From Nitrospira sp. (GTDB taxonomy: Bacteria; Nitrospirota; Nitrospiria; Nitrospirales; Nitrospiraceae): a stretch of 64,000 nucleotides of DNA. The position numbers and the translations under genes are program-made. Within the stretch, counting starts at the first letter, position 1. The number at the start of each line of letters is the position of its first letter. Of the stretch, positions 1-64,000 are shown piece by piece. The notes under the pieces were generated by a model. That model saw nothing but the letters and a program-made list of their open reading frames with translations. It ran no database searches and was not told where the DNA came from. The DNA lies in assembly GCA_020846195.1 (NCBI GenBank), contig JADLEJ010000004.1, positions 372,001-436,000 of the forward strand. The letters run 5' to 3'.

Positions 1-341
1 GCAAACCCGATCGCGCCGAACCCCACCATCGCCGCGAGCACCAGCCAGACATACGGCTTCGTAATATCGGCCCAGAGCAGCGTGGAGAGGACGACCGCGA
101 AGAGGATGAGCAGGCCGCCCATCGTGGGGGTCCCGCTCTTCGCCAGATGACTCTTCGGCCCATCGTCGCGAATCTGCTGGCCCAGCTTGATTTCTTGCAG
201 CTTGCGGATCAGCCAGGGAGCCAGGATGAAGGCAATGAGAAACGCCGTCACCGCCGCATAGATGATGCGGAAGCTTTGATAGCGGAAGACGTTCAGAAAC
301 GAGAACTCTGTGTGGAGCGGATAGAGCCAGTTATACAGCAT
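1..341 (-). CDS. mraY: MraY phospho-N-acetylmuramoyl-pentapeptide transferase, N-terminal part (truncated by window edge)
   Basis: Hand translation of the minus strand from 341: [80 protein letters not shown]... (DDGPxxHxxKxGTPTMGG motif); directly downstream of murF. Confidence 0.93.
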
Positions 342-404
342 AGGACAACCGTCACGACGGCGCCGGGGGCCTGCGGCACCGAACCTAGTTCTGCCCCTGA
401 ATAA

Positions 405-1859
405 TTACGAGGCCTTCTTCGAAACCTGCTTCACGCCCTGCAAGGCACTGACGACTTGCTCCATCTTCATCCCGCGCGACGCCTTGACGAGCACCACGTC
501 GCCGGAAGCCGCCATGGCTTTCACTGCGGCCGCAGCCGCAGCCGCATCCGCCACTTCCAACACCCTGGATGGCTCCATCCCGGCCCGGCGCGCGCCGTCC
601 GCCAGCCCACGCCCCAGCGCGCCGGATGCGATCAACTGCGAGACGCCCTGCTGCGCGACGAAGGCGCCAACTTCTTCATGCATGCGCACCGCGCCCGGCC
701 CAAGTTCCAGCATGTCACCCAATACCGCGATGGTCTTTCGCCCGGTCCCCGATTGAGCCAGCAACTGCACGGCCGCCTTCATCGAGGCAGGGTTCGCGTT
801 ATAGCAATCGTTAATCACTCGAATCCCTTGGCTCATCACGATCTGCGACCGCATCGCCGCTGGGCGGAATCGTGACAGGCCTTGCGCGATATCGGTGCCG
901 GACAGGCCCAGCACCGTTCCGACCGCCGCCGCGGCCAAGGCATTCGCCACATTGTGCGAGCCCTGCACCTTCATGCGTACGACGGTGTGGCGGACCTTCC
1001 CAGGCAAGAGCAGCCGGAACACTGTCCCGTCGGGCCCGTCGGACTTTTCCTGAAGCGCCTGCACATCCGCTTTCGGCGAATAGCCGAACGACAAGACGCG
1101 GCATCGGGCCCGTGCGGCCAGGTAGTCGAAGTACGGATCGTCCGCATTCAAGATCGCCGTGCCATCCGGCGGCAGCAGATCGAGCAGCTCCGCCTTGGCC
1201 TGCGCCGACCCCTCCATGCTGCCGAAAAACTCCAAATGGTCCGGCCCGATATTCGTGATGACGCCGATGGTCGGGCGGGCGATTTCGCACAGGCGCGTCG
1301 TCTGCCCAATGTTATCGACACCCATTTCGATGACAGCGGCCTCATGCCGGTTCGTCAATCGCAAGAGAGTGTGCGGCACGCCAATCCGGTTATTGAAATT
1401 GCTTTCCGTCTTCAAGACCTGCCAGCGCTGCCCCATGACGCTCGCCACCATGTCTTTCGTGGTGGTTTTCCCATTACTTCCCGTCACGGCCACCAGGGGA
1501 ATGTCGAAGCGGCTGCGGTGATGCGTGGCCAGCTGCTGGTAGGCGAACAGCGGATCCCGCACCCCCAGAATGAAGGGTGGCGCCGACGTGGCCGCCGCCT
1601 TCAGCAGGGCTGGAGTCACGACGTAGGTGTCCTGCACGATGACGCCGGCGGCGCCCTGGGAGAGCGCCGCAGCCACATAGTCATGGCCGTCGAATCGATC
1701 GCCTCGAATCGCGATGAAGAGCTCGCCGGCGCGGATGGCCCGCGAGTCGAGGCTGAGTTGTCGAATGCGCTGCTTCGCCCACCGGGGCGCATCGCCGGAC
1801 AGCATTTTGACGCTGATGACTTCTCGAAGTTCTTCGCCGGTTAAGAACGGCATGAGCAT
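405..1859 (-). CDS. murF: UDP-N-acetylmuramoyl-tripeptide--D-alanyl-D-alanine ligase
   Basis: ORF with GSNGKTTTKDM P-loop, Mur ligase architecture, dcw context. Confidence 0.95.
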   Translation of the reverse strand: MLMPFLTGEELREVISVKMLSGDAPRWAKQRIRQLSLDSRAIRAGELFIAIRGDRFDGHDYVAAALSQGAAGVIVQDTYVVTPALLKAAATSAPPFILGVRDPLFAYQQLATHHRSRFDIPLVAVTGSNGKTTTKDMVASVMGQRWQVLKTESNFNNRIGVPHTLLRLTNRHEAAVIEMGVDNIGQTTRLCEIARPTIGVITNIGPDHLEFFGSMEGSAQAKAELLDLLPPDGTAILNADDPYFDYLAARARCRVLSFGYSPKADVQALQEKSDGPDGTVFRLLLPGKVRHTVVRMKVQGSHNVANALAAAAVGTVLGLSGTDIAQGLSRFRPAAMRSQIVMSQGIRVINDCYNANPASMKAAVQLLAQSGTGRKTIAVLGDMLELGPGAVRMHEEVGAFVAQQGVSQLIASGALGRGLADGARRAGMEPSRVLEVADAAAAAAAVKAMAASGDVVLVKASRGMKMEQVVSALQGVKQVSKKAS

Positions 1860-1887
1860 CCCAATCTGTAAGAGAGCTCCGGTTGAA

Positions 1888-3393
1888 TCAGGCGCAATTC
1901 GTCAACTCACGGATCGCGTCACGGGCAACTTCACGGTCGTCGAAGTGAAACTTCTTGGTCCCGATAATCTGATAGTCTTCATGCCCCTTCCCGGCGATGA
2001 GGACCATATCGCCGGGTTGGGCCGCCCGCATGGCTGTCGCAATCGCTTCGCGGCGGTCGGCCACCTTCTGATACTGCACATGCGCGCGCTGTTGCAGCGC
2101 GTCCCGCACGCCGGCTTCGACATCGTCCAGGATCGACAGGGGATTTTCCGTGCGCGGGTTGTCCGAGGTCAGAATCACGACGTCGCTCTGCAGGACCGCC
2201 GCGCGCCCCATCTTGGGCCGCTTCCCGCGATCCCGATCCCCGCCGCACCCGAACACGGTGATGATCCGGCCAGCCTTTAACGCCTGCGCGGCGGACAGCA
2301 GCCGAACCAGCGCGTCTTCCGTATGGGCGTAATCCACGACAACGGTAAACGGCTGTCCGGCCATGACACGCTCGAATCGCCCAGGCACATTGGTAACGCG
2401 AGTCACTGCCTGCCGCACCTGGTCGACCGTCGCGCCTTCATGCAACGCCACGCCAATCGCAGCGAGCATGTTGTAGACGTTGTGCTCGCCGACGAGGTGA
2501 CTCTCGACTGGAAATGTCCCGACAGGCGTTGCCGCTCTAAACGTGGTGCCGTTGAGAGAGAGCTGCACCTGTTCCGCCTGAAGATCGGCCTTGCCCTTGA
2601 TGCCATACGTCCACACCGGCACGGGGCAGAGGGATGCGATGCGGACACCGCTGGGGTCATCGCTGTTGACGATCGCCCGCTTGTTCGGCTTCTTGATTCC
2701 GGTCAGTCCTGTAAAGAGCCGGAGCTTGGCCTGAAAATATTCTTCCATCGTCTTATGAAAATCGAGATGGTCTTGGGTCAGGTTCGAAAACACAGCAACG
2801 TCATACTCGGACCCGCTCACACGATCCTGTGCGAGCGCGTGCGAGGACACTTCCATCACCGCCGCTGAGCACCCTCCGTCGACCATCCGCTTCAGCAACT
2901 GCTGCAACTCCAACGCGCCGGGCGTGGTATGGGACGCTGGAACGATCTCGTTTCCAATCTGATACGCCACGGTTCCGATCAATCCGATCTTGCCTCCAAC
3001 GGCTTCCAGCAAGGCCTTGCACACATAGGCCGTCGTCGTCTTGCCATTCGTTCCGGTAATGCCGACCATTCGCAGGCGTCCCGACGGATCGCCGTAAAAC
3101 CGGCTCCCCAAATACCCCAGCGCTTTGCGCGAATCCGCAACCCGCACGTACGGCCGATCAATCCCGGCAGCCGCCTCCTGCATCACCACGGCCGCTGCTC
3201 CGGCTGCAAGCGCGGAGGAAATATAGCGGTGGCCATCGACCTGCTCGCCTTTCACGGCGACGAAGAGGCTTCCTGCCTGGACCGCTCTGGAGTCGTCGGT
3301 AATACCGGACAGCGGCACCTGGAGATCCCCTCCCCGCTCAAGGACATCGACCTGCCCATGCAGCGACTCTGTCAATTGCCCCAAGGTCATCAT
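1888..3393 (-). CDS. murE: UDP-N-acetylmuramoyl-L-alanyl-D-glutamate ligase (MurE)
   Basis: GITGTNGKTTTAYV, DNPRTENP and VDYAHTEDAL motifs; dcw context. Confidence 0.96.
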   Translation of the reverse strand: MMTLGQLTESLHGQVDVLERGGDLQVPLSGITDDSRAVQAGSLFVAVKGEQVDGHRYISSALAAGAAAVVMQEAAAGIDRPYVRVADSRKALGYLGSRFYGDPSGRLRMVGITGTNGKTTTAYVCKALLEAVGGKIGLIGTVAYQIGNEIVPASHTTPGALELQQLLKRMVDGGCSAAVMEVSSHALAQDRVSGSEYDVAVFSNLTQDHLDFHKTMEEYFQAKLRLFTGLTGIKKPNKRAIVNSDDPSGVRIASLCPVPVWTYGIKGKADLQAEQVQLSLNGTTFRAATPVGTFPVESHLVGEHNVYNMLAAIGVALHEGATVDQVRQAVTRVTNVPGRFERVMAGQPFTVVVDYAHTEDALVRLLSAAQALKAGRIITVFGCGGDRDRGKRPKMGRAAVLQSDVVILTSDNPRTENPLSILDDVEAGVRDALQQRAHVQYQKVADRREAIATAMRAAQPGDMVLIAGKGHEDYQIIGTKKFHFDDREVARDAIRELTNCA

Positions 3394-3405
3394 CGAATAC
3401 TCGCG

Positions 3406-5124
3406 CTACCGGCGGTTAGACGTCATGGCCAGCTTTACCGGCTCGTTCGAGGAAACACCGAGATAATTCAGCACCTGCTCGCCGACGCGGCGAAAAACAG
3501 GGGCGGCAATCGTTCCACCCCAGGATTCGCCTTGCGGCTCATCGATCACCACGATCATCGCCAGACGGGGATTGTCGGCAGGAACAAACCCGACGAAAGA
3601 CCCGACGAACAACGTCGACGAATAGGCGCCAGTGCGCGGGTCGATCTTCTGCGCCGTGCCCGTCTTTCCTGCCACTCTGAACCCAGGGATTGCCGCCTTC
3701 ACCCCAGTCCCGTCCGTCACCACACCTTCAAGAATCGACGTCACGGCCCGCGCGGTCTCCGGCGACACTACCCGGCGCTTGACTTGCGGCAACATCTGCC
3801 GAAGCGTTTTCCCCTGCGCGTCGCGCACCTCGGACACCACATAGGGCTTCATCAGCACCCCGCCGTTCGCCAAAGCCGCCACGGCAGACACCATCTGAAT
3901 CGGCGTGACACCGATTTCTTGGCCCATTGAAATCGAGGCCAACGACCGGCGCCCCCATTCCTTGGGATGCTTGACCAGACCGCCGGCCTCCCCAGGGAGA
4001 TCGATCTCCGTCTTCTGCCCAAACCCAAAGGCCTGCAGATAGCGATACAACCGTTGATCGCCCAGAGCCATCCCGGTTTTAGCTGCACCGACGTTGCTCG
4101 ACTTCTGAATCACTTGTGCAAACGTCATCCATCCAAGCTTTTCGTGGTCATGGATGACGGTATTCGCAATGGTCATTCGTCCATTTTCGCCATGCACCAT
4201 GGTGCCCGGCTTCATGACTTTCTCTTCCAACGCCGCAGCCGCCACAAGCGCTTTCATCGTCGACCCAGGCTCGTAGGCATCCGTCAACGCCCGATTTCGC
4301 CAGCGATCCGCCGTCAAAGACGACACCGCATTTGGATCGAAACGAGGACTGATCGCCAGCGCAAGAACTGCCCCGGTCTGAGGATCGAGCACAATGACGG
4401 TGCCCGATTTCGCATGCGCCTTGGCGACGGCTTCTTCCAATTCTTTTTCAGCGATGTACTGAATGACTTCGTCGATCGTAATGACCAGACTATGACCGGC
4501 GGCGGGAACTTGCTCCGCCTGCCCTTTCGGGAATACCGTCCGGCCCATGGCATCGCGCTGCAGAATCACAACTCGCTTTTCGCCATGAAGCTGCGACTCA
4601 TACCGCCGCTCAAGCCCCTCAAGCCCTTCTCCATCCATCCCGGCAAATCCCAGCACATGCGCCAGAAGCGGGCCCTTGGGGTAAAATCGTCGCCCCTCCA
4701 TCACTAACCCGATCCCCTCCATCGGCATACGCTCAAGGCGATGCCCCTGCTCAGGATCCAGCTTTCTCGCCAGCCACACAAAACTGCGATCCTGCCGCAG
4801 CTTCTTTTCCAATTCGTCGGTCCGAACCTGTAGCACAGGGGAGAGAGAACGAGCCGTTTTAGCAGGACTTTCAAGAGCGGTCGGAATGCCGAACACGGAA
4901 GGCACTTCCATATTCATAGCGAGCACTTTACCGTGACGATCCACCACCGTCCCCCGAGCCCCCTCCAAGGACACCGTCTTCTGATGCTGACGGTCCGCCT
5001 TGGCCGCAAGCTCCGCCGCCTGCAAGACTTGCAGACTCACCAATCGGAACAGCACCACCGCAAACCCGCAGAGCATCACCAACAGCAACGCATACCGCCG
5101 GCCCCGTGACGGCGAACCAGTCAC
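3406..5124 (-). CDS. ftsI: Peptidoglycan D,D-transpeptidase FtsI/PBP
   Basis: PBP motifs STMK, SSN and KTGT in order; N-terminal TM; dcw context. Confidence 0.95.
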   Translation of the reverse strand: MTGSPSRGRRYALLLVMLCGFAVVLFRLVSLQVLQAAELAAKADRQHQKTVSLEGARGTVVDRHGKVLAMNMEVPSVFGIPTALESPAKTARSLSPVLQVRTDELEKKLRQDRSFVWLARKLDPEQGHRLERMPMEGIGLVMEGRRFYPKGPLLAHVLGFAGMDGEGLEGLERRYESQLHGEKRVVILQRDAMGRTVFPKGQAEQVPAAGHSLVITIDEVIQYIAEKELEEAVAKAHAKSGTVIVLDPQTGAVLALAISPRFDPNAVSSLTADRWRNRALTDAYEPGSTMKALVAAAALEEKVMKPGTMVHGENGRMTIANTVIHDHEKLGWMTFAQVIQKSSNVGAAKTGMALGDQRLYRYLQAFGFGQKTEIDLPGEAGGLVKHPKEWGRRSLASISMGQEIGVTPIQMVSAVAALANGGVLMKPYVVSEVRDAQGKTLRQMLPQVKRRVVSPETARAVTSILEGVVTDGTGVKAAIPGFRVAGKTGTAQKIDPRTGAYSSTLFVGSFVGFVPADNPRLAMIVVIDEPQGESWGGTIAAPVFRRVGEQVLNYLGVSSNEPVKLAMTSNRR

Positions 5125-5447
5125 TATCGCCTCCCGTCCAACACATCGTTCCTGGCAATCCGCAGTTCCGCTGCCGAGGCAGGCGAATCCTTCGACTTCG
5201 ACTGCACCATCACAACCTGGCCGGGCTGCGGCAAACTCATCCCAAACTTTTCGGTCGCAACTTTCGCAATCCGATCGGGCGAGCTCAGCGCTGAGAACTT
5301 AACCTTCAGTTCATCGCGCTCCCGCTCAAGCACCACCTTTTCATGCTTCAACCGCTCAACCTGGTATCCCAGGCGCACGGTATCCACCCGCTCCCACACA
5401 AACACGAACACCAGACAAAGCCCCGCTGTCACGGCGAGCATTTTCAT
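5124..5447 (-). CDS. ftsL: Cell division protein FtsL-like
   Basis: 107 aa, one N-terminal TM then coiled coil, between rsmH and ftsI. Confidence 0.85.
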   Translation of the reverse strand: MKMLAVTAGLCLVFVFVWERVDTVRLGYQVERLKHEKVVLERERDELKVKFSALSSPDRIAKVATEKFGMSLPQPGQVVMVQSKSKDSPASAAELRIARNDVLDGRR

Positions 5448-6448
5448 TGAATAGACTCCTTTGGCAGACGCTCAACGACCCGCAGCTTGGCGCTGCGCGC
5501 GCGAGGGTTCTTCTGACACTCTGCTTCGGAAGGGACTTGAGGCCTCTTGGTCAGCACTGCCACCTGAGGATGCGGCCGCTCCGCTAAAGCACGAAACGTA
5601 TGCTTTACGATTCGATCTTCGAGCGAATGAAACGAAATGACTGCGAGACGGCCGCCTGGCCGCAACATGTCGACCACGTCACGGATCGCCGGCTCAATCA
5701 CATCCAGCTCGCGGTTAACAGCAATGCGCAGCGCCTGAAATGTCCTTGTCGCGCAATGGATGCGCCCACGCCGATACGCAACAGGCACGGAATCCTTGAT
5801 CACCGCAGTCAAATCCTGCGTCGAAGCCAGCGCCTGCCGTTCGCGGGCACGAACAATCGCACGCGCAATACGGCGGGAGAATCGCTCTTCGCCGTACAGA
5901 AAAATGAGATCCGCCAATTCCGACTCCGGCAATGCATTCACCAACTGGCCCGCGGTTGTCCCCGTCGATTGATCCATGCGCATATCGAGAGGGCCATCTT
6001 CCTGAAAACTGAACCCTCGGCTCGGATCGTCCAACTGAGGCGAAGACACCCCAAGATCAAACAGCGCGCCGTCAATTGTGGAAACGCCAACTTTTCGCAA
6101 GAGCTGCTTCACGTCAGCGAAGTCTCCCTTGACCAGAATTGCACGCACGCCAAACCCTGAAAGACGTACTTTTGAATAGGCAAGAGCTTCCTCATCCCGA
6201 TCAATTCCGACAAGAATGGCTTTATTTTCAGCCATTTCAAGAAACTTATTACTATGCCCACCATACCCCACCGTACCATCGACAAATATCTCTGCTCGAT
6301 CTGTAACAAGCCACGCCGTTACTTCATCAAGAAAAACAGGATTATGCCTGGCATCGCCTGAAGCATTTTTCTCACCACTTATATCCACTTTCACCCACTT
6401 GAAGGCCGAGTATACTCCCGCTGGACTCCTTGTCAATAGCAAATTCAT
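5444..6448 (-). CDS. rsmH: 16S rRNA (cytosine(1402)-N(4))-methyltransferase RsmH
   Basis: FVDGTVGYGGHS, ISFHSLEDRIVK and NPRARSAKLR motifs; the exact start may be downstream of the ORF start. Confidence 0.95.
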   Translation of the reverse strand: MNLLLTRSPAGVYSAFKWVKVDISGEKNASGDARHNPVFLDEVTAWLVTDRAEIFVDGTVGYGGHSNKFLEMAENKAILVGIDRDEEALAYSKVRLSGFGVRAILVKGDFADVKQLLRKVGVSTIDGALFDLGVSSPQLDDPSRGFSFQEDGPLDMRMDQSTGTTAGQLVNALPESELADLIFLYGEERFSRRIARAIVRARERQALASTQDLTAVIKDSVPVAYRRGRIHCATRTFQALRIAVNRELDVIEPAIRDVVDMLRPGGRLAVISFHSLEDRIVKHTFRALAERPHPQVAVLTKRPQVPSEAECQKNPRARSAKLRVVERLPKESIQ

Positions 6449-6744
6449 GGACTTAGATGACTTTAAGGTCGTGAGAGAATTCGCCTGAAATTTCAGAGAG
6501 GATGCTCGAATTTGATCGAATCGAGTGAATCAATTTTCTTGATTTTCGACCTATCCGCCTCATTTAATTTTAGAGACCTGATCGATTGCGAGGCACACGA
6601 CCTGCCACCAAGAGTATGGCCCGTCGGACATCTCGCATCTGTCGAGAAATCATCAGTCAACTCCATTGATCCAAGATCAAGCCGACACTGTCCCGATGGA
6701 GTAGATTCGTTGACTTTGATGAACTAGGAGGGGAAAATATTTTT

Positions 6745-7791
6745 ATGATTTCCGTAAAACAAAAATGCCTGCTAACGACCGCCTTCCTTTCAATGGGCAT
6801 CGCCATTTCTCTTGGAGGCGCCACGCACACAAAGGCAGCCCCTCAACTCGAATTTTGCGAACATAGTTCTCCCGATCAACAACTGCGAGCTTCCAAGAAT
6901 ACATCCCCATCCGGCAGTACCGGCTGCGTGCCCCTGATAGAAAAGAAAGAACCCGCCACGCTCGACGGGCACGTGAGCCAAGAATCCGCTCGCCAAATGA
7001 AAATCGATAACTTACAAAACGAAGCCGTGACGTTTCTTCAAAGATACAATCAGTTTCTTGAGTGCTGCCGGACCGATTTGGCCGAACTCCAATCGGTGGA
7101 AGAGCTCGGCAACGAGGTTAATGAATTGCTGACCATGGCCCAAACGGGGCTCTTCAGTGAACATATGAAACTCAGGGGATGGACCATTGCGGAGCTCTTG
7201 CCGCCGGTCGCCAAGGCTCGCGCGGATCTAAAGCGATTGCACGCCAGGCTGGAGGCCATCGGCAACGCACGAAATCAGCTCGACCAGCTTGACTACGAGT
7301 CCGCCGCAAAAGAATCGCGCCGGGTTCAAGAACTGGAAGATTCGATCCAGAAAGATTTTCAGACTCGCTCCCTTCCGGGAGGCCCAAAAACCGGAACGGG
7401 CATTGGCGCTAGCTCAACCGTGGGGCCCAACATCGGGAAAACACCGCGAGCCGGCGCGGACATCGGAGCCGGAGGCTCGCAGGCAAGCGACGTCGGCGCG
7501 ACGCCTCGAAGCGGCGCATCTATCGGCGCCAGTGGGCCAACCGGCTTTGACATAGGTGCGACCGGCCGCGCAGGAGCAGATATCGGTGAGTCTCGGTTGA
7601 ATTCAGATCAATCCGCAGTGGGATCAAGCTTGCAGCAGTCTACGATCGGGTCAAGTATCAGCGACACAACGGTCGGATCGAGCATGGGCCAATCTACAAT
7701 TGGCTCCAGCTTGAGCGACACCTCAATCGGGTCATCGTTCGGTGGATCATCGGTCGGATCGAGCCTGCAAAATCGCAGCACCAATCGCTGA
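6745..7791 (+). CDS. Exported hypothetical protein with C-terminal Gly/Ser short repeats
   Basis: N-terminal signal-like segment (LLTTAFLSMGIAISLGGATHTKA), coiled-coil-like middle, repeat tail ending GSSLQNRSTNR. Confidence 0.8.
   Translation: MISVKQKCLLTTAFLSMGIAISLGGATHTKAAPQLEFCEHSSPDQQLRASKNTSPSGSTGCVPLIEKKEPATLDGHVSQESARQMKIDNLQNEAVTFLQRYNQFLECCRTDLAELQSVEELGNEVNELLTMAQTGLFSEHMKLRGWTIAELLPPVAKARADLKRLHARLEAIGNARNQLDQLDYESAAKESRRVQELEDSIQKDFQTRSLPGGPKTGTGIGASSTVGPNIGKTPRAGADIGAGGSQASDVGATPRSGASIGASGPTGFDIGATGRAGADIGESRLNSDQSAVGSSLQQSTIGSSISDTTVGSSMGQSTIGSSLSDTSIGSSFGGSSVGSSLQNRSTNR
7390..7788 (+). repeat. Coding tandem repeat: about 7 x 10-residue xDIGAxxxxG units followed by 6 x 9-residue [TSA][VI]GSSxxxx units
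   Basis: Read directly from the translated ORF. Confidence 0.85.
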
Positions 7792-7813
7792 CAATCTCTC
7801 TCTGCCTATCGAT

Positions 7814-8857
7814 TCAAGGACGCCTCTCATTTCCGGCATAGAGCGGCGGCATCGATTCCCACGTCTCGCCCGCATCCTTACTCCGATACAAGCCGCTCCC
7901 GTTCGTCCCCGCATAAAACAATTTCGGATCTGACGGGCTCTGCGCGACTGTCCTGATATTGGTCGTGGCAAATCCGTTGTTGATCGCCGTCCACGTCGCG
8001 CCACCGTCTTCACTCCGATGCACACCATCGCGCCCCGCAATATAGATCACGCCCTTGCGGGTCCGGTCGAGCGCCATCGCAATGATCATCTGATCCGCAA
8101 GCGACTCTCCCATGCGCGTCCATGAGGCCGCTCCGTCCGTTGTTTTGTAGAGGCCCGCGAGCGTCGCCGCATAGACGGTATCGGGCTCGTAGGGATCGAC
8201 TAGGATCGACGTGACATTCAATGCGCGCGACGTCTTCACCATATCCGCCGGCACCAACCCGTTATTCGCTTTTTCCCAATGCCCCGCCTGATCGATCGAT
8301 TTATACACGCCCCCGCTCGTTCCCGCATAGAGAATGGCTGGACGCGTCGGATCCATGCCCAACGTCACCACCATCAGCACTTCTTTCATCCCCTCCATCC
8401 GCTTCGTCCAGCCCTCGCCGCCGTTCTTGGTTTCAAACACCCCCATCGTAGTCGCAATGAGAAGGTGCTGGCTGTCGGCCGGATCGAACACGAATTGATT
8501 CACCACCGACGTAATCGTGGCGTCATCCAGCCCTGAGCGCATCGAGGCCCATCGCTGGCCGCCGTCGTGGCTTTTGAAGACCGCGTCGCCCTTCGTCCCC
8601 GCATACACCGTTGCGGGATAGGCCGGGTCGATCGCCATCGAAATCACCCGCGAGTGGCTCATCCCCTTCGACAGGTTCGTCCAGGTCTGTCCGGCGTCAC
8701 GCGTCTTATAGATGTAGTCGTTCGTCGCCACGTAGATGATGTCGGGATTCTTAGGATGGAGCTGCAGCACGACAATGGGGTCGCTGCGGTTGCAGCCGAT
8801 GAGCGCGGCCAGGAACAGCAGTACGGAGAGACCGCGTGTCATGAGACAGAGACGCAC
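7814..8857 (-). CDS. BNR/YCF48-like beta-propeller lipoprotein
   Basis: Repeated DGGxxW / AGTxxGGVYKS units; lipobox LIGC near the N-terminus. Confidence 0.8.
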   Translation of the reverse strand: MRLCLMTRGLSVLLFLAALIGCNRSDPIVVLQLHPKNPDIIYVATNDYIYKTRDAGQTWTNLSKGMSHSRVISMAIDPAYPATVYAGTKGDAVFKSHDGGQRWASMRSGLDDATITSVVNQFVFDPADSQHLLIATTMGVFETKNGGEGWTKRMEGMKEVLMVVTLGMDPTRPAILYAGTSGGVYKSIDQAGHWEKANNGLVPADMVKTSRALNVTSILVDPYEPDTVYAATLAGLYKTTDGAASWTRMGESLADQMIIAMALDRTRKGVIYIAGRDGVHRSEDGGATWTAINNGFATTNIRTVAQSPSDPKLFYAGTNGSGLYRSKDAGETWESMPPLYAGNERRP

Positions 8858-8866
8858 ACCCCAGCC

Positions 8867-9364
8867 TTATCGATAATTAGTAAATTGCAGATCGATGCCG
8901 AAATCTTTCCCCTTGAGGAACGTCATCGTAGCCTGCAAATCGTCTTTACTCTTGCTGAGCACCCGCACTTGCTCGCCTTGAATCTGCGCCTGCACTTTTA
9001 GCTTCGACTCCTTGACCGCCTTGGTGATTTCTTTGGCTTTCTCCGTAGCGATCCCGCTCTGAATCTTCGCCGTCTGCCGCACTGTCCCGCTGAGCGCCGG
9101 CTCGATAGCGCCATACTCAAACGCTTTCAGGGACACCCCGCGCTTTGTACATTTCGTTTTAATGATGTCGATCACCGCGTTGAGCTTGTACTCGTCATCC
9201 GACAGAATAACGAGCTCCTTCTCTTTCTCCTTCAGCGTGATCTCAGTTTTTGAATCCTTGAAATCGAACCGCTGCTTCACTTCCTTCGTCGCTTGATCGA
9301 CCACGTTCCGCAACTCCTGCATATTCACTTCCGACACCACATCAAATGAAAATTGATCCGCCAT
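8867..9364 (-). CDS. yajQ: YajQ family nucleotide-binding protein
   Basis: MADQFSFDVVSEVNMQELRNVVDQATKEVKQRFDFKDSKTEI, ending LKGKDFGIDLQFTNYR. Confidence 0.93.
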   Translation of the reverse strand: MADQFSFDVVSEVNMQELRNVVDQATKEVKQRFDFKDSKTEITLKEKEKELVILSDDEYKLNAVIDIIKTKCTKRGVSLKAFEYGAIEPALSGTVRQTAKIQSGIATEKAKEITKAVKESKLKVQAQIQGEQVRVLSKSKDDLQATMTFLKGKDFGIDLQFTNYR

Positions 9365-9377
9365 CGCACCCTCCTCG

Positions 9378-11396
9378 CTAGCAACAACCGGTTCCGTCCG
9401 GCAACTTAAATCTCTTGCAAGACTCATCCACTGTAATCGTCGTCTGCATCCGCCCCGCCGAACCTCCGCCTGCCATCACCACCACTTCACTGCTCGTAAA
9501 CGGCTTCTTCAAGATCACATAGCCATACCACTGCTTCATACTATCGCTCAAGACGATCAATCCGAGAATCGCCACCACCGCCACGAGCACCGCGTCCAGG
9601 TACAGTGCAAAGGCCGGTCCCGCCGCCAGCGGCGCCGCCTTCGTCAGGAACATCCAAAACATCTCATAGGACCCGGCCAGCGTCACGATACCGACAAACA
9701 CCATCGGCACGGCCGTCACCCAGAGATACGGCGATTTCCACATCTTAATCAGCACCGTCGTCCCGATACAGAGGGCCAGCGTCCCCAGCAATTGATTCGC
9801 CGCGCCGAACATCGGCCAGATCGTCGAGATACTTCCCGTCCCGATCAGGTACGACCAGGAGCCGACCACGAACGCGCTGCTCAGCAGCACTCCAGGCCAC
9901 CAGTTCATCCGCCGAAACGGCGCATAGACTCGCCCCGCCATCTCCTGAATGAGATAGCGCGCCACGCGCGTCCCCGTATCGATCGTCGTCAGAATAAACA
10001 GCGCCTCAAACACCAGCGCGAACTGATACCAGTAGGCCATTAATCCCGACATGCCGGGTAGCGCCGCGAAGATCGAGGCCATGCCCACCGCAAGCGACAC
10101 CGCTCCGCCGGGCCGGCCAGCCACATCCACCTCGACCAATTGCGACAGCTCCGCAATACGCGAAGGCGCAAAGCCCATCGCCGCCAACGTATCGGCGCTC
10201 AACGCCGTATTGATCGCCAGGTAATCGCCAGGGATCAATACCGACGCCGCGATCAGCGCCATCACCCCGACGAAACTTTCCAGCAACATCGCCGCATAGC
10301 CAATCACCGCCTGCGACTCCTGCTCGATCATCTTCGGCGTCGTACCGGACGACACCAGCGAGTGAAAGCCCGACACCGCCCCGCAGGCAATCGTAATGAA
10401 GAGAAAAGGAAAGAGCGTGCCGGGGATAATCGGCCCACCACCGGCGGCAAACGCCGTCACGCGCGGCATCTCAATCGTCGGCGCCATAAGCACCACACCA
10501 AAGCCGAGCAGAAACACCACGCCCAACTTCATAAAAGTGCTGAGATACCCGCGCGGCACCAGCAACATCCAGCCGGGCAACACCGAAGCGAGAAACCCGT
10601 AACCGCCCAAGAGCCAAACCAGCGTCGGCCGTTCAAACTCAAACCACGGGGCAAACGACGACTGACCGACCACACGCCCGAACAGCACCGCCGCGATCAG
10701 CAGCACCACGCCGATCACCGATACTTCGGCCACCGCGCCGGGGCGAAATTTCTGGAGATAGAATCCCATGATGAAACCGATGGGAATCGTCATCGCAATC
10801 GTGAACGTCCCCCAGGCATTGTGATACAGCGCATTCACCACCGCAAAACCCAACCCTGCCAGCGCCACCACTACGATAAAGAGCACTGCCACCGCCGTCG
10901 CCGTCCCGGTCACAGACCCGAGCTCATCATGCGCGATCTCCGGAAGCGAGCGCCCGTTCCGCCGCATCGAAGCCACGAGGATGATGAAATCCTGCACCGC
11001 CCCCGCCAGTACCGCGCCGATCACCAGCCAGAGAAAACCGGGAAGAAAACCGAACTGCGCCGCGAGCACCGGCCCGAGCAACGGCCCCGCCCCGGCAATC
11101 GCCGCGAAGTGATGACCGAAGAGCACTACTTTATTCGTGGGGTGAAAATTCACCCCGTCGTTCATCCGCACGGCAGGCGTCACGCGCTGATTATTCAGCT
11201 CAACGACTTGCCGGGCGAGCCAGCGGCCATAGAAACGATAGGCCAATACATAAATACAGGCCGCCGCAACGACCAACCACAGCCCATTCACTTTTTCGTG
11301 GGGATTGACGACCCCGACCACATGGGCCAGCGCCACAGCGCCAAGAACGGAGAACAGCGCCCATATGAGGTGGAGGAAGTGTCGCACGCGGCGCAT
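9378..11396 (-). CDS. cstA: Carbon starvation protein CstA-like peptide/pyruvate transporter
   Basis: Polytopic; DGVNFHPTNKVVLFGHHFAAIAGAGPLLGPVLAAQFG CstA signature. Confidence 0.93.
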   Translation of the reverse strand: MRRVRHFLHLIWALFSVLGAVALAHVVGVVNPHEKVNGLWLVVAAACIYVLAYRFYGRWLARQVVELNNQRVTPAVRMNDGVNFHPTNKVVLFGHHFAAIAGAGPLLGPVLAAQFGFLPGFLWLVIGAVLAGAVQDFIILVASMRRNGRSLPEIAHDELGSVTGTATAVAVLFIVVVALAGLGFAVVNALYHNAWGTFTIAMTIPIGFIMGFYLQKFRPGAVAEVSVIGVVLLIAAVLFGRVVGQSSFAPWFEFERPTLVWLLGGYGFLASVLPGWMLLVPRGYLSTFMKLGVVFLLGFGVVLMAPTIEMPRVTAFAAGGGPIIPGTLFPFLFITIACGAVSGFHSLVSSGTTPKMIEQESQAVIGYAAMLLESFVGVMALIAASVLIPGDYLAINTALSADTLAAMGFAPSRIAELSQLVEVDVAGRPGGAVSLAVGMASIFAALPGMSGLMAYWYQFALVFEALFILTTIDTGTRVARYLIQEMAGRVYAPFRRMNWWPGVLLSSAFVVGSWSYLIGTGSISTIWPMFGAANQLLGTLALCIGTTVLIKMWKSPYLWVTAVPMVFVGIVTLAGSYEMFWMFLTKAAPLAAGPAFALYLDAVLVAVVAILGLIVLSDSMKQWYGYVILKKPFTSSEVVVMAGGGSAGRMQTTITVDESCKRFKLPDGTGCC

Positions 11397-11518
11397 CCTA
11401 ACAACCCGCCAGACGCTTGTAAATCAAGAGCCTTGCCGCTAATCTAGTGAAGCTCGCTGAATTAGAAACAACGTTTAGCAGGATTTGGATCCTGAGCTTC
11501 AAGCAGGACGAGGTGTCT

Positions 11519-11704
11519 ATGCCTTCGGCCAAAGAACAAATCGCAAAGATTCTTCAGGATCAGCCCGACGACAGTTCGTACGACGAAATCCTGCGGGAGT
11601 TGGCGTTTGCGCGAATGGTCGAAAGAGGTTTGACTGATTCGGATGCAGGGAGAACCCTCAGCCATGAAGAGATGGGCCGCCGCATCAAAACATGGCAGAG
11701 CTGA
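11519..11704 (+). CDS. Addiction-module antitoxin-like protein
   Basis: MPSAKEQIAKILQDQPDDSSYDEILRELAFARMVERGL...; overlaps the start of a ParE-like frame. Confidence 0.7.
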   Translation: MPSAKEQIAKILQDQPDDSSYDEILRELAFARMVERGLTDSDAGRTLSHEEMGRRIKTWQS

Positions 11705-11987
11705 CCTGGACAGCAGAAGCCCAACGATGGCTACGCGACATCCACGATTTTATCGCGCAAGATAACCCCGCGCTGCAATCCGCACCGTTGCCACCCTCTA
11801 CCAGAAAGTCGAGATCCTCCGGGAATTCCCCGAGTCAGGCTACCGATACTGGCAACGGCCAGACCGCCACATCCGCATTCTTCTTCATGGGCACTACCGC
11901 ATTGCCTACGCGCTCAAGCCTAACGGAGAGATCGACATCCTCGGCGTCTTTCACGGCGCACTGCGCATCGACCGCTACATGCTATAA
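11692..11987 (+). pseudogene. ParE/RelE-superfamily toxin, frameshifted
   Basis: Frame 1: MAELTWTAEAQRWLRDIHDFIAQDNPA; the other frame continues IRTVATLYQKVEILREFPESGYRYWQRPDRHIRILLHGHYRIAYALKPNGEIDILGVFHGALRIDRYML*. Confidence 0.75.
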
Positions 11988-12381
11988 CCTCTAACAACGT
12001 CCGTTCTTGCACGCAATCGCACCGATCCCGCGACAACCAGCCCCAAGCCATTCATCTTCTTCATGGAGATTGATGACACTATCGACATGGGAACGCCACA
12101 GCACGAAGGACAGAGAGCAGCGCCAGAAGCAGAGTAACAGCGCACTTTCATGCGCGGCTTCTCACTGTAGAGTCCGAGCTTTCAATCGCCTTAGATTCAC
12201 AATTACCCCACCTACCAGGCTCGACGGATCACACTTGCACGCCTAAATACGCCGACTCGCCACATGCAACGTTCATCAGAACACCGCGGCGCACACAGTC
12301 CTTGCGACAAACAAGCGTTAACAGATATCCTGAATCATCGCATTGCAATGCTAGCCATCTCTTTACCGCCGGAAGAATACG

Positions 12382-14034
12382 GTGCTAATTCAATCGGAGC
12401 GTACACTGAGGGAAAGCTTTCGCACGGCGCTCGTCTATTTTGCCGCTTTCTTTGCGATCGCATTTTTTGATCTACATCCCATTCCCTCCTATGCGACTGA
12501 TCCAAGCTTTCATGAAATGCATCAGATATTGCGGACCGCTCACACAATAATTTCAGAAGACCGAGACGCCTCTCACTCACATGATAGAGATACTGCCTTA
12601 TATGACATCGCTGAACTTCAAACGATTTCAGGTGATTTTCCTGGGGCATTCGCCACAGCCACATCAGCATCTCCCGCGACAACGCAAGATCTTCTGCCTC
12701 CCTTAGTGGAGGCTCAAGCGCGCGCTGGTTATGGGGAACGTGCGAGACAAGCTCTCGCCTCGTGCGAAAAGCAATTCCTAGACCGATGCCGAAAAGGCCT
12801 GGCAAGCGGACTTGCATCAAACGGAAACTTCCGCGATGCGTTGGGAATCACTGCCACCATCGAAGACGCAGGCATTCGCGGATTTACCCTGGCAATTATT
12901 GCGGAACAGCAGGCCATAGGCAGCCAAATAGCCGATGCGCTGCTGACATCACAAGCCATTCCTGACAACAGCCGGTACCGCACAGGGATGGGATTCCTGG
13001 ACAATGAGGCTGAAGCCTTATCGCGCATTGCCTCAATCCAAGCAAAACAGGGCCACTGGGTAGCAGGCCTCCTCATAGCAAGCCGCATTCGGGATGTTTT
13101 CCATCAAAGTCTTGCTCTCGGAAAGATTGGCCAAATATTAGGAGAGCAGGGCGATCTGCAAACCGCAAAAGACATTGCCACGGCTCTTCCCACCCTCAAT
13201 CAGAGAGCCTGCGTGTTGCAGGAACTTGCTTTGATTGAAGCTAGAACTGGAAAGTGGTCCTCTGCATTGAAAACTGCGCAACTCATCGCTGCGGACGGGA
13301 AATGCGTCACCGATGATGTGGTCAGCACGGTATCGGCCGACTCAGTTGTGGCTCAAATAGCTTACATACAAGCCGTCGAAGGCGATGGTCTCGGCGCACA
13401 GCAATTACTTAACACTGTTCAAGATAAAACTATCCTCGGCACAACCATGGCCAAACTAGCGGCTATCCAAGCAGAGTCTGATAATCTGGCAGGAGCAGAA
13501 CACATTCTTTCAGGAATTCCTGAGGAACATGCAGATCACGCCCTCGCCGCTATCGCCATATGCCTAGCCAGACGGCTGCAATTCGAGCGCGCCATTAGCA
13601 CAGCCGGGCGGATTAGCAATATGCATCAACGCCAGCTCACGAGGAACAAGATCGTTATCGTAGAGACATCTAGAGGAGATGCTCGCCGAGCGATCTCGTT
13701 CGCGACAAATCTTACAGACTCATGGGAGCGCGCCCGTCTACTCGCACAAATTGCAATCGAGCAAGGCAAGCACGCTCCTATCTCAGATGCTCTTGCTACA
13801 CTAGAACACATCCCTTCGGTCAAACAGAGGCGTGGATTTACGCATCTCGTATCGATAACCCTTGCGGCAGACATTGCCCAGCATCAACCTTCATTTCATA
13901 AACCCAGCTGGATCGATGAACTTCTACGCCCAGAAGATAGAGCGTACGCCGACATGGGGCTAGCAAAAGGGTTCATGGAAAAGAAGTTGGGACACCCCTT
14001 GTATAGGCCTGTCAGCCTGAACGATTACGAATGA
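12382..14034 (+). CDS. Exported TPR/solenoid-like repeat protein
   Basis: Hydrophobic N-terminus; repeated A-x-x-I-A-x-x-Q-A-x-x-G-x-W/D helical units. Confidence 0.7.
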   Translation: MLIQSERTLRESFRTALVYFAAFFAIAFFDLHPIPSYATDPSFHEMHQILRTAHTIISEDRDASHSHDRDTALYDIAELQTISGDFPGAFATATSASPATTQDLLPPLVEAQARAGYGERARQALASCEKQFLDRCRKGLASGLASNGNFRDALGITATIEDAGIRGFTLAIIAEQQAIGSQIADALLTSQAIPDNSRYRTGMGFLDNEAEALSRIASIQAKQGHWVAGLLIASRIRDVFHQSLALGKIGQILGEQGDLQTAKDIATALPTLNQRACVLQELALIEARTGKWSSALKTAQLIAADGKCVTDDVVSTVSADSVVAQIAYIQAVEGDGLGAQQLLNTVQDKTILGTTMAKLAAIQAESDNLAGAEHILSGIPEEHADHALAAIAICLARRLQFERAISTAGRISNMHQRQLTRNKIVIVETSRGDARRAISFATNLTDSWERARLLAQIAIEQGKHAPISDALATLEHIPSVKQRRGFTHLVSITLAADIAQHQPSFHKPSWIDELLRPEDRAYADMGLAKGFMEKKLGHPLYRPVSLNDYE

Positions 14035-14210
14035 CGCTTCGCTCTTTGCAGCAACTGATTCGGATCGCCGGTCGTTGTACCTAGTTCACATTGATTGAGC
14101 GAGCGCCACCCCATCAATACTCCTTCAGGGCTTCTCATCCTTCTTTTCAGCCGGCAGCCTGCATTTGACTCCCCCTCGCATCTGCCGACTTTGCTATACT
14201 CCGGCGCATC

Positions 14211-14609
14211 ATGTCATCAGACGCGCCGGCTTCGCAGCCCTCCGGAAGAGATCGCCGAGAATACTATCGGATTACCGTCACGCTGCCCATCCGTATTCAG
14301 CTCGAAACGGACACGGCAGAACGTGCGCTTGTCGAACAATCCGTCAACCTCAGCGGAGGCGGCTTCGGCGTGACCATCTCCGTCCTCTATCGACCCGCCG
14401 ATCTTCTCGCCATCACATTCCTTCTGCCCGACCATGGCTTGTTTACATCCTTTGCCGAAGTGTTACGGCTCGACCCTGTCCCCTACCACGAAGGAACCTA
14501 TCGCCTCCACGCGCGCTTCGTCCGGATGCCCTCGCAAGACCGGGAAGTATTGATTAAACACATCTTGCAATTTCAGCGAGACCACCTGCATACACACTAT
14601 TCCGCCTGA
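14211..14609 (+). CDS. PilZ domain protein
   Basis: RREYYR and NLSGGGFGV motifs. Confidence 0.8.
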   Translation: MSSDAPASQPSGRDRREYYRITVTLPIRIQLETDTAERALVEQSVNLSGGGFGVTISVLYRPADLLAITFLLPDHGLFTSFAEVLRLDPVPYHEGTYRLHARFVRMPSQDREVLIKHILQFQRDHLHTHYSA

Positions 14610-14741
14610 CCGCCCTCCGCATTACATCGCCTTCCACACACACGCCCAGCACCTTGCCGCCATCACTAAATGACAATCTCCTTGGCGATTGCGCGACCAT
14701 CTCATAGACTGTGTTCGACCTTAGGAGGAAATTCTAACTCA

Positions 14742-16343
14742 ATGTCCGATACGCAATTTGAACAATTGGTGCGCCGCCTCGAATCCTACGCCCGGCAACA
14801 TCCAACCCGGTACAAGCTGAATGTCGCGCTGGCCGCCGCACTGGGCTACGCTTATCTGCTGGCTATCCTGGGCGTGGCCCTAGTCGGCAGCGCCTGGTTG
14901 CTCTCCGCGCTCAATGACGGAAGCGCCGACGGTCTCAGCTCGATTGCACTGAGGCTCGGGCTTGGCCTGCTCGCGGCCATCATGGCCGCGTATGCGTTCC
15001 GACTGCGCCTTTCCCTCCCGGCCGGATTCGAGGTCCATCGCGACGAGGCCCCGCGCCTGTTTCTCCTGATCGACAAACTGACGAATGCGTTGGGCACGCG
15101 GCCCGTCCACCAAGTGCTCATCGTGAATGAGCTCACTGCCGCCATCGCGCAGACCCCGCGTCTTGGCATCTTCGGCTGGTATCGGAACTCTCTGCTGATC
15201 GGCCTGCCGCTGATGCTGGCGATGACGCCGGTCCAGTTCCGCGCCGTGCTCGCGCACGAGTTCGGACACCTCGGCCGCCGCCAGAGCCGCTTTGACTCAT
15301 GGATCTCTCGCACCCGCATGGTCTGGTTTCGCCTGCGAAGCGAGCTGACCGCGCGCCCCCGTTGGGGCTCATTCCTTGTCACAAAGTTCCTGGGCTGGTA
15401 TGCGCCATTTTTCAACGCCTACACCTTTGTCCTGGCGCGCGGCCAAGAATACGAAGCCGATCGGCAGGCCGCCCGGCTGGTCGGATCCATATGCATGAAA
15501 GACGCGCTGGCCGTGCGGTACATCGTCGAGCGCATGATGAACGATCTCTATTGGCCTGCGCTGAACCGCCGGACTATTACCAATCCCACACCGCCCGCGT
15601 CGCATCTCGATGAATTGATCGCCCTGTTGCAGCGAGTGCCGGAGCCCGGCACACTACAGGAATGGATGACGGCTGCGTTGCAACAACCCACCGGCTATGC
15701 CGACACCCATCCGGCGCTCGTTGACCGGCTTGCGGCGCTAGATGCGCTTTCGGAGAAACAGGAGACCTCGGCCCTGCCTCCCGCCTTCCCAAACCTGCGC
15801 GATCCTCATGAGGAGACCGCAGCCACCTTTTATCTAGGGACGCATGCCACCGCCACACGCGCAGGGCTCGACCGCCTCTGGGCGGACTCCGTTGCGGACG
15901 AGTGGAAGCAGAAACATCAGGAAATGGCCATCGTGCGGGCCCGCTGCCAGGCCTTAAGCGACAAGTCCGCCATCGTGGGGCTTTCGACCGACGAACTCTG
16001 GGAATATGCCTGTCAGATGGAAGCCCTCGAAAGCGCCGTGGCCGCCCTTCCCCTGCTCCAGCAATTACTCGCGAAGGATCCGAACCACGCCGCGGCGAAT
16101 CTGGCGATAGGACGCCTCTTACTGGCGCAGGACGATCAATCCGGCTTGCAATATCTAGAACGCGCCATCGCCCAGAACCACGAAACCGTGATTCCTGCCT
16201 GCAAGCTGGCCTGTAGCTTTCTTGAGCGACGGGGCAACCATAAAGAGTCCATGCGATACCGCATCAAAGCACAACGGCAACGGCAGCAACTCCTTGAGGT
16301 CACAGAGGAACGCCGTTCGCTCAAGACCGGGGATACGGTCTAA
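14742..16343 (+). CDS. M48 family metallopeptidase with C-terminal TPR-like region
   Basis: VLAHEFGHLGRRQS zinc motif, YEADRQAARLV; AGGAGG upstream of ATG 14742. Confidence 0.88.
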   Translation: MSDTQFEQLVRRLESYARQHPTRYKLNVALAAALGYAYLLAILGVALVGSAWLLSALNDGSADGLSSIALRLGLGLLAAIMAAYAFRLRLSLPAGFEVHRDEAPRLFLLIDKLTNALGTRPVHQVLIVNELTAAIAQTPRLGIFGWYRNSLLIGLPLMLAMTPVQFRAVLAHEFGHLGRRQSRFDSWISRTRMVWFRLRSELTARPRWGSFLVTKFLGWYAPFFNAYTFVLARGQEYEADRQAARLVGSICMKDALAVRYIVERMMNDLYWPALNRRTITNPTPPASHLDELIALLQRVPEPGTLQEWMTAALQQPTGYADTHPALVDRLAALDALSEKQETSALPPAFPNLRDPHEETAATFYLGTHATATRAGLDRLWADSVADEWKQKHQEMAIVRARCQALSDKSAIVGLSTDELWEYACQMEALESAVAALPLLQQLLAKDPNHAAANLAIGRLLLAQDDQSGLQYLERAIAQNHETVIPACKLACSFLERRGNHKESMRYRIKAQRQRQQLLEVTEERRSLKTGDTV

Positions 16344-16582
16344 CCGCATAACCGCTACCGCCATAGACTCCCACTGATCCGGCAACTAGCCATCCTGTCG
16401 ACGGCCACATCACCGATATCTTGCCCAGGCCGCACCCGTAGCTGACACTGCTATTTAGACTGGCAAATCGCAACGGTCCACAACAGCCACTCACCGCTCG
16501 GATTTCCGCTCACCGGCGCCTACGCCCCCTCCCAAGGAGGGATACGTTTGCCAACCCGCGCCACGTTACACTGCGATCTATT

Positions 16583-16951
16583 ATGGAGCAGACAAAACCC
16601 TACAAACGCGAGCATTACCGGCTGCCGTTGCCCACCGCCTATCCCGTCATGTTTGCAGGCGCCACAGCGATCGGAGAAGGCACGATCACAAACCTCTCCG
16701 TGCTCGGCTGTACGATTGAATGCGCCGCGCTGCCGCCCTATGCGACGAACTTATTGCTGCGAGTGATTTTGCCCGACCGGCAGGAATCGCTGCCCATCGA
16801 CGAAGCCGAAGTGCGCTGGATGGACGACCGGCGAATTGGAGTCCAGTTCAGAAAAGTGGAGCGTGCGGCCAATCTTCGCCTGCACGGATTCGTATGGGAC
16901 CGGATGCTCGAACGGCTTCAGACGATGAAGCAGGAACGGGCGAGGGGCTAG
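16583..16951 (+). CDS. PilZ domain protein
   Basis: KREHYRLPLP and NLSVLGCTIE motifs. Confidence 0.78.
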   Translation: MEQTKPYKREHYRLPLPTAYPVMFAGATAIGEGTITNLSVLGCTIECAALPPYATNLLLRVILPDRQESLPIDEAEVRWMDDRRIGVQFRKVERAANLRLHGFVWDRMLERLQTMKQERARG

Positions 16952-16965
16952 CAACTTTCCTGCCG

Positions 16966-18537
16966 TCAGTTCCCGCTCCATATCAATGAAGACAGCGCCT
17001 GCCCCATCTGGGCACAGAGTTGTGCGCCGAATAACACCGGAGGGCTCTCCCGCCACGACCAGACACGTTCAGGATATGCATCGAAATCGATCAGTTCTCT
17101 GTCCCCGCTGAAATCTGTCGCGAATCCTATGCCATGCATGCCGATTGAAAACGCTGCCAATCCAATAAGCAAGCGCTTCAATGGCGCACTCTGCTGAATC
17201 CGCTCGACGACCGGATATAAAAGAAGACAGAGAATCGGGACACTATCGGCAAGAAGCCGCGGGCCATAGCCATGTCCTCCCCACCAATGCCCCAGCGTCG
17301 ATACCGGAATGAGCAAGAGAATAGGGCTCAAGCTCAGATACCGTAACAGCACCTGCCCCGGCTTCTTCCAGACCAGCACCATGCCGGCAATGGAGCAGAG
17401 AAGAATCGGAGAGTACACAAACAATCCGCGCGATGGGCTAAACAAGACTCCCGCAACCCCTTCGAGCACCGGCGTATTAAGCCATGATAGATGCTGCCCA
17501 ACAAGAGAGGCGGGCGTCACGACGGTTGCACCGAACCCGGTCCGAAGGGGAGAGCCGAAATAGGCTGCGTTATACGACATGAAGAGCAAGAGCGACGGAA
17601 CGCCGGCTGCGATGAAACCGAAAAACTGCGCCCGGTGCTTGTGGAGCACGTACAATGCGATCGGCAGCGCCATCACCACATTCAGTGGACGGCAGATAAC
17701 CGCATAGCCCAGAGGAAGCCCGGCCCAGGCGATCCACGAAGGAGACTCCCGCCCCCGCACCACACAGTAGAGCGTGAGAGAAAAAAAGAGCTGGCTCGGC
17801 CCATGCTGCCACAGGGCTTGACTGCTAATACTCAGACAACTCGTACCGAAGGCATACACCACCGCGATGAACCAGGCGATCGCCGGTCTCGCCATGCGCC
17901 GCAGCGTGAGCAGGACCATGAGAACCGCGAGCGCGGTGATCAGTACCGCTGCCCGCTTTTCCAAGTCGAACAGCGCCGCATGAGAAATGCGAGTCGCATT
18001 TTTGAGAACAGGGATCAGATACACCGGCACGGCAAGAACGGCTCCCCAGGGAGGATAGGTTGGCACCAGATGACCGTTGAAAGACCGAACAAAGTACTGA
18101 TCCTTATAGACGTCGATCGTCGAGGCGTACTCATCCAGATAAAAATCATGGGTCACGAGAAGACTCGCCGGAAGCAAACGGGCCGGCAGCGTATCCGCTG
18201 TCTCAAAGGTATGCCCGTTGAGGTAATACAGACTCATCGCGCCGATGAACAACAGAAGAGGAGATTGCACCCACTCGAAAGCTGAGACTCCAGCCCTCCG
18301 CCCTTCCAGCCACGTCGAGGCGAGCGCGAATGCCAAGCAGACCAGCAACCAGTTCCTCAGCGAATACGCATGAATATGGAGCGGTCCAAGCTCAATGTCG
18401 TACCCGCCTTGGACAAAGAACAGGATAAACACGTTGGCACAAATCATGTAGAACAGGGCGCGAATACCCATCTCGAAAAGGACTCCAATCCGAGACTCAT
18501 CGACCGCAGTGGATTTCAGGCGTTGGCCAAACGTCAC
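16966..18537 (-). CDS. Polytopic membrane protein, GT39/ArnT-like
   Basis: Many TM segments; glycan cluster context. Confidence 0.55.
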   Translation of the reverse strand: MTFGQRLKSTAVDESRIGVLFEMGIRALFYMICANVFILFFVQGGYDIELGPLHIHAYSLRNWLLVCLAFALASTWLEGRRAGVSAFEWVQSPLLLFIGAMSLYYLNGHTFETADTLPARLLPASLLVTHDFYLDEYASTIDVYKDQYFVRSFNGHLVPTYPPWGAVLAVPVYLIPVLKNATRISHAALFDLEKRAAVLITALAVLMVLLTLRRMARPAIAWFIAVVYAFGTSCLSISSQALWQHGPSQLFFSLTLYCVVRGRESPSWIAWAGLPLGYAVICRPLNVVMALPIALYVLHKHRAQFFGFIAAGVPSLLLFMSYNAAYFGSPLRTGFGATVVTPASLVGQHLSWLNTPVLEGVAGVLFSPSRGLFVYSPILLCSIAGMVLVWKKPGQVLLRYLSLSPILLLIPVSTLGHWWGGHGYGPRLLADSVPILCLLLYPVVERIQQSAPLKRLLIGLAAFSIGMHGIGFATDFSGDRELIDFDAYPERVWSWRESPPVLFGAQLCAQMGQALSSLIWSGN

Positions 18538-18574
18538 AGCTTGCTCTCAATCATATTCTTCGATCATGGGGTCT

Positions 18575-19516
18575 TTACACACTCGCTGTTGCCGCGCTGC
18601 TGGCAACCCATTGCCGCAATCCTTGGGGGAGAAGCCCGATTCCCGCAAACACACATAGATCGAGCACACTAGGAACACTGTGGCGAAAAGATTCCCTCAA
18701 CAGCGGCCAGAACGCCGATCGGTCTCCTTGCTTCACCGCATTGGCGCTGAGCCAGGTTAACAGGAACGAGGCGTAGGCTCGCAGGGCCATCAAATGGCGA
18801 TTCTGTTGTACCCAAGAAAGCGAAAACCGCCAATCCTTACGACTGCTCATTGTCTCCAGATGCCCCGGCCGGTGCCAAATTGCGAGCGGCTCAAGGGACG
18901 GCACAAACTCAACGGCCCTCTTCTCACGCACAGTGGCACGGAGAAGCCAGTCGAGATCGTCATGCCTTCCCGCCTCTGCTTGAAATGGAACTTCCTGCAG
19001 CACGTTCTTGGCGGTAAAGATCGTAGAGGTTTGGACAAGCCCTTCTCCTCCACACAAGCGCGTACAACGAAACAAGTATTCGCTCATGGGCTCGCCTGGC
19101 AGCGGCAATCTCCGGGGCAGCAGAACATCATCCGTATCGCTCCGCTTAATAAACCGGCATGCAACGATGGAATCTTTGAATCTGGATTGCTGCGCGGCGC
19201 GCAGCTGGATATCGAGCTTGGCTGGAAGCCATTCGTCGTCATCGTCGAGAAAAGCAATCCATCGACTGCAAGCGGATTCGACCCCTGTGTTACGCGCCTG
19301 GGCTGCCCCGTGAGATTGAAACAACGGCTTCACAAGAAGCCTGGACTCATTCAACGCTGCGAGCGCCTCCTTCGTTTCCTCATCAGGCCCATCGATAACC
19401 GCGATCACTTCAATCGATTGCAGCGTTTGCGCGAGCGCGCTTCGAACGGCTCGCACGACTAATTGCGGCCGGTTGATCGTTGGGATCACAACTGACGCCA
19501 GTGGATTCTCGCTCAT
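18575..19516 (-). CDS. Glycosyltransferase family 2
   Basis: ASVVIPTINRPQLVVRAVRSAL, AQARNTGVESACSRWIAFLDDDDEW. Confidence 0.88.
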   Translation of the reverse strand: MSENPLASVVIPTINRPQLVVRAVRSALAQTLQSIEVIAVIDGPDEETKEALAALNESRLLVKPLFQSHGAAQARNTGVESACSRWIAFLDDDDEWLPAKLDIQLRAAQQSRFKDSIVACRFIKRSDTDDVLLPRRLPLPGEPMSEYLFRCTRLCGGEGLVQTSTIFTAKNVLQEVPFQAEAGRHDDLDWLLRATVREKRAVEFVPSLEPLAIWHRPGHLETMSSRKDWRFSLSWVQQNRHLMALRAYASFLLTWLSANAVKQGDRSAFWPLLRESFRHSVPSVLDLCVFAGIGLLPQGLRQWVASSAATASV

Positions 19517-19534
19517 CAGACGAAACCCTTTACT

Positions 19535-20884
19535 CTAATTCCGCCGGTGTACCTGCACCTTGATTCCATTTTTGGGGCGCAACGTCATTTTTGGATCCGG
19601 CACGATCGCCTGTCCCGGCACTAGGGACACTCGGAACCGCTGGGCGATAGCGGTGAGCGTCAAGATCGCTTCCATCTTGGCAAAATGCTCTCCGATACAG
19701 ACCCGGGCCCCGCCGCCGAACGGGAAATACGCAAACTGCGCCCGCTCTTTCTTAGCCGTTTCGGTGAACCGTTCTGGATTGAACCGCTCAGGGTCAGGGA
19801 AATATCGCGGGGTGCGATGCATGACATACGGGCTCAAATAGATTTTCGCCCCCGCAGGAATGATGGCGCCGCTCGGCAGCTTGTCGCCCTCCAGCGCCAC
19901 CCGAATAAAGATCCAGGTGGGCGGATAGAGGCGAATAGATTCAGCAAGCACCATCCCCGCATAGGTAAGCCGCGGAAGGTCTTCGACTGACGGAAGCCGA
20001 CGCCCAAGCACTTCGTCCACTTCAGATAAGAAGGCGGCTTCAATCTCAGGATGTTGAGACAACAGGTAGGAGGTCCACGTCAACGCCTCTGCAATTGTCT
20101 CATAGCCGGTTATAAACAGTGTCACCGCCTCATCGCGAACCTGCTGATCCGTCATTCCAGTCCCATCATCGTACCGTGCGCGAAGAAGCCGTGAAAGCAA
20201 GTCCTCGCCATCTGCGGAACGCGCGCGACGCGATTGAATCGCCCGGTAGACAATACCGTCGATCCGGCGCATGGCCTTGCGGTAGGCCATGCCGATTCGA
20301 CTCGGCATCCATTGAGGAAACGGCGAAAAAAACACGTGCTCCATGTAGCGGCGCCTGACCGTAATGGCCTCTAGCAACGACGGCATTTCCTGGTCCGCAT
20401 CCGATCCCAACAACGTCTTGACGATATTTTTTTGGGCCAAACCCATCATTTCACGGCCGAGATCGATCTGCATGCCATCCGTCCACCGGTCTAACATGGT
20501 CGCAACGCCGGTTGTGATCGTATGCGAAAAAGACTCCACGGTCTTTCGATAGAACACTGGCTGCATCATTCTTCGCTGCTTGAGATGCGCTGCGCCCACG
20601 CTGGTTAAAAGGCCAGATCCCGACAGCCGCTTCCCACTCACACTGGTCATGCGAGGTGACTTGCCATAGTTGTCCGGGTTCACCACCAAGACATGCTTGA
20701 CGTCTTCTGGATTATTGAGCAAATACGTCGGCTCGCCGATAGTCAGCTTGACCACGTCGCCATACTCGGCAGCGCAACGCGAGAGAAAGCCAAGCTGGTC
20801 GTACAAGAATGCCGGGAGATGCCCCACAAACGGGTAACCAGCCGGCCCCCGAGCCGTCGATTCTGCCTTGTTGCCGCTACTCAT
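19535..20884 (-). CDS. Cytochrome P450
   Basis: ESIRLYPP (ExxR) and FGGGARVCIGEHFAKMEA (FxxGxxxCxG heme loop); start MSSGNKAEST chosen at 20884. Confidence 0.93.
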   Translation of the reverse strand: MSSGNKAESTARGPAGYPFVGHLPAFLYDQLGFLSRCAAEYGDVVKLTIGEPTYLLNNPEDVKHVLVVNPDNYGKSPRMTSVSGKRLSGSGLLTSVGAAHLKQRRMMQPVFYRKTVESFSHTITTGVATMLDRWTDGMQIDLGREMMGLAQKNIVKTLLGSDADQEMPSLLEAITVRRRYMEHVFFSPFPQWMPSRIGMAYRKAMRRIDGIVYRAIQSRRARSADGEDLLSRLLRARYDDGTGMTDQQVRDEAVTLFITGYETIAEALTWTSYLLSQHPEIEAAFLSEVDEVLGRRLPSVEDLPRLTYAGMVLAESIRLYPPTWIFIRVALEGDKLPSGAIIPAGAKIYLSPYVMHRTPRYFPDPERFNPERFTETAKKERAQFAYFPFGGGARVCIGEHFAKMEAILTLTAIAQRFRVSLVPGQAIVPDPKMTLRPKNGIKVQVHRRN

Positions 20885-22118
20885 TTTCAGACAATCCTTC
20901 GCAGGCCACGACCGATGCGCCCTTCTTTTTCTCAATCGCGTCGATGATCCGGAGATAGCCAGCCAGATAGCGTTCTTGGGAATAGAACTTTTCGTACCCG
21001 ACTCGGGCTCGCTGCGCAAGGGTTTCTCGTAAATCGCCGTCCAGGGCCAGCGCAGAGAGCATCCTCCGAAGTTCTTCGCCCGACCGATACACACATCCGC
21101 CACCGGTTTTCTCGACCGCTTCGCAACTCCCGCCGGCGTCGTGGGCCACGACCGGCGTTCCACAAGCCAGCGCTTCAAGCACCGCTAATGGAAACACTTC
21201 CGGCGCCAACGACGGTAAAATCAGCGCCGTTACCCGCTGATACAGCCCAATCAGCTCAGACTGCGGGCGCGCGCCCAAGAAACGAATGTGCGGACGGTCT
21301 CCGTACCGCTCCTCCAACTCAGTCCGCAAGTCTCCCTCACCGACGACATCAAGGTCGAATTCAGGCAAGTGCACAAATTCTTCAAGCAAACGGACGATGC
21401 CCTTGGAGGCAGTTACCCTGCCGACAAATAAAAAGCGCGGACGCTCTCCAGAAGCACGCCAGACCGAGAGGCCCGGCTCAAGACTGGAGAACGTCGGCAG
21501 AACGTCGATCGGCGCAGCCACCCCCGCAGCTCGGTGTCGCTGAGCCGTGAATTCGCTTGGGGCTAAGAGTGCGTCGACATGGGCCATGCTGCGCTGAATC
21601 AAATTCGTATACCGCCATAATTGAGGAGGGACCCCAGACCGAAGACAACAAGTGAAGCACTCCGGGCCATCGCAGGCTTGCGCTCGATCCTTCCAAAAGA
21701 TATGCGTCGGGCAGAGCAACCAGTGCTCGTGCAAGGTATACAACGTCACCGGGGCGCGGCTCAGCCGAAGGGCCCCAGGGCCTCCGATCAAAGAAATGTT
21801 GTGAAAATTGACGACGTCGAAACCACGGTCGAGCACCGCTTGCAATTGTGCCGTTTTCACTCCAGGCTGCCCCGTTTGTTGCGTAATCAACGGAGACAGT
21901 TTGCCAAAGGGGCTGCGCAGGCGATGAACCACCACCCCATCCTGCTCGGCTTGCGCAACCGGCTGCCCTCTGCCTTGCAGGCGGTAGGCATCTTCGCAAT
22001 GCACCACCTCGACATGATGCCCTTTTGCCACCAGCGCACGGGACAATCCCTGCACAAACGTAGCGTCCCCTCCGAAATGATACGGAGGATAAAATGTCGT
22101 CACCATGCAAAATCGCAT
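20877..22118 (-). CDS. Glycosyltransferase family 4
   Basis: FVGRVTASKGIVRLLEEF, PEVFPLAVLEALACGTPVVAHDAGG. Confidence 0.9.
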   Translation of the reverse strand: MRFCMVTTFYPPYHFGGDATFVQGLSRALVAKGHHVEVVHCEDAYRLQGRGQPVAQAEQDGVVVHRLRSPFGKLSPLITQQTGQPGVKTAQLQAVLDRGFDVVNFHNISLIGGPGALRLSRAPVTLYTLHEHWLLCPTHIFWKDRAQACDGPECFTCCLRSGVPPQLWRYTNLIQRSMAHVDALLAPSEFTAQRHRAAGVAAPIDVLPTFSSLEPGLSVWRASGERPRFLFVGRVTASKGIVRLLEEFVHLPEFDLDVVGEGDLRTELEERYGDRPHIRFLGARPQSELIGLYQRVTALILPSLAPEVFPLAVLEALACGTPVVAHDAGGSCEAVEKTGGGCVYRSGEELRRMLSALALDGDLRETLAQRARVGYEKFYSQERYLAGYLRIIDAIEKKKGASVVACEGLSENE

Positions 22119-22124
22119 CGACTG

Positions 22125-22289
22125 CTAATCCTGCCGGCTGCTTCGATTCACAGCTGCTCGCCGAGCGTCGGCAAGAGCCACGACCTGGGCACCAAAAGCA
22201 GCTTGTACTGTCGGCAGATGGAGAGTTCTGGTGACGCGGCCGGCCCCGACAATTCCAATCCTAAGACGCCGCACTTCGTCGGACTTCAT
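22125..22289 (-). pseudogene. Gfo/Idh/MocA-type oxidoreductase N-terminal fragment
   Basis: Hand translation: MKSDEVRRLRIGIVGAGRVTRTLHLPTVQAAFGAQVVALADARRAAVNRSSRQD*; Rossmann GxGxxx start with no continuation. Confidence 0.65.
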
Positions 22290-22304
22290 CCAATACACTC
22301 CTGA

Positions 22305-22477
22305 TTACACACCCAAGATATCGATGCGATCCTGCTGTTGCACAGGCTGAAGCCGATCGGCCTCATACTGTGCAATTTTTTCGAGAGCATTCCCCTACGC
22401 CAACGGCATAGCCGATCATCTGCACCACACCATCGACCAAGAGACCGACGGCCAGTGCCACAATCCGTGCCCTTGCT
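22305..22477 (-). pseudogene. Remnant C-terminus of a membrane-associated GT2-like protein, frameshifted
   Basis: Hand translation: ARARIVALAVGLLVDGVVQMIGYAVGVG (one-base shift at GGGG) NALEKIAQYEADRLQPVQQQDRIDILGV*; resembles the tail of the preceding GT2 (ALIVICHAAGEFVGYIFGPG). Confidence 0.5.
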
Positions 22478-22538
22478 TAGGTTTTTTCGATTCGGTCATT
22501 TCGTGGCGCCCTTTTCAACTCCGCTCATAGGACCGCTC

Positions 22539-23474
22539 CTACGCCAAGTGCCGTGGGCTATTACCCGGGCCGAAGATATACCCGACGAACTCGCCTGCGG
22601 CATGACAGATCACAATCAAAGCCGTGAGCGGCAGACTTGCCAAGGCGGGCTTCAGCAGTCGCCGTTTTCGTATCACAGGGCCTTGAGTCACCCACAATAG
22701 GTAGGCCGGAAGAACGGTGCAGCCACCGAGCCGAATCAACCGCTCGATCCATGAGACGTGCTGGAGACGAAACCCTGCGATCGACCGGCCGTTGTGAAAA
22801 TGCGCCGCAAAGGTTCCCCAGAACCCCCACGTCTGATTATGCGAAACGATGAGCTGATCGTCCGCGATAAGAATTTCCCCTTGTTCGCATAATCTGCGAT
22901 TGAATAAAAACTCCATCATGCCGAGTCGAGAGAGCTTCCGTGGGACAACCCGCCGTTTGTACGAGATGTTGGCCTGCAACGAAATGGTTCGTTGTGTGCC
23001 CGTTTCAATCGGCGCGGTGAAGGGCCCGAACACGATCAGGAAATTAGACCAGTCGATGAGTCTGGCGGTCGCGCCATTTTCGACGACCCCGCCGATCGCA
23101 GCGGCTTCAGGATGATGTCGGTGCGCCGCCAGCATTCGTTCACACCACTCGGGCATCACCGTGCAGTGGTCTTCGGTCACCGCCACGATGTCGCCGGCTG
23201 CTTGGGTCATTGCAAGCTCGCGCAAGAAAAACACCGACCCGCCTGGCCATGGTATCCACTTCACTTCCGGATAGCGCTCAGCCACATCGGCCGGCAACCC
23301 CTGGCCATGCCCATCCCCCACCAACACCTCCGCGCCGATCGCCACGGCTTGCGCGTGAAGCGACTCGAGGCAGGGCTGGATTTCCGGCCAAGCCTTGGTC
23401 GTCGCAATGACGACCGACAAGAGAATAGAGCCCCCGTTAGCCCCTCCTGCCGTCTCTGCGGTCGCTATACCCAC
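22539..23474 (-). CDS. Glycosyltransferase family 2
   Basis: LLSVVIATTKAWPEIQPCLESL, VTEDHCTVMPEWCERML. Confidence 0.85.
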   Translation of the reverse strand: MGIATAETAGGANGGSILLSVVIATTKAWPEIQPCLESLHAQAVAIGAEVLVGDGHGQGLPADVAERYPEVKWIPWPGGSVFFLRELAMTQAAGDIVAVTEDHCTVMPEWCERMLAAHRHHPEAAAIGGVVENGATARLIDWSNFLIVFGPFTAPIETGTQRTISLQANISYKRRVVPRKLSRLGMMEFLFNRRLCEQGEILIADDQLIVSHNQTWGFWGTFAAHFHNGRSIAGFRLQHVSWIERLIRLGGCTVLPAYLLWVTQGPVIRKRRLLKPALASLPLTALIVICHAAGEFVGYIFGPGNSPRHLA

Positions 23475-23482
23475 CGATCACC

Positions 23483-24625
23483 TCATCGTCGCGCAATGGC
23501 CATCGCCGCTTGATAACTTTTCACTGTCGCCCTCGCTGTCTGATCCCATCGATACTGGCGGGCCTGCTCCAGTCCCTGTCCCTGCCGTTTAACCCGAAGT
23601 CTATCGTCGGCCAGCAGTCGTTGTATCGCATCGGCCAGCCCCGCGACGTCGTCCGGAGCAACGAGCTCGGCCGCAGCCTCAAGATTCTCCGCCAGCGAAG
23701 AGGACCTGGTGCTGATCACCGGCACGCCGCAGGCCATCGCCTCCAGCGGAGGAAACCCGAATCCTTCATGGAGGGAGGGATAGACAAACAGTCTCGCGCC
23801 CGCATACACGGCGGGAAGATCCTGCTGGCCCACATAGCCGGCGAGATGCACTCTTCCACGCAACGCCGGCGCCTGTATCTGTTTCAGCAACGCCTCGTAC
23901 CCCCAGCCCAATTTGCCGGCAAGCACCAACCGCTCTTTGAGAGCGCCGGCCTCGACGAGCCGTCGATAGGCTTCGACCAATGCCGGAATATTCTTTCTCG
24001 GTTCAAGAGTCCCGACATACAGAATGTAGGGTTCCGGAAGCGCCAGCCGCGTCACGACATCTCGAACCGATGCAGGGTCGCAAGGCCGGAACTCTTCCCC
24101 GATTCCTGGCACGGTCACATGAATTCGCTTCGGGTCCAGGTTCGGGAGAAATTCCAAGATCGCCTGCCTGGTCGCTTGCGAAGGCGCCACCACCACATCC
24201 GCCCTGCTGAGACTCGCCAACACCATCCGCCGATACCAAACGCTTCGTCGCAGCGCAATGTGGCATTGTGGGTGCGAAAATGACGTCATGTCATGAACCG
24301 TCAACACATGACGCGCCGCCCCTCGCAGATAGGGCATGATGAACGATGGAGAATGCACCACATCCGCCCTCCAAAGAGTCGCCGCCGCCGGCAAGAGTAT
24401 CTGCTGGGAGGCCAGGCGAATCGGCCTGGGCCGCGCGCTCAGGGAGGCATGAGAAACATTTTCCGGCAGCCCCTCAGTAAAGAGATGCCGATCTTCATGG
24501 TTATGGTAAATCCTGTACTGGCTGGTTCGATCGACCTTCGCAAGGTGCCACACCAGTTGCTTCAGATACGTGTCGATCCCCGTCATTTGAGGAATGAACG
24601 CGGTGAAATCGAAGGCAACTCTCAT
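23483..24625 (-). CDS. Glycosyltransferase family 4
   Basis: YILYVGTLEPRKNIPALVEAYRRL, PSLHEGFGFPPLEAMACGVPVI. Confidence 0.92.
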   Translation of the reverse strand: MRVAFDFTAFIPQMTGIDTYLKQLVWHLAKVDRTSQYRIYHNHEDRHLFTEGLPENVSHASLSARPRPIRLASQQILLPAAATLWRADVVHSPSFIMPYLRGAARHVLTVHDMTSFSHPQCHIALRRSVWYRRMVLASLSRADVVVAPSQATRQAILEFLPNLDPKRIHVTVPGIGEEFRPCDPASVRDVVTRLALPEPYILYVGTLEPRKNIPALVEAYRRLVEAGALKERLVLAGKLGWGYEALLKQIQAPALRGRVHLAGYVGQQDLPAVYAGARLFVYPSLHEGFGFPPLEAMACGVPVISTRSSSLAENLEAAAELVAPDDVAGLADAIQRLLADDRLRVKRQGQGLEQARQYRWDQTARATVKSYQAAMAIARR

Positions 24626-24646
24626 CTGTCACTCTGCGTCGCACGC

Positions 24647-25576
24647 CTACCGGTACTGGCTTCCCACGATGGCTTCGCCGCGAAACGCCTGCCACATCCC
24701 GGGGATTTCGAGGACATGCGTCACAACAGTCAGCGCCAATGCCAGCGGCAGCTCGTACACCCTGACGTGGTAATGTTTGAAGCACCGAAGACAATCGCGA
24801 ATGCTGTCCAGCGTTTTCCCCGCCACGATGAACGGAATGGCCGCCACGCCAAGGCGGATCAAGCGCGCATAGGGAAGCCGGGCGTCGCGCAGCCGCGTGA
24901 TGATAGTGCTATAGCCGTGATTGCGGCGGATATCCCGCTCCATGGGCCACCCTTCAAAATCGTGCACCACCACCAGAGCAGGGTCGAATAACAGCGCCAC
25001 ACCGTCTCGCAAAAACGCCTCCGACTGTATCCGGGATGCAAATGCACCCATCCCAACGGGAAGTGGATGGCGCTGATAGATGTCGCGTCTAAAAGCAGCC
25101 GCATTGCCGGAGATGAACCGAGTAGGACCACGTCGTCCAGGGTCAAGATACGACCGCGACAACAGACCGAGGAGTCGCTCCATGCGCGACCGGCCAGGAT
25201 ACAACGTTCTGGCGCTGACGGCCGCTGCGCCAGGATGTTCGGCAATGGCGGCGCGCAGCACCCGCAACCATGACCGGCTCGGAATGCAGTCGGCATCGAC
25301 GATGGCCAGCCAGTCCCCAGTGGCAGCCTCCACCGCCCGGTTCTTCAGTTCGTAAGACGATTCGGCGTCGACATACAAAATCCTCATGTTGGGGATCATC
25401 GCGGCCACATCCCCCGGCACCCGGACTTTAAACCGCGATGACTCGACGAGTATGAACTCGTCGGCAGGCGGCGCATCTTGCTCCGCCCAGGCCCGTAGCG
25501 CACGCCGGAGATCCTCCCACGACTTCTCCTCGCCAGCCGCGTAGTCGGAGACCACAATGACAGAAAGCTTGCTCAT
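24647..25576 (-). CDS. Glycosyltransferase family 2
   Basis: NRAVEAATGDWLAIVDADCIPSRSWL; ATGA overlap with the upstream gene. Confidence 0.87.
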   Translation of the reverse strand: MSKLSVIVVSDYAAGEEKSWEDLRRALRAWAEQDAPPADEFILVESSRFKVRVPGDVAAMIPNMRILYVDAESSYELKNRAVEAATGDWLAIVDADCIPSRSWLRVLRAAIAEHPGAAAVSARTLYPGRSRMERLLGLLSRSYLDPGRRGPTRFISGNAAAFRRDIYQRHPLPVGMGAFASRIQSEAFLRDGVALLFDPALVVVHDFEGWPMERDIRRNHGYSTIITRLRDARLPYARLIRLGVAAIPFIVAGKTLDSIRDCLRCFKHYHVRVYELPLALALTVVTHVLEIPGMWQAFRGEAIVGSQYR

Positions 25577-26958
25577 CGGCGCGTCCCTTGTGTGACGTTC
25601 CATGCAATGATCTCCTTTGCAATACCGGCCTTTGGCTGTACATCCTGTTTAGATACGGGCATCGTATGATTTTCAACTGACGCCACGGACGGCCATACCG
25701 CCTCCGATGGAGGCGGACATCCACGGGGCAAAGAGCGAGAGACGGCAGCGCCAACGGTATCCCGCATGAAGCGCTTGAGCGTTTCCGCATGGCGGTCAAT
25801 AGCGAATTGTCCGCGCAACTCCTCTGATGGGACTTGGCGTGCCAGCTGATCCGCTCCGGATGAACTCAAGAATGCAACCCAGTCCTCCGCATTGTCCTTC
25901 ACCGCCAAGCCTGGTCCAGCTGCACAGGCAAGACCGCGTACGGCCTGTGTCGTGGCCAGTACCGGCATTCGATTGTGCAGGCTCTCCGCAACCTTAATAT
26001 TGACGCCAGCACCCACGCGAGTGGGGCACACCATGATGTCGACTTGGCTCCAAACTGTTGCGAGATCAGGGACTCTCCCGTGGAGCACGACTCGATCAGA
26101 GACAGGCAACCGCTCGCTCCCCCGCCCAAAGACCTGGACCTGGAGCGGTCGCTGAACCTTCGGAAGAACCTCCTCAATCAGCCACAACCAATTCCGACGA
26201 TTCGGCCACCAGGCAAAATCGGCGAGGTATCCGAGGCGCAACGGGCTGCTCACCCGAGGCAGTCGGGATGCCGGCGGTGCCGTAAAGAGCGGCGGGACAT
26301 GAAGCGCTCGGATATCGGGAACCTGCCTCTTGCCCCAGGCCATTTCGTCGGCTGAAAGAAAGATCACACCGGCGGCGCGATGAAAAGCCTCGATCTCATA
26401 TTGCCGCTGCTTACACACTTCTCGCTTGAACAAGTAAGAGAGGATGGGGGAGAGGGACACCTGCTGAGCAAGCACCCGGTACTCAAGGTTGTGGGCAACC
26501 AGTAGGATCGGCATCTCTGCGGGAAGTTCCTCGGCGGCCCACAGCATATCGCTTCCGTTTATCACGACCGCTGCGTAGCGGCGCGAACGAACAGCCGCGC
26601 GGATTCTACCTCGAAACTCTCCCTGCAAGGTGAAGAGTGCTTTTGCAGGATGCTTCGAAACGCACGAGTATGCCAAAGACATGGCTTGCCGAACGTGCCT
26701 CCACAGACCCGTCGGCGGATGCAGCGGGCCCAACACATCCACATCAAATCGATGATCTCCCTGCTGGAGCGCAGCCACCAATCCTCGCGTATAGGTCCTT
26801 GCCCCGCCCGGATGCGTGGCAGGATCGACCAGCGATACGATGAGAATGCTCGAAGACACCATCAGCAACCTCGCATTACTCCCAGGCCCCATACCGCACC
26901 CGCCAGTCCTCCCGCGGGATACCGCCGTGCATTCGGAGGTACTTTCTTTCTGGCACAT
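25573..26958 (-). CDS. Glycosyltransferase family 4 (start possibly near 26862)
   Basis: THPGGARTYTRGLVAAL, MVCPTRVGAGVNIKVAESLHNRMPVLAT. Confidence 0.83.
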   Translation of the reverse strand: MCQKESTSECTAVSRGRTGGCGMGPGSNARLLMVSSSILIVSLVDPATHPGGARTYTRGLVAALQQGDHRFDVDVLGPLHPPTGLWRHVRQAMSLAYSCVSKHPAKALFTLQGEFRGRIRAAVRSRRYAAVVINGSDMLWAAEELPAEMPILLVAHNLEYRVLAQQVSLSPILSYLFKREVCKQRQYEIEAFHRAAGVIFLSADEMAWGKRQVPDIRALHVPPLFTAPPASRLPRVSSPLRLGYLADFAWWPNRRNWLWLIEEVLPKVQRPLQVQVFGRGSERLPVSDRVVLHGRVPDLATVWSQVDIMVCPTRVGAGVNIKVAESLHNRMPVLATTQAVRGLACAAGPGLAVKDNAEDWVAFLSSSGADQLARQVPSEELRGQFAIDRHAETLKRFMRDTVGAAVSRSLPRGCPPPSEAVWPSVASVENHTMPVSKQDVQPKAGIAKEIIAWNVTQGTRR

Positions 26959-27003
26959 AGGGGCTAATCCCCAGGAACCACCGGCTCCGCCATGTCCCTG
27001 CCC

Positions 27004-28470
27004 TCAAGCCACCTGAGCCGGCTCGCGCTTTCGAAGCAGCATCGAACGGACTGCTGTTAGCTCTCTATAGCGAAACTCCCCAATCAACCAATAGCCGAAC
27101 ACACTGAAGATCCCAAGCAATAGTAATTTGGCAAAAACCAGCAACCCAGGAGTCGGCCAGGCCCACGACGCCGCACCGACAACGAAGCCGATCGCCAGGC
27201 TTCGCACAAGAGTCCCGGCCGGTGGCCACACCTTCCAGAGCCCGTACACACTCACAAGGGCTCCAGTCGCACCAAGCAAAGAGACTACGACGGTGACCAG
27301 CGCGGCGCCTTGCTGCCCCAATCGAGGAATCACGATGAGATGCCCAACCAGCGCCAGCAAAACCAACGGGGCCGTAAACAGCACCGTTCTAGCCGGGAGT
27401 CCCGCGGCCGTCATAACCGTCATCGATACCATTAGCATGACATTCGAGACGGCTCCGACTATCAAGAGCGCCAACAGAGGGCCCGCAGACACAAACTCGG
27501 ATCCGAACACTACCTGCACGATCTCCGGCGATGCGCCGGCAATGATTGCCGCGACCGGAAGGAAGAACAGCGTAACGCGCATCGAATCCCGCGCGAGATC
27601 CCTGGCTCTGTCATTCTGGCAATCCGCAAGTTGGCGGCTCAATGTCGCGAGCAGCAGCGAGGAGAAGGTCCAGGAAAACAGCCCGGGCAAGAGCGACAGG
27701 CTCTGAGCCGCACTGTAGATGCCGGCTTGCCGCGCGGTGCCCCCAAGAATCTTCAGCATGAACAGATCCATCCCATTGAAAAAGATGAGACAGATCGAGG
27801 AGAGAAACAACAGCGCTCCATACCGCTGAATCGGGAGAGGCACTGAAGCCTGCTTGGCAAACATCCCTTCTCCGAGATACCAGCGGCTCAGCAGCAGCTC
27901 TGCCAGCGACGAACCGATCACCCCGAGCAACGCCCCCGTGATGGAAAACCCTGCCTGCACCAGTGCCACCACGAGCCCCATCCTGACTAGCCAGCGGCCA
28001 GCCCTGGCGGCGGCCCCAGCCCCGTAATTACCCAGTCCAATCAGTACATTTCGATACGCTTGGGCGACGCATAGCAGGGGAATATCGAGCGCGCACAGAC
28101 GAAGATAGAAAGCCAAATCCGGTTCTTTGAGCAGCGCGCTGAGCGGTGTGGCGAAGACCCAGACGAGCGCCATCGCCGCAAGGCCAAGCTTCAGACTGAG
28201 ACGAATCACCATGGCACCGACCGGTTTCCAATCGTCCGTTTCACCGACAAACTTGATCGTCGTCTTGGTGAAAAACGAGTTGATCGCGCTTTCGACCCAG
28301 ATGATCGTGGTCAGCGTGAGCGCCAGCAAGCCATAGCCTTGGGGACCAAGCCGTCTCGTCAAAAATCCCGTCGTGATAAGGGCCGTAAGCGGAAACAGCA
28401 GTTCCGCCAGAAATATTCTGGCGGTCCCGTCCATCATGCGGCGGCCTGTAGTCGTCGTCAGTAAGCTCAT
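27004..28470 (-). CDS. Wzx-like polysaccharide flippase
   Basis: FPLTALITTGFLTRRLGPQGYGLLALTLTTI; about 12-14 TM. Confidence 0.88.
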   Translation of the reverse strand: MSLLTTTTGRRMMDGTARIFLAELLFPLTALITTGFLTRRLGPQGYGLLALTLTTIIWVESAINSFFTKTTIKFVGETDDWKPVGAMVIRLSLKLGLAAMALVWVFATPLSALLKEPDLAFYLRLCALDIPLLCVAQAYRNVLIGLGNYGAGAAARAGRWLVRMGLVVALVQAGFSITGALLGVIGSSLAELLLSRWYLGEGMFAKQASVPLPIQRYGALLFLSSICLIFFNGMDLFMLKILGGTARQAGIYSAAQSLSLLPGLFSWTFSSLLLATLSRQLADCQNDRARDLARDSMRVTLFFLPVAAIIAGASPEIVQVVFGSEFVSAGPLLALLIVGAVSNVMLMVSMTVMTAAGLPARTVLFTAPLVLLALVGHLIVIPRLGQQGAALVTVVVSLLGATGALVSVYGLWKVWPPAGTLVRSLAIGFVVGAASWAWPTPGLLVFAKLLLLGIFSVFGYWLIGEFRYRELTAVRSMLLRKREPAQVA

Positions 28471-28857
28471 TCCACCCCTTCGGATCTCATGCGCGGAAGA
28501 GGCTCCATCTCCTCAGCAAGTTCCGCTCAACAAGCTAATGCCCCTTCACTTTTTCATTGCCCCGCTTGGCAACGCCTATGGAGCGCTCCCGGATGAACAC
28601 ACCGCGCACTTTGACCTAGTATAGAAACACGATGGCAGGTAGCCAATACCTCTTACCTCACTCCCACCCTACTAAAGAGGGGCCAGCGGCATAAGACATT
28701 GCGATGAGACCAGGGCGATTCCACAGAACAATGTGCGCATTAGCGCAGATCGCCCAGCTCTCTTCATTGCCTTGGAAGTCTAGGGAGGAGTCCATATAGG
28801 GGCTGGAGAGATCCGACTCGCACCATTAGCCGCATAGCCTGGCCCTGGAAGAATGAG

Positions 28858-30432
28858 TTACCGACTCACGCGGCGCTTCACAGTCCCACGCCACTCCGTA
28901 AGCATCAAACCCACCGTGAGAACCGCAATCCCCATCGCACACAGCTGGACCCCGAAGGGAAGAGTCTCATGCAACACCAGTCCAAGCCCCCATGCGGCGC
29001 TCAGAATACCCAGCGTGATTACGTGCGGCCATAGTGCGAAGGAGACCTGCATGGAGGCCGTCGTTTTTGGCGTCGTGATATACGGGACCTGACGGTTAGC
29101 CAAAACATCGGCAATGGCGGCAACTTGATAGGGCCATTTCGCAAATTGCAGCAGGCGGGCGCGCCAATGAGTTCCCTGCTCCAATGTCCTATTCAAGTAG
29201 AACCGCTGCCGATACCGCTCCCAGATCCGCAGCACCGCAATCATGCACCCGGCACTGACGATCGTTTCAACCGTCGCGATATCTGGCGCTTGCCCCAATA
29301 TAAGTATAAGCGCGGCAAGGAGCACGGCGATGGGCAGCACGACGCCCCGATGGACATAATTAATTCCATGCAAGACGTTCAGCACTGCGGAAGCTGGCGA
29401 GAGATTTTGAACGACCACCGGCGCAACCCGCAGCTTAAGATCGAGGACGGCACGAGTCCACCGTCGTTGCTGATTGAGATAGGTAGGCCAATCCGAAGGA
29501 GCCAACCCCCGAGCGAGAACCTCGGGAACATAGACCCCTTCCCACCCACGATTCTGATACAAGAGCGTCAGCAGCAAATCGTCGGCATCGTGCGCCGCAA
29601 ACCCGCCGCACTCGCGCAACGCGCTGAGACGGTGCGTACTGTGGCACCCGATGATAAGCGGAAACCCTTTCCCAAAACAGGCCATTTGCACGAGCGAGTA
29701 GAACTCATAGGTTTCTTCGGCTGCCCCTCTGGCAATAAAACTCTCCTCTTGATTGCCATACACCTGCGGCGCCTGCACATAGCCCACTCGTGCATCATCG
29801 AAATACCCAAGCACTTTGGCGAGATACACAGGATCCGGCACATGATCGGGATCGAACGCCGTCAAGATCTCGTATCGATCGAATCCGATCTCATGGAGCC
29901 ACGCATTATAGTTTCCGTGTTTGGTGGCCTTCCGAAACATGCCGACCTCGGCCTGATAGCGCGGGAACGACTTGCGGCTGAAATGATGGACGCCACGCGC
30001 GGCACAGACCTGTTTGACTTCCTCGTCATCTCCCTCGTCCAGGACCCAGGTATCGTGCGGATAGTCGAGAGCAACCAAGGCCTTCAGGGTGCGCTCCAGC
30101 AACGCCAATGGCTCAACTCCCGGCACATGGGTGGTCACAACCGCAACCTTCCAGTCCGGCCTCGGCAAAAGAGGGCGTGGCCGTTGCATGCTGGGAAGAA
30201 TCAGCCATCGCCCAAGATTGTTGAGGAACAGTACAGCAAGGAGCCCCGAACAAACCGCCATGACAAACGCATGTTCTCCCCATGCCGGGAGTTGAAACCA
30301 GGTCACGAAAAATACCGCGATCGCCGCCACTCCCAACACCGTCAACAGCCGGTAGAAGACGTGGTCTCTCGGCTGGAGTACCTGGTCACGCACGACGCTG
30401 ATCGGAATACTGCTCCCTGCGGACCGCGCCAT
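28858..30432 (-). CDS. BcsA-like processive GT2, without a PilZ domain
   Basis: WVLDEGDDEEVKQVCAARG, AFDPDHVPDP, QQRRW, flanking TM helices. Confidence 0.88.
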   Translation of the reverse strand: MARSAGSSIPISVVRDQVLQPRDHVFYRLLTVLGVAAIAVFFVTWFQLPAWGEHAFVMAVCSGLLAVLFLNNLGRWLILPSMQRPRPLLPRPDWKVAVVTTHVPGVEPLALLERTLKALVALDYPHDTWVLDEGDDEEVKQVCAARGVHHFSRKSFPRYQAEVGMFRKATKHGNYNAWLHEIGFDRYEILTAFDPDHVPDPVYLAKVLGYFDDARVGYVQAPQVYGNQEESFIARGAAEETYEFYSLVQMACFGKGFPLIIGCHSTHRLSALRECGGFAAHDADDLLLTLLYQNRGWEGVYVPEVLARGLAPSDWPTYLNQQRRWTRAVLDLKLRVAPVVVQNLSPASAVLNVLHGINYVHRGVVLPIAVLLAALILILGQAPDIATVETIVSAGCMIAVLRIWERYRQRFYLNRTLEQGTHWRARLLQFAKWPYQVAAIADVLANRQVPYITTPKTTASMQVSFALWPHVITLGILSAAWGLGLVLHETLPFGVQLCAMGIAVLTVGLMLTEWRGTVKRRVSR

Positions 30433-30435
30433 ATC

Positions 30436-32019
30436 CTATCGCCCCCTCTCCTGTTCGCCTAACGGGCGGAGGTGTTCGGCATCGGTATTCCGCCAGGTCT
30501 GCCGCGCTCCCGCACGAACCGCGAAGGCGCGATACGCGCCTGTTCCAAACACAGTGCGCAGCCACAATCGGCCCAGGACCCGCCAATACCCCCATCCCAC
30601 CTGAGCCAATTTGAATGAGGACATGCCCATATCCGGGGTGCGATTGATCCAGGAAATGGGCACCTCCTTTACCTGGCAGCCCATCAGCAGCGGTTGCAGC
30701 CCTGTCTCTGCATTCACCGCGAACCAAGGCTCCACCAGGCACAGCTGTTCCACCACTTCGCGGCGAAGCAGTTTCAGGTTATTCGTCAGGTCACGAAAGC
30801 GGCGGAGCAAGAGAATCTGCGCGATCAGATGAAACCCGCGGTTGGCGACGATTTTCCCGAACGGATAGTTCAGTAAGACACTGTGCCGGGAGAACCGGCT
30901 CCCGACAACCACGTCATACCCCTTCACGGCCTCATCGAACAGATCCGCGATCTCCGGCAACAGATGCTGGAAATCGCAGTCCATGGTGAGCACATAGCGT
31001 CCGGTCACCGCGCGATACCCATCGGATAAGGCGCGGCCGACCCCGTTCGGGCCGGTCCGGGAAACCAGCCGAATCCGGCTATCGAGGGCCGCCATGCGCG
31101 CAATCACCGCCGCGGTCTCGTCCTTGCTGTTATCGTCGACCAAAATGATCTCGTGAAGATAGTCGCCATACAGCCGGCGCAGCCCATCCACAAGCGGCCT
31201 GACATTCATCTGTTCGTTGTAGCAGGGAATGACGACGGACAGCGCGCGCCAGAACGATTGATGGTGGGCCAGCGACACCGCCGGCCGTTCGGCGATACGG
31301 GGAGGTTTTTGCGCATGCACCAGAATGGCGCCCGCTAAAGTCCTAACCCCGGGCGCATTTTCCAAAATGATCGAAAGATTGCGAAAGAGCCAGGCCAACC
31401 GGGGTGAGAGCGGGGCGAACACGAAATCGTTAAATACGGCAAAGACTCGGATAAAGCCCACTTCCGACATGAGCTCATACAATTGGCCGCGGCTAAGAAG
31501 GGACCGAGGGTCCGCCTTGCCGAACAGGCGCGCCAGCAATCGGCGGAGCTTTAGAACAACATTCCAGGGATTGCTTTCATAAAACACCACCTGTCCGCCG
31601 GGCTGCAAGAGTTCCAACACATGTTGAAGCACCGTCGCGCAGTTGCGTGTATCGAGCAGGTCCATCGCCACGACAAAGTCAAACTGCCGGCCGCGCAGCG
31701 CATCCGGAAAGGCCTCCGCAACAACGAACTCGACGGGATCCTGAATACCATCCGGCTTGCCGGCAAGCGCATCGAACGTCACGGCGGCAATGGGATTTCT
31801 CCCGCGGGTAACCTGTACGAGCTGCCGCGTAAAGAGGCCCTGGCCGCATCCCAGTTCAAGAATGGTTTGCCCGGGCAAGAGATGAACCAGATGCCGGAAC
31901 GATTGGGCGCGCCAATGCAAGCGATCCGTCGCAATAGGATCCCGCTGCAGAAGATAACGATCCCGCGTCTTCTCGCGCAGCGCAAGGGTGTGGAGCATCG
32001 ATTGGTCAGAAGCACTCAT
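30436..32019 (-). CDS. SAM methyltransferase - GT2 (DPM1/DPG-like) fusion
   Basis: N-term TILELGCGQGLFTRQL; C-term LSVVIPCYNEQMNVRPLVDGL...EIILVDDNSKDETAAVIA. Confidence 0.88.
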   Translation of the reverse strand: MSASDQSMLHTLALREKTRDRYLLQRDPIATDRLHWRAQSFRHLVHLLPGQTILELGCGQGLFTRQLVQVTRGRNPIAAVTFDALAGKPDGIQDPVEFVVAEAFPDALRGRQFDFVVAMDLLDTRNCATVLQHVLELLQPGGQVVFYESNPWNVVLKLRRLLARLFGKADPRSLLSRGQLYELMSEVGFIRVFAVFNDFVFAPLSPRLAWLFRNLSIILENAPGVRTLAGAILVHAQKPPRIAERPAVSLAHHQSFWRALSVVIPCYNEQMNVRPLVDGLRRLYGDYLHEIILVDDNSKDETAAVIARMAALDSRIRLVSRTGPNGVGRALSDGYRAVTGRYVLTMDCDFQHLLPEIADLFDEAVKGYDVVVGSRFSRHSVLLNYPFGKIVANRGFHLIAQILLLRRFRDLTNNLKLLRREVVEQLCLVEPWFAVNAETGLQPLLMGCQVKEVPISWINRTPDMGMSSFKLAQVGWGYWRVLGRLWLRTVFGTGAYRAFAVRAGARQTWRNTDAEHLRPLGEQERGR

Positions 32020-32028
32020 GCCGCTCTC

Positions 32029-33084
32029 TCACTCATGCAACCGAACATCCCAGGCGGCGATCATGTCGCGAAACACATCTTCCAGCGATTTAGTCACAGA
32101 CCACTTCGGATAATGCTGCTGAAATCTGGCGAGATCGCTGATATAGCACACATGGTCGCCGGCGCGCGGCTGGTCAAGATACTCGTAGTGCATTTTCTTG
32201 CCTGTCAGCTCCTCGACCATGTCGAACGCCTCCAGAATAGAGCAGGAATTCTCTCGCCCTCCCCCCATGTTGTACACTTCGCCGCACCGGGGATTGGCAT
32301 AGATTTCTTCGATGGCCCGAGCGACATCGAAGCTGTGGATATTATCCCGCACCTGCTTTCCTTTATACCCATAAATCCGATACATCTTCCCGCTCAGCTG
32401 CGTTTTGACCAGATACGACAGAAACCCATGGAGTTCGACACCTGAATGATTCGGACCGGTCAGGCAGCCCCCGCGGAGACAATGCGTCTTCAGGCCGAAG
32501 TACCGGCCGTACTCTTGCGTCACCACATCGGCCGCAACCTTGCTGGCTCCGAAAATGGAATGTTTCGACCGGTCGATCCGCATCGCTTCCGTCACTCCGC
32601 GATAATCCTCCGGCCGGGCGTAATCCCATCGCCGCTCCAGCTCTTTAAGCGGCAGCTCATTGGGCGCATCCCCGTACACCTTATTCGTCGACATGAAGAC
32701 GACGACGGCGTCCGGAGAATGTTGCCGAGTCATCTCTAGCACATTGAGCGTCCCTGTCGCATTGACATCGAAATCGTCGAAGGGACGGCGGGCCGCAAGG
32801 TCATGGCTCGGCTGAGCCGCGCAGTGCACGATCAAATCGAATGGGCCTTCGCGCGTAAACAGCTCGGACAGCCCCTCTCGATTGCGAATATCGAGAGGGT
32901 AATGCGAAAACCGTTTCGTGCTCTGACGCAGCCGGTCGAGATTCCACATCGTATCGCCTTCTGCGCCAAAGAAGTCCGCCCGCATATTATTATCGACGCC
33001 AATCACCCGAGCGGCCCGGCGATCGAAATGCGTCACGAGCTCAGATCCGATCAGGCCGCTCGAGCCAGTGATAAATACCTTCAT
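32029..33084 (-). CDS. NAD-dependent epimerase/dehydratase (CDP-paratose 2-epimerase-like extended SDR)
   Basis: [56 protein letters not shown]. Confidence 0.88.
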
Positions 33085-33106
33085 GCCGTAGCATTCCTTT
33101 TCATCG

Positions 33107-34261
33107 TCAGATCTTCTTCATGGACATGGCGGAAATAAACAGCGAGGAAAACATGGTCCCTCCACCGATGATCACAAGCGTCGCGCCCAGCGACGCCCAC
33201 TCGGGACGGGAGAGCGGCAAAAATCCAGACTGCGCCCACTCCCATATCAAAAACCCAAGGAGTGCGATCCCAATAAACAAAATCCCTCCGCCGAGCAACA
33301 GACCGGTCTCAAGGCGAAACCAGCCATAAAACGCATCGAGCCCCTTATTGTTTTTGTCGAAGCGGCGGCTCCACGAATAGGTCTTGGCGTGCAGCCCCAA
33401 ACTCAGGACTTGAAATCCCGCCACGCTGAAAATCGTGCCAAAAATTCCGGTCGCGGTCCCTAGGGGCTTCCCATTAAATTGGATGAGGCCAGCCAGCGAT
33501 ACGAGATGGGCTGAAACTCCAAGCGCCAGCGCGAGCACGCCAGGGAAGAAAAAGACCTTGTTCGGGCAATAGATCAACATCATGCGCAGGCTCCGCCAGC
33601 CGTCATGGAACGTGCGCAGCTTCGACTCCCCTTTTCGCTCAGCCAGTCGGATAGGCAGTTCCGCCGTCTGTAATCCAGCCAGCCCCGCGTTGATTGCCAG
33701 CTCGAGGTTAAACTCCATCCCGGGGCTGACCGGTTGAATCAGGTCGTATGCGCGCCGGCTAAACGCGCGATAGCCACAATACACATCGGTATAAGCAGTC
33801 TTGAATAATCCGTTCAGAATCTTCGTCAGCAACGGGTTTCCGAAAGTGCGATGGAGAAAAGGAATCGTGGCCTGCCCACCCGCCAGATACCGGCTCCCGG
33901 TCACAAAATCGTGGCCTTCGCGCAACTTGTCGAGAAACGTGGGGATCATTGTAAAGTCATAGGTGTCGTCGGCATCGCCCATGACAAGGTATCTACCCTC
34001 CGCATGCGCAAACCCTTTCAAGTAGGCATTGCCATATCCGCGTTCCGGCTGATGCACGACTCGAGCGCCCATCGCTTCCGCAATCGCCACGGATCGGTCC
34101 GTCGACCCATTGTCGCAGACGACTATTTCGCCATCGATCTGCGCCTTCGCGAACGTGTCGCGGATTTTCTGGAGACAGGCGCCGATGGCGGCCTCTTCAT
34201 TGAGGCAGGGGAGCACAACGGATACCTCCAGCCCTCTTGAAACGAGACAACTGTCGCTCAC
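33107..34261 (-). CDS. GT2, dolichol-P-mannose synthase-like with C-terminal TM helices
   Basis: [42 protein letters not shown]. Confidence 0.9.
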
Positions 34262-35916
34262 GGCTGCACCATCCTTCCGAATTGCTGCGCTTCACCGGAC
34301 GCTCGGACGACAAGGAATAGCATCCGATTCTCCTGCCGGCGCAGCAACTCCAAGCGCCATTCTCCCAACATCAGGTCAGAAAGAAGCCAGTTGAAATCTG
34401 GAACGGAAAGGCCGTTGGCCAGCGGCCCGCCGAGAAAGCCGCCATGCACATAGAGAAGAAAGCGGCCACGAGACTGCTGGAACGCCCGCCAGTCTTTCAC
34501 ATTCATGCGAAACCAGGGATTGAGGTCCAGCATGCCTCGATCCATCGTATCGTGCCCCATGTGCCTCAGCGAGGCGTCTGGATCTGCCAGATACACAAGC
34601 CGCGAAGACAGACCTCTCGGTGCGTAGTGGGCCAGCATCATGAAGTTGTGTGGGTCGGAAACCACAATAGGCAGTTCGTCCGTTGCACTGACAGCCAAAA
34701 ACTCGGCCACAGGATCCACGGCTGACGCCGCAGTGTACGGCAAGGCTCGCAGCGTTAACATCGCGAACCCCGCGACAGCAAGGACGCCCCCCGCAACTCC
34801 CAACAGCACTCGGCCATTGCCGAGCCGAAACAGTGTCAGCGAGACCAAAACACTGATCCCCAGCACAGTGGGAAGCGCATAGCGAGCCGTAAACGCGCCG
34901 GTCGTATACAGCGTGACCGCCACGCCGATCACCGGCAAGGCGGCGAATGCCAGAGCGGCGCCCCATTCATGATCGGGAATCGTCGGCAGAGCCGACACCG
35001 GCCTCCGAGCGCTGTTCCCCTGTTGCAGGTACGCGACCACACCGGCACCGATGAGCAGTAGCATGAAGAGCAGCGGCGCGGGCATCAGCAATGTCGAGTA
35101 GGTATCTGGAATCCCCTTCCAACTCGGAATCGCCCAAAAGCCCCTGGAATACCCCCGGGCCTGCTGGATCAACGGCCATAAGAAGCCGAGTGGAAGCAAT
35201 CCGCCAACAATCGCCGTCCACAAGAGCCAATCAGGCCGGCGCGTGCGATACAGCCTCACACATTCGGCAATCCCAAGAGGAACAAACACGAATACGCCGT
35301 AGTAGTGAGACCCGACGACCGCGCTGAGGCTTCCCCACAAGCCGATGAGCGACCAAGGCCGCCCCTTCTCTTCCGCGGCGGCGGCCCAGCAGACCCACGC
35401 GACCATTGCGAACCCCAGCACCAGTCCGTAGGGCCTGGCTTCATAACTGTAGAACTGCGCGTTCGTGACCAGCAGGCACATCATCGCCGTGAATCCGTAT
35501 AGCGCTGAACTGCGGCGCTTGACCAGGAAGAACAGGCCCACCGCCGCTCCCCATACCCCGACCATTTCCGGCAGACGCAGGGCCCATTCGTTCACGCCAA
35601 ACAAAGCCATCGACCATCGAGCCAGGACGTAGAACGGAAACGGACTCTGATCCGCTCCTGTAAGCAACGCGGCCCAGATACCGGACAGCGTAGGCGCCTG
35701 GGCGATGAAATACGTGAACAGTTCGTCGTTCCACATAGGCTTGCGCATGGCCAAGACACTGGTCGTCGCAAAGTAGGCGATCGAGAACAATCCGAGCAGC
35801 AATCCCCAATGCCTCTCGCACACCTCCCCCAATGTTTCCGCCACACCGTCGAGCCATTGCAGCACTCGATTGAGCATCCCGGCATTTTCCACCGCCGGCC
35901 TTTCAACGGGTTTCAT
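34258..35916 (-). CDS. GT39/ArnT-like membrane glycosyltransferase
   Basis: Polytopic; MRKPMWNDELFTYFIAQAPTLSGIWAAL; 4-nt overlap with the next gene. Confidence 0.75.
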   Translation of the reverse strand: MKPVERPAVENAGMLNRVLQWLDGVAETLGEVCERHWGLLLGLFSIAYFATTSVLAMRKPMWNDELFTYFIAQAPTLSGIWAALLTGADQSPFPFYVLARWSMALFGVNEWALRLPEMVGVWGAAVGLFFLVKRRSSALYGFTAMMCLLVTNAQFYSYEARPYGLVLGFAMVAWVCWAAAAEEKGRPWSLIGLWGSLSAVVGSHYYGVFVFVPLGIAECVRLYRTRRPDWLLWTAIVGGLLPLGFLWPLIQQARGYSRGFWAIPSWKGIPDTYSTLLMPAPLLFMLLLIGAGVVAYLQQGNSARRPVSALPTIPDHEWGAALAFAALPVIGVAVTLYTTGAFTARYALPTVLGISVLVSLTLFRLGNGRVLLGVAGGVLAVAGFAMLTLRALPYTAASAVDPVAEFLAVSATDELPIVVSDPHNFMMLAHYAPRGLSSRLVYLADPDASLRHMGHDTMDRGMLDLNPWFRMNVKDWRAFQQSRGRFLLYVHGGFLGGPLANGLSVPDFNWLLSDLMLGEWRLELLRRQENRMLFLVVRASGEAQQFGRMVQP

Positions 35917-37732
35917 GATGCTCCGCTCCAGTGAAGGCAGGCTGAAAGGCCGTGGGCGTCACCGGATCCTGTTCAGCCTGACCTGTGGCAGCCCCCGGAT
36001 GAAGGCGTTCATAAATGGCAAAGGCCTGCTCGTGCCGGTCTCCCGTTTCTGTTGTGACGTTATCGCCGTACACGCGTTTCCATCGTTCAGGGAATCGTTC
36101 GACCACGCCCTTCGTGAATCGCTGGCTATCGATCGCGAGCCCTTCATCGAGAACGAGATAGGTCACCGGAACAGATTCCAAGAGCTGCTGCGCCTTGAGG
36201 GGATCGGATTCGAACGGCGGCATAACCACCTTATTCCCTGTCCGAAGATGGACCCAGTGAGGCATCGATACGGCAATGACATCACTGGGCCCAGCATGCG
36301 CCAGCAGCCAATCCGCACCCGCATCGAGAGCCCGATAAGAATCCATGTAGAAAAACAGGTGCTGCGACACCCTCCCGGAATGTCGGTCTAGATACTGAAC
36401 CGGCAAGAAGCGCTTCGCGTAAATCGCGCCGACCGTGGCGAGTTGCTGGACCAATATTCCCCCCACAACGGCGCAGACTGTGGCGAGTAGAATGGCGCGC
36501 CCCTGAACTCGGACCATCGCCTGCGCACGTGCCAACAGCCACGTCAAAGCCACGCACAACGAGAGAGACACCACAGGAAGAACCGGCATAAGATACCGAT
36601 TGAATTGTGCTGGCCAAGGAGTCAGGCTCACAAGGGCAATCAATGCCCACGCGCACAACGCCACCAGAAGCCCCCCCTGATAAACCAGAAGAATCGTGCC
36701 GGCAAGAGCCGATGCGCCAAGCAGATACAACGGAACATCGATAAGCCAGTCAGGGCCAACTTCCACACCGAGCGCGGCCCTCACCGCATCCCGCTCGACT
36801 TCCCACACACGCCTCGACGCACTTACCGACTCGCCCAGGACACGGATGAGAACCGGAATGTTCGCTACCGTTCGGCTCACCCGATCGGCCACCGTGGCAT
36901 ATCCAAGGCTCGGGTCAAATGGATCGTTCAATGCAACGTTCCGTGCGTAACTCACGTTGTAGAACTGGTAATCGGCTCGTTGATAGGCATACGCCGGTTC
37001 CTGGTATTCACGCGTGTGCTCGACGAAATGCACATAGCTAAACCAGATCGCAATCGGTACTGCCGCGAGCGCCGCGCGCGCCGCAACGGCTTTCCACTGC
37101 CTCTTTACAAGCGCCTCGCACACCCACGCCGCCAGAATGGCGATGCCCGCCGTTCGTGCGGCAAATGCGAGGACCGCGAAGAGGCCCGCCCATCGAGAAG
37201 GGAGAGACTGGATTCGACCGGTCGCGGATAGCAAAAACGCCGTAACCAGCAACCCGAACAAGATATCGGGAAAGCACAGATCGGATAGGAAGAATGTATG
37301 GACGCTAAGCAAGCACACGACGGTTCCAAACAGAGCCATTCGAGCCGTGAGATAGCCCCTTAATAGCATCCATATGCCACCCGCATACAGTGCGAATCCT
37401 AAGAACGCAGATAGCCGGAGGGCACGCCCGACAATGATCGGATCGCTCGTTCCAAGAACAAGCTGATGGGCCGCAATGATCAGCGGGAGCAGCGGAGGGT
37501 ACTGATTGGCCTGGATCTCGCCAGGCTCATTGAGCAATCGATACCCCTTCCCTTCAGCCAGCGATGTCCCGAGCACATAGTACACGCCTCCATCCCAACG
37601 GAAATCGATCGGGCCTTGAAGGCGAGGGAGCCACAACGCGACAACCAGCAATCCGAGAATTGCATAGAGCGTCCACTCTTTACTCAGCTCACTCCGCAAT
37701 GGATCCCCCATAATCTCCACGCTCCGCTTCAC
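35903..37732 (-). CDS. GT39/ArnT-like membrane glycosyltransferase
   Basis: Polytopic; DFRWDGGVYYVLGTSLAEGKGYRLLNEPG. Confidence 0.78.
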   Translation of the reverse strand: MKRSVEIMGDPLRSELSKEWTLYAILGLLVVALWLPRLQGPIDFRWDGGVYYVLGTSLAEGKGYRLLNEPGEIQANQYPPLLPLIIAAHQLVLGTSDPIIVGRALRLSAFLGFALYAGGIWMLLRGYLTARMALFGTVVCLLSVHTFFLSDLCFPDILFGLLVTAFLLSATGRIQSLPSRWAGLFAVLAFAARTAGIAILAAWVCEALVKRQWKAVAARAALAAVPIAIWFSYVHFVEHTREYQEPAYAYQRADYQFYNVSYARNVALNDPFDPSLGYATVADRVSRTVANIPVLIRVLGESVSASRRVWEVERDAVRAALGVEVGPDWLIDVPLYLLGASALAGTILLVYQGGLLVALCAWALIALVSLTPWPAQFNRYLMPVLPVVSLSLCVALTWLLARAQAMVRVQGRAILLATVCAVVGGILVQQLATVGAIYAKRFLPVQYLDRHSGRVSQHLFFYMDSYRALDAGADWLLAHAGPSDVIAVSMPHWVHLRTGNKVVMPPFESDPLKAQQLLESVPVTYLVLDEGLAIDSQRFTKGVVERFPERWKRVYGDNVTTETGDRHEQAFAIYERLHPGAATGQAEQDPVTPTAFQPAFTGAEHHETR

Positions 37733-37750
37733 CAGGATCTCTGGGTCACG

Positions 37751-38059
37751 CTACTTCTTGCGGGCATCCACCACCGCATTGTACATCCGCCCCACTAGCC
37801 ACCCGGCCGCCCCTCCCGTGAAAACTCCGTATAACAACCCGACAAATGCTCCCGTCCAAGTTACGGAGTAGCCAACGAAAAAATTGGAGAGAAGCTGAAG
37901 ATGCTGCCCCGGCTGTGGACCGCCTTTTAGGACTAGCCATGCCGTCATCACAAAGAGGCTCAATCCCCCGATCAGTCCGCAGACAAGCGCCAGCGCGTCC
38001 GCCTTGACCCTGGCGATCGTTCGACTGACTTCGTCCTGTTGACTCGCGCGCGATTCCAT
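37751..38059 (-). CDS. Small membrane protein, paralogous to the C-terminal domain of the upstream FAD oxidoreductase
   Basis: MESRASQQDEVSRTIARVKADALALVCGLIGGLSLFVMTAWLVLKGGPQPGQHLQLLSNFFVGYSVTWTGAFVGLLYGVFTGGAAGWLVGRMYNAVVDARKK; GGGAGG upstream of ATG 38059. Confidence 0.8.
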   Translation of the reverse strand: MESRASQQDEVSRTIARVKADALALVCGLIGGLSLFVMTAWLVLKGGPQPGQHLQLLSNFFVGYSVTWTGAFVGLLYGVFTGGAAGWLVGRMYNAVVDARKK

Positions 38060-38090
38060 AACATCCTCCCTCTCGCCTCTCTCCGATGAG

Positions 38091-39941
38091 TTACATCTTG
38101 TCGAGCAGGTGACGACGGTCATCACGCCCTTCTCGCCACTGCACGATCTTTGCGTAGAGCCTAAGCGTCCAATTTCTAAGCCCGGCGGCCAAGGCTCCCA
38201 CCGCGCCCCCCACCAGTCCGCCTTCGAATAACCCAATGACGGCACCAGGCCAGGTAACATCGAATCCGAACAAATAGTTCCCGAGCAACGACAGGGTTGG
38301 GCCAGGCGCAGGCCCGCCGCTGAGCAGCAAGACCGCCGACGCCGCGAATATCCCGGCGCCGCTCACTGCGCCGACAGCTACTCCCAGCGCGAGTGGATCT
38401 ATTCTTGCGAAGGCGCCTTCGATCACGGCGTTTTCAGCCTCCTCGACCGCTGCATCCGCCATATCGACCGAGACGGCAACACACGTCGGCACCAGCCGGT
38501 CCCCTGCATTCGGCTGAGTCGCTCGCTCCTCTTCGTGATATTCCTTCTCCGTATTGACCGACCACACATCGCGCTTGTCTCCAAGGATATTCCCTGCCGC
38601 ATAGACCCCTGTCAGCATGGAGTGGTCTTGATTATTATAGCGATGCAATCCGTTTCGCCCGATGGTTTGCAAATTCGAGAAGGTCTCCAGGTAGCGACGA
38701 ATCCTGTCCACGCTCTCTTGATACACCTGGTCGTAGACCGGATAGGCTTTCTCCATCCGCACGACCGTCCCGTCTTTGACGTCCCGCGGATCGATGAGGC
38801 CGATTTGAGCACATTCTCGAATGCCCAGCTCAATGAGGCGCTCATCCGACCATGTCCACATCTCATCCGTGTCCCATAAGAAGTATTCCAATCCCAATGA
38901 GGTCCGTGAGGGGTCCGGCACCATGTAGGGACTCCAGTTTTTGTAGTTCTGAATCCGTCCGAGCTTGACCTCCGGCGAATGGACATAGAGCCAGTTATCG
39001 GGGAAAACCGACTCGCGATCGATGACCAATACCACCGTCAGATAGTCTCGGTACCGAAGAGCCTGCGCAGCCTTGAGCACATCGTCGGGCGGCAACGGAT
39101 CCAACACCTGCACCAGGTCACGCAGCGGCATCGTCGACACAAAATGCCCACCGTCGTACTCCAGCGACTCGCCGGCGGCGCCTCGGCCCTGCACGCAATC
39201 CACCAAGCCCTGGCGATGCCGGACACGTTCCACTTTCACGCCGTGGATCGTCTGAGAGCCCTGGCGTTGGATCAAATCGCGGCATCGTTCCCACATCAGC
39301 CCTGGCCCAAATCGGGGATAATGAAATTGCTCGATCAGAGAAGTCAGCGTCGACCCGTCCATTCCCTGCCTGGCGCCAAATACCGCATTCCGCACGGCTT
39401 GTTTCAAAGAAAGATTCTTGATGCGCTGCGCCGCCCAGTCCGCCGAGATCTCGTGGCAGGGAATCCCCCAAACCTTCTCCGTGTAGGTCTTGAAGAAGAT
39501 GCTGTACAGCCGATACCCGAATCGATTCGAAACCCACTGCTCAAATGTTTTTTCGTCATGAATGTGGAAGAACTTCGCCTTGATGTAGCTGAGGCCGATC
39601 AGGAACGATTCCAACGGACCGAGGCCGGCCAGCGCATTCATCGGCTTCAGCGGATAGTCGAAGAAGTGTTGATTGTAGTAAATGCGTGAAATCCGCGGAC
39701 GCAGCAGAAATTCCTCTCCGAGAATTTCGTGCCACAATTCATTAATCAGTGGAACCTTTGAAAAAAATCGATGGCCGCCGATATCGAAACGATACCCCCG
39801 ATAGTTGACCGTCTTTGAGATTCCCCCGACTTGATCGCTCGCTTCAAGCACAGTGGATGTCATGCCGCGCTTGCCCAACTCATAGGCAGCCGTGAGCCCT
39901 GCAGGTCCTGCCCCGACGATCACGGAAGACTCTCGGCTCAT
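38091..39941 (-). CDS. FAD-dependent (UDP-galactopyranose mutase/amine oxidase-like) oxidoreductase with C-terminal membrane domain
   Basis: VIVGAGPAGLTAAYELGKRGMTSTVLEASDQVGGISKTVNYRGYRFDIGGHRFFSK; C-term IDPLALGVAVGAVSG...LLLSGGPAPGPTLSLLGNYLFGFDVTWPGAVIGLFEGGLVGGAVGAL. Confidence 0.9.
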   Translation of the reverse strand: MSRESSVIVGAGPAGLTAAYELGKRGMTSTVLEASDQVGGISKTVNYRGYRFDIGGHRFFSKVPLINELWHEILGEEFLLRPRISRIYYNQHFFDYPLKPMNALAGLGPLESFLIGLSYIKAKFFHIHDEKTFEQWVSNRFGYRLYSIFFKTYTEKVWGIPCHEISADWAAQRIKNLSLKQAVRNAVFGARQGMDGSTLTSLIEQFHYPRFGPGLMWERCRDLIQRQGSQTIHGVKVERVRHRQGLVDCVQGRGAAGESLEYDGGHFVSTMPLRDLVQVLDPLPPDDVLKAAQALRYRDYLTVVLVIDRESVFPDNWLYVHSPEVKLGRIQNYKNWSPYMVPDPSRTSLGLEYFLWDTDEMWTWSDERLIELGIRECAQIGLIDPRDVKDGTVVRMEKAYPVYDQVYQESVDRIRRYLETFSNLQTIGRNGLHRYNNQDHSMLTGVYAAGNILGDKRDVWSVNTEKEYHEEERATQPNAGDRLVPTCVAVSVDMADAAVEEAENAVIEGAFARIDPLALGVAVGAVSGAGIFAASAVLLLSGGPAPGPTLSLLGNYLFGFDVTWPGAVIGLFEGGLVGGAVGALAAGLRNWTLRLYAKIVQWREGRDDRRHLLDKM

Positions 39942-41014
39942 CAGCGCTTCTCCATTCGTAGTTCAGGTCGTGATTCAGGTTGCCGCGACTCGGACAGCAG
40001 AGGCGCGGCGGGCTTCTCAAGGCCATGATCGTGCCCAGCCAGGTGGCGCAACGTCCCAACCACGAACGCAGCCCCGCTGTACAGGAAGTAGAACCAGTGC
40101 CACGGGATAGTCTGCACCGCGAAGCGGAGCCCTCGCTTCTCCAGGAAAAATCGGTAGAGTTGGATATTAAGGATAAAGAGCGCCAGCCCCATGGCAGCCG
40201 CCGCGATCAAGATAGCCGGCTGCCAGTAGGCCAGCACGGCCGCCCCAAGAAGACCATACGCCAGCAAGACGCTCGCGCGCCCGGAGATCCCGATATTCAA
40301 GTCATTCACAAAACCCCGATATCGATGGATCAGCTGCGTCCATGGCACGGCTCGTTGAAAGAAATCAGCCCGCAACATCGATGCAAGGGTCCAGCGTTTC
40401 CAATGTTTCACCTGAAGCGATTTACAGAGCCGAATCCTGTGGCCGGCCCGTTTGAGGCGATATCCCAGCTCGATGTCCTCAATGGAGGGCTTGAGATACC
40501 TTTCATCAAACCCGCCCATCGCGAGAAAGACCTCCCGCTGGATCGCTCCGCAGGCCCCCCAAAACGTTGAGGCCTCCTCCCGGCCATTTTGATGGACATA
40601 GTGATGAAGCAGATTGCGATACTGAGAGAGAAAATTCGACTCCCCCGGTTGATCGTCATACGACCCGATAATCGCCGCCACATCAGCATGTCGGGCAAAA
40701 ATGTCTCTTGACCGCTCGATTACATTTTTAGGGACCGTCACATCGGCATCGACGAAAAAGAGCAGGTCCGCCGTTGCTCTCATTGCGCCAAGATTCCTGG
40801 CACGACCCGGCCCTCCCGGCTGGGGAAATCGATAGACCGTCACGCCGGCCGCCTCCGCGTACTGTGAGGAACCGTCCGTATCTCCGTCGCCGATCACGAT
40901 GATCTCATCCGGGCAAGGGTCCGCACGCCTGATCGACTCCAGGCTCGCACGAAACCGTTCGCCCCCGTTGTACACAGGAACGATGACCGCGACGGTTACA
41001 ACAGGCGAAGACAT
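39941..41014 (-). CDS. Glycosyltransferase family 2 with TM helices
   Basis: VAVIVPVYNGGERFRASLESI, RARNLGAMRATADLLFFVDADVTVP. Confidence 0.9.
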   Translation of the reverse strand: MSSPVVTVAVIVPVYNGGERFRASLESIRRADPCPDEIIVIGDGDTDGSSQYAEAAGVTVYRFPQPGGPGRARNLGAMRATADLLFFVDADVTVPKNVIERSRDIFARHADVAAIIGSYDDQPGESNFLSQYRNLLHHYVHQNGREEASTFWGACGAIQREVFLAMGGFDERYLKPSIEDIELGYRLKRAGHRIRLCKSLQVKHWKRWTLASMLRADFFQRAVPWTQLIHRYRGFVNDLNIGISGRASVLLAYGLLGAAVLAYWQPAILIAAAAMGLALFILNIQLYRFFLEKRGLRFAVQTIPWHWFYFLYSGAAFVVGTLRHLAGHDHGLEKPAAPLLSESRQPESRPELRMEKR

Positions 41015-41272
41015 TGCAAAACTTACTTCCTTAATTCATCGCATCTAACTGTATCGTTCCCGCATGACTGACCGCATAGCGCCCCCCGGCAAAAGGCCAG
41101 TCCTCCGCCAGCCAGGAGCCCTAGTTGAAGCATTCGCGCGAAGCGTAGAGGAAGAAGACTCGGACAACAAGCCCCCCTTCAGTACGGGAATACCCGACTC
41201 CCTGGGAAAGCCTGTGAGGTCTCCTCACAACCTGATGGACCGGGATGCATTGGACGAGGCTGAACCCACAAC

Positions 41273-41857
41273 TCAGGCACCGTCTCGAAGCGTCTCTCCT
41301 GCAAAGGCCGCCTGACCGGTTTGCAGCAACGGCATGGCGAGAAGCCCCGCATCGGTCAGGCGGTACCAGCGTCGAAGGCCATCCACCCACAGCATCTGCG
41401 GATGGGACGGCTCGTCGCCAACGAGCGCGGAAAGCCCTCCTTCGTCGCGGAATATCAGCGGGGTCATGGATAAAAACTCCTCCACAACGTCGGAAGCGCG
41501 ATTCCATCGAATGAACAAGTCGTGATAGCTATCGGTCTTCTCGTATAGACAGACGCCCCACTTGCTCTTATATCGCAAGAGGCCGTCCGAGAGCGTCGGA
41601 CGGCTGCCCCGAAAATCCACGACTCGACAACCGCGCTGCTGCGCCCGGCGTCGCAGATCGTCTGCCGTTCGCACGACCAGCAACTCCTGATAGCGAACTT
41701 TCGACAGCGAAAGGTAGAACTCCTGATAGAACGACTCGACGCCCTCATCCCCCAGCGACACCACGGGCTGAAACCTTTGCCGGTGAATTCGCCTCACATC
41801 CCGTTGGATATTGCTGCGGCTCCGCACCAACGCATCGATATTGTCCAGAACCGTCAT
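41273..41857 (-). CDS. Hypothetical protein
   Basis: MTVLDNIDALVRSRSN...; start overlaps the stop of the interrupted upstream ORF (ATGA). Confidence 0.6.
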   Translation of the reverse strand: MTVLDNIDALVRSRSNIQRDVRRIHRQRFQPVVSLGDEGVESFYQEFYLSLSKVRYQELLVVRTADDLRRRAQQRGCRVVDFRGSRPTLSDGLLRYKSKWGVCLYEKTDSYHDLFIRWNRASDVVEEFLSMTPLIFRDEGGLSALVGDEPSHPQMLWVDGLRRWYRLTDAGLLAMPLLQTGQAAFAGETLRDGA

Positions 41858-42111
41858 CCTGGTCCCCACCCATTCGGTACCGCGAGATAGCCCTGGGGGA
41901 ATATCCTCTTCCCTGTATAACGGTCGACGCGAACGATGGTCGCGTCAACCGACGTCTGAAACCGATCCAGAAACTGCGGTAGCGACCGGATCGGCACCAG
42001 TCCAAGCAATTCGCGCTGTGGCTCACCAATAAAGAACCGCTGGGGGATGTACTAGCCCCACGGATCGTCGCCGGCCACAAGAAGCCGGCGGATTTGGCCG
42101 GGTTGTCCCAT
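41854..42111 (-). pseudogene. Short ORF interrupted by in-frame TAG (42052-42054)
   Basis: Hand translation: MGQPGQIRRLLVAGDDPWG*YIPQRFFIGEPQRELLGLVPIRSLPQFLDRFQTSVDATIVRVDRYTGKRIFPQGYLAVPNGWGPG*. Confidence 0.5.
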
Positions 42112-42274
42112 AGTGCCATGCCATAACGTCACCGCGTACGATGAGCGTAGCAGACAGCCTCGTGGGCTTCGGCGAAAGGGAGGGATCAAAAAATAGGGAC
42201 AGTCCCGGCACGCATGGTCACCACCTTTTTACAAAAGAGGAGACCGACAGGATCGCGCTTGCGCGTCGGCAGGA

Positions 42275-43300
42275 TCATCGGCCTGGCTTAGTGCGGCGAG
42301 GAATCGCCGGAGGATTGCCAGGAGAACCAGTCTCTCGTCCCAGCATAGCGAGGCACAGCAGTCCGATTCCGATCCAGACCAGCTCGCGAAAGCGCCGCAG
42401 GAGCGCGAAGGTAATCCCCGTGACATCGGAATAACCGAATGCCTGGAGGAGCAGCAGATTGCCGCCGTCCTGCGCGCCCAGGCTGCCGGGGATAAAAAAC
42501 GTCCCGCCTTTGATGAACACGGACAGCGCCCCGATGGAGATCGCCGACCATATATCGGCCGGGCCGCCGAGATAGTAGATGATGACGAGCACTTCCAGCG
42601 CCTCGGCCAGCCATCCGAGAAAATACAGGCCGGTCGACGCATAGAATGTCGTTCGATGCTGGGTATAGAAATTCAGAATCGTCCGATCCAGCGCGCGCAA
42701 TTTCTCCTCTCGCGCTTCGAGAAACCCGATTCGGAAACCGAGCCGCCTCACGGCTTCCAAGATCCAGGTAAAGAGACCGCGCCGTTGCACAAACACAAAC
42801 GCCATCGTCCCGAACGCCAACAGACCGATGCTCAGCAGCCCCGCCGCCACAACTTGCCCCGACGAGCCCTGCGACCCCAAGAGCCAGAAACCCAGTGCGA
42901 TCCCCAACAGAATGAACAACACTTGTGCAATCGTCATGGTCGTCTTGGCAATAACGACGGAGGCCAGCCCTTCCACCATCGGCACACCAGACTTCTGCAA
43001 CAGATACGCCTTGAGCGGCTCGCCGCCGACATAGGCCGTCGGCGTGGTCATATTCACCACTTCACCAGCGGTGCGCACGGCGAAGACTCGCAGGAACGAG
43101 ACAGATTGCCCGGCCGGACCGAGCGTGATCTTCCAGCCATAGGCTTCAACGGCATACATGAGCAGGGAGGGAATCAGAATCGCGCACAAGGCCAGGGGGC
43201 CGAGCCGGGTCGCCGCTTCATAGATATTCCCGGGACCGATGTGCCAGACAATGAGACTGAGCGTGAGACAACCGACGAGGAGTAGAACGAGCCTAAGCAC
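42275..43300 (-). CDS. Lysylphosphatidylglycerol synthase TM-region / flippase-like membrane protein
   Basis: Polytopic; VRTAGEVVNMTTPTAYVGGEPLKAYLLQKSGVP; FFIPGSLGAQDGGNLLLL. Confidence 0.8.
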   Translation of the reverse strand: MLRLVLLLVGCLTLSLIVWHIGPGNIYEAATRLGPLALCAILIPSLLMYAVEAYGWKITLGPAGQSVSFLRVFAVRTAGEVVNMTTPTAYVGGEPLKAYLLQKSGVPMVEGLASVVIAKTTMTIAQVLFILLGIALGFWLLGSQGSSGQVVAAGLLSIGLLAFGTMAFVFVQRRGLFTWILEAVRRLGFRIGFLEAREEKLRALDRTILNFYTQHRTTFYASTGLYFLGWLAEALEVLVIIYYLGGPADIWSAISIGALSVFIKGGTFFIPGSLGAQDGGNLLLLQAFGYSDVTGITFALLRRFRELVWIGIGLLCLAMLGRETGSPGNPPAIPRRTKPGR

Positions 43301-44714
43301 GAGAGGTCGCTGACGAACGGGTCACCCACACCATCAAGATCGCAAACACCAGCGAGCCTGCAGACGCCATCCAAAGAAACCAGTCCAGCTTGCCTAATAC
43401 CGCCGCGATGAGCACGATGACGGAAAAGTCGCGGCTGGCCACATTCTTCAGCATGAATTCCGACCAGGCCGCGTGCACCGAGGTTCTCCACCGGCTCGCC
43501 GATTTGATCTTCTGCGCCCTGGTGACCAATGCGAAAGACAACGCATTGCCGAGTACGGCCACCGCGCCCAGCACGAGAAACGTCTCGGCATCGTCCGGCC
43601 CAGCCTGCCGATACAGCCCGACGGCAATGCCGGCGAAGATGGCCATATGCACCACATTATCCATCGCGATGTCGAGCCAGGCGCCGAAGGGAGACTCGGT
43701 GAAGGTGAGCCGGGCGACTTCGCCATCACAACAGTCGATGACCGCGGCACACTGAAACAACAGCGCCGCCACCACGGCAGACGGATAGGTCCCGAGGCCA
43801 AACCCCACGGCAGCCAGGAGTCCCACGAATGTCGCCACCATGGTAATGACGTTAGGCGAAGCGCCAACGGCCAGGAAGATCCGGGTCAGCCAGCGAGAGA
43901 CTTTGCGATTGAAGTACCGGTCGACAAAACCCTCGAACTCGCCCTTGAGCGACGAGAAGAGCTTCCGCTCCGCCACGAGGACATCAGCCTGCGTTCGCAC
44001 ATCTTGATACCACTGGGAAGAATGCCCGTCGGTCCGCATGACCCGCACCCGCCCATCGATCGCCGCCCGCTCGATCCATCGGCGAATCGGCACAGATCCT
44101 GGAGGAGTCTGGATGTCTTGCGCCGCCGCCATGAGGCCCGCCGGGAGCACTAACAGATCCGCCGCTACCAGCGTCGCCTCGTCGGTCCGGGACGATCCGA
44201 GGGCCACCAGCCGCTCGGCCTGCACTTTCACCGAAACCCACCGATCGCCTGCTCCGCGTTGAGCCGCGGGTTGCGCCACGAGAATAGCCTGCCCTTCCTG
44301 CACTTCCCGGCGCAGGCTTTCGATCAGGCCGCGGGAGAAAACACCCCGCACGCTCGCGACCAAGCAAAACCCCGGCACTTCCGCCGCCATCGCTTCCCAG
44401 GTGCGTGGATCGTCGAGCGGAAACTCCCGGATCGGCATCCAACGGACCGGGATCGTGACGCGCGGGCCACGGCTCAACGCCTGCTTGAGCTGATCTTCTT
44501 CAGGGCCGGCCAGCACAATCAGCTGCCTGATCCCAGCGCGTTGCAGCGTCAGGACGGCGCGCTGAAACAGTCCGATCCCCACTACCTGCGTCAGCGGACC
44601 GGCGCTGCCCGGCACTCGCTCAAGAGATTCGCCGAACACACTGACCGACGGCAGCAGAATGGCTGTCGCCAGGCCCTGCACGTCCGCGCGATGCTGGAGG
44701 AGGCTTTCACTCAT
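43293..44714 (-). CDS. CDP-alcohol phosphatidyltransferase with N-terminal nucleotidyltransferase-like domain
   Basis: DCCDGEVARLTFTESPFGAWLDIAMD matches D(x2)DG(x2)AR(x8)G(x3)D(x3)D exactly; N-terminal Rossmann-like region lacks GxGxR. Confidence 0.9.
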   Translation of the reverse strand: MSESLLQHRADVQGLATAILLPSVSVFGESLERVPGSAGPLTQVVGIGLFQRAVLTLQRAGIRQLIVLAGPEEDQLKQALSRGPRVTIPVRWMPIREFPLDDPRTWEAMAAEVPGFCLVASVRGVFSRGLIESLRREVQEGQAILVAQPAAQRGAGDRWVSVKVQAERLVALGSSRTDEATLVAADLLVLPAGLMAAAQDIQTPPGSVPIRRWIERAAIDGRVRVMRTDGHSSQWYQDVRTQADVLVAERKLFSSLKGEFEGFVDRYFNRKVSRWLTRIFLAVGASPNVITMVATFVGLLAAVGFGLGTYPSAVVAALLFQCAAVIDCCDGEVARLTFTESPFGAWLDIAMDNVVHMAIFAGIAVGLYRQAGPDDAETFLVLGAVAVLGNALSFALVTRAQKIKSASRWRTSVHAAWSEFMLKNVASRDFSVIVLIAAVLGKLDWFLWMASAGSLVFAILMVWVTRSSATSRA

Positions 44715-44780
44715 GAGACCACTCGCTGCTCGTTATTGCGCTTGTGCGCGACTGATGGGCCGTGAGCCCCACGTTGCCGG

Positions 44781-45500
44781 CTAGAGCCTTGGCAGGATCT
44801 CGCGCTCGGCCTTCGCCACATCTTCCGGGAAATCGATCTCGGTCCAAGGCAATCCACCGATCTTTTCATGGCCGACTTTCACGTCGCGGAAAAAATCGAT
44901 CAGGGCGTCTTCGTACTCCATCTGCCAGGCTTCCCGATCCACAAACTTCCGGAGCGACGCAACGACATGCGGCGAGTCGGCATGCCGCACCCTGAGAAAC
45001 CCCACACCCTCCCCCGCATATTCATAGCGCGGCGGCATGGTTTTCGTCAGCGCGATCACTCGCCCGCCCTCGACCACGACCATGCATTCTTCACCAGTCT
45101 GCTTCACGGAGTCATCCATCAACAGCGCATTCTCGAAGGGCGACTGCACCAGCCTCTGCAGAATGTCACGATGAAACAGCACGTCTGCATCCATCACAAT
45201 CGTATCGTCGGTGAACGCCGTCCTGGCAATCCACAAAGACGAGATGCTCCCGCGATGAAACTGCTCGTTCACCAGAAAATTGACCCGAACGCCGCAGGAG
45301 TCGGATTCGACGGCGGCGCGAATCATCTCCTGCTTATAGCCCACCACGATGTCGGCCTGACGAATCCCCACGCTTGCCAGCAGCGTCAAATACCGATGCA
45401 GCAGCGTCTGTCCGCCAATCTTGATGAGGCACTTCGGATGATGCTGCGTGACAGGCCACAGACGTTTGCCGACCCCGGCGGCCAGAATGATTGCCTTCAT
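44781..45500 (-). CDS. Nucleotidyltransferase; candidate AEP cytidylyltransferase (PntC-like)
   Basis: MKAIILAAGVGKRLWPVTQHHPKCLIKIGGQTLLHRYL; ATGA overlap with upstream transaminase stop. Confidence 0.85.
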   Translation of the reverse strand: MKAIILAAGVGKRLWPVTQHHPKCLIKIGGQTLLHRYLTLLASVGIRQADIVVGYKQEMIRAAVESDSCGVRVNFLVNEQFHRGSISSLWIARTAFTDDTIVMDADVLFHRDILQRLVQSPFENALLMDDSVKQTGEECMVVVEGGRVIALTKTMPPRYEYAGEGVGFLRVRHADSPHVVASLRKFVDREAWQMEYEDALIDFFRDVKVGHEKIGGLPWTEIDFPEDVAKAEREILPRL

Positions 45501-46603
45501 GCCGGTTTGCACGCCTGCTCGAACGCATCGAGAAATCCCGTCAGCTGCGCTTCGGTCAAGGCGCCCATATTGGCCACGCGGAAAACCTTGCTTTCCAGCT
45601 GGCCCTGCCCCGCGTAGATGACATAGCCTTGTTTCTTGAGACGATCATGCAGCTGGTCGTACGTCACGCCGTCGGGAAGCGAATAGGCGGTAATGGTGTT
45701 CGACTGGCGCTCCGGCGTCAGCAGCGGCTTGATCCCGAGCTTCGCCATGCGCGCGCGAATCAGCGTCGCAGCCTTTTTATAGCGCTGGATGCGGTTGGCC
45801 ACGCCTTCTTCCAGTAATTCGCTCAAGGCCTCGTCGAATCCATAAAACGCCTGGACCGCCGGCGTAAATGGAATGGTGCCGCGGCCGTGATCGTCCACAT
45901 AGTGCGTCAGATGGAGATACCACGACCGTTTGGGATATTGACGCATCCGCTCTAGAAACCCTTTTCGCACCAGCACGAACGAGACGCCGGGAAATCCCTG
46001 GATGCATTTGCCGGCGGTGCCTGCCGCCATATAGATATGCGACCCACCCACGTCGATCGTCTCTCCGCCCAACCCGCTGACCGAATCGAGAATGAACGCG
46101 CGGTTCTGACTATCGACGACTTCGGCAATCTCTTTTACTGGATTGATGAGGCCGGTGGTGGTTTCATGATGGACCATCGCCACGGCATGCACTTCAGGAT
46201 GCTGCCGGAGCGCCAGCCGGAGGCGCTCAGGATCAGGCCTGACGGTCCACTCGTACTTCAGCTCGGACACGCCCAGCCGGTGCAACCCCACCATCTGGGA
46301 CAGGCGCTCGCCGTATACGCCGTTATTCAGCACCAGCACCCGCTTCCCGTGCGGGATGGCGGACATCAGCGCCGATTCGACGGCGGCGGTGCCGGAGCCG
46401 GTGATGAGCACAGCAGCATAGTCGGCTTCCGCGCCCGGCGCGAAGGCCTTCAGTAACTTGTCTTGGATCCGGAGCTGCAACTCGGTGAACTCCGACTCCC
46501 GATGGCAGATATCCGGCCGCAATAAGGCCTGCCGGACACGCTCGGATACATTGACGGGGCCTGGATTCAATAAAATCACGTCTTCCCCTTCCCTATCCTT
46601 CAA
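45497..46603 (-). CDS. 2-aminoethylphosphonate-type transaminase (PhnW-like, PLP class V)
   Basis: LLNPGPVNVSERVRQALLRPDICHRESEF; ITGSGTAAVESAL; AGKCIQGFPGVSFVLVRK (PLP Lys region). Confidence 0.87.
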   Translation of the reverse strand: MKDREGEDVILLNPGPVNVSERVRQALLRPDICHRESEFTELQLRIQDKLLKAFAPGAEADYAAVLITGSGTAAVESALMSAIPHGKRVLVLNNGVYGERLSQMVGLHRLGVSELKYEWTVRPDPERLRLALRQHPEVHAVAMVHHETTTGLINPVKEIAEVVDSQNRAFILDSVSGLGGETIDVGGSHIYMAAGTAGKCIQGFPGVSFVLVRKGFLERMRQYPKRSWYLHLTHYVDDHGRGTIPFTPAVQAFYGFDEALSELLEEGVANRIQRYKKAATLIRARMAKLGIKPLLTPERQSNTITAYSLPDGVTYDQLHDRLKKQGYVIYAGQGQLESKVFRVANMGALTEAQLTGFLDAFEQACKPA

Positions 46604-47174
46604 TCGCTTTCATGAACCGCTTCGTAATGTCCGGCGGCTCATGAAGCACCCGCCCGGCATCTTCGGCAAACTCATTGACCTTGATCAGCAGCATGCTCGG
46701 CCCGTCTTTCTTCAGCATGTCTTTGAATTCGTACACGAGATCCTCGCGGTCGAGCACCCGCTCCACATTCACATAACCGGCCGCCTTGGCCACCTTCTCC
46801 AGCGGTACCACATTCGAAATAGTCGGCTGGTTGCCGGTGGTGCCGTACACTTCGTTATCGAACACCACATGAATGAAATTTTTCGGCTTCAACGCGCCGA
46901 CCGTCGCAAGCGTGCCCATTCCCATCAGCACATTGCCATCGCCATCGAAGGTGATGACCTGCTTGTTCGGCTTGGCCAGCGCCACGCCCAGCGCGATGGC
47001 CGGAGCATTTCCCATGGAGCCGATCATGTAGAAATGAGTGGGCCGGTCGGCAATCTTGTGCGCTTCGCGCGACGGAAAGCCGTTACAGATAATCACCGGT
47101 TGATCCGTCAGCAATTCCAGCAGGGCGGCCAAAGCCTGCGCCCGGCTAATCAGCGTTCCTTCTTCAGGCCTCAT
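46593..47174 (-). CDS. Phosphonopyruvate/sulfopyruvate decarboxylase, C-terminal (TPP-binding, beta) subunit
   Basis: GFPSREAHKIADRPTHFYMIGSMGNAPAIALGVAL; GDGNVLMGMGTLATVGALKPKNFIHVVFDN TPP motif; start ATG 47174. Confidence 0.87.
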   Translation of the reverse strand: MRPEEGTLISRAQALAALLELLTDQPVIICNGFPSREAHKIADRPTHFYMIGSMGNAPAIALGVALAKPNKQVITFDGDGNVLMGMGTLATVGALKPKNFIHVVFDNEVYGTTGNQPTISNVVPLEKVAKAAGYVNVERVLDREDLVYEFKDMLKKDGPSMLLIKVNEFAEDAGRVLHEPPDITKRFMKAIEG

Positions 47175-47668
47175 GGATGCAACCCTTTCACGACGCCCTT
47201 CGTAATCACCAGCGCCACGGGAATGCGCTGCTTCATAAAAGTCTCGGCGACCCACTTAAAATCTTCGACGGCGGTGCTCTCCGTCAGAGTCCGGTGCGGA
47301 ATCTTCATGGTATCGAGGAAATGCGGCATGACTTCGCCCATCACCAAATGCTCGGGAGCATCCTTGCCGCCTTGGCCCCGCCAAGAGACGATCAAAATAC
47401 AGGGCTGCCGGTAGATCATATTTAACGAGATCAGCGTATTGAGCGAGGTGCCGAGCCCGGAGTTCTGCATCAAGACGGCGGGAATTTTGCCGGCCATATA
47501 CGCGCCGGCGGCCATCCCCACCGCTTCGTCTTCCCGCACGGCCGGCGTATAGATCCGCCGCACCATCAATTCAGCAATAATGCCGCCCAGAATCGAGTCG
47601 GGGACCCCGGTAAAAAAGTCGACCCCCATATCCTGAAGCGCCTGAACGAACGCATCGCTTTCAATCAT
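47171..47668 (-). CDS. Phosphonopyruvate/sulfopyruvate decarboxylase, N-terminal (alpha) subunit
   Basis: MIESDAFVQALQDMGVDFFTGVPDSILGGIIAEL...REDEAVGMAAGAYMAGKIPAVLMQNSGLGTSLNTLISL; TGA/ATG overlap with beta. Confidence 0.87.
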   Translation of the reverse strand: MIESDAFVQALQDMGVDFFTGVPDSILGGIIAELMVRRIYTPAVREDEAVGMAAGAYMAGKIPAVLMQNSGLGTSLNTLISLNMIYRQPCILIVSWRGQGGKDAPEHLVMGEVMPHFLDTMKIPHRTLTESTAVEDFKWVAETFMKQRIPVALVITKGVVKGLHP

Positions 47669-47857
47669 CTCGCTCCCGATCGTTGTTCGATGTCGATATG
47701 CGGGACTAGCATCGACACAGCCCAGTCCCAAATCCCGCGCATTATAAGACAGGGCTGCACGCATTCTCAACAAACCGTCCGGTTGCGCCGGTCTCAGCAC
47801 CATGGTAGCGTGGGGAGCGGGCATCGAGAGATTGCTCTTTGGATACGGCGCGCGACC

Positions 47858-48382
47858 ATGACGAACCAACTGCTCCGCCACCTCCTTCTCGGACTTGTCT
47901 GTGCCTCCAGTGCGCTCGATGCGTTGCCGGTTTCTGCGGTCCCGATGATCAACGACCCGAAAGGGTTTCAGAATATCGAATGGGGCGCCACGCTGGCCGA
48001 ACGCGACGGGATCGCGCCGGCGAAAACCGGCTCCCATATATCCGAATATCGCTCGACGGCCGGCCCGGCCATCTTCGCCGGAGCGGAGATGACCAGCATT
48101 CTCCTGCTCTCGGTCGATGACCAATTCGCCCGCGTGACCATTCGCTATCAGGGTGAGCAGACCCACGCGCAAGTCATGAAGTTTCTCGAAACTCAATTTG
48201 GGCCGTTGGAGCGCATCCCCGGACAGATGGCGCGGGGACTGAACCAGCAATACAATTGGAGGGGGCCTGAAACAGAAATCAATGTCACCTATCAAGCGAA
48301 CACGGAGCGCGGTTTCATCTTCATCGACAGCCGCACATTGGCGCCGCGCTTCAACGATCACATCACCGACTCGGCAGAATAA
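47858..48382 (+). CDS. Exported hypothetical protein (tandem paralog 1)
   Basis: Signal-like N-terminus then VPMINDPKGFQNIEWGATLAE...; similar to the next ORF. Confidence 0.72.
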   Translation: MTNQLLRHLLLGLVCASSALDALPVSAVPMINDPKGFQNIEWGATLAERDGIAPAKTGSHISEYRSTAGPAIFAGAEMTSILLLSVDDQFARVTIRYQGEQTHAQVMKFLETQFGPLERIPGQMARGLNQQYNWRGPETEINVTYQANTERGFIFIDSRTLAPRFNDHITDSAE

Positions 48383-48398
48383 AGGAGCCTGACAGACT

Positions 48399-48914
48399 AT
48401 GCGCCGCGTCCCATTGCGCCTGACCGCCGCCCTCCTCGGAATGCTGCTTCAGACGGCGCTGGCGTTCGCCGTGCCGATCGTCAACGACCCGAACGGGTTC
48501 GAAGGTCTTCCCTGGGAGTCGGCGATCGCGGAAGGCGACCGGTTCACTAAAGTTGAAGAGGCCGGACGGCTGCTGTCCTATGAGCTCAAGAGCGGCCAGC
48601 CGGTTCTCGGCACGATCCCAGTCGAAGTCTTGCGCTTCACCACGTTCGATGGCAAATTCGGCCGCGTGCTCGTCCGCTATCACGGCAAAGAAACGCACGA
48701 GCACATCCTGGCCTATCTGCAAACCCAATATGGCCCGCTCGACCGCACGCCGGGGCAGATCTCAGTCGGCCCCATCCGCGTCTATGCCTGGCATGGCTTC
48801 GACACGGAGATCACGCTCCGGTACGAGTCGCGAATGGAGCGCGGGATCATCTTTTTCGAAAGCCGCATCCTGCGCGAAAAGCTTTCGGAGGGCAATTCCG
48901 GCACCGTGTTTTAG
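48399..48914 (+). CDS. Exported hypothetical protein (tandem paralog 2)
   Basis: MRRVPLRLTAALLGMLLQTALAFAVPIVNDPNGFEGLPWESAIAE...; shares YLQTQ(Y/F)GPL(D/E)R(T/I)PGQ with paralog 1. Confidence 0.78.
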   Translation: MRRVPLRLTAALLGMLLQTALAFAVPIVNDPNGFEGLPWESAIAEGDRFTKVEEAGRLLSYELKSGQPVLGTIPVEVLRFTTFDGKFGRVLVRYHGKETHEHILAYLQTQYGPLDRTPGQISVGPIRVYAWHGFDTEITLRYESRMERGIIFFESRILREKLSEGNSGTVF

Positions 48915-49142
48915 CGCGCCCCCGGCATAACGGCGCAAGAATTCGCCGAATCCCTGGCAATTCCTCCTCCTTTGCAACATACTGCCTTCTGTCGCATCGC
49001 CCTGCTTCCCAAGCAGCGGAGCCCTCCCATCTTCCAGGGGACGATCCCTCCTATTAGGGAATGTTCAGCAACAGAGCGCGAGCGTACAGTACAACGACAG
49101 ACCGACCGATAAGGACCTAGATACCGGTTTCCGGAGGTGCTC

Positions 49143-49559
49143 ATGAAAAAGCCGTTACCGACGCCCGTAAAAACCGGGCGCCCTGCCTACTCCAGTCTGG
49201 ACAAACGCTTTTCCGAGCGAGTCGCCATCACCTGTCCGATGCACTACACAGGAGAAGTTCCAACCCAGCCGCACAAGGGCGAAGGGGTCACGAAAGATAT
49301 TTCGCTCTCCGGCTGCAAGCTGATCGGCGAACATCCCATCACCCGCGGAACGTTACTATCATTGACGATTGCGCTGCCGGACGGGGAAAGCCCACTGAAG
49401 CTCACATCCGCTCATGTCGTCTGGGTGTCGGGGTGCCAGTTTTCTGTCCGCTTTATGCAACTCAGCCAATCTGACCGCAAACGCATTCAAGCCTTCCTCT
49501 GGAAAAACATTACGCACAACACAGTTCAAAACCAACGGGCTCGATTCCGATTGGTGTAA
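49143..49559 (+). CDS. PilZ domain protein
   Basis: KRFSERVAITCPM, DISLSGCKL. Confidence 0.78.
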   Translation: MKKPLPTPVKTGRPAYSSLDKRFSERVAITCPMHYTGEVPTQPHKGEGVTKDISLSGCKLIGEHPITRGTLLSLTIALPDGESPLKLTSAHVVWVSGCQFSVRFMQLSQSDRKRIQAFLWKNITHNTVQNQRARFRLV

Positions 49560-49886
49560 CAGCATTCGCCGACGCGCCGACTATCTGCGCGTCGGGTTAA
49601 TCCGGCGCTCTCCCCTCAACTCGACTCAGTCCCATCACTCGAATTCCCGCATCCTGACTCACGCTTCTTTCACAACCACCCATCCGAAATCTGTCTCGCT
49701 GCGAATCGGCCGCGACGTCGAATTCGCCCTTTTTTGAACAGCCCCGCGCCTTCATATCCCCCCTTCAGCGGGTGGCCTAATCCCCCGCCTAGGGGGCTGT
49801 CAAATGGCCTGACTCACGATAGGGTTACAGCATCGGATCAACGCAAACAGCCACCCGTACGAGACGAGAAAGAGAGACCTCGCGCA

Positions 49887-50258
49887 ATGAGCTGGTGGAA
49901 ATCGGATACGACGGCCTCATCCTCGCGCACCGCCGTAGCGGGAACGGAACGGCGCCGGGCTCCGCGCATCGGCACAAGATTCACCGTGCGCTATTCGGGA
50001 ACCGACGACCGGAAGATCGTGATGGGGCACGCCGCCATTGTCGACCTGAGCCAGCAGGGGTTCGGCCTTACCGGCATCCGTGGCCTGAAACAAGGGATGG
50101 AGCTGGCTCTCTTTCTCGAACTCCCCGAGTCGGACCGCCCGCTGTGCATTCCACAAGTCCGGGTCCTCTGGATAAACGGGACCCGCTGCGGCATGCAGCT
50201 CCCACCGAAGAAAATCGGGGCGATGGCTTGGATGGATGCCCTGTTGGACAGCCGCTAG
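49887..50258 (+). CDS. PilZ domain protein
   Basis: RRRAPRIGTRFTVRYSG, DLSQQGFGLTG. Confidence 0.8.
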   Translation: MSWWKSDTTASSSRTAVAGTERRRAPRIGTRFTVRYSGTDDRKIVMGHAAIVDLSQQGFGLTGIRGLKQGMELALFLELPESDRPLCIPQVRVLWINGTRCGMQLPPKKIGAMAWMDALLDSR

Positions 50259-50294
50259 ACCGCACCTCCCGTCGCGGCATGAAAGGATTTGGCT

Positions 50295-50690
50295 ATGAAA
50301 CTGCACCCTGCCCAGAATGCGCCCCAAAGTCTGACGCGCGCGACGACTGAACGGCGCGGAATCGACCGCATTCCGCTCTCGTTTAGCCTGAGATATTCCG
50401 GGTCACATGAAACCGGCGCTATCTTGGGCCATGCCACGGCCATCGACATGTCGCGAGAAGGATTGGGCGTTCGAGGCAATCAACCGGTCAACGTCGACAT
50501 GGATCTCACCCTGTTTCTCTCACTGTCCGACACGAAACACCCGCCCGTTGTCATTCAGGCTCAGGTCGCCTGGGTCGACGACCATCGGTTCGGCCTGCGG
50601 TCCACGCATGGCCCGGTCGCATCAGCGCCCCCGCTTCAGCGGTTTCTCCAGTCATTCTTTCACCCGCCGCGCGCCAGCGGGAAAGCCTAA
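50295..50690 (+). CDS. PilZ domain protein
   Basis: ERRGIDRIPLSFSLRYSG, DMSREGLGV. Confidence 0.78.
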   Translation: MKLHPAQNAPQSLTRATTERRGIDRIPLSFSLRYSGSHETGAILGHATAIDMSREGLGVRGNQPVNVDMDLTLFLSLSDTKHPPVVIQAQVAWVDDHRFGLRSTHGPVASAPPLQRFLQSFFHPPRASGKA

Positions 50691-50704
50691 AAGGAGCACC
50701 GATA

Positions 50705-51136
50705 ATGTCTTCAGCCGCCGCACCGCAACCCCGTCCGTCCCGAGCGGACCAGCGACAGACCTATCGTATTACGACGACCAAGCCCCTGCGATATGCGCCA
50801 CGCCATAAAACCAGCCGGATCGGCAACGCCCGCTTGCTCGACCTCTCCGATGCCGGATGCAGCTTCGACAGCACCAGCCGCCTCGCGATGGGAGATCGAC
50901 TGGCCCTGGTCATCGAGCTTCCTCAACCGGTGCTGATTACGGATGCGCAAGTGTTGTGGATCGACGGATCCCGGTACGGGCTGGGCTTTGCGCGAGTCAG
51001 TCCGCTTGAGCGGTCACGCCTGCGCCGGTTTCTCTGGAAACATCTCCCCGATGCCGCCATGAGCGATCTGCTTCCGCTTTTCGCCGCGATCGAAGAGCCG
51101 CATCATTCGCAGAGACGCCCCCACAGCCTGCGGTAA
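50705..51136 (+). CDS. PilZ domain protein
   Basis: DQRQTYRITTTKPLRYA, DLSDAGCSF. Confidence 0.78.
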   Translation: MSSAAAPQPRPSRADQRQTYRITTTKPLRYAPRHKTSRIGNARLLDLSDAGCSFDSTSRLAMGDRLALVIELPQPVLITDAQVLWIDGSRYGLGFARVSPLERSRLRRFLWKHLPDAAMSDLLPLFAAIEEPHHSQRRPHSLR

Positions 51137-51190
51137 CCCGACCCCGCCGCTAATCGCCGCATTGCTTGTCTTCTCCAATTCGCCCATGCT

Positions 51191-51224
51191 ACCGTCGTAG
51201 TAAGCACTCACTCACTACGACGGT
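51191..51224. promoter_or_regulatory. Operator-like inverted repeat immediately upstream of the tetR start
   Basis: ACCGTCGTAGTAAG-CACTCA-CTCACTACGACGGT: 14-bp arms with one mismatch (outer 11 bp perfect), ending one base before ATG 51226. Confidence 0.75.
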
Positions 51225-51225
51225 T

Positions 51226-51876
51226 ATGCTGCGGACACCCCGACCACCCAGACAATCCGGCCAGGAACGCCAGGCCAGCCTGATCCAGGCCGCCACCAGG
51301 CTGTTCGCCAAGAAAGGCTTCAACGGCACCACCACAAAAGAAATCGCCAAGGCCGCCGGCATCAGCGAAGCCCTGGTCTTCAAGCATTTTCCGACCAAGC
51401 GCGCCCTCTATGCCGCCATTCTCGCCGAAAAAGTGACGATCAACGAACTCCTCGGCGCCATCGAAGCATCCGCCCAGAAACAGGACGACCGGCGCGTGTT
51501 TACCTTGATCGCCGGCTATCGCATCCGCCCCGGCGCCGACCCGACGTTATTGCGGCTCTTGCTGTTCAGCGCGCTCGAAGGCCACGAATTGTCCGACATG
51601 TTTTTCGGCAAACACCACAAAGTCTTCTACGATTATCTCGCCGCCTATATTCAGGCCCGGATCGAGGACGGCGCCTTCCGGCAGGTCGATCCTCTTTTAG
51701 CGGCCCGCGCCTTCATCGGCATGGTCGTGCATCACCGCCTGTTGCATGAAATCTTCGGCGTGCGCATGGATCGATCGTACGACGAGACCGTCTCGACCTA
51801 CGTGGACATCTTTCTCCAAGGGCTCGTGGCAACCGCCGCACCAGGCCGCGCCAGGAAGTCGAGGGCCCGGGCATGA
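51226..51876 (+). CDS. TetR/AcrR family transcriptional regulator
   Basis: LIQAATRLFAKKGFNGTTTKEIAKAAGISEALVFKHFPTKRALYAAIL HTH. Confidence 0.93.
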   Translation: MLRTPRPPRQSGQERQASLIQAATRLFAKKGFNGTTTKEIAKAAGISEALVFKHFPTKRALYAAILAEKVTINELLGAIEASAQKQDDRRVFTLIAGYRIRPGADPTLLRLLLFSALEGHELSDMFFGKHHKVFYDYLAAYIQARIEDGAFRQVDPLLAARAFIGMVVHHRLLHEIFGVRMDRSYDETVSTYVDIFLQGLVATAAPGRARKSRARA

Positions 51877-53048
51877 GGTCGCTGAAACAACACCCCTTCG
51901 TCATTCTCGGCGTGATTATTTTCTTTGCGGTCACGGCGCTGGTAGTCTTCCGCCTAAGCAGCGGCGCCAAAACGGACGGCAAGAAGGCGCGCATTATCAC
52001 GGTGGGAATCGCCACCCCGCTGAAGCAAGATCTCCCCATCCGCCTAGCCTACACCGCCGACATCATCCCCAATCAGGTGGTGAGCCTCTTCTCCCGCGTC
52101 AATGGCTACATCGCCAAAATTCACGTGGATAAGGGGGATCAGGTCAAAGCCGGCCAGCTGCTGGTCGAGATCGACCACACGGACTATCAGCATGCGGTCA
52201 ATCAGGCCAAGGCCAATCTCGCGGCGGCCAAAGCCAAAGTCACGCAGCAGCAGGCGGCCGTCCGCAACGCGACATTGATGCTCGACCGAATGCAGGCGCT
52301 CATCAAGGATCAATTTGTGTCGCAGCAGGATTTGGATAACGCCCAGGTCAATTTCGATGGCGCCGCGGCCGCGCTGGAATCCTTGCAGGCCCAGGTCAAG
52401 CAGATGGAGGTCGCGCTCGCCCAGGCGGAGACGAATCTCGCCTATTCCTACATCCGCGCGCCCTTTGCCGGCTATGTCGCGGAGCGCAATCTCGATCCTG
52501 GCGCCAACGTCACGAGCGCCACCGCCAGCACGTCGACCAATTCGCGCGGCATCCTCAGCCTGCATGAGATCGACAAGGTCAGAATTCTGATCGAAGTGGT
52601 GGAGAAGGATATTCCGCTCGTCCACATCGGGCAAACCGCGGAAGTCCGCGCCGAAGCCTATCCCGACCGGGTATTCGACGGAACCGTCACGCGCATCGTC
52701 CAGGCGCTCAATCGCGCCACGCGCACCATGACCGTCGAGATCGATTTGCCCAATAAGGATCGCGCGCTGAAAGGCGGCATGTTCGCGCGGGTCGAAGCGC
52801 TGGTGGGCACTCACCGACAGGCCGTGCAAATCCCGATCGACGCGGTCAGCCGGCTGGAAGACCTGCAATATGTCTACATCGTGCGGGATGGCATCGCCAA
52901 GCGCGTGAATGTCGACATCGGCGCCCGCGAAGAGAATCGCGTGGAAGTGACCAAGGGACTGGCCGGCGACGAGCAAGTCATCGTGTCGGGCAAGGATCTC
53001 GTGCACGACGGCACCTCGGTGCAAACGCAATCGCTGCCACAGTCTTGA
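51873..53048 (+). CDS. RND efflux periplasmic adaptor (membrane fusion protein)
   Basis: GYIAKIHVDKGDQVKAGQLLVEIDHTDY, coiled coil, SYIRAPFAGYVAERNLDPGA. Confidence 0.93.
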   Translation: MRSLKQHPFVILGVIIFFAVTALVVFRLSSGAKTDGKKARIITVGIATPLKQDLPIRLAYTADIIPNQVVSLFSRVNGYIAKIHVDKGDQVKAGQLLVEIDHTDYQHAVNQAKANLAAAKAKVTQQQAAVRNATLMLDRMQALIKDQFVSQQDLDNAQVNFDGAAAALESLQAQVKQMEVALAQAETNLAYSYIRAPFAGYVAERNLDPGANVTSATASTSTNSRGILSLHEIDKVRILIEVVEKDIPLVHIGQTAEVRAEAYPDRVFDGTVTRIVQALNRATRTMTVEIDLPNKDRALKGGMFARVEALVGTHRQAVQIPIDAVSRLEDLQYVYIVRDGIAKRVNVDIGAREENRVEVTKGLAGDEQVIVSGKDLVHDGTSVQTQSLPQS

Positions 53049-53169
53049 GTGCTGAGGCCTGAGCGCTGAGCAGTACCGGCGGACCTAGACGAATGCGACA
53101 ACGTTTCTCGAACGTATCCACTATGACCATCTACCCAGCACCCAGCACTCACCGCTCAGCACGTCCATC

Positions 53170-56100
53170 ATGTGGCTGACCTTACTTGCGCTTCGCAATC
53201 GCATCGGCATTCTAATGCTGTCGCTGGCGATGGTCGTGCTGGGCGTCACCTCGCTGGAACGGCTTCCGGTCGATCTGTTCCCCAATATCCAGGTGCCCGT
53301 CGCCTTCGTCGGCGTCATCTATAAAGGCGCGCCGCCGCTCGACATCGAACAAAGCGTCGTCTACCCCATCGAAAAAGCCGTCAGCTCCGCCTCCAACGTG
53401 GAGCACGTCGAATCGTTTTCCAAGCAAGGGATCGGCGCGGTTCAGATTTGGTTCAACTGGGGCGCCGACATCAATGTCGGCCAGATGGAGGTGATGCAGC
53501 GCATCACGCAGATCCTGAACAGTCTGCCGCCCGGCATCTTGCAACCCTTTATCGTCAAGTTCGACGTCTCCAATATCCCCGTGTCGTTCGTCACCGTGTC
53601 GAGCGACGATCTCGATGAACGGGCGCTCTACGATCTGGCGTACAACACCATCGCCCCGCAGATCGAACAGATTGCCAACGTCGCCGCCGCCACCGTGGAA
53701 GGCGGCAAGATTCGCCAGATCAATATCAATCTGGACCCGGCACTGCTTACCGCGCGCGGATTGTCGATCCTGGACGTGGTCAAATCCGTCAAAGCCGCGA
53801 ATCTGATTCTCCCGTCGGGCGACTTGAAGGCCGGCAATCTCGACTACAACGTCTTCACGAACAATCAATTCAAGACCGTCGATCCCATTCAAGACGTCAT
53901 CGTCGCCGTGAACCAGCAGGGCAACCCCGTCCGCGTCCGCGATGTCGGAACCGTGACCGACTCCTCCGACATCCAGACCAACATCGTCCGCACCGACGGC
54001 GCCAGAGCCGTCTACCTGCGCGTAAACAAGCAGCCCATCGCCAACACAGTCGAAGTCGTGGATGCCCTGCGCGCGGCGCTTCCCAAGATGATCGGCATTC
54101 CGCCGGGCGTGACACTCGGCATCTCCTTCGATCAATCCGTCTATATCCGCCAATCCATTCAGAACCTGATCGAGCAGGCCCTGCACGGATCGCTGCTCGC
54201 GGCCGCCGTCATTCTTATTTTCCTGCGCAATCTGACGAGCACCCTGATCATTTCCGTCTCGATCCCGCTGTCGATCCTCGTGACCTTTATCGTGCTCTAC
54301 TTCACCGGTCAGACACTGAACGTATTCACCCTCGGCGGGCTGGCCTTGGGCATCGGGCGGCTCGTCGACGACTCCATCGTCGAACTGGAAAATATTCAGC
54401 GGCACCTCAATACGACCCCGCGCCGCTGGGACGCCATTCTGGAAGCCGCCCGCGAAGTGGCCATGCCGATCTTCGCCTCGACCGTCACGACGGTGGTCGT
54501 CTTTCTGCCTATGTTCTTCGTCGTCGGCATCGCGCGGCTGCTGTTGATCCCCTTGACCGTCACGATCGCCATCGCCCTCTTCACCTCATTTTTTATTTCG
54601 CGCACGGTCACTCCGGCGCTCTGCTACAAGTTTCTGAAACCTGAGCAAGACGCCCACCGGTCGATGCCTGCCTGGTTCGTGCGCATCATGGACTGGAGCC
54701 GGGACCGGTACGAATCGCTGGATCGCCGTTATGAAGGCTCACTGCGCTGGGTGCTTGCGCACCGCCGCACCTTCATCGCCACCATCGTGCTCATCTTCAT
54801 CGGCTCCCTCATGCTGCTGCCGATGATTGGCACGGAGTTCCTGCCGGTCTCGGACGAAAGCCAGTTCCGCATCGTGCTGCGCGCGCCGGTCGGGCAGCGC
54901 GTCGAAAAGACGGAGCAGCAAGTAGCGGAAGTTGAGCGCGTGCTTCGAGAGAACATTCCACCAGACGAACTGGAAACAATGGTCTCCAGCACCGGCGTCC
55001 TCGCTCAAGGCCGCTCATCCCTCTTCAATCCCAACACCGGGCCGCATACTTCCGTTATCTCCGTCTACCTCACCCCGCCCGACAAACGGAAACGAAACCA
55101 GGTGCAGGTCATGAACGACGTGCGGCCAAAAATCATCAAGCTCTTCCCCGGCGTCGCCATGTTCTTCGATCCAGGCGGACTCGTAAAGCGGGTGACGAGT
55201 TTCGGATCGCAGAAATCGATCGACGTCGAGATTTACGGCTATGACTTTGAAAAAGCGCGCGGCGTCATCCGTCAGGTCGAGGACGCGATGCACAAGACCG
55301 CGGGAATCGCCGACGTCGAAGTGAGCCGGGAAGAGAACTACCCGGAGGTCAACGTGGTGGTGGACCGTGAAAAAGCCGCGCTGCTCGGCATCAGCGAAAC
55401 CGACGTGGCCAATGCCGTGCTGTTCTCCCTCAACGGAAACGGCCAAACCGACCCGATCATCTACACCGATCCGCAGAACGGCAACGAGTATTACATCAGC
55501 GCCTGGCTCGCCGAAGAACACCGCAAGGATCTCACCGACCTGGAGAACATTCTGCTCACGACGAAGGCAGGCCAGCCGGTGCTGCTCAAGAATGTGGCGT
55601 CGCTGAAGCTGAATGCCGGGCCCGTGAAGATCGACCGGAAATATTTCCAGCGCGTCGTCCACATTACGGCCAACCCCACCACTCGCCCCTTGGGAGCCAT
55701 TGCCGACGATCTTGAAACGGCCTTCGCCGCCCTCCAACTACCGACAGGCTTTACCATCAAATTGGCGGGACAGATTCAGCAACAGCGGGAAACCTTCCAA
55801 GGCTTGCAGTTCGCGACAGTCCTCGCGCTGGCGCTGGTCTATATGGTGATGGCGGCGCAGTTCAAATCGCTCATCGACCCCTTCATCATCATGTTCTCGG
55901 TGCCGATGGGGTTCCCCGGCGTGATTCTGATCCTCTTCCTGACCAACACCACGCTCTCGACCACCTCGATGATGGGGATCATCATGATGCTCGGGATCGT
56001 CGTGTCGAACGGCGTGCTCCTCGTCGATTACACGAACGTCCTGCGCCGCAAAGGCTATGCGCTATCGGATGCCGTCATCACGGCCTCTCGTACCCGCTTG

Positions 56101-56355
56101 CGGCCGATTCTGATGACCTCGCTCGCGACCGTCTTCGGCTTGCTGCCGATGGCCATCGGCTGGGGCACCGGCGGAGAAACCAACGCTCCGCTCGCACGAG
56201 CTGTCGTGGGAGGGCTCAGCGTCTCGACCTTACTGACGCTCTTTCTTGTCCCGACGATGTATATGATCTTTGAAGAATGGGTTCCGAGAAAGTTCAGCGA
56301 AGATCCGTCACCGGCCGCGACAGCCCCAGTCAGCCCGCTTCCGGCGCTGGAGTAG
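53170..56355 (+). CDS. RND efflux transporter permease
   Basis: 1061 aa; LERLPVDLFPNIQVP, GRLVDDSIVELENIQRH, GIVVSNGVLLVDYTN. Confidence 0.95.
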   Translation: MWLTLLALRNRIGILMLSLAMVVLGVTSLERLPVDLFPNIQVPVAFVGVIYKGAPPLDIEQSVVYPIEKAVSSASNVEHVESFSKQGIGAVQIWFNWGADINVGQMEVMQRITQILNSLPPGILQPFIVKFDVSNIPVSFVTVSSDDLDERALYDLAYNTIAPQIEQIANVAAATVEGGKIRQININLDPALLTARGLSILDVVKSVKAANLILPSGDLKAGNLDYNVFTNNQFKTVDPIQDVIVAVNQQGNPVRVRDVGTVTDSSDIQTNIVRTDGARAVYLRVNKQPIANTVEVVDALRAALPKMIGIPPGVTLGISFDQSVYIRQSIQNLIEQALHGSLLAAAVILIFLRNLTSTLIISVSIPLSILVTFIVLYFTGQTLNVFTLGGLALGIGRLVDDSIVELENIQRHLNTTPRRWDAILEAAREVAMPIFASTVTTVVVFLPMFFVVGIARLLLIPLTVTIAIALFTSFFISRTVTPALCYKFLKPEQDAHRSMPAWFVRIMDWSRDRYESLDRRYEGSLRWVLAHRRTFIATIVLIFIGSLMLLPMIGTEFLPVSDESQFRIVLRAPVGQRVEKTEQQVAEVERVLRENIPPDELETMVSSTGVLAQGRSSLFNPNTGPHTSVISVYLTPPDKRKRNQVQVMNDVRPKIIKLFPGVAMFFDPGGLVKRVTSFGSQKSIDVEIYGYDFEKARGVIRQVEDAMHKTAGIADVEVSREENYPEVNVVVDREKAALLGISETDVANAVLFSLNGNGQTDPIIYTDPQNGNEYYISAWLAEEHRKDLTDLENILLTTKAGQPVLLKNVASLKLNAGPVKIDRKYFQRVVHITANPTTRPLGAIADDLETAFAALQLPTGFTIKLAGQIQQQRETFQGLQFATVLALALVYMVMAAQFKSLIDPFIIMFSVPMGFPGVILILFLTNTTLSTTSMMGIIMMLGIVVSNGVLLVDYTNVLRRKGYALSDAVITASRTRLRPILMTSLATVFGLLPMAIGWGTGGETNAPLARAVVGGLSVSTLLTLFLVPTMYMIFEEWVPRKFSEDPSPAATAPVSPLPALE

Positions 56356-56372
56356 CCTCCAGCGCATCCATG

Positions 56373-57233
56373 TCAGGCTAGTTCAGCCTGCTCCGCTTCC
56401 GGCGTCTCCAGACTTGTGCGGCCCAGCGTGCCGTCGCGGTAGTCGGCTAAGAGAATCCTCGCCGCCTTGTCCCGATCCAACGCCCCGCCGCTTCCGGCGA
56501 GCAAGCAACCGCGCTTTCTGGCAATCGCCTCGATCACGCCCGCACTCGCCAGCCCCTCCACAGCAAAGCCGTAGCGGGCGGTGAGTCTGGCGGGATAGCG
56601 CGCGAGCAACTGCCCGGCAAGGAATTCGGCCACTGTTTCATCGTCCACCACGGCATGGCCGACCGCGTTGATCGTCGCCAGCAACAGGCCCGTCTGAGGA
56701 TCTTCAATAGTTCCCCATAAAAGCCCTGGCGAATCGACAATGGCCATCTTATCGTTCAGTTTGTGCCGCTGCTGGACTTTGGTCACCGCCGGTTCATCGC
56801 CCACACGGGCGATGCGCCGCTTGAGGAGGGTGTTCATCAGGGTCGATTTGCCGACATTCGGAACGCCCATGATCAGCATGCGCAACGGCTTCACGATGCT
56901 ATTGCGATGGGGAGCGATCTGCTGGCACAGGCGGGGAATCTTGGCCGCGTCCCCCGCACTCTTGCAGGACAGGGCCACGGCCGTGACACCTTCTTGCCGG
57001 TTATACCGTTCGAGCCAGGCCTTCGTGACAGCAGGGTCGGCGAGATCCGCCTTGTTGAGCACTTTTAGGCAGGGGCGCTGCCGAGGCTGGCGCAGCTCTT
57101 CGATCAGCGGATTGCAACTGGCCTGGGGAACACGCGCATCCAGCACCTCGACGATGACATCGATCGCCTCCATCGTCTTGGCCGCTTCTTTGCGCGCCAC
57201 ATTCATGTGACCGGGAAACCACTGTATCGACAT
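56373..57233 (-). CDS. Circularly permuted ribosome biogenesis GTPase YlqF/RbgA-like
   Basis: IQWFPGHMNVARKEA, NKADLAD before GVPNVGKSTLMN and DSPG. Confidence 0.93.
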   Translation of the reverse strand: MSIQWFPGHMNVARKEAAKTMEAIDVIVEVLDARVPQASCNPLIEELRQPRQRPCLKVLNKADLADPAVTKAWLERYNRQEGVTAVALSCKSAGDAAKIPRLCQQIAPHRNSIVKPLRMLIMGVPNVGKSTLMNTLLKRRIARVGDEPAVTKVQQRHKLNDKMAIVDSPGLLWGTIEDPQTGLLLATINAVGHAVVDDETVAEFLAGQLLARYPARLTARYGFAVEGLASAGVIEAIARKRGCLLAGSGGALDRDKAARILLADYRDGTLGRTSLETPEAEQAELA

Positions 57234-57362
57234 GCCGGCTGGTCTTTCTGGTTAAAAGAACGGTTTCACAGCGTCGCAGAGAGGAGCAAGAGCCGTCAAG
57301 CGCAGACTCCGCGCATCCAGCCTGCCGCGATGAGAGCGGCGGACCCACCCGCCAGAAAGGGA

Positions 57363-57698
57363 TCAAGAACCGAGAGTAGGAAAGAGCGATTTGAGCTGCA
57401 TGGCCAATCCCATGTCGCCACTCACGCGGAGGCGGCCGGTCATGACGCTGGCCGGCACATTGAGCTTGCCGTTGAGCAACTTCAAACAATCCTCGCCAGC
57501 CATGGAGATGGTGACGTGCGGGTCGGCGTGCGCGCCAGGCTGTACGGTACAGGCTCCATCCTTCACCTGCACCGAATATTGCCCGCCCTGGTCGCCGCTT
57601 AGATCGAACTGATAGACGGCCGTCACATCTTCGGCGGCATCCCGATCGAGTGAAGCCGGAAGCAACTGGAAAAACTCGGCGATGGTGGAGGGCTTCAT
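57363..57698 (-). CDS. SCP2 sterol-binding domain protein
   Basis: YQFDLSGDQGGQYSVQVKDGACTV...HVTISMAGEDCLKLLNGKLNVPASVMTGRLRVSGDMGLAMQLKSLF. Confidence 0.88.
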   Translation of the reverse strand: MKPSTIAEFFQLLPASLDRDAAEDVTAVYQFDLSGDQGGQYSVQVKDGACTVQPGAHADPHVTISMAGEDCLKLLNGKLNVPASVMTGRLRVSGDMGLAMQLKSLFPTLGS

Positions 57699-57732
57699 GA
57701 ATGGATAGCGGGTAGTTTGTACATGACGGCAA

Positions 57733-57758
57733 TGGGGGCCACCGTTCCGTGGCCCCCA
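57733..57758. terminator. Strong hairpin between the SpeD-like and SCP2 genes
   Basis: TGGGGGCCAC-CGTTCC-GTGGCCCCCA, perfect 10-bp arms; no U-tract visible. Confidence 0.45.
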
Positions 57759-57782
57759 CGTTCAGGCAATTCAGCGAGCTGG

Positions 57783-58223
57783 TTAATATCGCAGCGTGAC
57801 CGTAGCCATGCTCCGGCGCGCGCCGAAGAATTCCTTCGAGAAAGATTCGACGACGGCAGGGTCATACCCCTTGCAGCTGAAAATGTCGAGATAGGCGTTG
57901 TTGGTGTCGTTGGCAAAATGGCCGCCGATCAACGAGGTCGAGATCAGCTGCACCATGGAGTAGCCGGCCACACGACCTTCGCCGAAATTCACGACCTGGC
58001 ACTCGCCAAAACGCTTCATCCCGATGAGCTCGCACAGCTCAACGACGTAGCGCTTGATGTGGTCAGCATCACGGATGAGGTCGGGATTGCAATCTTGGAG
58101 ATCGACGGCGGTGCAGAGGCCCCATGCTTTGCCGGGTCCGACCATGTCTTGGACAGGCAGCGACGCGGCGGCAGGGGTATTCGTTGGTAAGATTGACGAC
58201 TCGGAACCAGCCGAGATATTCAT
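57783..58223 (-). CDS. Divergent S-adenosylmethionine decarboxylase (SpeD) family protein
   Basis: MNISAGSESS...GYSMVQLISTSLIGGHFANDTNNAYLDIFSCKGYDPAVVESFSKEFFGARRSMATVTLRY. Confidence 0.72.
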   Translation of the reverse strand: MNISAGSESSILPTNTPAAASLPVQDMVGPGKAWGLCTAVDLQDCNPDLIRDADHIKRYVVELCELIGMKRFGECQVVNFGEGRVAGYSMVQLISTSLIGGHFANDTNNAYLDIFSCKGYDPAVVESFSKEFFGARRSMATVTLRY

Positions 58224-58401
58224 GGGTAGAAACCTTTCTGTTAAAGGATAAAGGGACTCGCGCGCGGCACATTTTTTTGCACTATACCATGAAGTTTTTT
58301 CAGTGAGACGCGCCTCTGAAATTTTTTTTGGCTCAGGCCACCCGGGGCTTTCCCACGCCGGTTGACAAGGTTCACACCCCTCGGTGACAATGCGCCCCAC
58401 T

Positions 58402-58587
58402 ATGAGCAACCCATCGACTCCAACCGCATCCGCCGCCTCGCTCCCGGACCGGCTCTGCACCTGGTGCAAGGTGCCGATGAAGAAGCGCCTGGTCGGCGGC
58501 GCGCAATTCGTCCACTACACCTGCCCGAAATGCGTCTTCCAGCACACGACCCGCTTGGGCCCGAAGATTCCTCCGGTCAAACACTGA
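58402..58587 (+). CDS. Small zinc-ribbon-like protein
   Basis: CTWCKVPMKKRLVGGAQFVHYTCPKCVFQH: CxxC...CxxC. Confidence 0.6.
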   Translation: MSNPSTPTASAASLPDRLCTWCKVPMKKRLVGGAQFVHYTCPKCVFQHTTRLGPKIPPVKH

Positions 58588-58676
58588 CCCCCCTCTCGGT
58601 TGCTTTCCCCCAAAGCTTAAGCGGAATCTCGTCCGTCCTCTTTTATCGCTTTCAGGATTCCGCTAGAGTGCCGCCT

Positions 58677-60647
58677 GTGACCACCCGCTCGCACCAACCG
58701 CCCCGCTCGCACTGGCTCTGGGCAAGCCTCCTCATCAGCCTCGCGCTTTCCGCCTGCCACACCATCCCGACCAAGACCTATGACATCCGCCAGCGCGCCT
58801 TCACCTATCAACCCGAGACCCTGGTTCAGGATTATCAGGAGGAATACGCCTACATTGAGCAACGGCGGAACACGGTGGCCAATGGCGAGTCCGGCGCAGT
58901 CGCCGACCAGGTGCCGAAGGCTCTGCGCGTGCCTCCGCGCCTCACGGGCCTGGCCTTTTCCGGCGGCGGCATCCGCTCCGCGACGTTTCATCTCGGAGTG
59001 CTTCAATCCCTTCATGACATGCAACGCCTGCCGAAGATCGACTATCTGAGCACAGTCTCAGGCGGGTCCTATATCGCCGGCTGGATGCTCGCCCACTTGG
59101 GCCAGGAGCAGGATGACGCCTATGGGAACCTCGTTCAAACCATGGATCAAGGCAAACTCCTCGATCCTCATCAGGACTTCATCGCCCATCTGCGGCACCA
59201 CTCCGGTTTCATTAAGGAAGGCGGGTTCTGGGAAGGCCCCAAGCTCATGTGGGGCTATGCCTGGCGGTTGCTCCCCTATTATCTCTGGGATCTGGTGCTG
59301 CACATCAAGACGCCACCGGAGATCGGCAACGAACTGCATCTCTTTACGCCCTATGAAGACCGCATTCAGCTTACCTATCTGCGCGGGAAACAGGAAAGCC
59401 CGCTGGTCAGGCTGAACCGAAAGGACGCCGACGCGCCCTATCTCATCATCAACGGCAATCTCGTGAACCGGGGCAGGCCCCGCGCATTCACAACCGAGAC
59501 GAACCGCCCCTATCGCGACAACTACAACTTCGAGTTCACCCGCGACTACACCGGCTCCGACGGCCTCGGCTACATCCAAAGCGCCGGCTTCGGCCTGCCG
59601 GTGGTCGAAGCGCAAACCGAAGACGGCACACCCGCCTGGTTCAATCCGAGAAAAGTCGTCGTTGAAGACCCGACTGAAGGCACCTGCCACAAGCCACGGG
59701 CTGAACGCATTCGCGCCGACGCCTGCATCCGCCTCTCCCAGGCCATGACCGCCTCCGGCGCCGGGCTGGATTTGGATAGCCTGGTGGAGGAATGGTATCG
59801 AAACGACATCGCCCGCCTGCTATTCCGGTTCGGCACGGCCCCCTTCAACATCAACAACGAATTTCAGACATGGAACTATGCCCGACGGTTCAATACCCCC
59901 GTCACCACCGTCTGGGACTATTTCTTGATGATGACCATTCAGCGGATCTGGCCGGATACGAAAAGCCGGTGGATTGAAATCACCGACGGGTCGTTCTACG
60001 ACAACCTGGGCGTCCAAACACTCCTCCGCCGCCAGGTCAGCCATGTGATCGTCGGCGACGCCACACTAGACACCACCTGGCAATACGACTATCTCCATCA
60101 TCTACAAACGCGCGGGAAGAGCTACTTCGGCGCAGGCGTCGAATGGTGCGGCGAGATTCCCGAGGCGCATGAAATTGTCTGGTACCGGCGCTTCTGGATC
60201 AAACGCCCTGACGGCACCCCGACCGTCATTCACTATCTGAAGCCCTATGCCTATAATCCAACCCTCTTTAAAAAGAACCCGTCGCTGGCCGCGCCCGGCA
60301 AGATTGCCGTCAGCGCCGATCCTGAGAGCGGCCGCTCGTTAGCCGACGCGCCGCTGGCAAGCCCCCCGACAAATCCGACTCACTTGGACGGCAGCCGGCT
60401 CCTCTCGATGATCGGCAACGAGCAGGCCCGCGAACGGGCGCAGCTTGCCATCAAGAAAGTCACGAAAATCGTCGAAGCGCCGGAAGGAAAGGAATTTCCC
60501 CAGACCAGCACCGTATTTCAGTGGTATGAGATGGAAGAATTCGAAGCCTACCGCCATCTAGGCTATCTGATGGGGTGGGCGTATCTCTCGAAGCTGGAAT
60601 TATCCGAAACGGAACTGACCCCTGCGGCAGCCTGCCGCAGGCTGTAG
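58677..60647 (+). CDS. Patatin/cPLA2-like phospholipase, probable lipoprotein (GTG start inferred)
   Basis: LALSACHT lipobox; GLAFSGGGIRSATFHLGVLQ; YLSTVSGGSYIAGWM; WIEITDGSFYDNLGV. Confidence 0.82.
   Translation: MTTRSHQPPRSHWLWASLLISLALSACHTIPTKTYDIRQRAFTYQPETLVQDYQEEYAYIEQRRNTVANGESGAVADQVPKALRVPPRLTGLAFSGGGIRSATFHLGVLQSLHDMQRLPKIDYLSTVSGGSYIAGWMLAHLGQEQDDAYGNLVQTMDQGKLLDPHQDFIAHLRHHSGFIKEGGFWEGPKLMWGYAWRLLPYYLWDLVLHIKTPPEIGNELHLFTPYEDRIQLTYLRGKQESPLVRLNRKDADAPYLIINGNLVNRGRPRAFTTETNRPYRDNYNFEFTRDYTGSDGLGYIQSAGFGLPVVEAQTEDGTPAWFNPRKVVVEDPTEGTCHKPRAERIRADACIRLSQAMTASGAGLDLDSLVEEWYRNDIARLLFRFGTAPFNINNEFQTWNYARRFNTPVTTVWDYFLMMTIQRIWPDTKSRWIEITDGSFYDNLGVQTLLRRQVSHVIVGDATLDTTWQYDYLHHLQTRGKSYFGAGVEWCGEIPEAHEIVWYRRFWIKRPDGTPTVIHYLKPYAYNPTLFKKNPSLAAPGKIAVSADPESGRSLADAPLASPPTNPTHLDGSRLLSMIGNEQARERAQLAIKKVTKIVEAPEGKEFPQTSTVFQWYEMEEFEAYRHLGYLMGWAYLSKLELSETELTPAAACRRL
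60621..60641. terminator. Perfect inverted repeat at convergent gene ends, overlapping the 3' end of the patatin ORF
   Basis: CCTGCGGCAG-C-CTGCCGCAGG. Confidence 0.35.
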
Positions 60648-60650
60648 CGC

Positions 60651-60980
60651 TCAGCGACGGCCGCGTGAAAAGCTGTTTTGCGCGTACTCGTCAAGAATAT
60701 GGGCGAGCCGCTCACGATCCTCCGGACTGATCGACGAGATCGTCGCGCCGAACTTCGGAGACCGCGCATGGACGACCTGCAACCCGCAGGTCACCGTATT
60801 CCCCTGCTCAAGATCGATCACCAGTTGGAGCGCATCGCCGTTCTTCACGAACAAGCGGCTTTCGATCTTGACGCCGGTCTCGCTGACATCCAGCACGGTG
60901 CAAGCCGCCGAGAGTGCGCCGCGCTGCAACCGGCCGGCACGGCCGACTTCGATCCGCGACCCTTTTCGTTTGAAACCCAT
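60651..60980 (-). CDS. PilZ domain protein
   Basis: MGFKRKGSRIEVGRAGRL...LDVSETGVKIES. Confidence 0.78.
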   Translation of the reverse strand: MGFKRKGSRIEVGRAGRLQRGALSAACTVLDVSETGVKIESRLFVKNGDALQLVIDLEQGNTVTCGLQVVHARSPKFGATISSISPEDRERLAHILDEYAQNSFSRGRR

Positions 60981-61050
60981 AGCACTTGCCCTCCTGCCAT
61001 GGAAGCATAGCAAGCGGGCGGGCAACTCCCAAGAAAATTACCGTATAGCG

Positions 61051-61425
61051 CTAGAGCTTGTCGCCAGCGAGAGCCCGAATCTCTTCCATTCGCTTCCGGT
61101 TCACTCCAAAATCGCCATAGCCGGTGCGCGAGGCGGAACGGAAGTGAAGGGTCTTGGTCTCGTCGTCAAAGAGAAACTCCACATCATCGACGAAGCGGAG
61201 CAGCAGGCTGGTGAACTCATAATGCAGGTAGGCCTCATCCTCCGCGACACGCTTCGTGCGCGGCATCGTTGCAATGGCCGCCTTCAACGATTCCTTCGCC
61301 TCAGCCCGGGGTTTCTTGTAGCGAAACGGCGCAATGGCATGGCCGGCATCCGTCGCCTGCGTAGACACGCAGTTGGGGCTGGAGGGGCAGGGAGCGAGTC
61401 GTTTGGCAGTCTTGATCGGGGTCAT
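61051..61425 (-). CDS. DUF1499 family protein
   Basis: CPSSPNCVSTQATDAGHAIAPFRY...YLHYEFTSLLLRFVDDVEFLFD. Confidence 0.87.
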   Translation of the reverse strand: MTPIKTAKRLAPCPSSPNCVSTQATDAGHAIAPFRYKKPRAEAKESLKAAIATMPRTKRVAEDEAYLHYEFTSLLLRFVDDVEFLFDDETKTLHFRSASRTGYGDFGVNRKRMEEIRALAGDKL

Positions 61426-61682
61426 GGTGCAATCATCCTGTCATAGTCAGCATGTGTGCCAATCCAAAACTAGGTAATGCCGTCGGGGGCGTCGAAGCCA
61501 AGAACCCGATAGTGGTCACCGACTCGCGCCGACTACAATACGCCGACTCGCTTGAGATGAAGAGAGGGGTGTCGCGGATTGGATTTTAGAAGCTCAAAGT
61601 TCTTGTCGGCCAGCGATCGAACATCTTCGGGAAGGGCCTGATACGCGGCCCAGAACCGTGATGACGCGGCATGCTTCACAGA
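61422..61682 (-). pseudogene. RelE/ParE-superfamily toxin with two in-frame TAG codons
   Basis: Hand translation from GTG: VKHAASSRFWAAYQALPEDVRSLADKNFELLKSNPRHPSLHLKRVGVL*SARVGDHYRVLGFDAPDGIT*FWIGTHADYDRMIAP*. Confidence 0.75.
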
Positions 61683-61891
61683 AGTCGCGTTTTCCCCTCT
61701 TGATGCTCTGTGCGGGCCTCAGTCATCAGTTGATCGAGCTTCCCGGCCTTCAGATTAGATTCAATCTGCTGATCCCACGCCCCTGCATCAAACTCAAGAA
61801 ACCAGGCTCGAAACTGAGCCAGATCTCCGGGAGAAAGGTTTGAGACGGTGCGTTCAAGCTGCTCAATCTCACTATGACAACCCTCCAAACC
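61676..61891 (-). CDS. Addiction-module antitoxin-like protein (start uncertain, no good ATG)
   Basis: SEIEQLERTVSNLSPGDLAQFRAWFLEFDAGAWDQQIESNLKAGKLDQLMTEARTEHQEGKTRLL*, overlapping the toxin frame. Confidence 0.6.
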   Translation of the reverse strand, partial: GLEGCHSEIEQLERTVSNLSPGDLAQFRAWFLEFDAGAWDQQIESNLKAGKLDQLMTEARTEHQEGKTRLL

Positions 61892-62217
61892 AGACGCTGA
61901 AATTGTACACGAGTTTACGGCACTTGTCTCATACTGTCCCGGCGTTGGCAGTGAAACGGCGCAATGGCCAAATACTGTTCTGCACGATGGCGGGGTCCGC
62001 AAAAGCAACACTGTTATCCACTCAAATAATTTCTTTTGGAAGATCTTGCCCTTGAGCCGCATCTCCCTGAGGCAGAGAGATCCTCGTGCTGCAGACAACA
62101 CCGTCGCCATTTTGCGCAGATAATCCTTCGCCTTCTCGTTCCTCTAACAGTTTGATGCCTCTATTGCGTTCCATTACGACCCACTATGATCAGCATAGAA
62201 CTTTGCAAAGTCGATGA

Positions 62218-62499
62218 TCATGCCACTCGCAAAATCATTACTGCAAAGACTAATAAAACCACCCCTGTCGATGCCAAGATCAACCACAATCGCACAAGTT
62301 GGCGTCGGTGGCATACCGATACGCTCCAAGCGAACAACGGTAACCAAATAACGAGCATGACCAAACTTAGCAACACATTCCCCTTAGAGAACTGATAGAT
62401 CGCGAAAATTGGAGGACTCCACAGCGCCATTAAGGCTACGGGCACGATTGTGTCAGCGAGCAACCACCAGGAGGAATGATTTCTCGGGCTTCGCGCCAT
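62218..62499 (-). CDS. Small hypothetical membrane protein
   Basis: Three predicted hydrophobic segments. Confidence 0.5.
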   Translation of the reverse strand: MARSPRNHSSWWLLADTIVPVALMALWSPPIFAIYQFSKGNVLLSLVMLVIWLPLFAWSVSVCHRRQLVRLWLILASTGVVLLVFAVMILRVA

Positions 62500-62517
62500 A
62501 ACATGCTCCTCTTTGAT

Positions 62518-63627
62518 TCAGTACCTAACCGTCTTCAGAGCCTTCTGCACTTCACTTTGCTCTTCCACGCGTACGGACACGCGCCCGACGATGCGGCCAT
62601 CTGCGGTTTCGACGTCCACGCGCCAGTCGCCCGGATCGAGGCGCTGTTTCAGCGTATAGGCGCGATAGCCGCCTTCGCGTCCGCCTGAAATCTTGATGGG
62701 AATCCTGTCGGCATGGGAGAAGGGCTTGCTGCTGTTCGGCCGAAAATACCAATGGTGATAGACCGTTGTATCCAATGCCACCGGCGCGAAGACGGCGGTG
62801 AAGCAATAGATCGGCTCGTTGGCGGGAAAGGGATTCTCGGATCGTTTCCAGATTTCGTACCACTTCCGATCGTAGGTCAGCAGAAAGTGCTCGCCCTGCC
62901 GCTGCACATTGCGATAGATGCCGCCGAATTCCATTGAGAGCGGCACGGGCGGGATCCAATTCAAAAAGTAAAATCCCACCAGCAGGCCGATGAGCGCAAA
63001 GGCCGGAGCCGTGACTCTGACCGCCTCGCGCTTCGATCGATCCGGATTATTGCGATAGATCAATTGGACGACGCGAAAGGTGACCGCCGCGGTCAGTCCG
63101 GCGCCCGCCAGAAAAATGGCCGCGTTCATCAGCCCGGTCATGACCGGAAGAAAGAACGTGAAGAAGGCAAAACAGACAAGCGCATAGAGACTGACCAGCA
63201 GGCGCAGGCTGGACAACCGGTCGCGCAAAAATTCGTTCCCGACCAGCAGGAGAATCAACAAGGCGAAGAAGATCGCGCTGCTCGTCAACGTCGCGCTGCG
63301 CGAATAGAAAATGGCATAGGCGCTGAACAGCCCGCCCAATAGAAACTGCACGGCCATCGGGTAATAGGGTCTGGCGCGCAGCATCCAGCGCGCAAAGGGC
63401 GAAAGCGCGGCCAGCTGCTCGCGATCAGGCGCCGGCTCGATCCCCAGCCGGCCGGTCAAGACGATCAATACGCCCAATAGCAGCAAATAGATCAGCAGCA
63501 ACAGATTGTCCTGCAGCCGGTCGATGCGGGTAAGCGTGAGGGTGTCGTAGGAGACGCCGGAGAGAAAAAACACCGCCGGCATGAAGGGCTTGGTGAGAAG
63601 CGATTGAATCTTCGCCATCGGGCTCAT
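62518..63627 (-). CDS. Membrane protein with C-terminal DUF2914-like domain
   Basis: N-terminal polytopic region; VYHHWYFRPNSSKPFSHADRIPIKISGGREGGYRAYTLKQRLDPGDWRVDVETADGRIVGRVSVRVE. Confidence 0.8.
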   Translation of the reverse strand: MSPMAKIQSLLTKPFMPAVFFLSGVSYDTLTLTRIDRLQDNLLLLIYLLLLGVLIVLTGRLGIEPAPDREQLAALSPFARWMLRARPYYPMAVQFLLGGLFSAYAIFYSRSATLTSSAIFFALLILLLVGNEFLRDRLSSLRLLVSLYALVCFAFFTFFLPVMTGLMNAAIFLAGAGLTAAVTFRVVQLIYRNNPDRSKREAVRVTAPAFALIGLLVGFYFLNWIPPVPLSMEFGGIYRNVQRQGEHFLLTYDRKWYEIWKRSENPFPANEPIYCFTAVFAPVALDTTVYHHWYFRPNSSKPFSHADRIPIKISGGREGGYRAYTLKQRLDPGDWRVDVETADGRIVGRVSVRVEEQSEVQKALKTVRY

Positions 63628-63824
63628 GACCCCACTGTGCGAAATCCGAAGGAATTGTTCAATGAAAATTCGGTTCTTAAAGAGGACGTCTTACCTTAAG
63701 AGGTTGCTCAAACAGGATGGCCAGCAAGGCCGCAGGTGAGAAATAACCGGACGCGGACGCGCTAGAGTACGTTGAGGATTATTTCGAGCCGAGAACGCCG
63801 CTGGCAGCCTGTTTCAGCAACCGG

Positions 63825-64000
63825 TCAGACAAATGCGGGAAGCGGCGCATACACCACCGGATACCCGATCAGACGCTCCAACCATGGCCCCATGGCCTCT
63901 TCCTTGATCGGCGCCCGGTTGAGGCGGGCTTCAATCTGAAACTGCCCGTTCAGCCCCACGATGCCGATGATCGCCGACGCATCCTCCCCTTCGGGCAAGA
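63825..64000 (-). CDS. Hypothetical protein, C-terminal part (runs off window)
   Basis: Hand translation: ...LPEGEDASAIIGIVGLNGQFQIEARLNRAPIKEEAMGPWLERLIGYPVVYAPLPAFV*. Confidence 0.45.
   Translation of the reverse strand, partial: LPEGEDASAIIGIVGLNGQFQIEARLNRAPIKEEAMGPWLERLIGYPVVYAPLPAFV

Follow-up and report, generated by a model that had tools for sequence, protein, structure and literature searches.

Phosphonolipid-type gene clusters have been described in the Nostoc cyanobionts of lichens and in Burkholderia (PMC5987646; Fig. 7 of that paper was adapted from Yu et al. 2013), where pepM, ppd, a 2-aminoethylphosphonate (AEP) transaminase, an NTP transferase, a CDP-alcohol phosphatidyltransferase and an hpnL-like membrane protein are combined, and in Burkholderia stagnalis one locus encodes all of these functions together. 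For the cytidylyltransferase PntC, R15, K25 and K153 are required for full activity, and E196, which is Asp in LicC, faces the amine of AEP; fusions of phosphoenolpyruvate mutase (PepM, or Ppm) to the nucleotidyltransferase (NTase) family PF12804 are also known, and the attachment step has been counted among the enigmatic ones (PMC6697681). None of the literature that we searched treats the biosynthesis of AEP or other phosphonates in Nitrospira, the matches mentioning both terms in passing, and none gives chemical evidence for C-P lipids in this genus.

The window, a stretch of 64,000 nucleotides from a Nitrospira sp. contig (JADLEJ010000004.1), carries a six-gene operon which, together with a PepM encoded elsewhere in the same genome, has the same functions as the published clusters, and the gene set is thus of an already known kind. 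An earlier note on this DNA had missed both the published clusters and the distant PepM. Its account of six genes in a fixed order on the minus strand was borne out, and profile searches matched each open reading frame to the expected family. The features are as follows.

47741..47770, minus strand: sigma-70-like promoter match, TTGAGA-18 nt-TATAAT, 72 nt ahead of the PpdA start codon
47171..47668, minus strand: PpdA, phosphonopyruvate decarboxylase N-terminal (alpha) subunit, 165 aa; TIGR03297 at 132 bits, neighbour conserved in relatives
46593..47174, minus strand: PpdB, phosphonopyruvate decarboxylase C-terminal TPP-binding (beta) subunit, 193 aa; profile matches, ATGA overlap with PpdA
45497..46579, minus strand: PhnW/AepZ-like AEP transaminase; TIGR03301 at 349 bits, likely start GTG 46579, open frame reaching TTG 46603
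44781..45500, minus strand: PntC-like cytidylyltransferase (predicted AEP to CMP-AEP); best solved relative 6pd1, catalytic residues kept in 24/24, ATGA overlap with the transaminase gene
43293..44714, minus strand: CDP-alcohol phosphotransferase with an N-terminal degenerate NTase domain, 473 aa; profiles, AlphaFold model, Foldseek top matches 4mnd and AF2299
43950..44714, minus strand: degenerate (pseudo)nucleotidyltransferase domain formed by roughly the first 255 residues of the phosphotransferase; NTase folds matched, PntC catalytic residues replaced
43659..43736, minus strand: phosphotransferase catalytic motif D327xxDGxxARx8GxxxDxxxD352, kept in all aligned orthologues
42275..43300, minus strand: flippase-like membrane protein of the LPG_synthase_TM/HpnL-related group, 341 aa; PF03706 at 112 bits, HpnL TIGR03476 at 155 bits (cut-off 196)

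The ATGA overlaps at 47171-47174 and 45497-45500 had been placed correctly, and with GTG 43300 as the start codon of the last gene the 8-nt overlap at 43293-43300 is also correct. The spacer between the NTase and phosphotransferase genes is 66 nt (44715-44780) and not 67 nt, and the proposed 11-nt overlap at 46593-46603 presupposes a TTG start for the transaminase. An AG-rich, Shine-Dalgarno-like stretch precedes the GTG at 46579, a homologue starts at the matching place (MILLSPGPVNVS), and with this start codon the two genes are 13 nt apart. The promoter-like sequence agrees at 11 of 12 positions, and is the one match in the region, against 2.7 expected by chance.

All six genes occur in this order in 21 of the 24 loci inspected across the order, so the arrangement is not due to chance. 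Of 37 sampled genomes of the order, 35 have the phosphotransferase gene, and the gene set is close to universal among these nitrifiers. In many Nitrospira genomes, among them that of N. moscoviensis (L121), a PepM-NTase gene adjoins the operon, and in one genome (G033) the NTase gene lies outside the operon, where it adjoins PepM (L073). The two complete genomes without the phosphotransferase (G098 and G174) are also without PepM-NTase, and the NTase and flippase genes are missing at the locus; both retain PpdA-PpdB-PhnW (64-72% identity) with no PepM, and these three genes may there have a PepM-independent role or be relics.

The genome that contains the window encodes a single PepM-NTase fusion (L009:3894-5528), whose motif EDKLFPKTNS is the canonical EDKX5NS, and which scored 425 bits against the Mytilus PepM 1m1b and 383 bits on TIGR02320 (cut-off 320). 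Because R15, K153 and E196 are replaced in its NTase domain, we disfavoured the fused domain as the source of CMP-AEP; by its sequence, it is probably not the main enzyme for this step. Many of the examined Nitrospira genomes, N. moscoviensis (L121) among them, and several other phyla open the same AEP operon or pathway with another lineage of NTase fusions, here called type B, in which the loop reads EDNxxPKRCS instead of EDKX5NS. Type B branches as a sister group to canonical PepM and phosphonopyruvate hydrolase; an AlphaFold model of the fusion was too poor to use (mean pLDDT 53). We lean towards the view that type B is a working PepM, which the EDKX5NS filter of published surveys rejects, and that bacterial phosphonate production is undercounted as a result.

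The decarboxylase and transaminase genes are encoded together (47171-47668, 46593-47174 and 45497-46603), with TIGR03297 and TIGR03301 among their best models, below the strict cut-offs. PpdA and PpdB belong to the TPP_enzyme_N and TPP_enzyme_C families, and their best NCBIfam models are TIGR03297 (Ppyr-DeCO2ase) and TIGR03845/TIGR03846 (sulfopyruvate decarboxylase), all scoring below cut-off. The transaminase scored 349 bits on PhnW-AepZ (TIGR03301), for which the cut-off is 361. A point against biosynthesis is that PhnW-like enzymes also work in the catabolic direction. The operon NTase is a member of the NTP_transferase family, and its best solved match is Treponema denticola PntC (6pd1), with LicC (1jyk) also matched. 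The residues R15, K25, D106, K153, E194 and E196 (Tde numbering) are kept in every one of 24 aligned sequences, as is the PntC signature GxGxRx4-8PK with the equivalents of R15, K25, K153 and E196; the E196 position is Glu in 24/24, and the E104 position is Asp, as in LicC.

The phosphotransferase is a member of the CDP-OH_P_transf family, and its motif DxxDGxxARx8GxxxDxxxD is invariant in an 18-row alignment (A1). In the AlphaFold model the C-terminal half is helical, and Foldseek matched the model to 4mnd (E 1.7e-18). On the IPCT-DIPPS profile (NF041135) the protein scored 107 bits against a cut-off of 580, and its N-terminal NTase lacks the catalytic residues. This degenerate domain had also escaped the earlier note. 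The NTase and phosphotransferase form one polypeptide in four loci, one of them in the same order (L079) and three on more distant contigs (L144, L167 and L173); a search for the phosphotransferase on plasmids gave weak matches only. The protein of the last gene matches LPG_synthase_TM (PF03706, 112 bits) and is closest to HpnL; with 154.8 bits on TIGR03476 here and 174.9 in L144, below the cut-off of 195.65, it is related to HpnL and is not filed as HpnL.

Taken together, these results make it likely that the operon covers the synthesis and attachment of AEP within a pathway of the phosphonolipid type. Outside the operon, the PepM-NTase fusion would convert phosphoenolpyruvate to phosphonopyruvate, which PpdA/PpdB would decarboxylate to phosphonoacetaldehyde; the PhnW-like enzyme would then form AEP, and the PntC-like enzyme would join it with CTP to give CMP-AEP. 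Specific homology, conserved catalytic residues and co-conservation support these four steps, which the genes very probably encode. The membrane CDP-alcohol phosphotransferase would next transfer the phosphonate of CMP-AEP to the hydroxyl of a membrane acceptor, a prediction based on homology and gene fusion; diacylglycerol is the most likely acceptor and would yield a C-P counterpart of phosphatidylethanolamine, with a hopanoid polyol as the main alternative. Finally, the HpnL-related protein would carry the product across the membrane. The earlier proposals of AEP synthesis, CMP activation and transfer by the phosphotransferase thus gained support, from the PEP mutase found in the genome and the co-conserved genes, from the PntC-like character of the operon NTase, and from the fusion of NTase and phosphotransferase in four loci. 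Phosphatidylserine decarboxylase is encoded in 19 of 20 genomes, this one included, and the AEP product would therefore be additional to phosphatidylethanolamine; we found no support for the idea that it replaces that lipid.

It is conceivable, if unlikely, that the acceptor is a hopanoid, with CMP-AEP donating to a hydroxyl of bacteriohopanepolyol and the HpnL-related protein moving the AEP-hopanoid. The family nearest to the protein of the last gene is HpnL; in L144 the flippase gene is followed by HpnA, and in L173 HpnA and an HpnG-like gene lie within the AEP gene group. FPP synthase and HpnA are found near PepM-NTase in five loci (L080, L130, L133, L151 and L184) and about 25 kb from the operon in the window's own genome (L011), and squalene-hopene cyclase occurs in every tested operon-bearing genome of the order. 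On a Roseomonas plasmid the whole set lies beside hopanoid genes, and a terpene-phosphonate has been suggested there (PMC8776678). However, hopanoid genes do not adjoin the operon in the inspected Nitrospira loci, a search around the Burkholderia and Cupriavidus sets found none of the hopanoid genes looked for, and G098 and G174 retain the cyclase without the attachment genes; a common neighbourhood can also mean co-regulated membrane lipids. We regard as doubtful a phosphonoglycan or phosphonylated polyprenyl-linked sugar, in which AEP would decorate a surface polysaccharide produced by the adjacent glycan cluster. Such decoration is one proposed role of PntC pathways (PMC6697681), and a large glycosyltransferase cluster occupies about 18.5-41 kb of the window, but the transferase is an integral membrane CDP-alcohol phosphotransferase and not of the LicD type, and the last gene belongs to the HpnL/LPG_synthase_TM group and not to Wzx. 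The earlier argument from the location beside this cluster proved weak, as, among the inspected loci, only that of the closest relative (G022) has the glycosyltransferase and amine-oxidase neighbours beside the operon.

The resemblance of the phosphotransferase to IPCT-DIPPS, and the match of the NTase to LicC, would fit a pair of enzymes whose substrate is a different phosphate, for example inositol-1-phosphate or phosphocholine, and which merely share an operon with the AEP genes. This is improbable, given that among solved structures the NTase matches PntC best, that the E196 position (Asp in LicC) is invariably Glu, though the E104 position is Asp as in LicC, and that the NTase gene directly follows the AEP transaminase gene, the two being one protein in T. 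denticola. The acceptor of IPCT-DIPPS is a soluble inositol-phosphate, and because the closest solved relatives include this enzyme (4mnd), the acceptor need not be a lipid. A sulfonate head group (taurine-type or sulfonolipid) made from sulfopyruvate, which had been offered as an alternative product, seems very improbable. PpdB scores slightly higher on the sulfopyruvate model (186 vs 174 bits on the phosphonopyruvate model), and G098 and G174 carry the decarboxylase and transaminase without any PepM; however, both subunits fall short of the sulfopyruvate decarboxylase cut-offs (TIGR03845/TIGR03846; 113 vs 148 and 186 vs 221.5 bits), PpdA is higher on phosphonopyruvate decarboxylase (132 vs 113 bits), and the transaminase matches AEP transaminase. 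PepM-NTase goes with the operon in the examined genomes and is missing from those without the attachment genes, and to our knowledge CMP activation of a sulfonate has no precedent. We rejected sulfonate as the main explanation once PepM was found in the genome; since this fusion has the canonical motif, the operon product is very probably AEP.

If the proposed pathway is correct, Nitrospira nitrifiers near-universally carry genes for AEP and its attachment to the membrane or surface, and would supply reduced phosphorus to soils, freshwater and treatment plants. If the EDNxxPKRCS clade is functional, surveys filtered on EDKX5NS overlook phosphonate producers in several phyla. The NTase-phosphotransferase fusions offer a concrete two-enzyme test of the attachment step.

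The PepM of this genome is, like those of PMC6697681, an NTase fusion, here with EDKLFPKTNS and with an NTase domain without R15, K153 and E196. PntC of T. denticola (Tde1415; PDB 6PD1/6PD2; PMC6697681) shares R15, K25, K153 and the amine-facing E196 with the operon NTase, but is fused to the transaminase, whereas here it is a stand-alone gene directly after the transaminase gene, and has E104 where the operon NTase has Asp. IPCT-DIPPS (4mnd) and AF2299 (4o6m) share the two-domain NTase and CDP-alcohol phosphotransferase architecture and the catalytic motif, at about 20% identity; in the Nitrospira protein the N-terminal NTase is without catalytic residues, and the active-looking NTase is a separate preceding gene. 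In Roseomonas marmotae, plasmid p1318-3 carries within 7 kb the genes for a PepM fusion, Ppd, AEP transaminase, a PntC-like enzyme, CDP-alcohol phosphotransferase and an LPG-synthase-domain protein; shc, hpnG, hpnH and ispH lie next to this set, and its phosphotransferase is short, without the NTase domain. Compared with the Nostoc and Burkholderia clusters, the Nitrospira Ppd is split into two subunits, the phosphotransferase has the extra degenerate NTase domain, and, unlike the published clusters, the operon contains no 2-oxoglutarate oxygenase. The whole list of genes known from Nostoc and Burkholderia is nevertheless present in this genome, with pepM unlinked, and PepM-NTase is linked in many other Nitrospira genomes.

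The six open reading frames lie on the minus strand with the coordinates and order that the earlier note had described, and the same operon occurs in contigs titled Nitrospira, including the complete N. moscoviensis genome.

42275-47668, minus strand: operon of phosphonopyruvate decarboxylase subunits PpdA and PpdB, PhnW-like transaminase, PntC-like nucleotidyltransferase (NTase), CDP-alcohol phosphotransferase and HpnL-related flippase-like protein
41273-41869: open reading frame without family matches, 84-86% identical in pieces to a close relative (G022), which holds a second, diverged partial copy (L042)
19535-21178: cytochrome P450 (PF00067, 260 bits) within a glycosyltransferase/polysaccharide cluster

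Two junctions required correction: the spacer between the NTase and phosphotransferase genes is 66 nt rather than 67 nt, and the 11-nt overlap proposed ahead of the transaminase becomes a 13-nt gap, GTG at 46579 being a likelier start than TTG at 46603. A sigma-70-like promoter match precedes the first start codon by 72 nt; a single such match in the region is no more than chance expectation.

The co-conservation called for in the earlier note was borne out around the phosphotransferase gene in Nitrospirales, where 21 of 24 loci contained the six genes in the same order. Of the remainder, the G033 locus is missing only the NTase gene, which adjoins the PEP mutase (PepM) gene elsewhere in that genome (L073), G025 is without the flippase gene, and G027 showed only the last two genes within the inspected stretch. 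In the phylum sample, the phosphotransferase was present in 35/37 genomes of the order, and genomes beyond the order yielded only proteins of 26-28% identity. G098 and G174 are the two that lack it, both with a completeness rating of 100%; neither has PepM-NTase, and their locus contains no NTase or flippase gene. This joint absence supports the view that these genes form one functional module. PpdA-PpdB-PhnW is kept in place in both genomes (L176:8900-11259 and L177:8057-10379) without PepM, so that these three genes may be relics or serve a function independent of PepM. Separately, G012 carries a second, fragmented PhnW-NTase-phosphotransferase-flippase copy (L052, contig C1, ~1224-1229 kb), about 15 kb from its intact operon.

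The system has three NTase-like domains: the operon gene, a domain fused to PepM, and the N-terminal domain of the phosphotransferase. Residues R15, K25, D106, K153, E194 and E196 of Treponema denticola PntC, whose roles have been described (PMC6697681), were kept in all 24 operon NTases, whereas Asp stands in place of E104. Of these residues, K25 and D106 are retained in the PepM-fused domains and R15, K153 and E196 are lost, while the phosphotransferase domain keeps none of them. Because the PntC residues are intact there and partly or wholly lost in the other two domains, the operon NTase is the likely maker of CMP-2-aminoethylphosphonate (CMP-AEP). The phosphotransferase motif DxxDGxxARx8GxxxDxxxD is intact, and its AlphaFold model (mean pLDDT 82) matches IPCT-DIPPS 4mnd and AF2299. 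The NTase and transfer steps are tied together by single reading frames that fuse an intact-looking NTase to the phosphotransferase in L079 (G038, same order), L144, L167 and L173. The degenerate NTase domain seems dispensable, since it was unmatched in the phosphotransferases of G025, G028 and L079.

AEP synthesis requires PEP mutase, and the operon itself lacks one. A 544-aa PepM-NTase fusion is encoded on contig C30 of the same genome (L009:3894-5528); it scored 425 bits against Mytilus PepM, exceeds the NCBI PEP_mutase cut-off, and carries the motif EDKLFPKTNS. The earlier note had allowed a phosphonate or a sulfonate head group; this PepM favours phosphonate over sulfonate, and settles the matter to the extent that sequence allows. 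The same contig holds a CRISPR-like array (L009:23-642), at a distance of about 3 kb from PepM, with nine copies of a ~36-nt repeat, GTAGCGCCCGTCCTTCGGGGCGGGCGAGGATTGAAAC, at 70-72 nt spacing.

PepM-NTase fusions fall into two lineages. Type A, that of the window's genome, has EDKxFPKTNS and showed no linkage to the operon in any case where the two were observed. Type B has EDNVYPKRCS, is ~34% identical to type A, and in Nitrospira usually adjoins the operon in divergent orientation. None of the Nitrospirales genomes tested had both types intact, and G007, whose type A gene lies elsewhere, retains beside its operon the decayed remains of a type B gene, interrupted by a TAG stop (L054:13958-14367), a case of gene replacement. 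That the types replace each other suggests that they perform the same job. In G006 (L065:11337-12458) and G030 (L068:10795-11907), the type A gene is immediately followed by another decarboxylase pair, which has diverged to 36-39% identity with PpdA/PpdB.

Type B fusions with EDNxxPKRCS (N. moscoviensis L121:8501-10159 and L096-L175; loop variants in L154, L157 and L173) have AEP operon genes as neighbours in many loci. When GTDB genomes carrying type B were scanned, it lay directly upstream of PpdA-PpdB, often with PhnW-NTase as well, in loci whose titles name several other phyla; such MAG titles can be wrong (one locus is titled Klebsiella). PpdA was nearby in 18/37 non-Nitrospirota type B loci; L144 encodes all seven functions in a single direction, the gene set of L161 extends to the phosphotransferase and flippase genes, and two Binatia chromosomes have unlinked decarboxylase and phosphotransferase relatives.

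Type B keeps D58, D85, D87, E114, K120, S123, R159 and H190 of Mytilus PepM, with K116 replaced by N (A in L173) and N122 by C. Among solved structures it matches S. platensis PepM best (290 bits), followed by phosphonopyruvate hydrolase (244), Mytilus PepM (213) and lyases (at most 142); its top model is PEP_mutase, yet at 275 bits against a cut-off of 320. In the tree, type B (clade support 0.74) forms the sister group of a clade that unites canonical PepM with phosphonopyruvate hydrolase (support 1.0). Of the remaining PF13714 proteins in type B genomes, all readable ones carry a loop of lyase type (EDQ...KCG); the reading covers all but two Minicystis proteins, one of them the poorly aligning L186. 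N122 is important in PepM, so activity may possibly be lost or changed in this putative PepM. Type B would be rejected by the criteria of both published surveys, since they require EDKX5NS (PMC6697681, PMC8931226).

Diacylglycerol would be the simplest candidate acceptor, by analogy with ethanolamine phosphotransferases. The main rival is a hopanoid: genes for HpnA, an HpnG-like protein, FPP synthase or shc/hpnH flank the gene group or are located inside it in L144, L173 and Roseomonas L083, a genus for which a terpene-phosphonate has been proposed (PMC8776678), and in five Nitrospirota loci such genes occur close to the PepM-NTase. FPP synthase and HpnA also stand side by side ~25 kb from the window's operon (L011:7496-9499; G000:C4, ~443.5-445.5 kb), and all operon-bearing Nitrospirales tested encode squalene-hopene cyclase; G098 and G174, however, have it too. 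Alongside the putative AEP product, ordinary phosphatidylethanolamine is probably made, since phosphatidylserine decarboxylase is also present.

The phosphonolipid cluster of Nostoc and Burkholderia reportedly traces to Yu et al. 2013. The window's operon belongs to this already known kind, because that cluster has the same set of functions (PMC5987646), and we confirmed this set in one locus each of Burkholderia stagnalis and Roseomonas. The PntC of T. denticola forms a single protein with the AEP transaminase (PMC6697681), whereas the window's transaminase and NTase are separate genes with an ATGA overlap. As far as seen in the literature searched, it is new that the operon is almost universal in Nitrospirales, that its NTase and phosphotransferase can be fused, and that there is a non-canonical clade of PepM.
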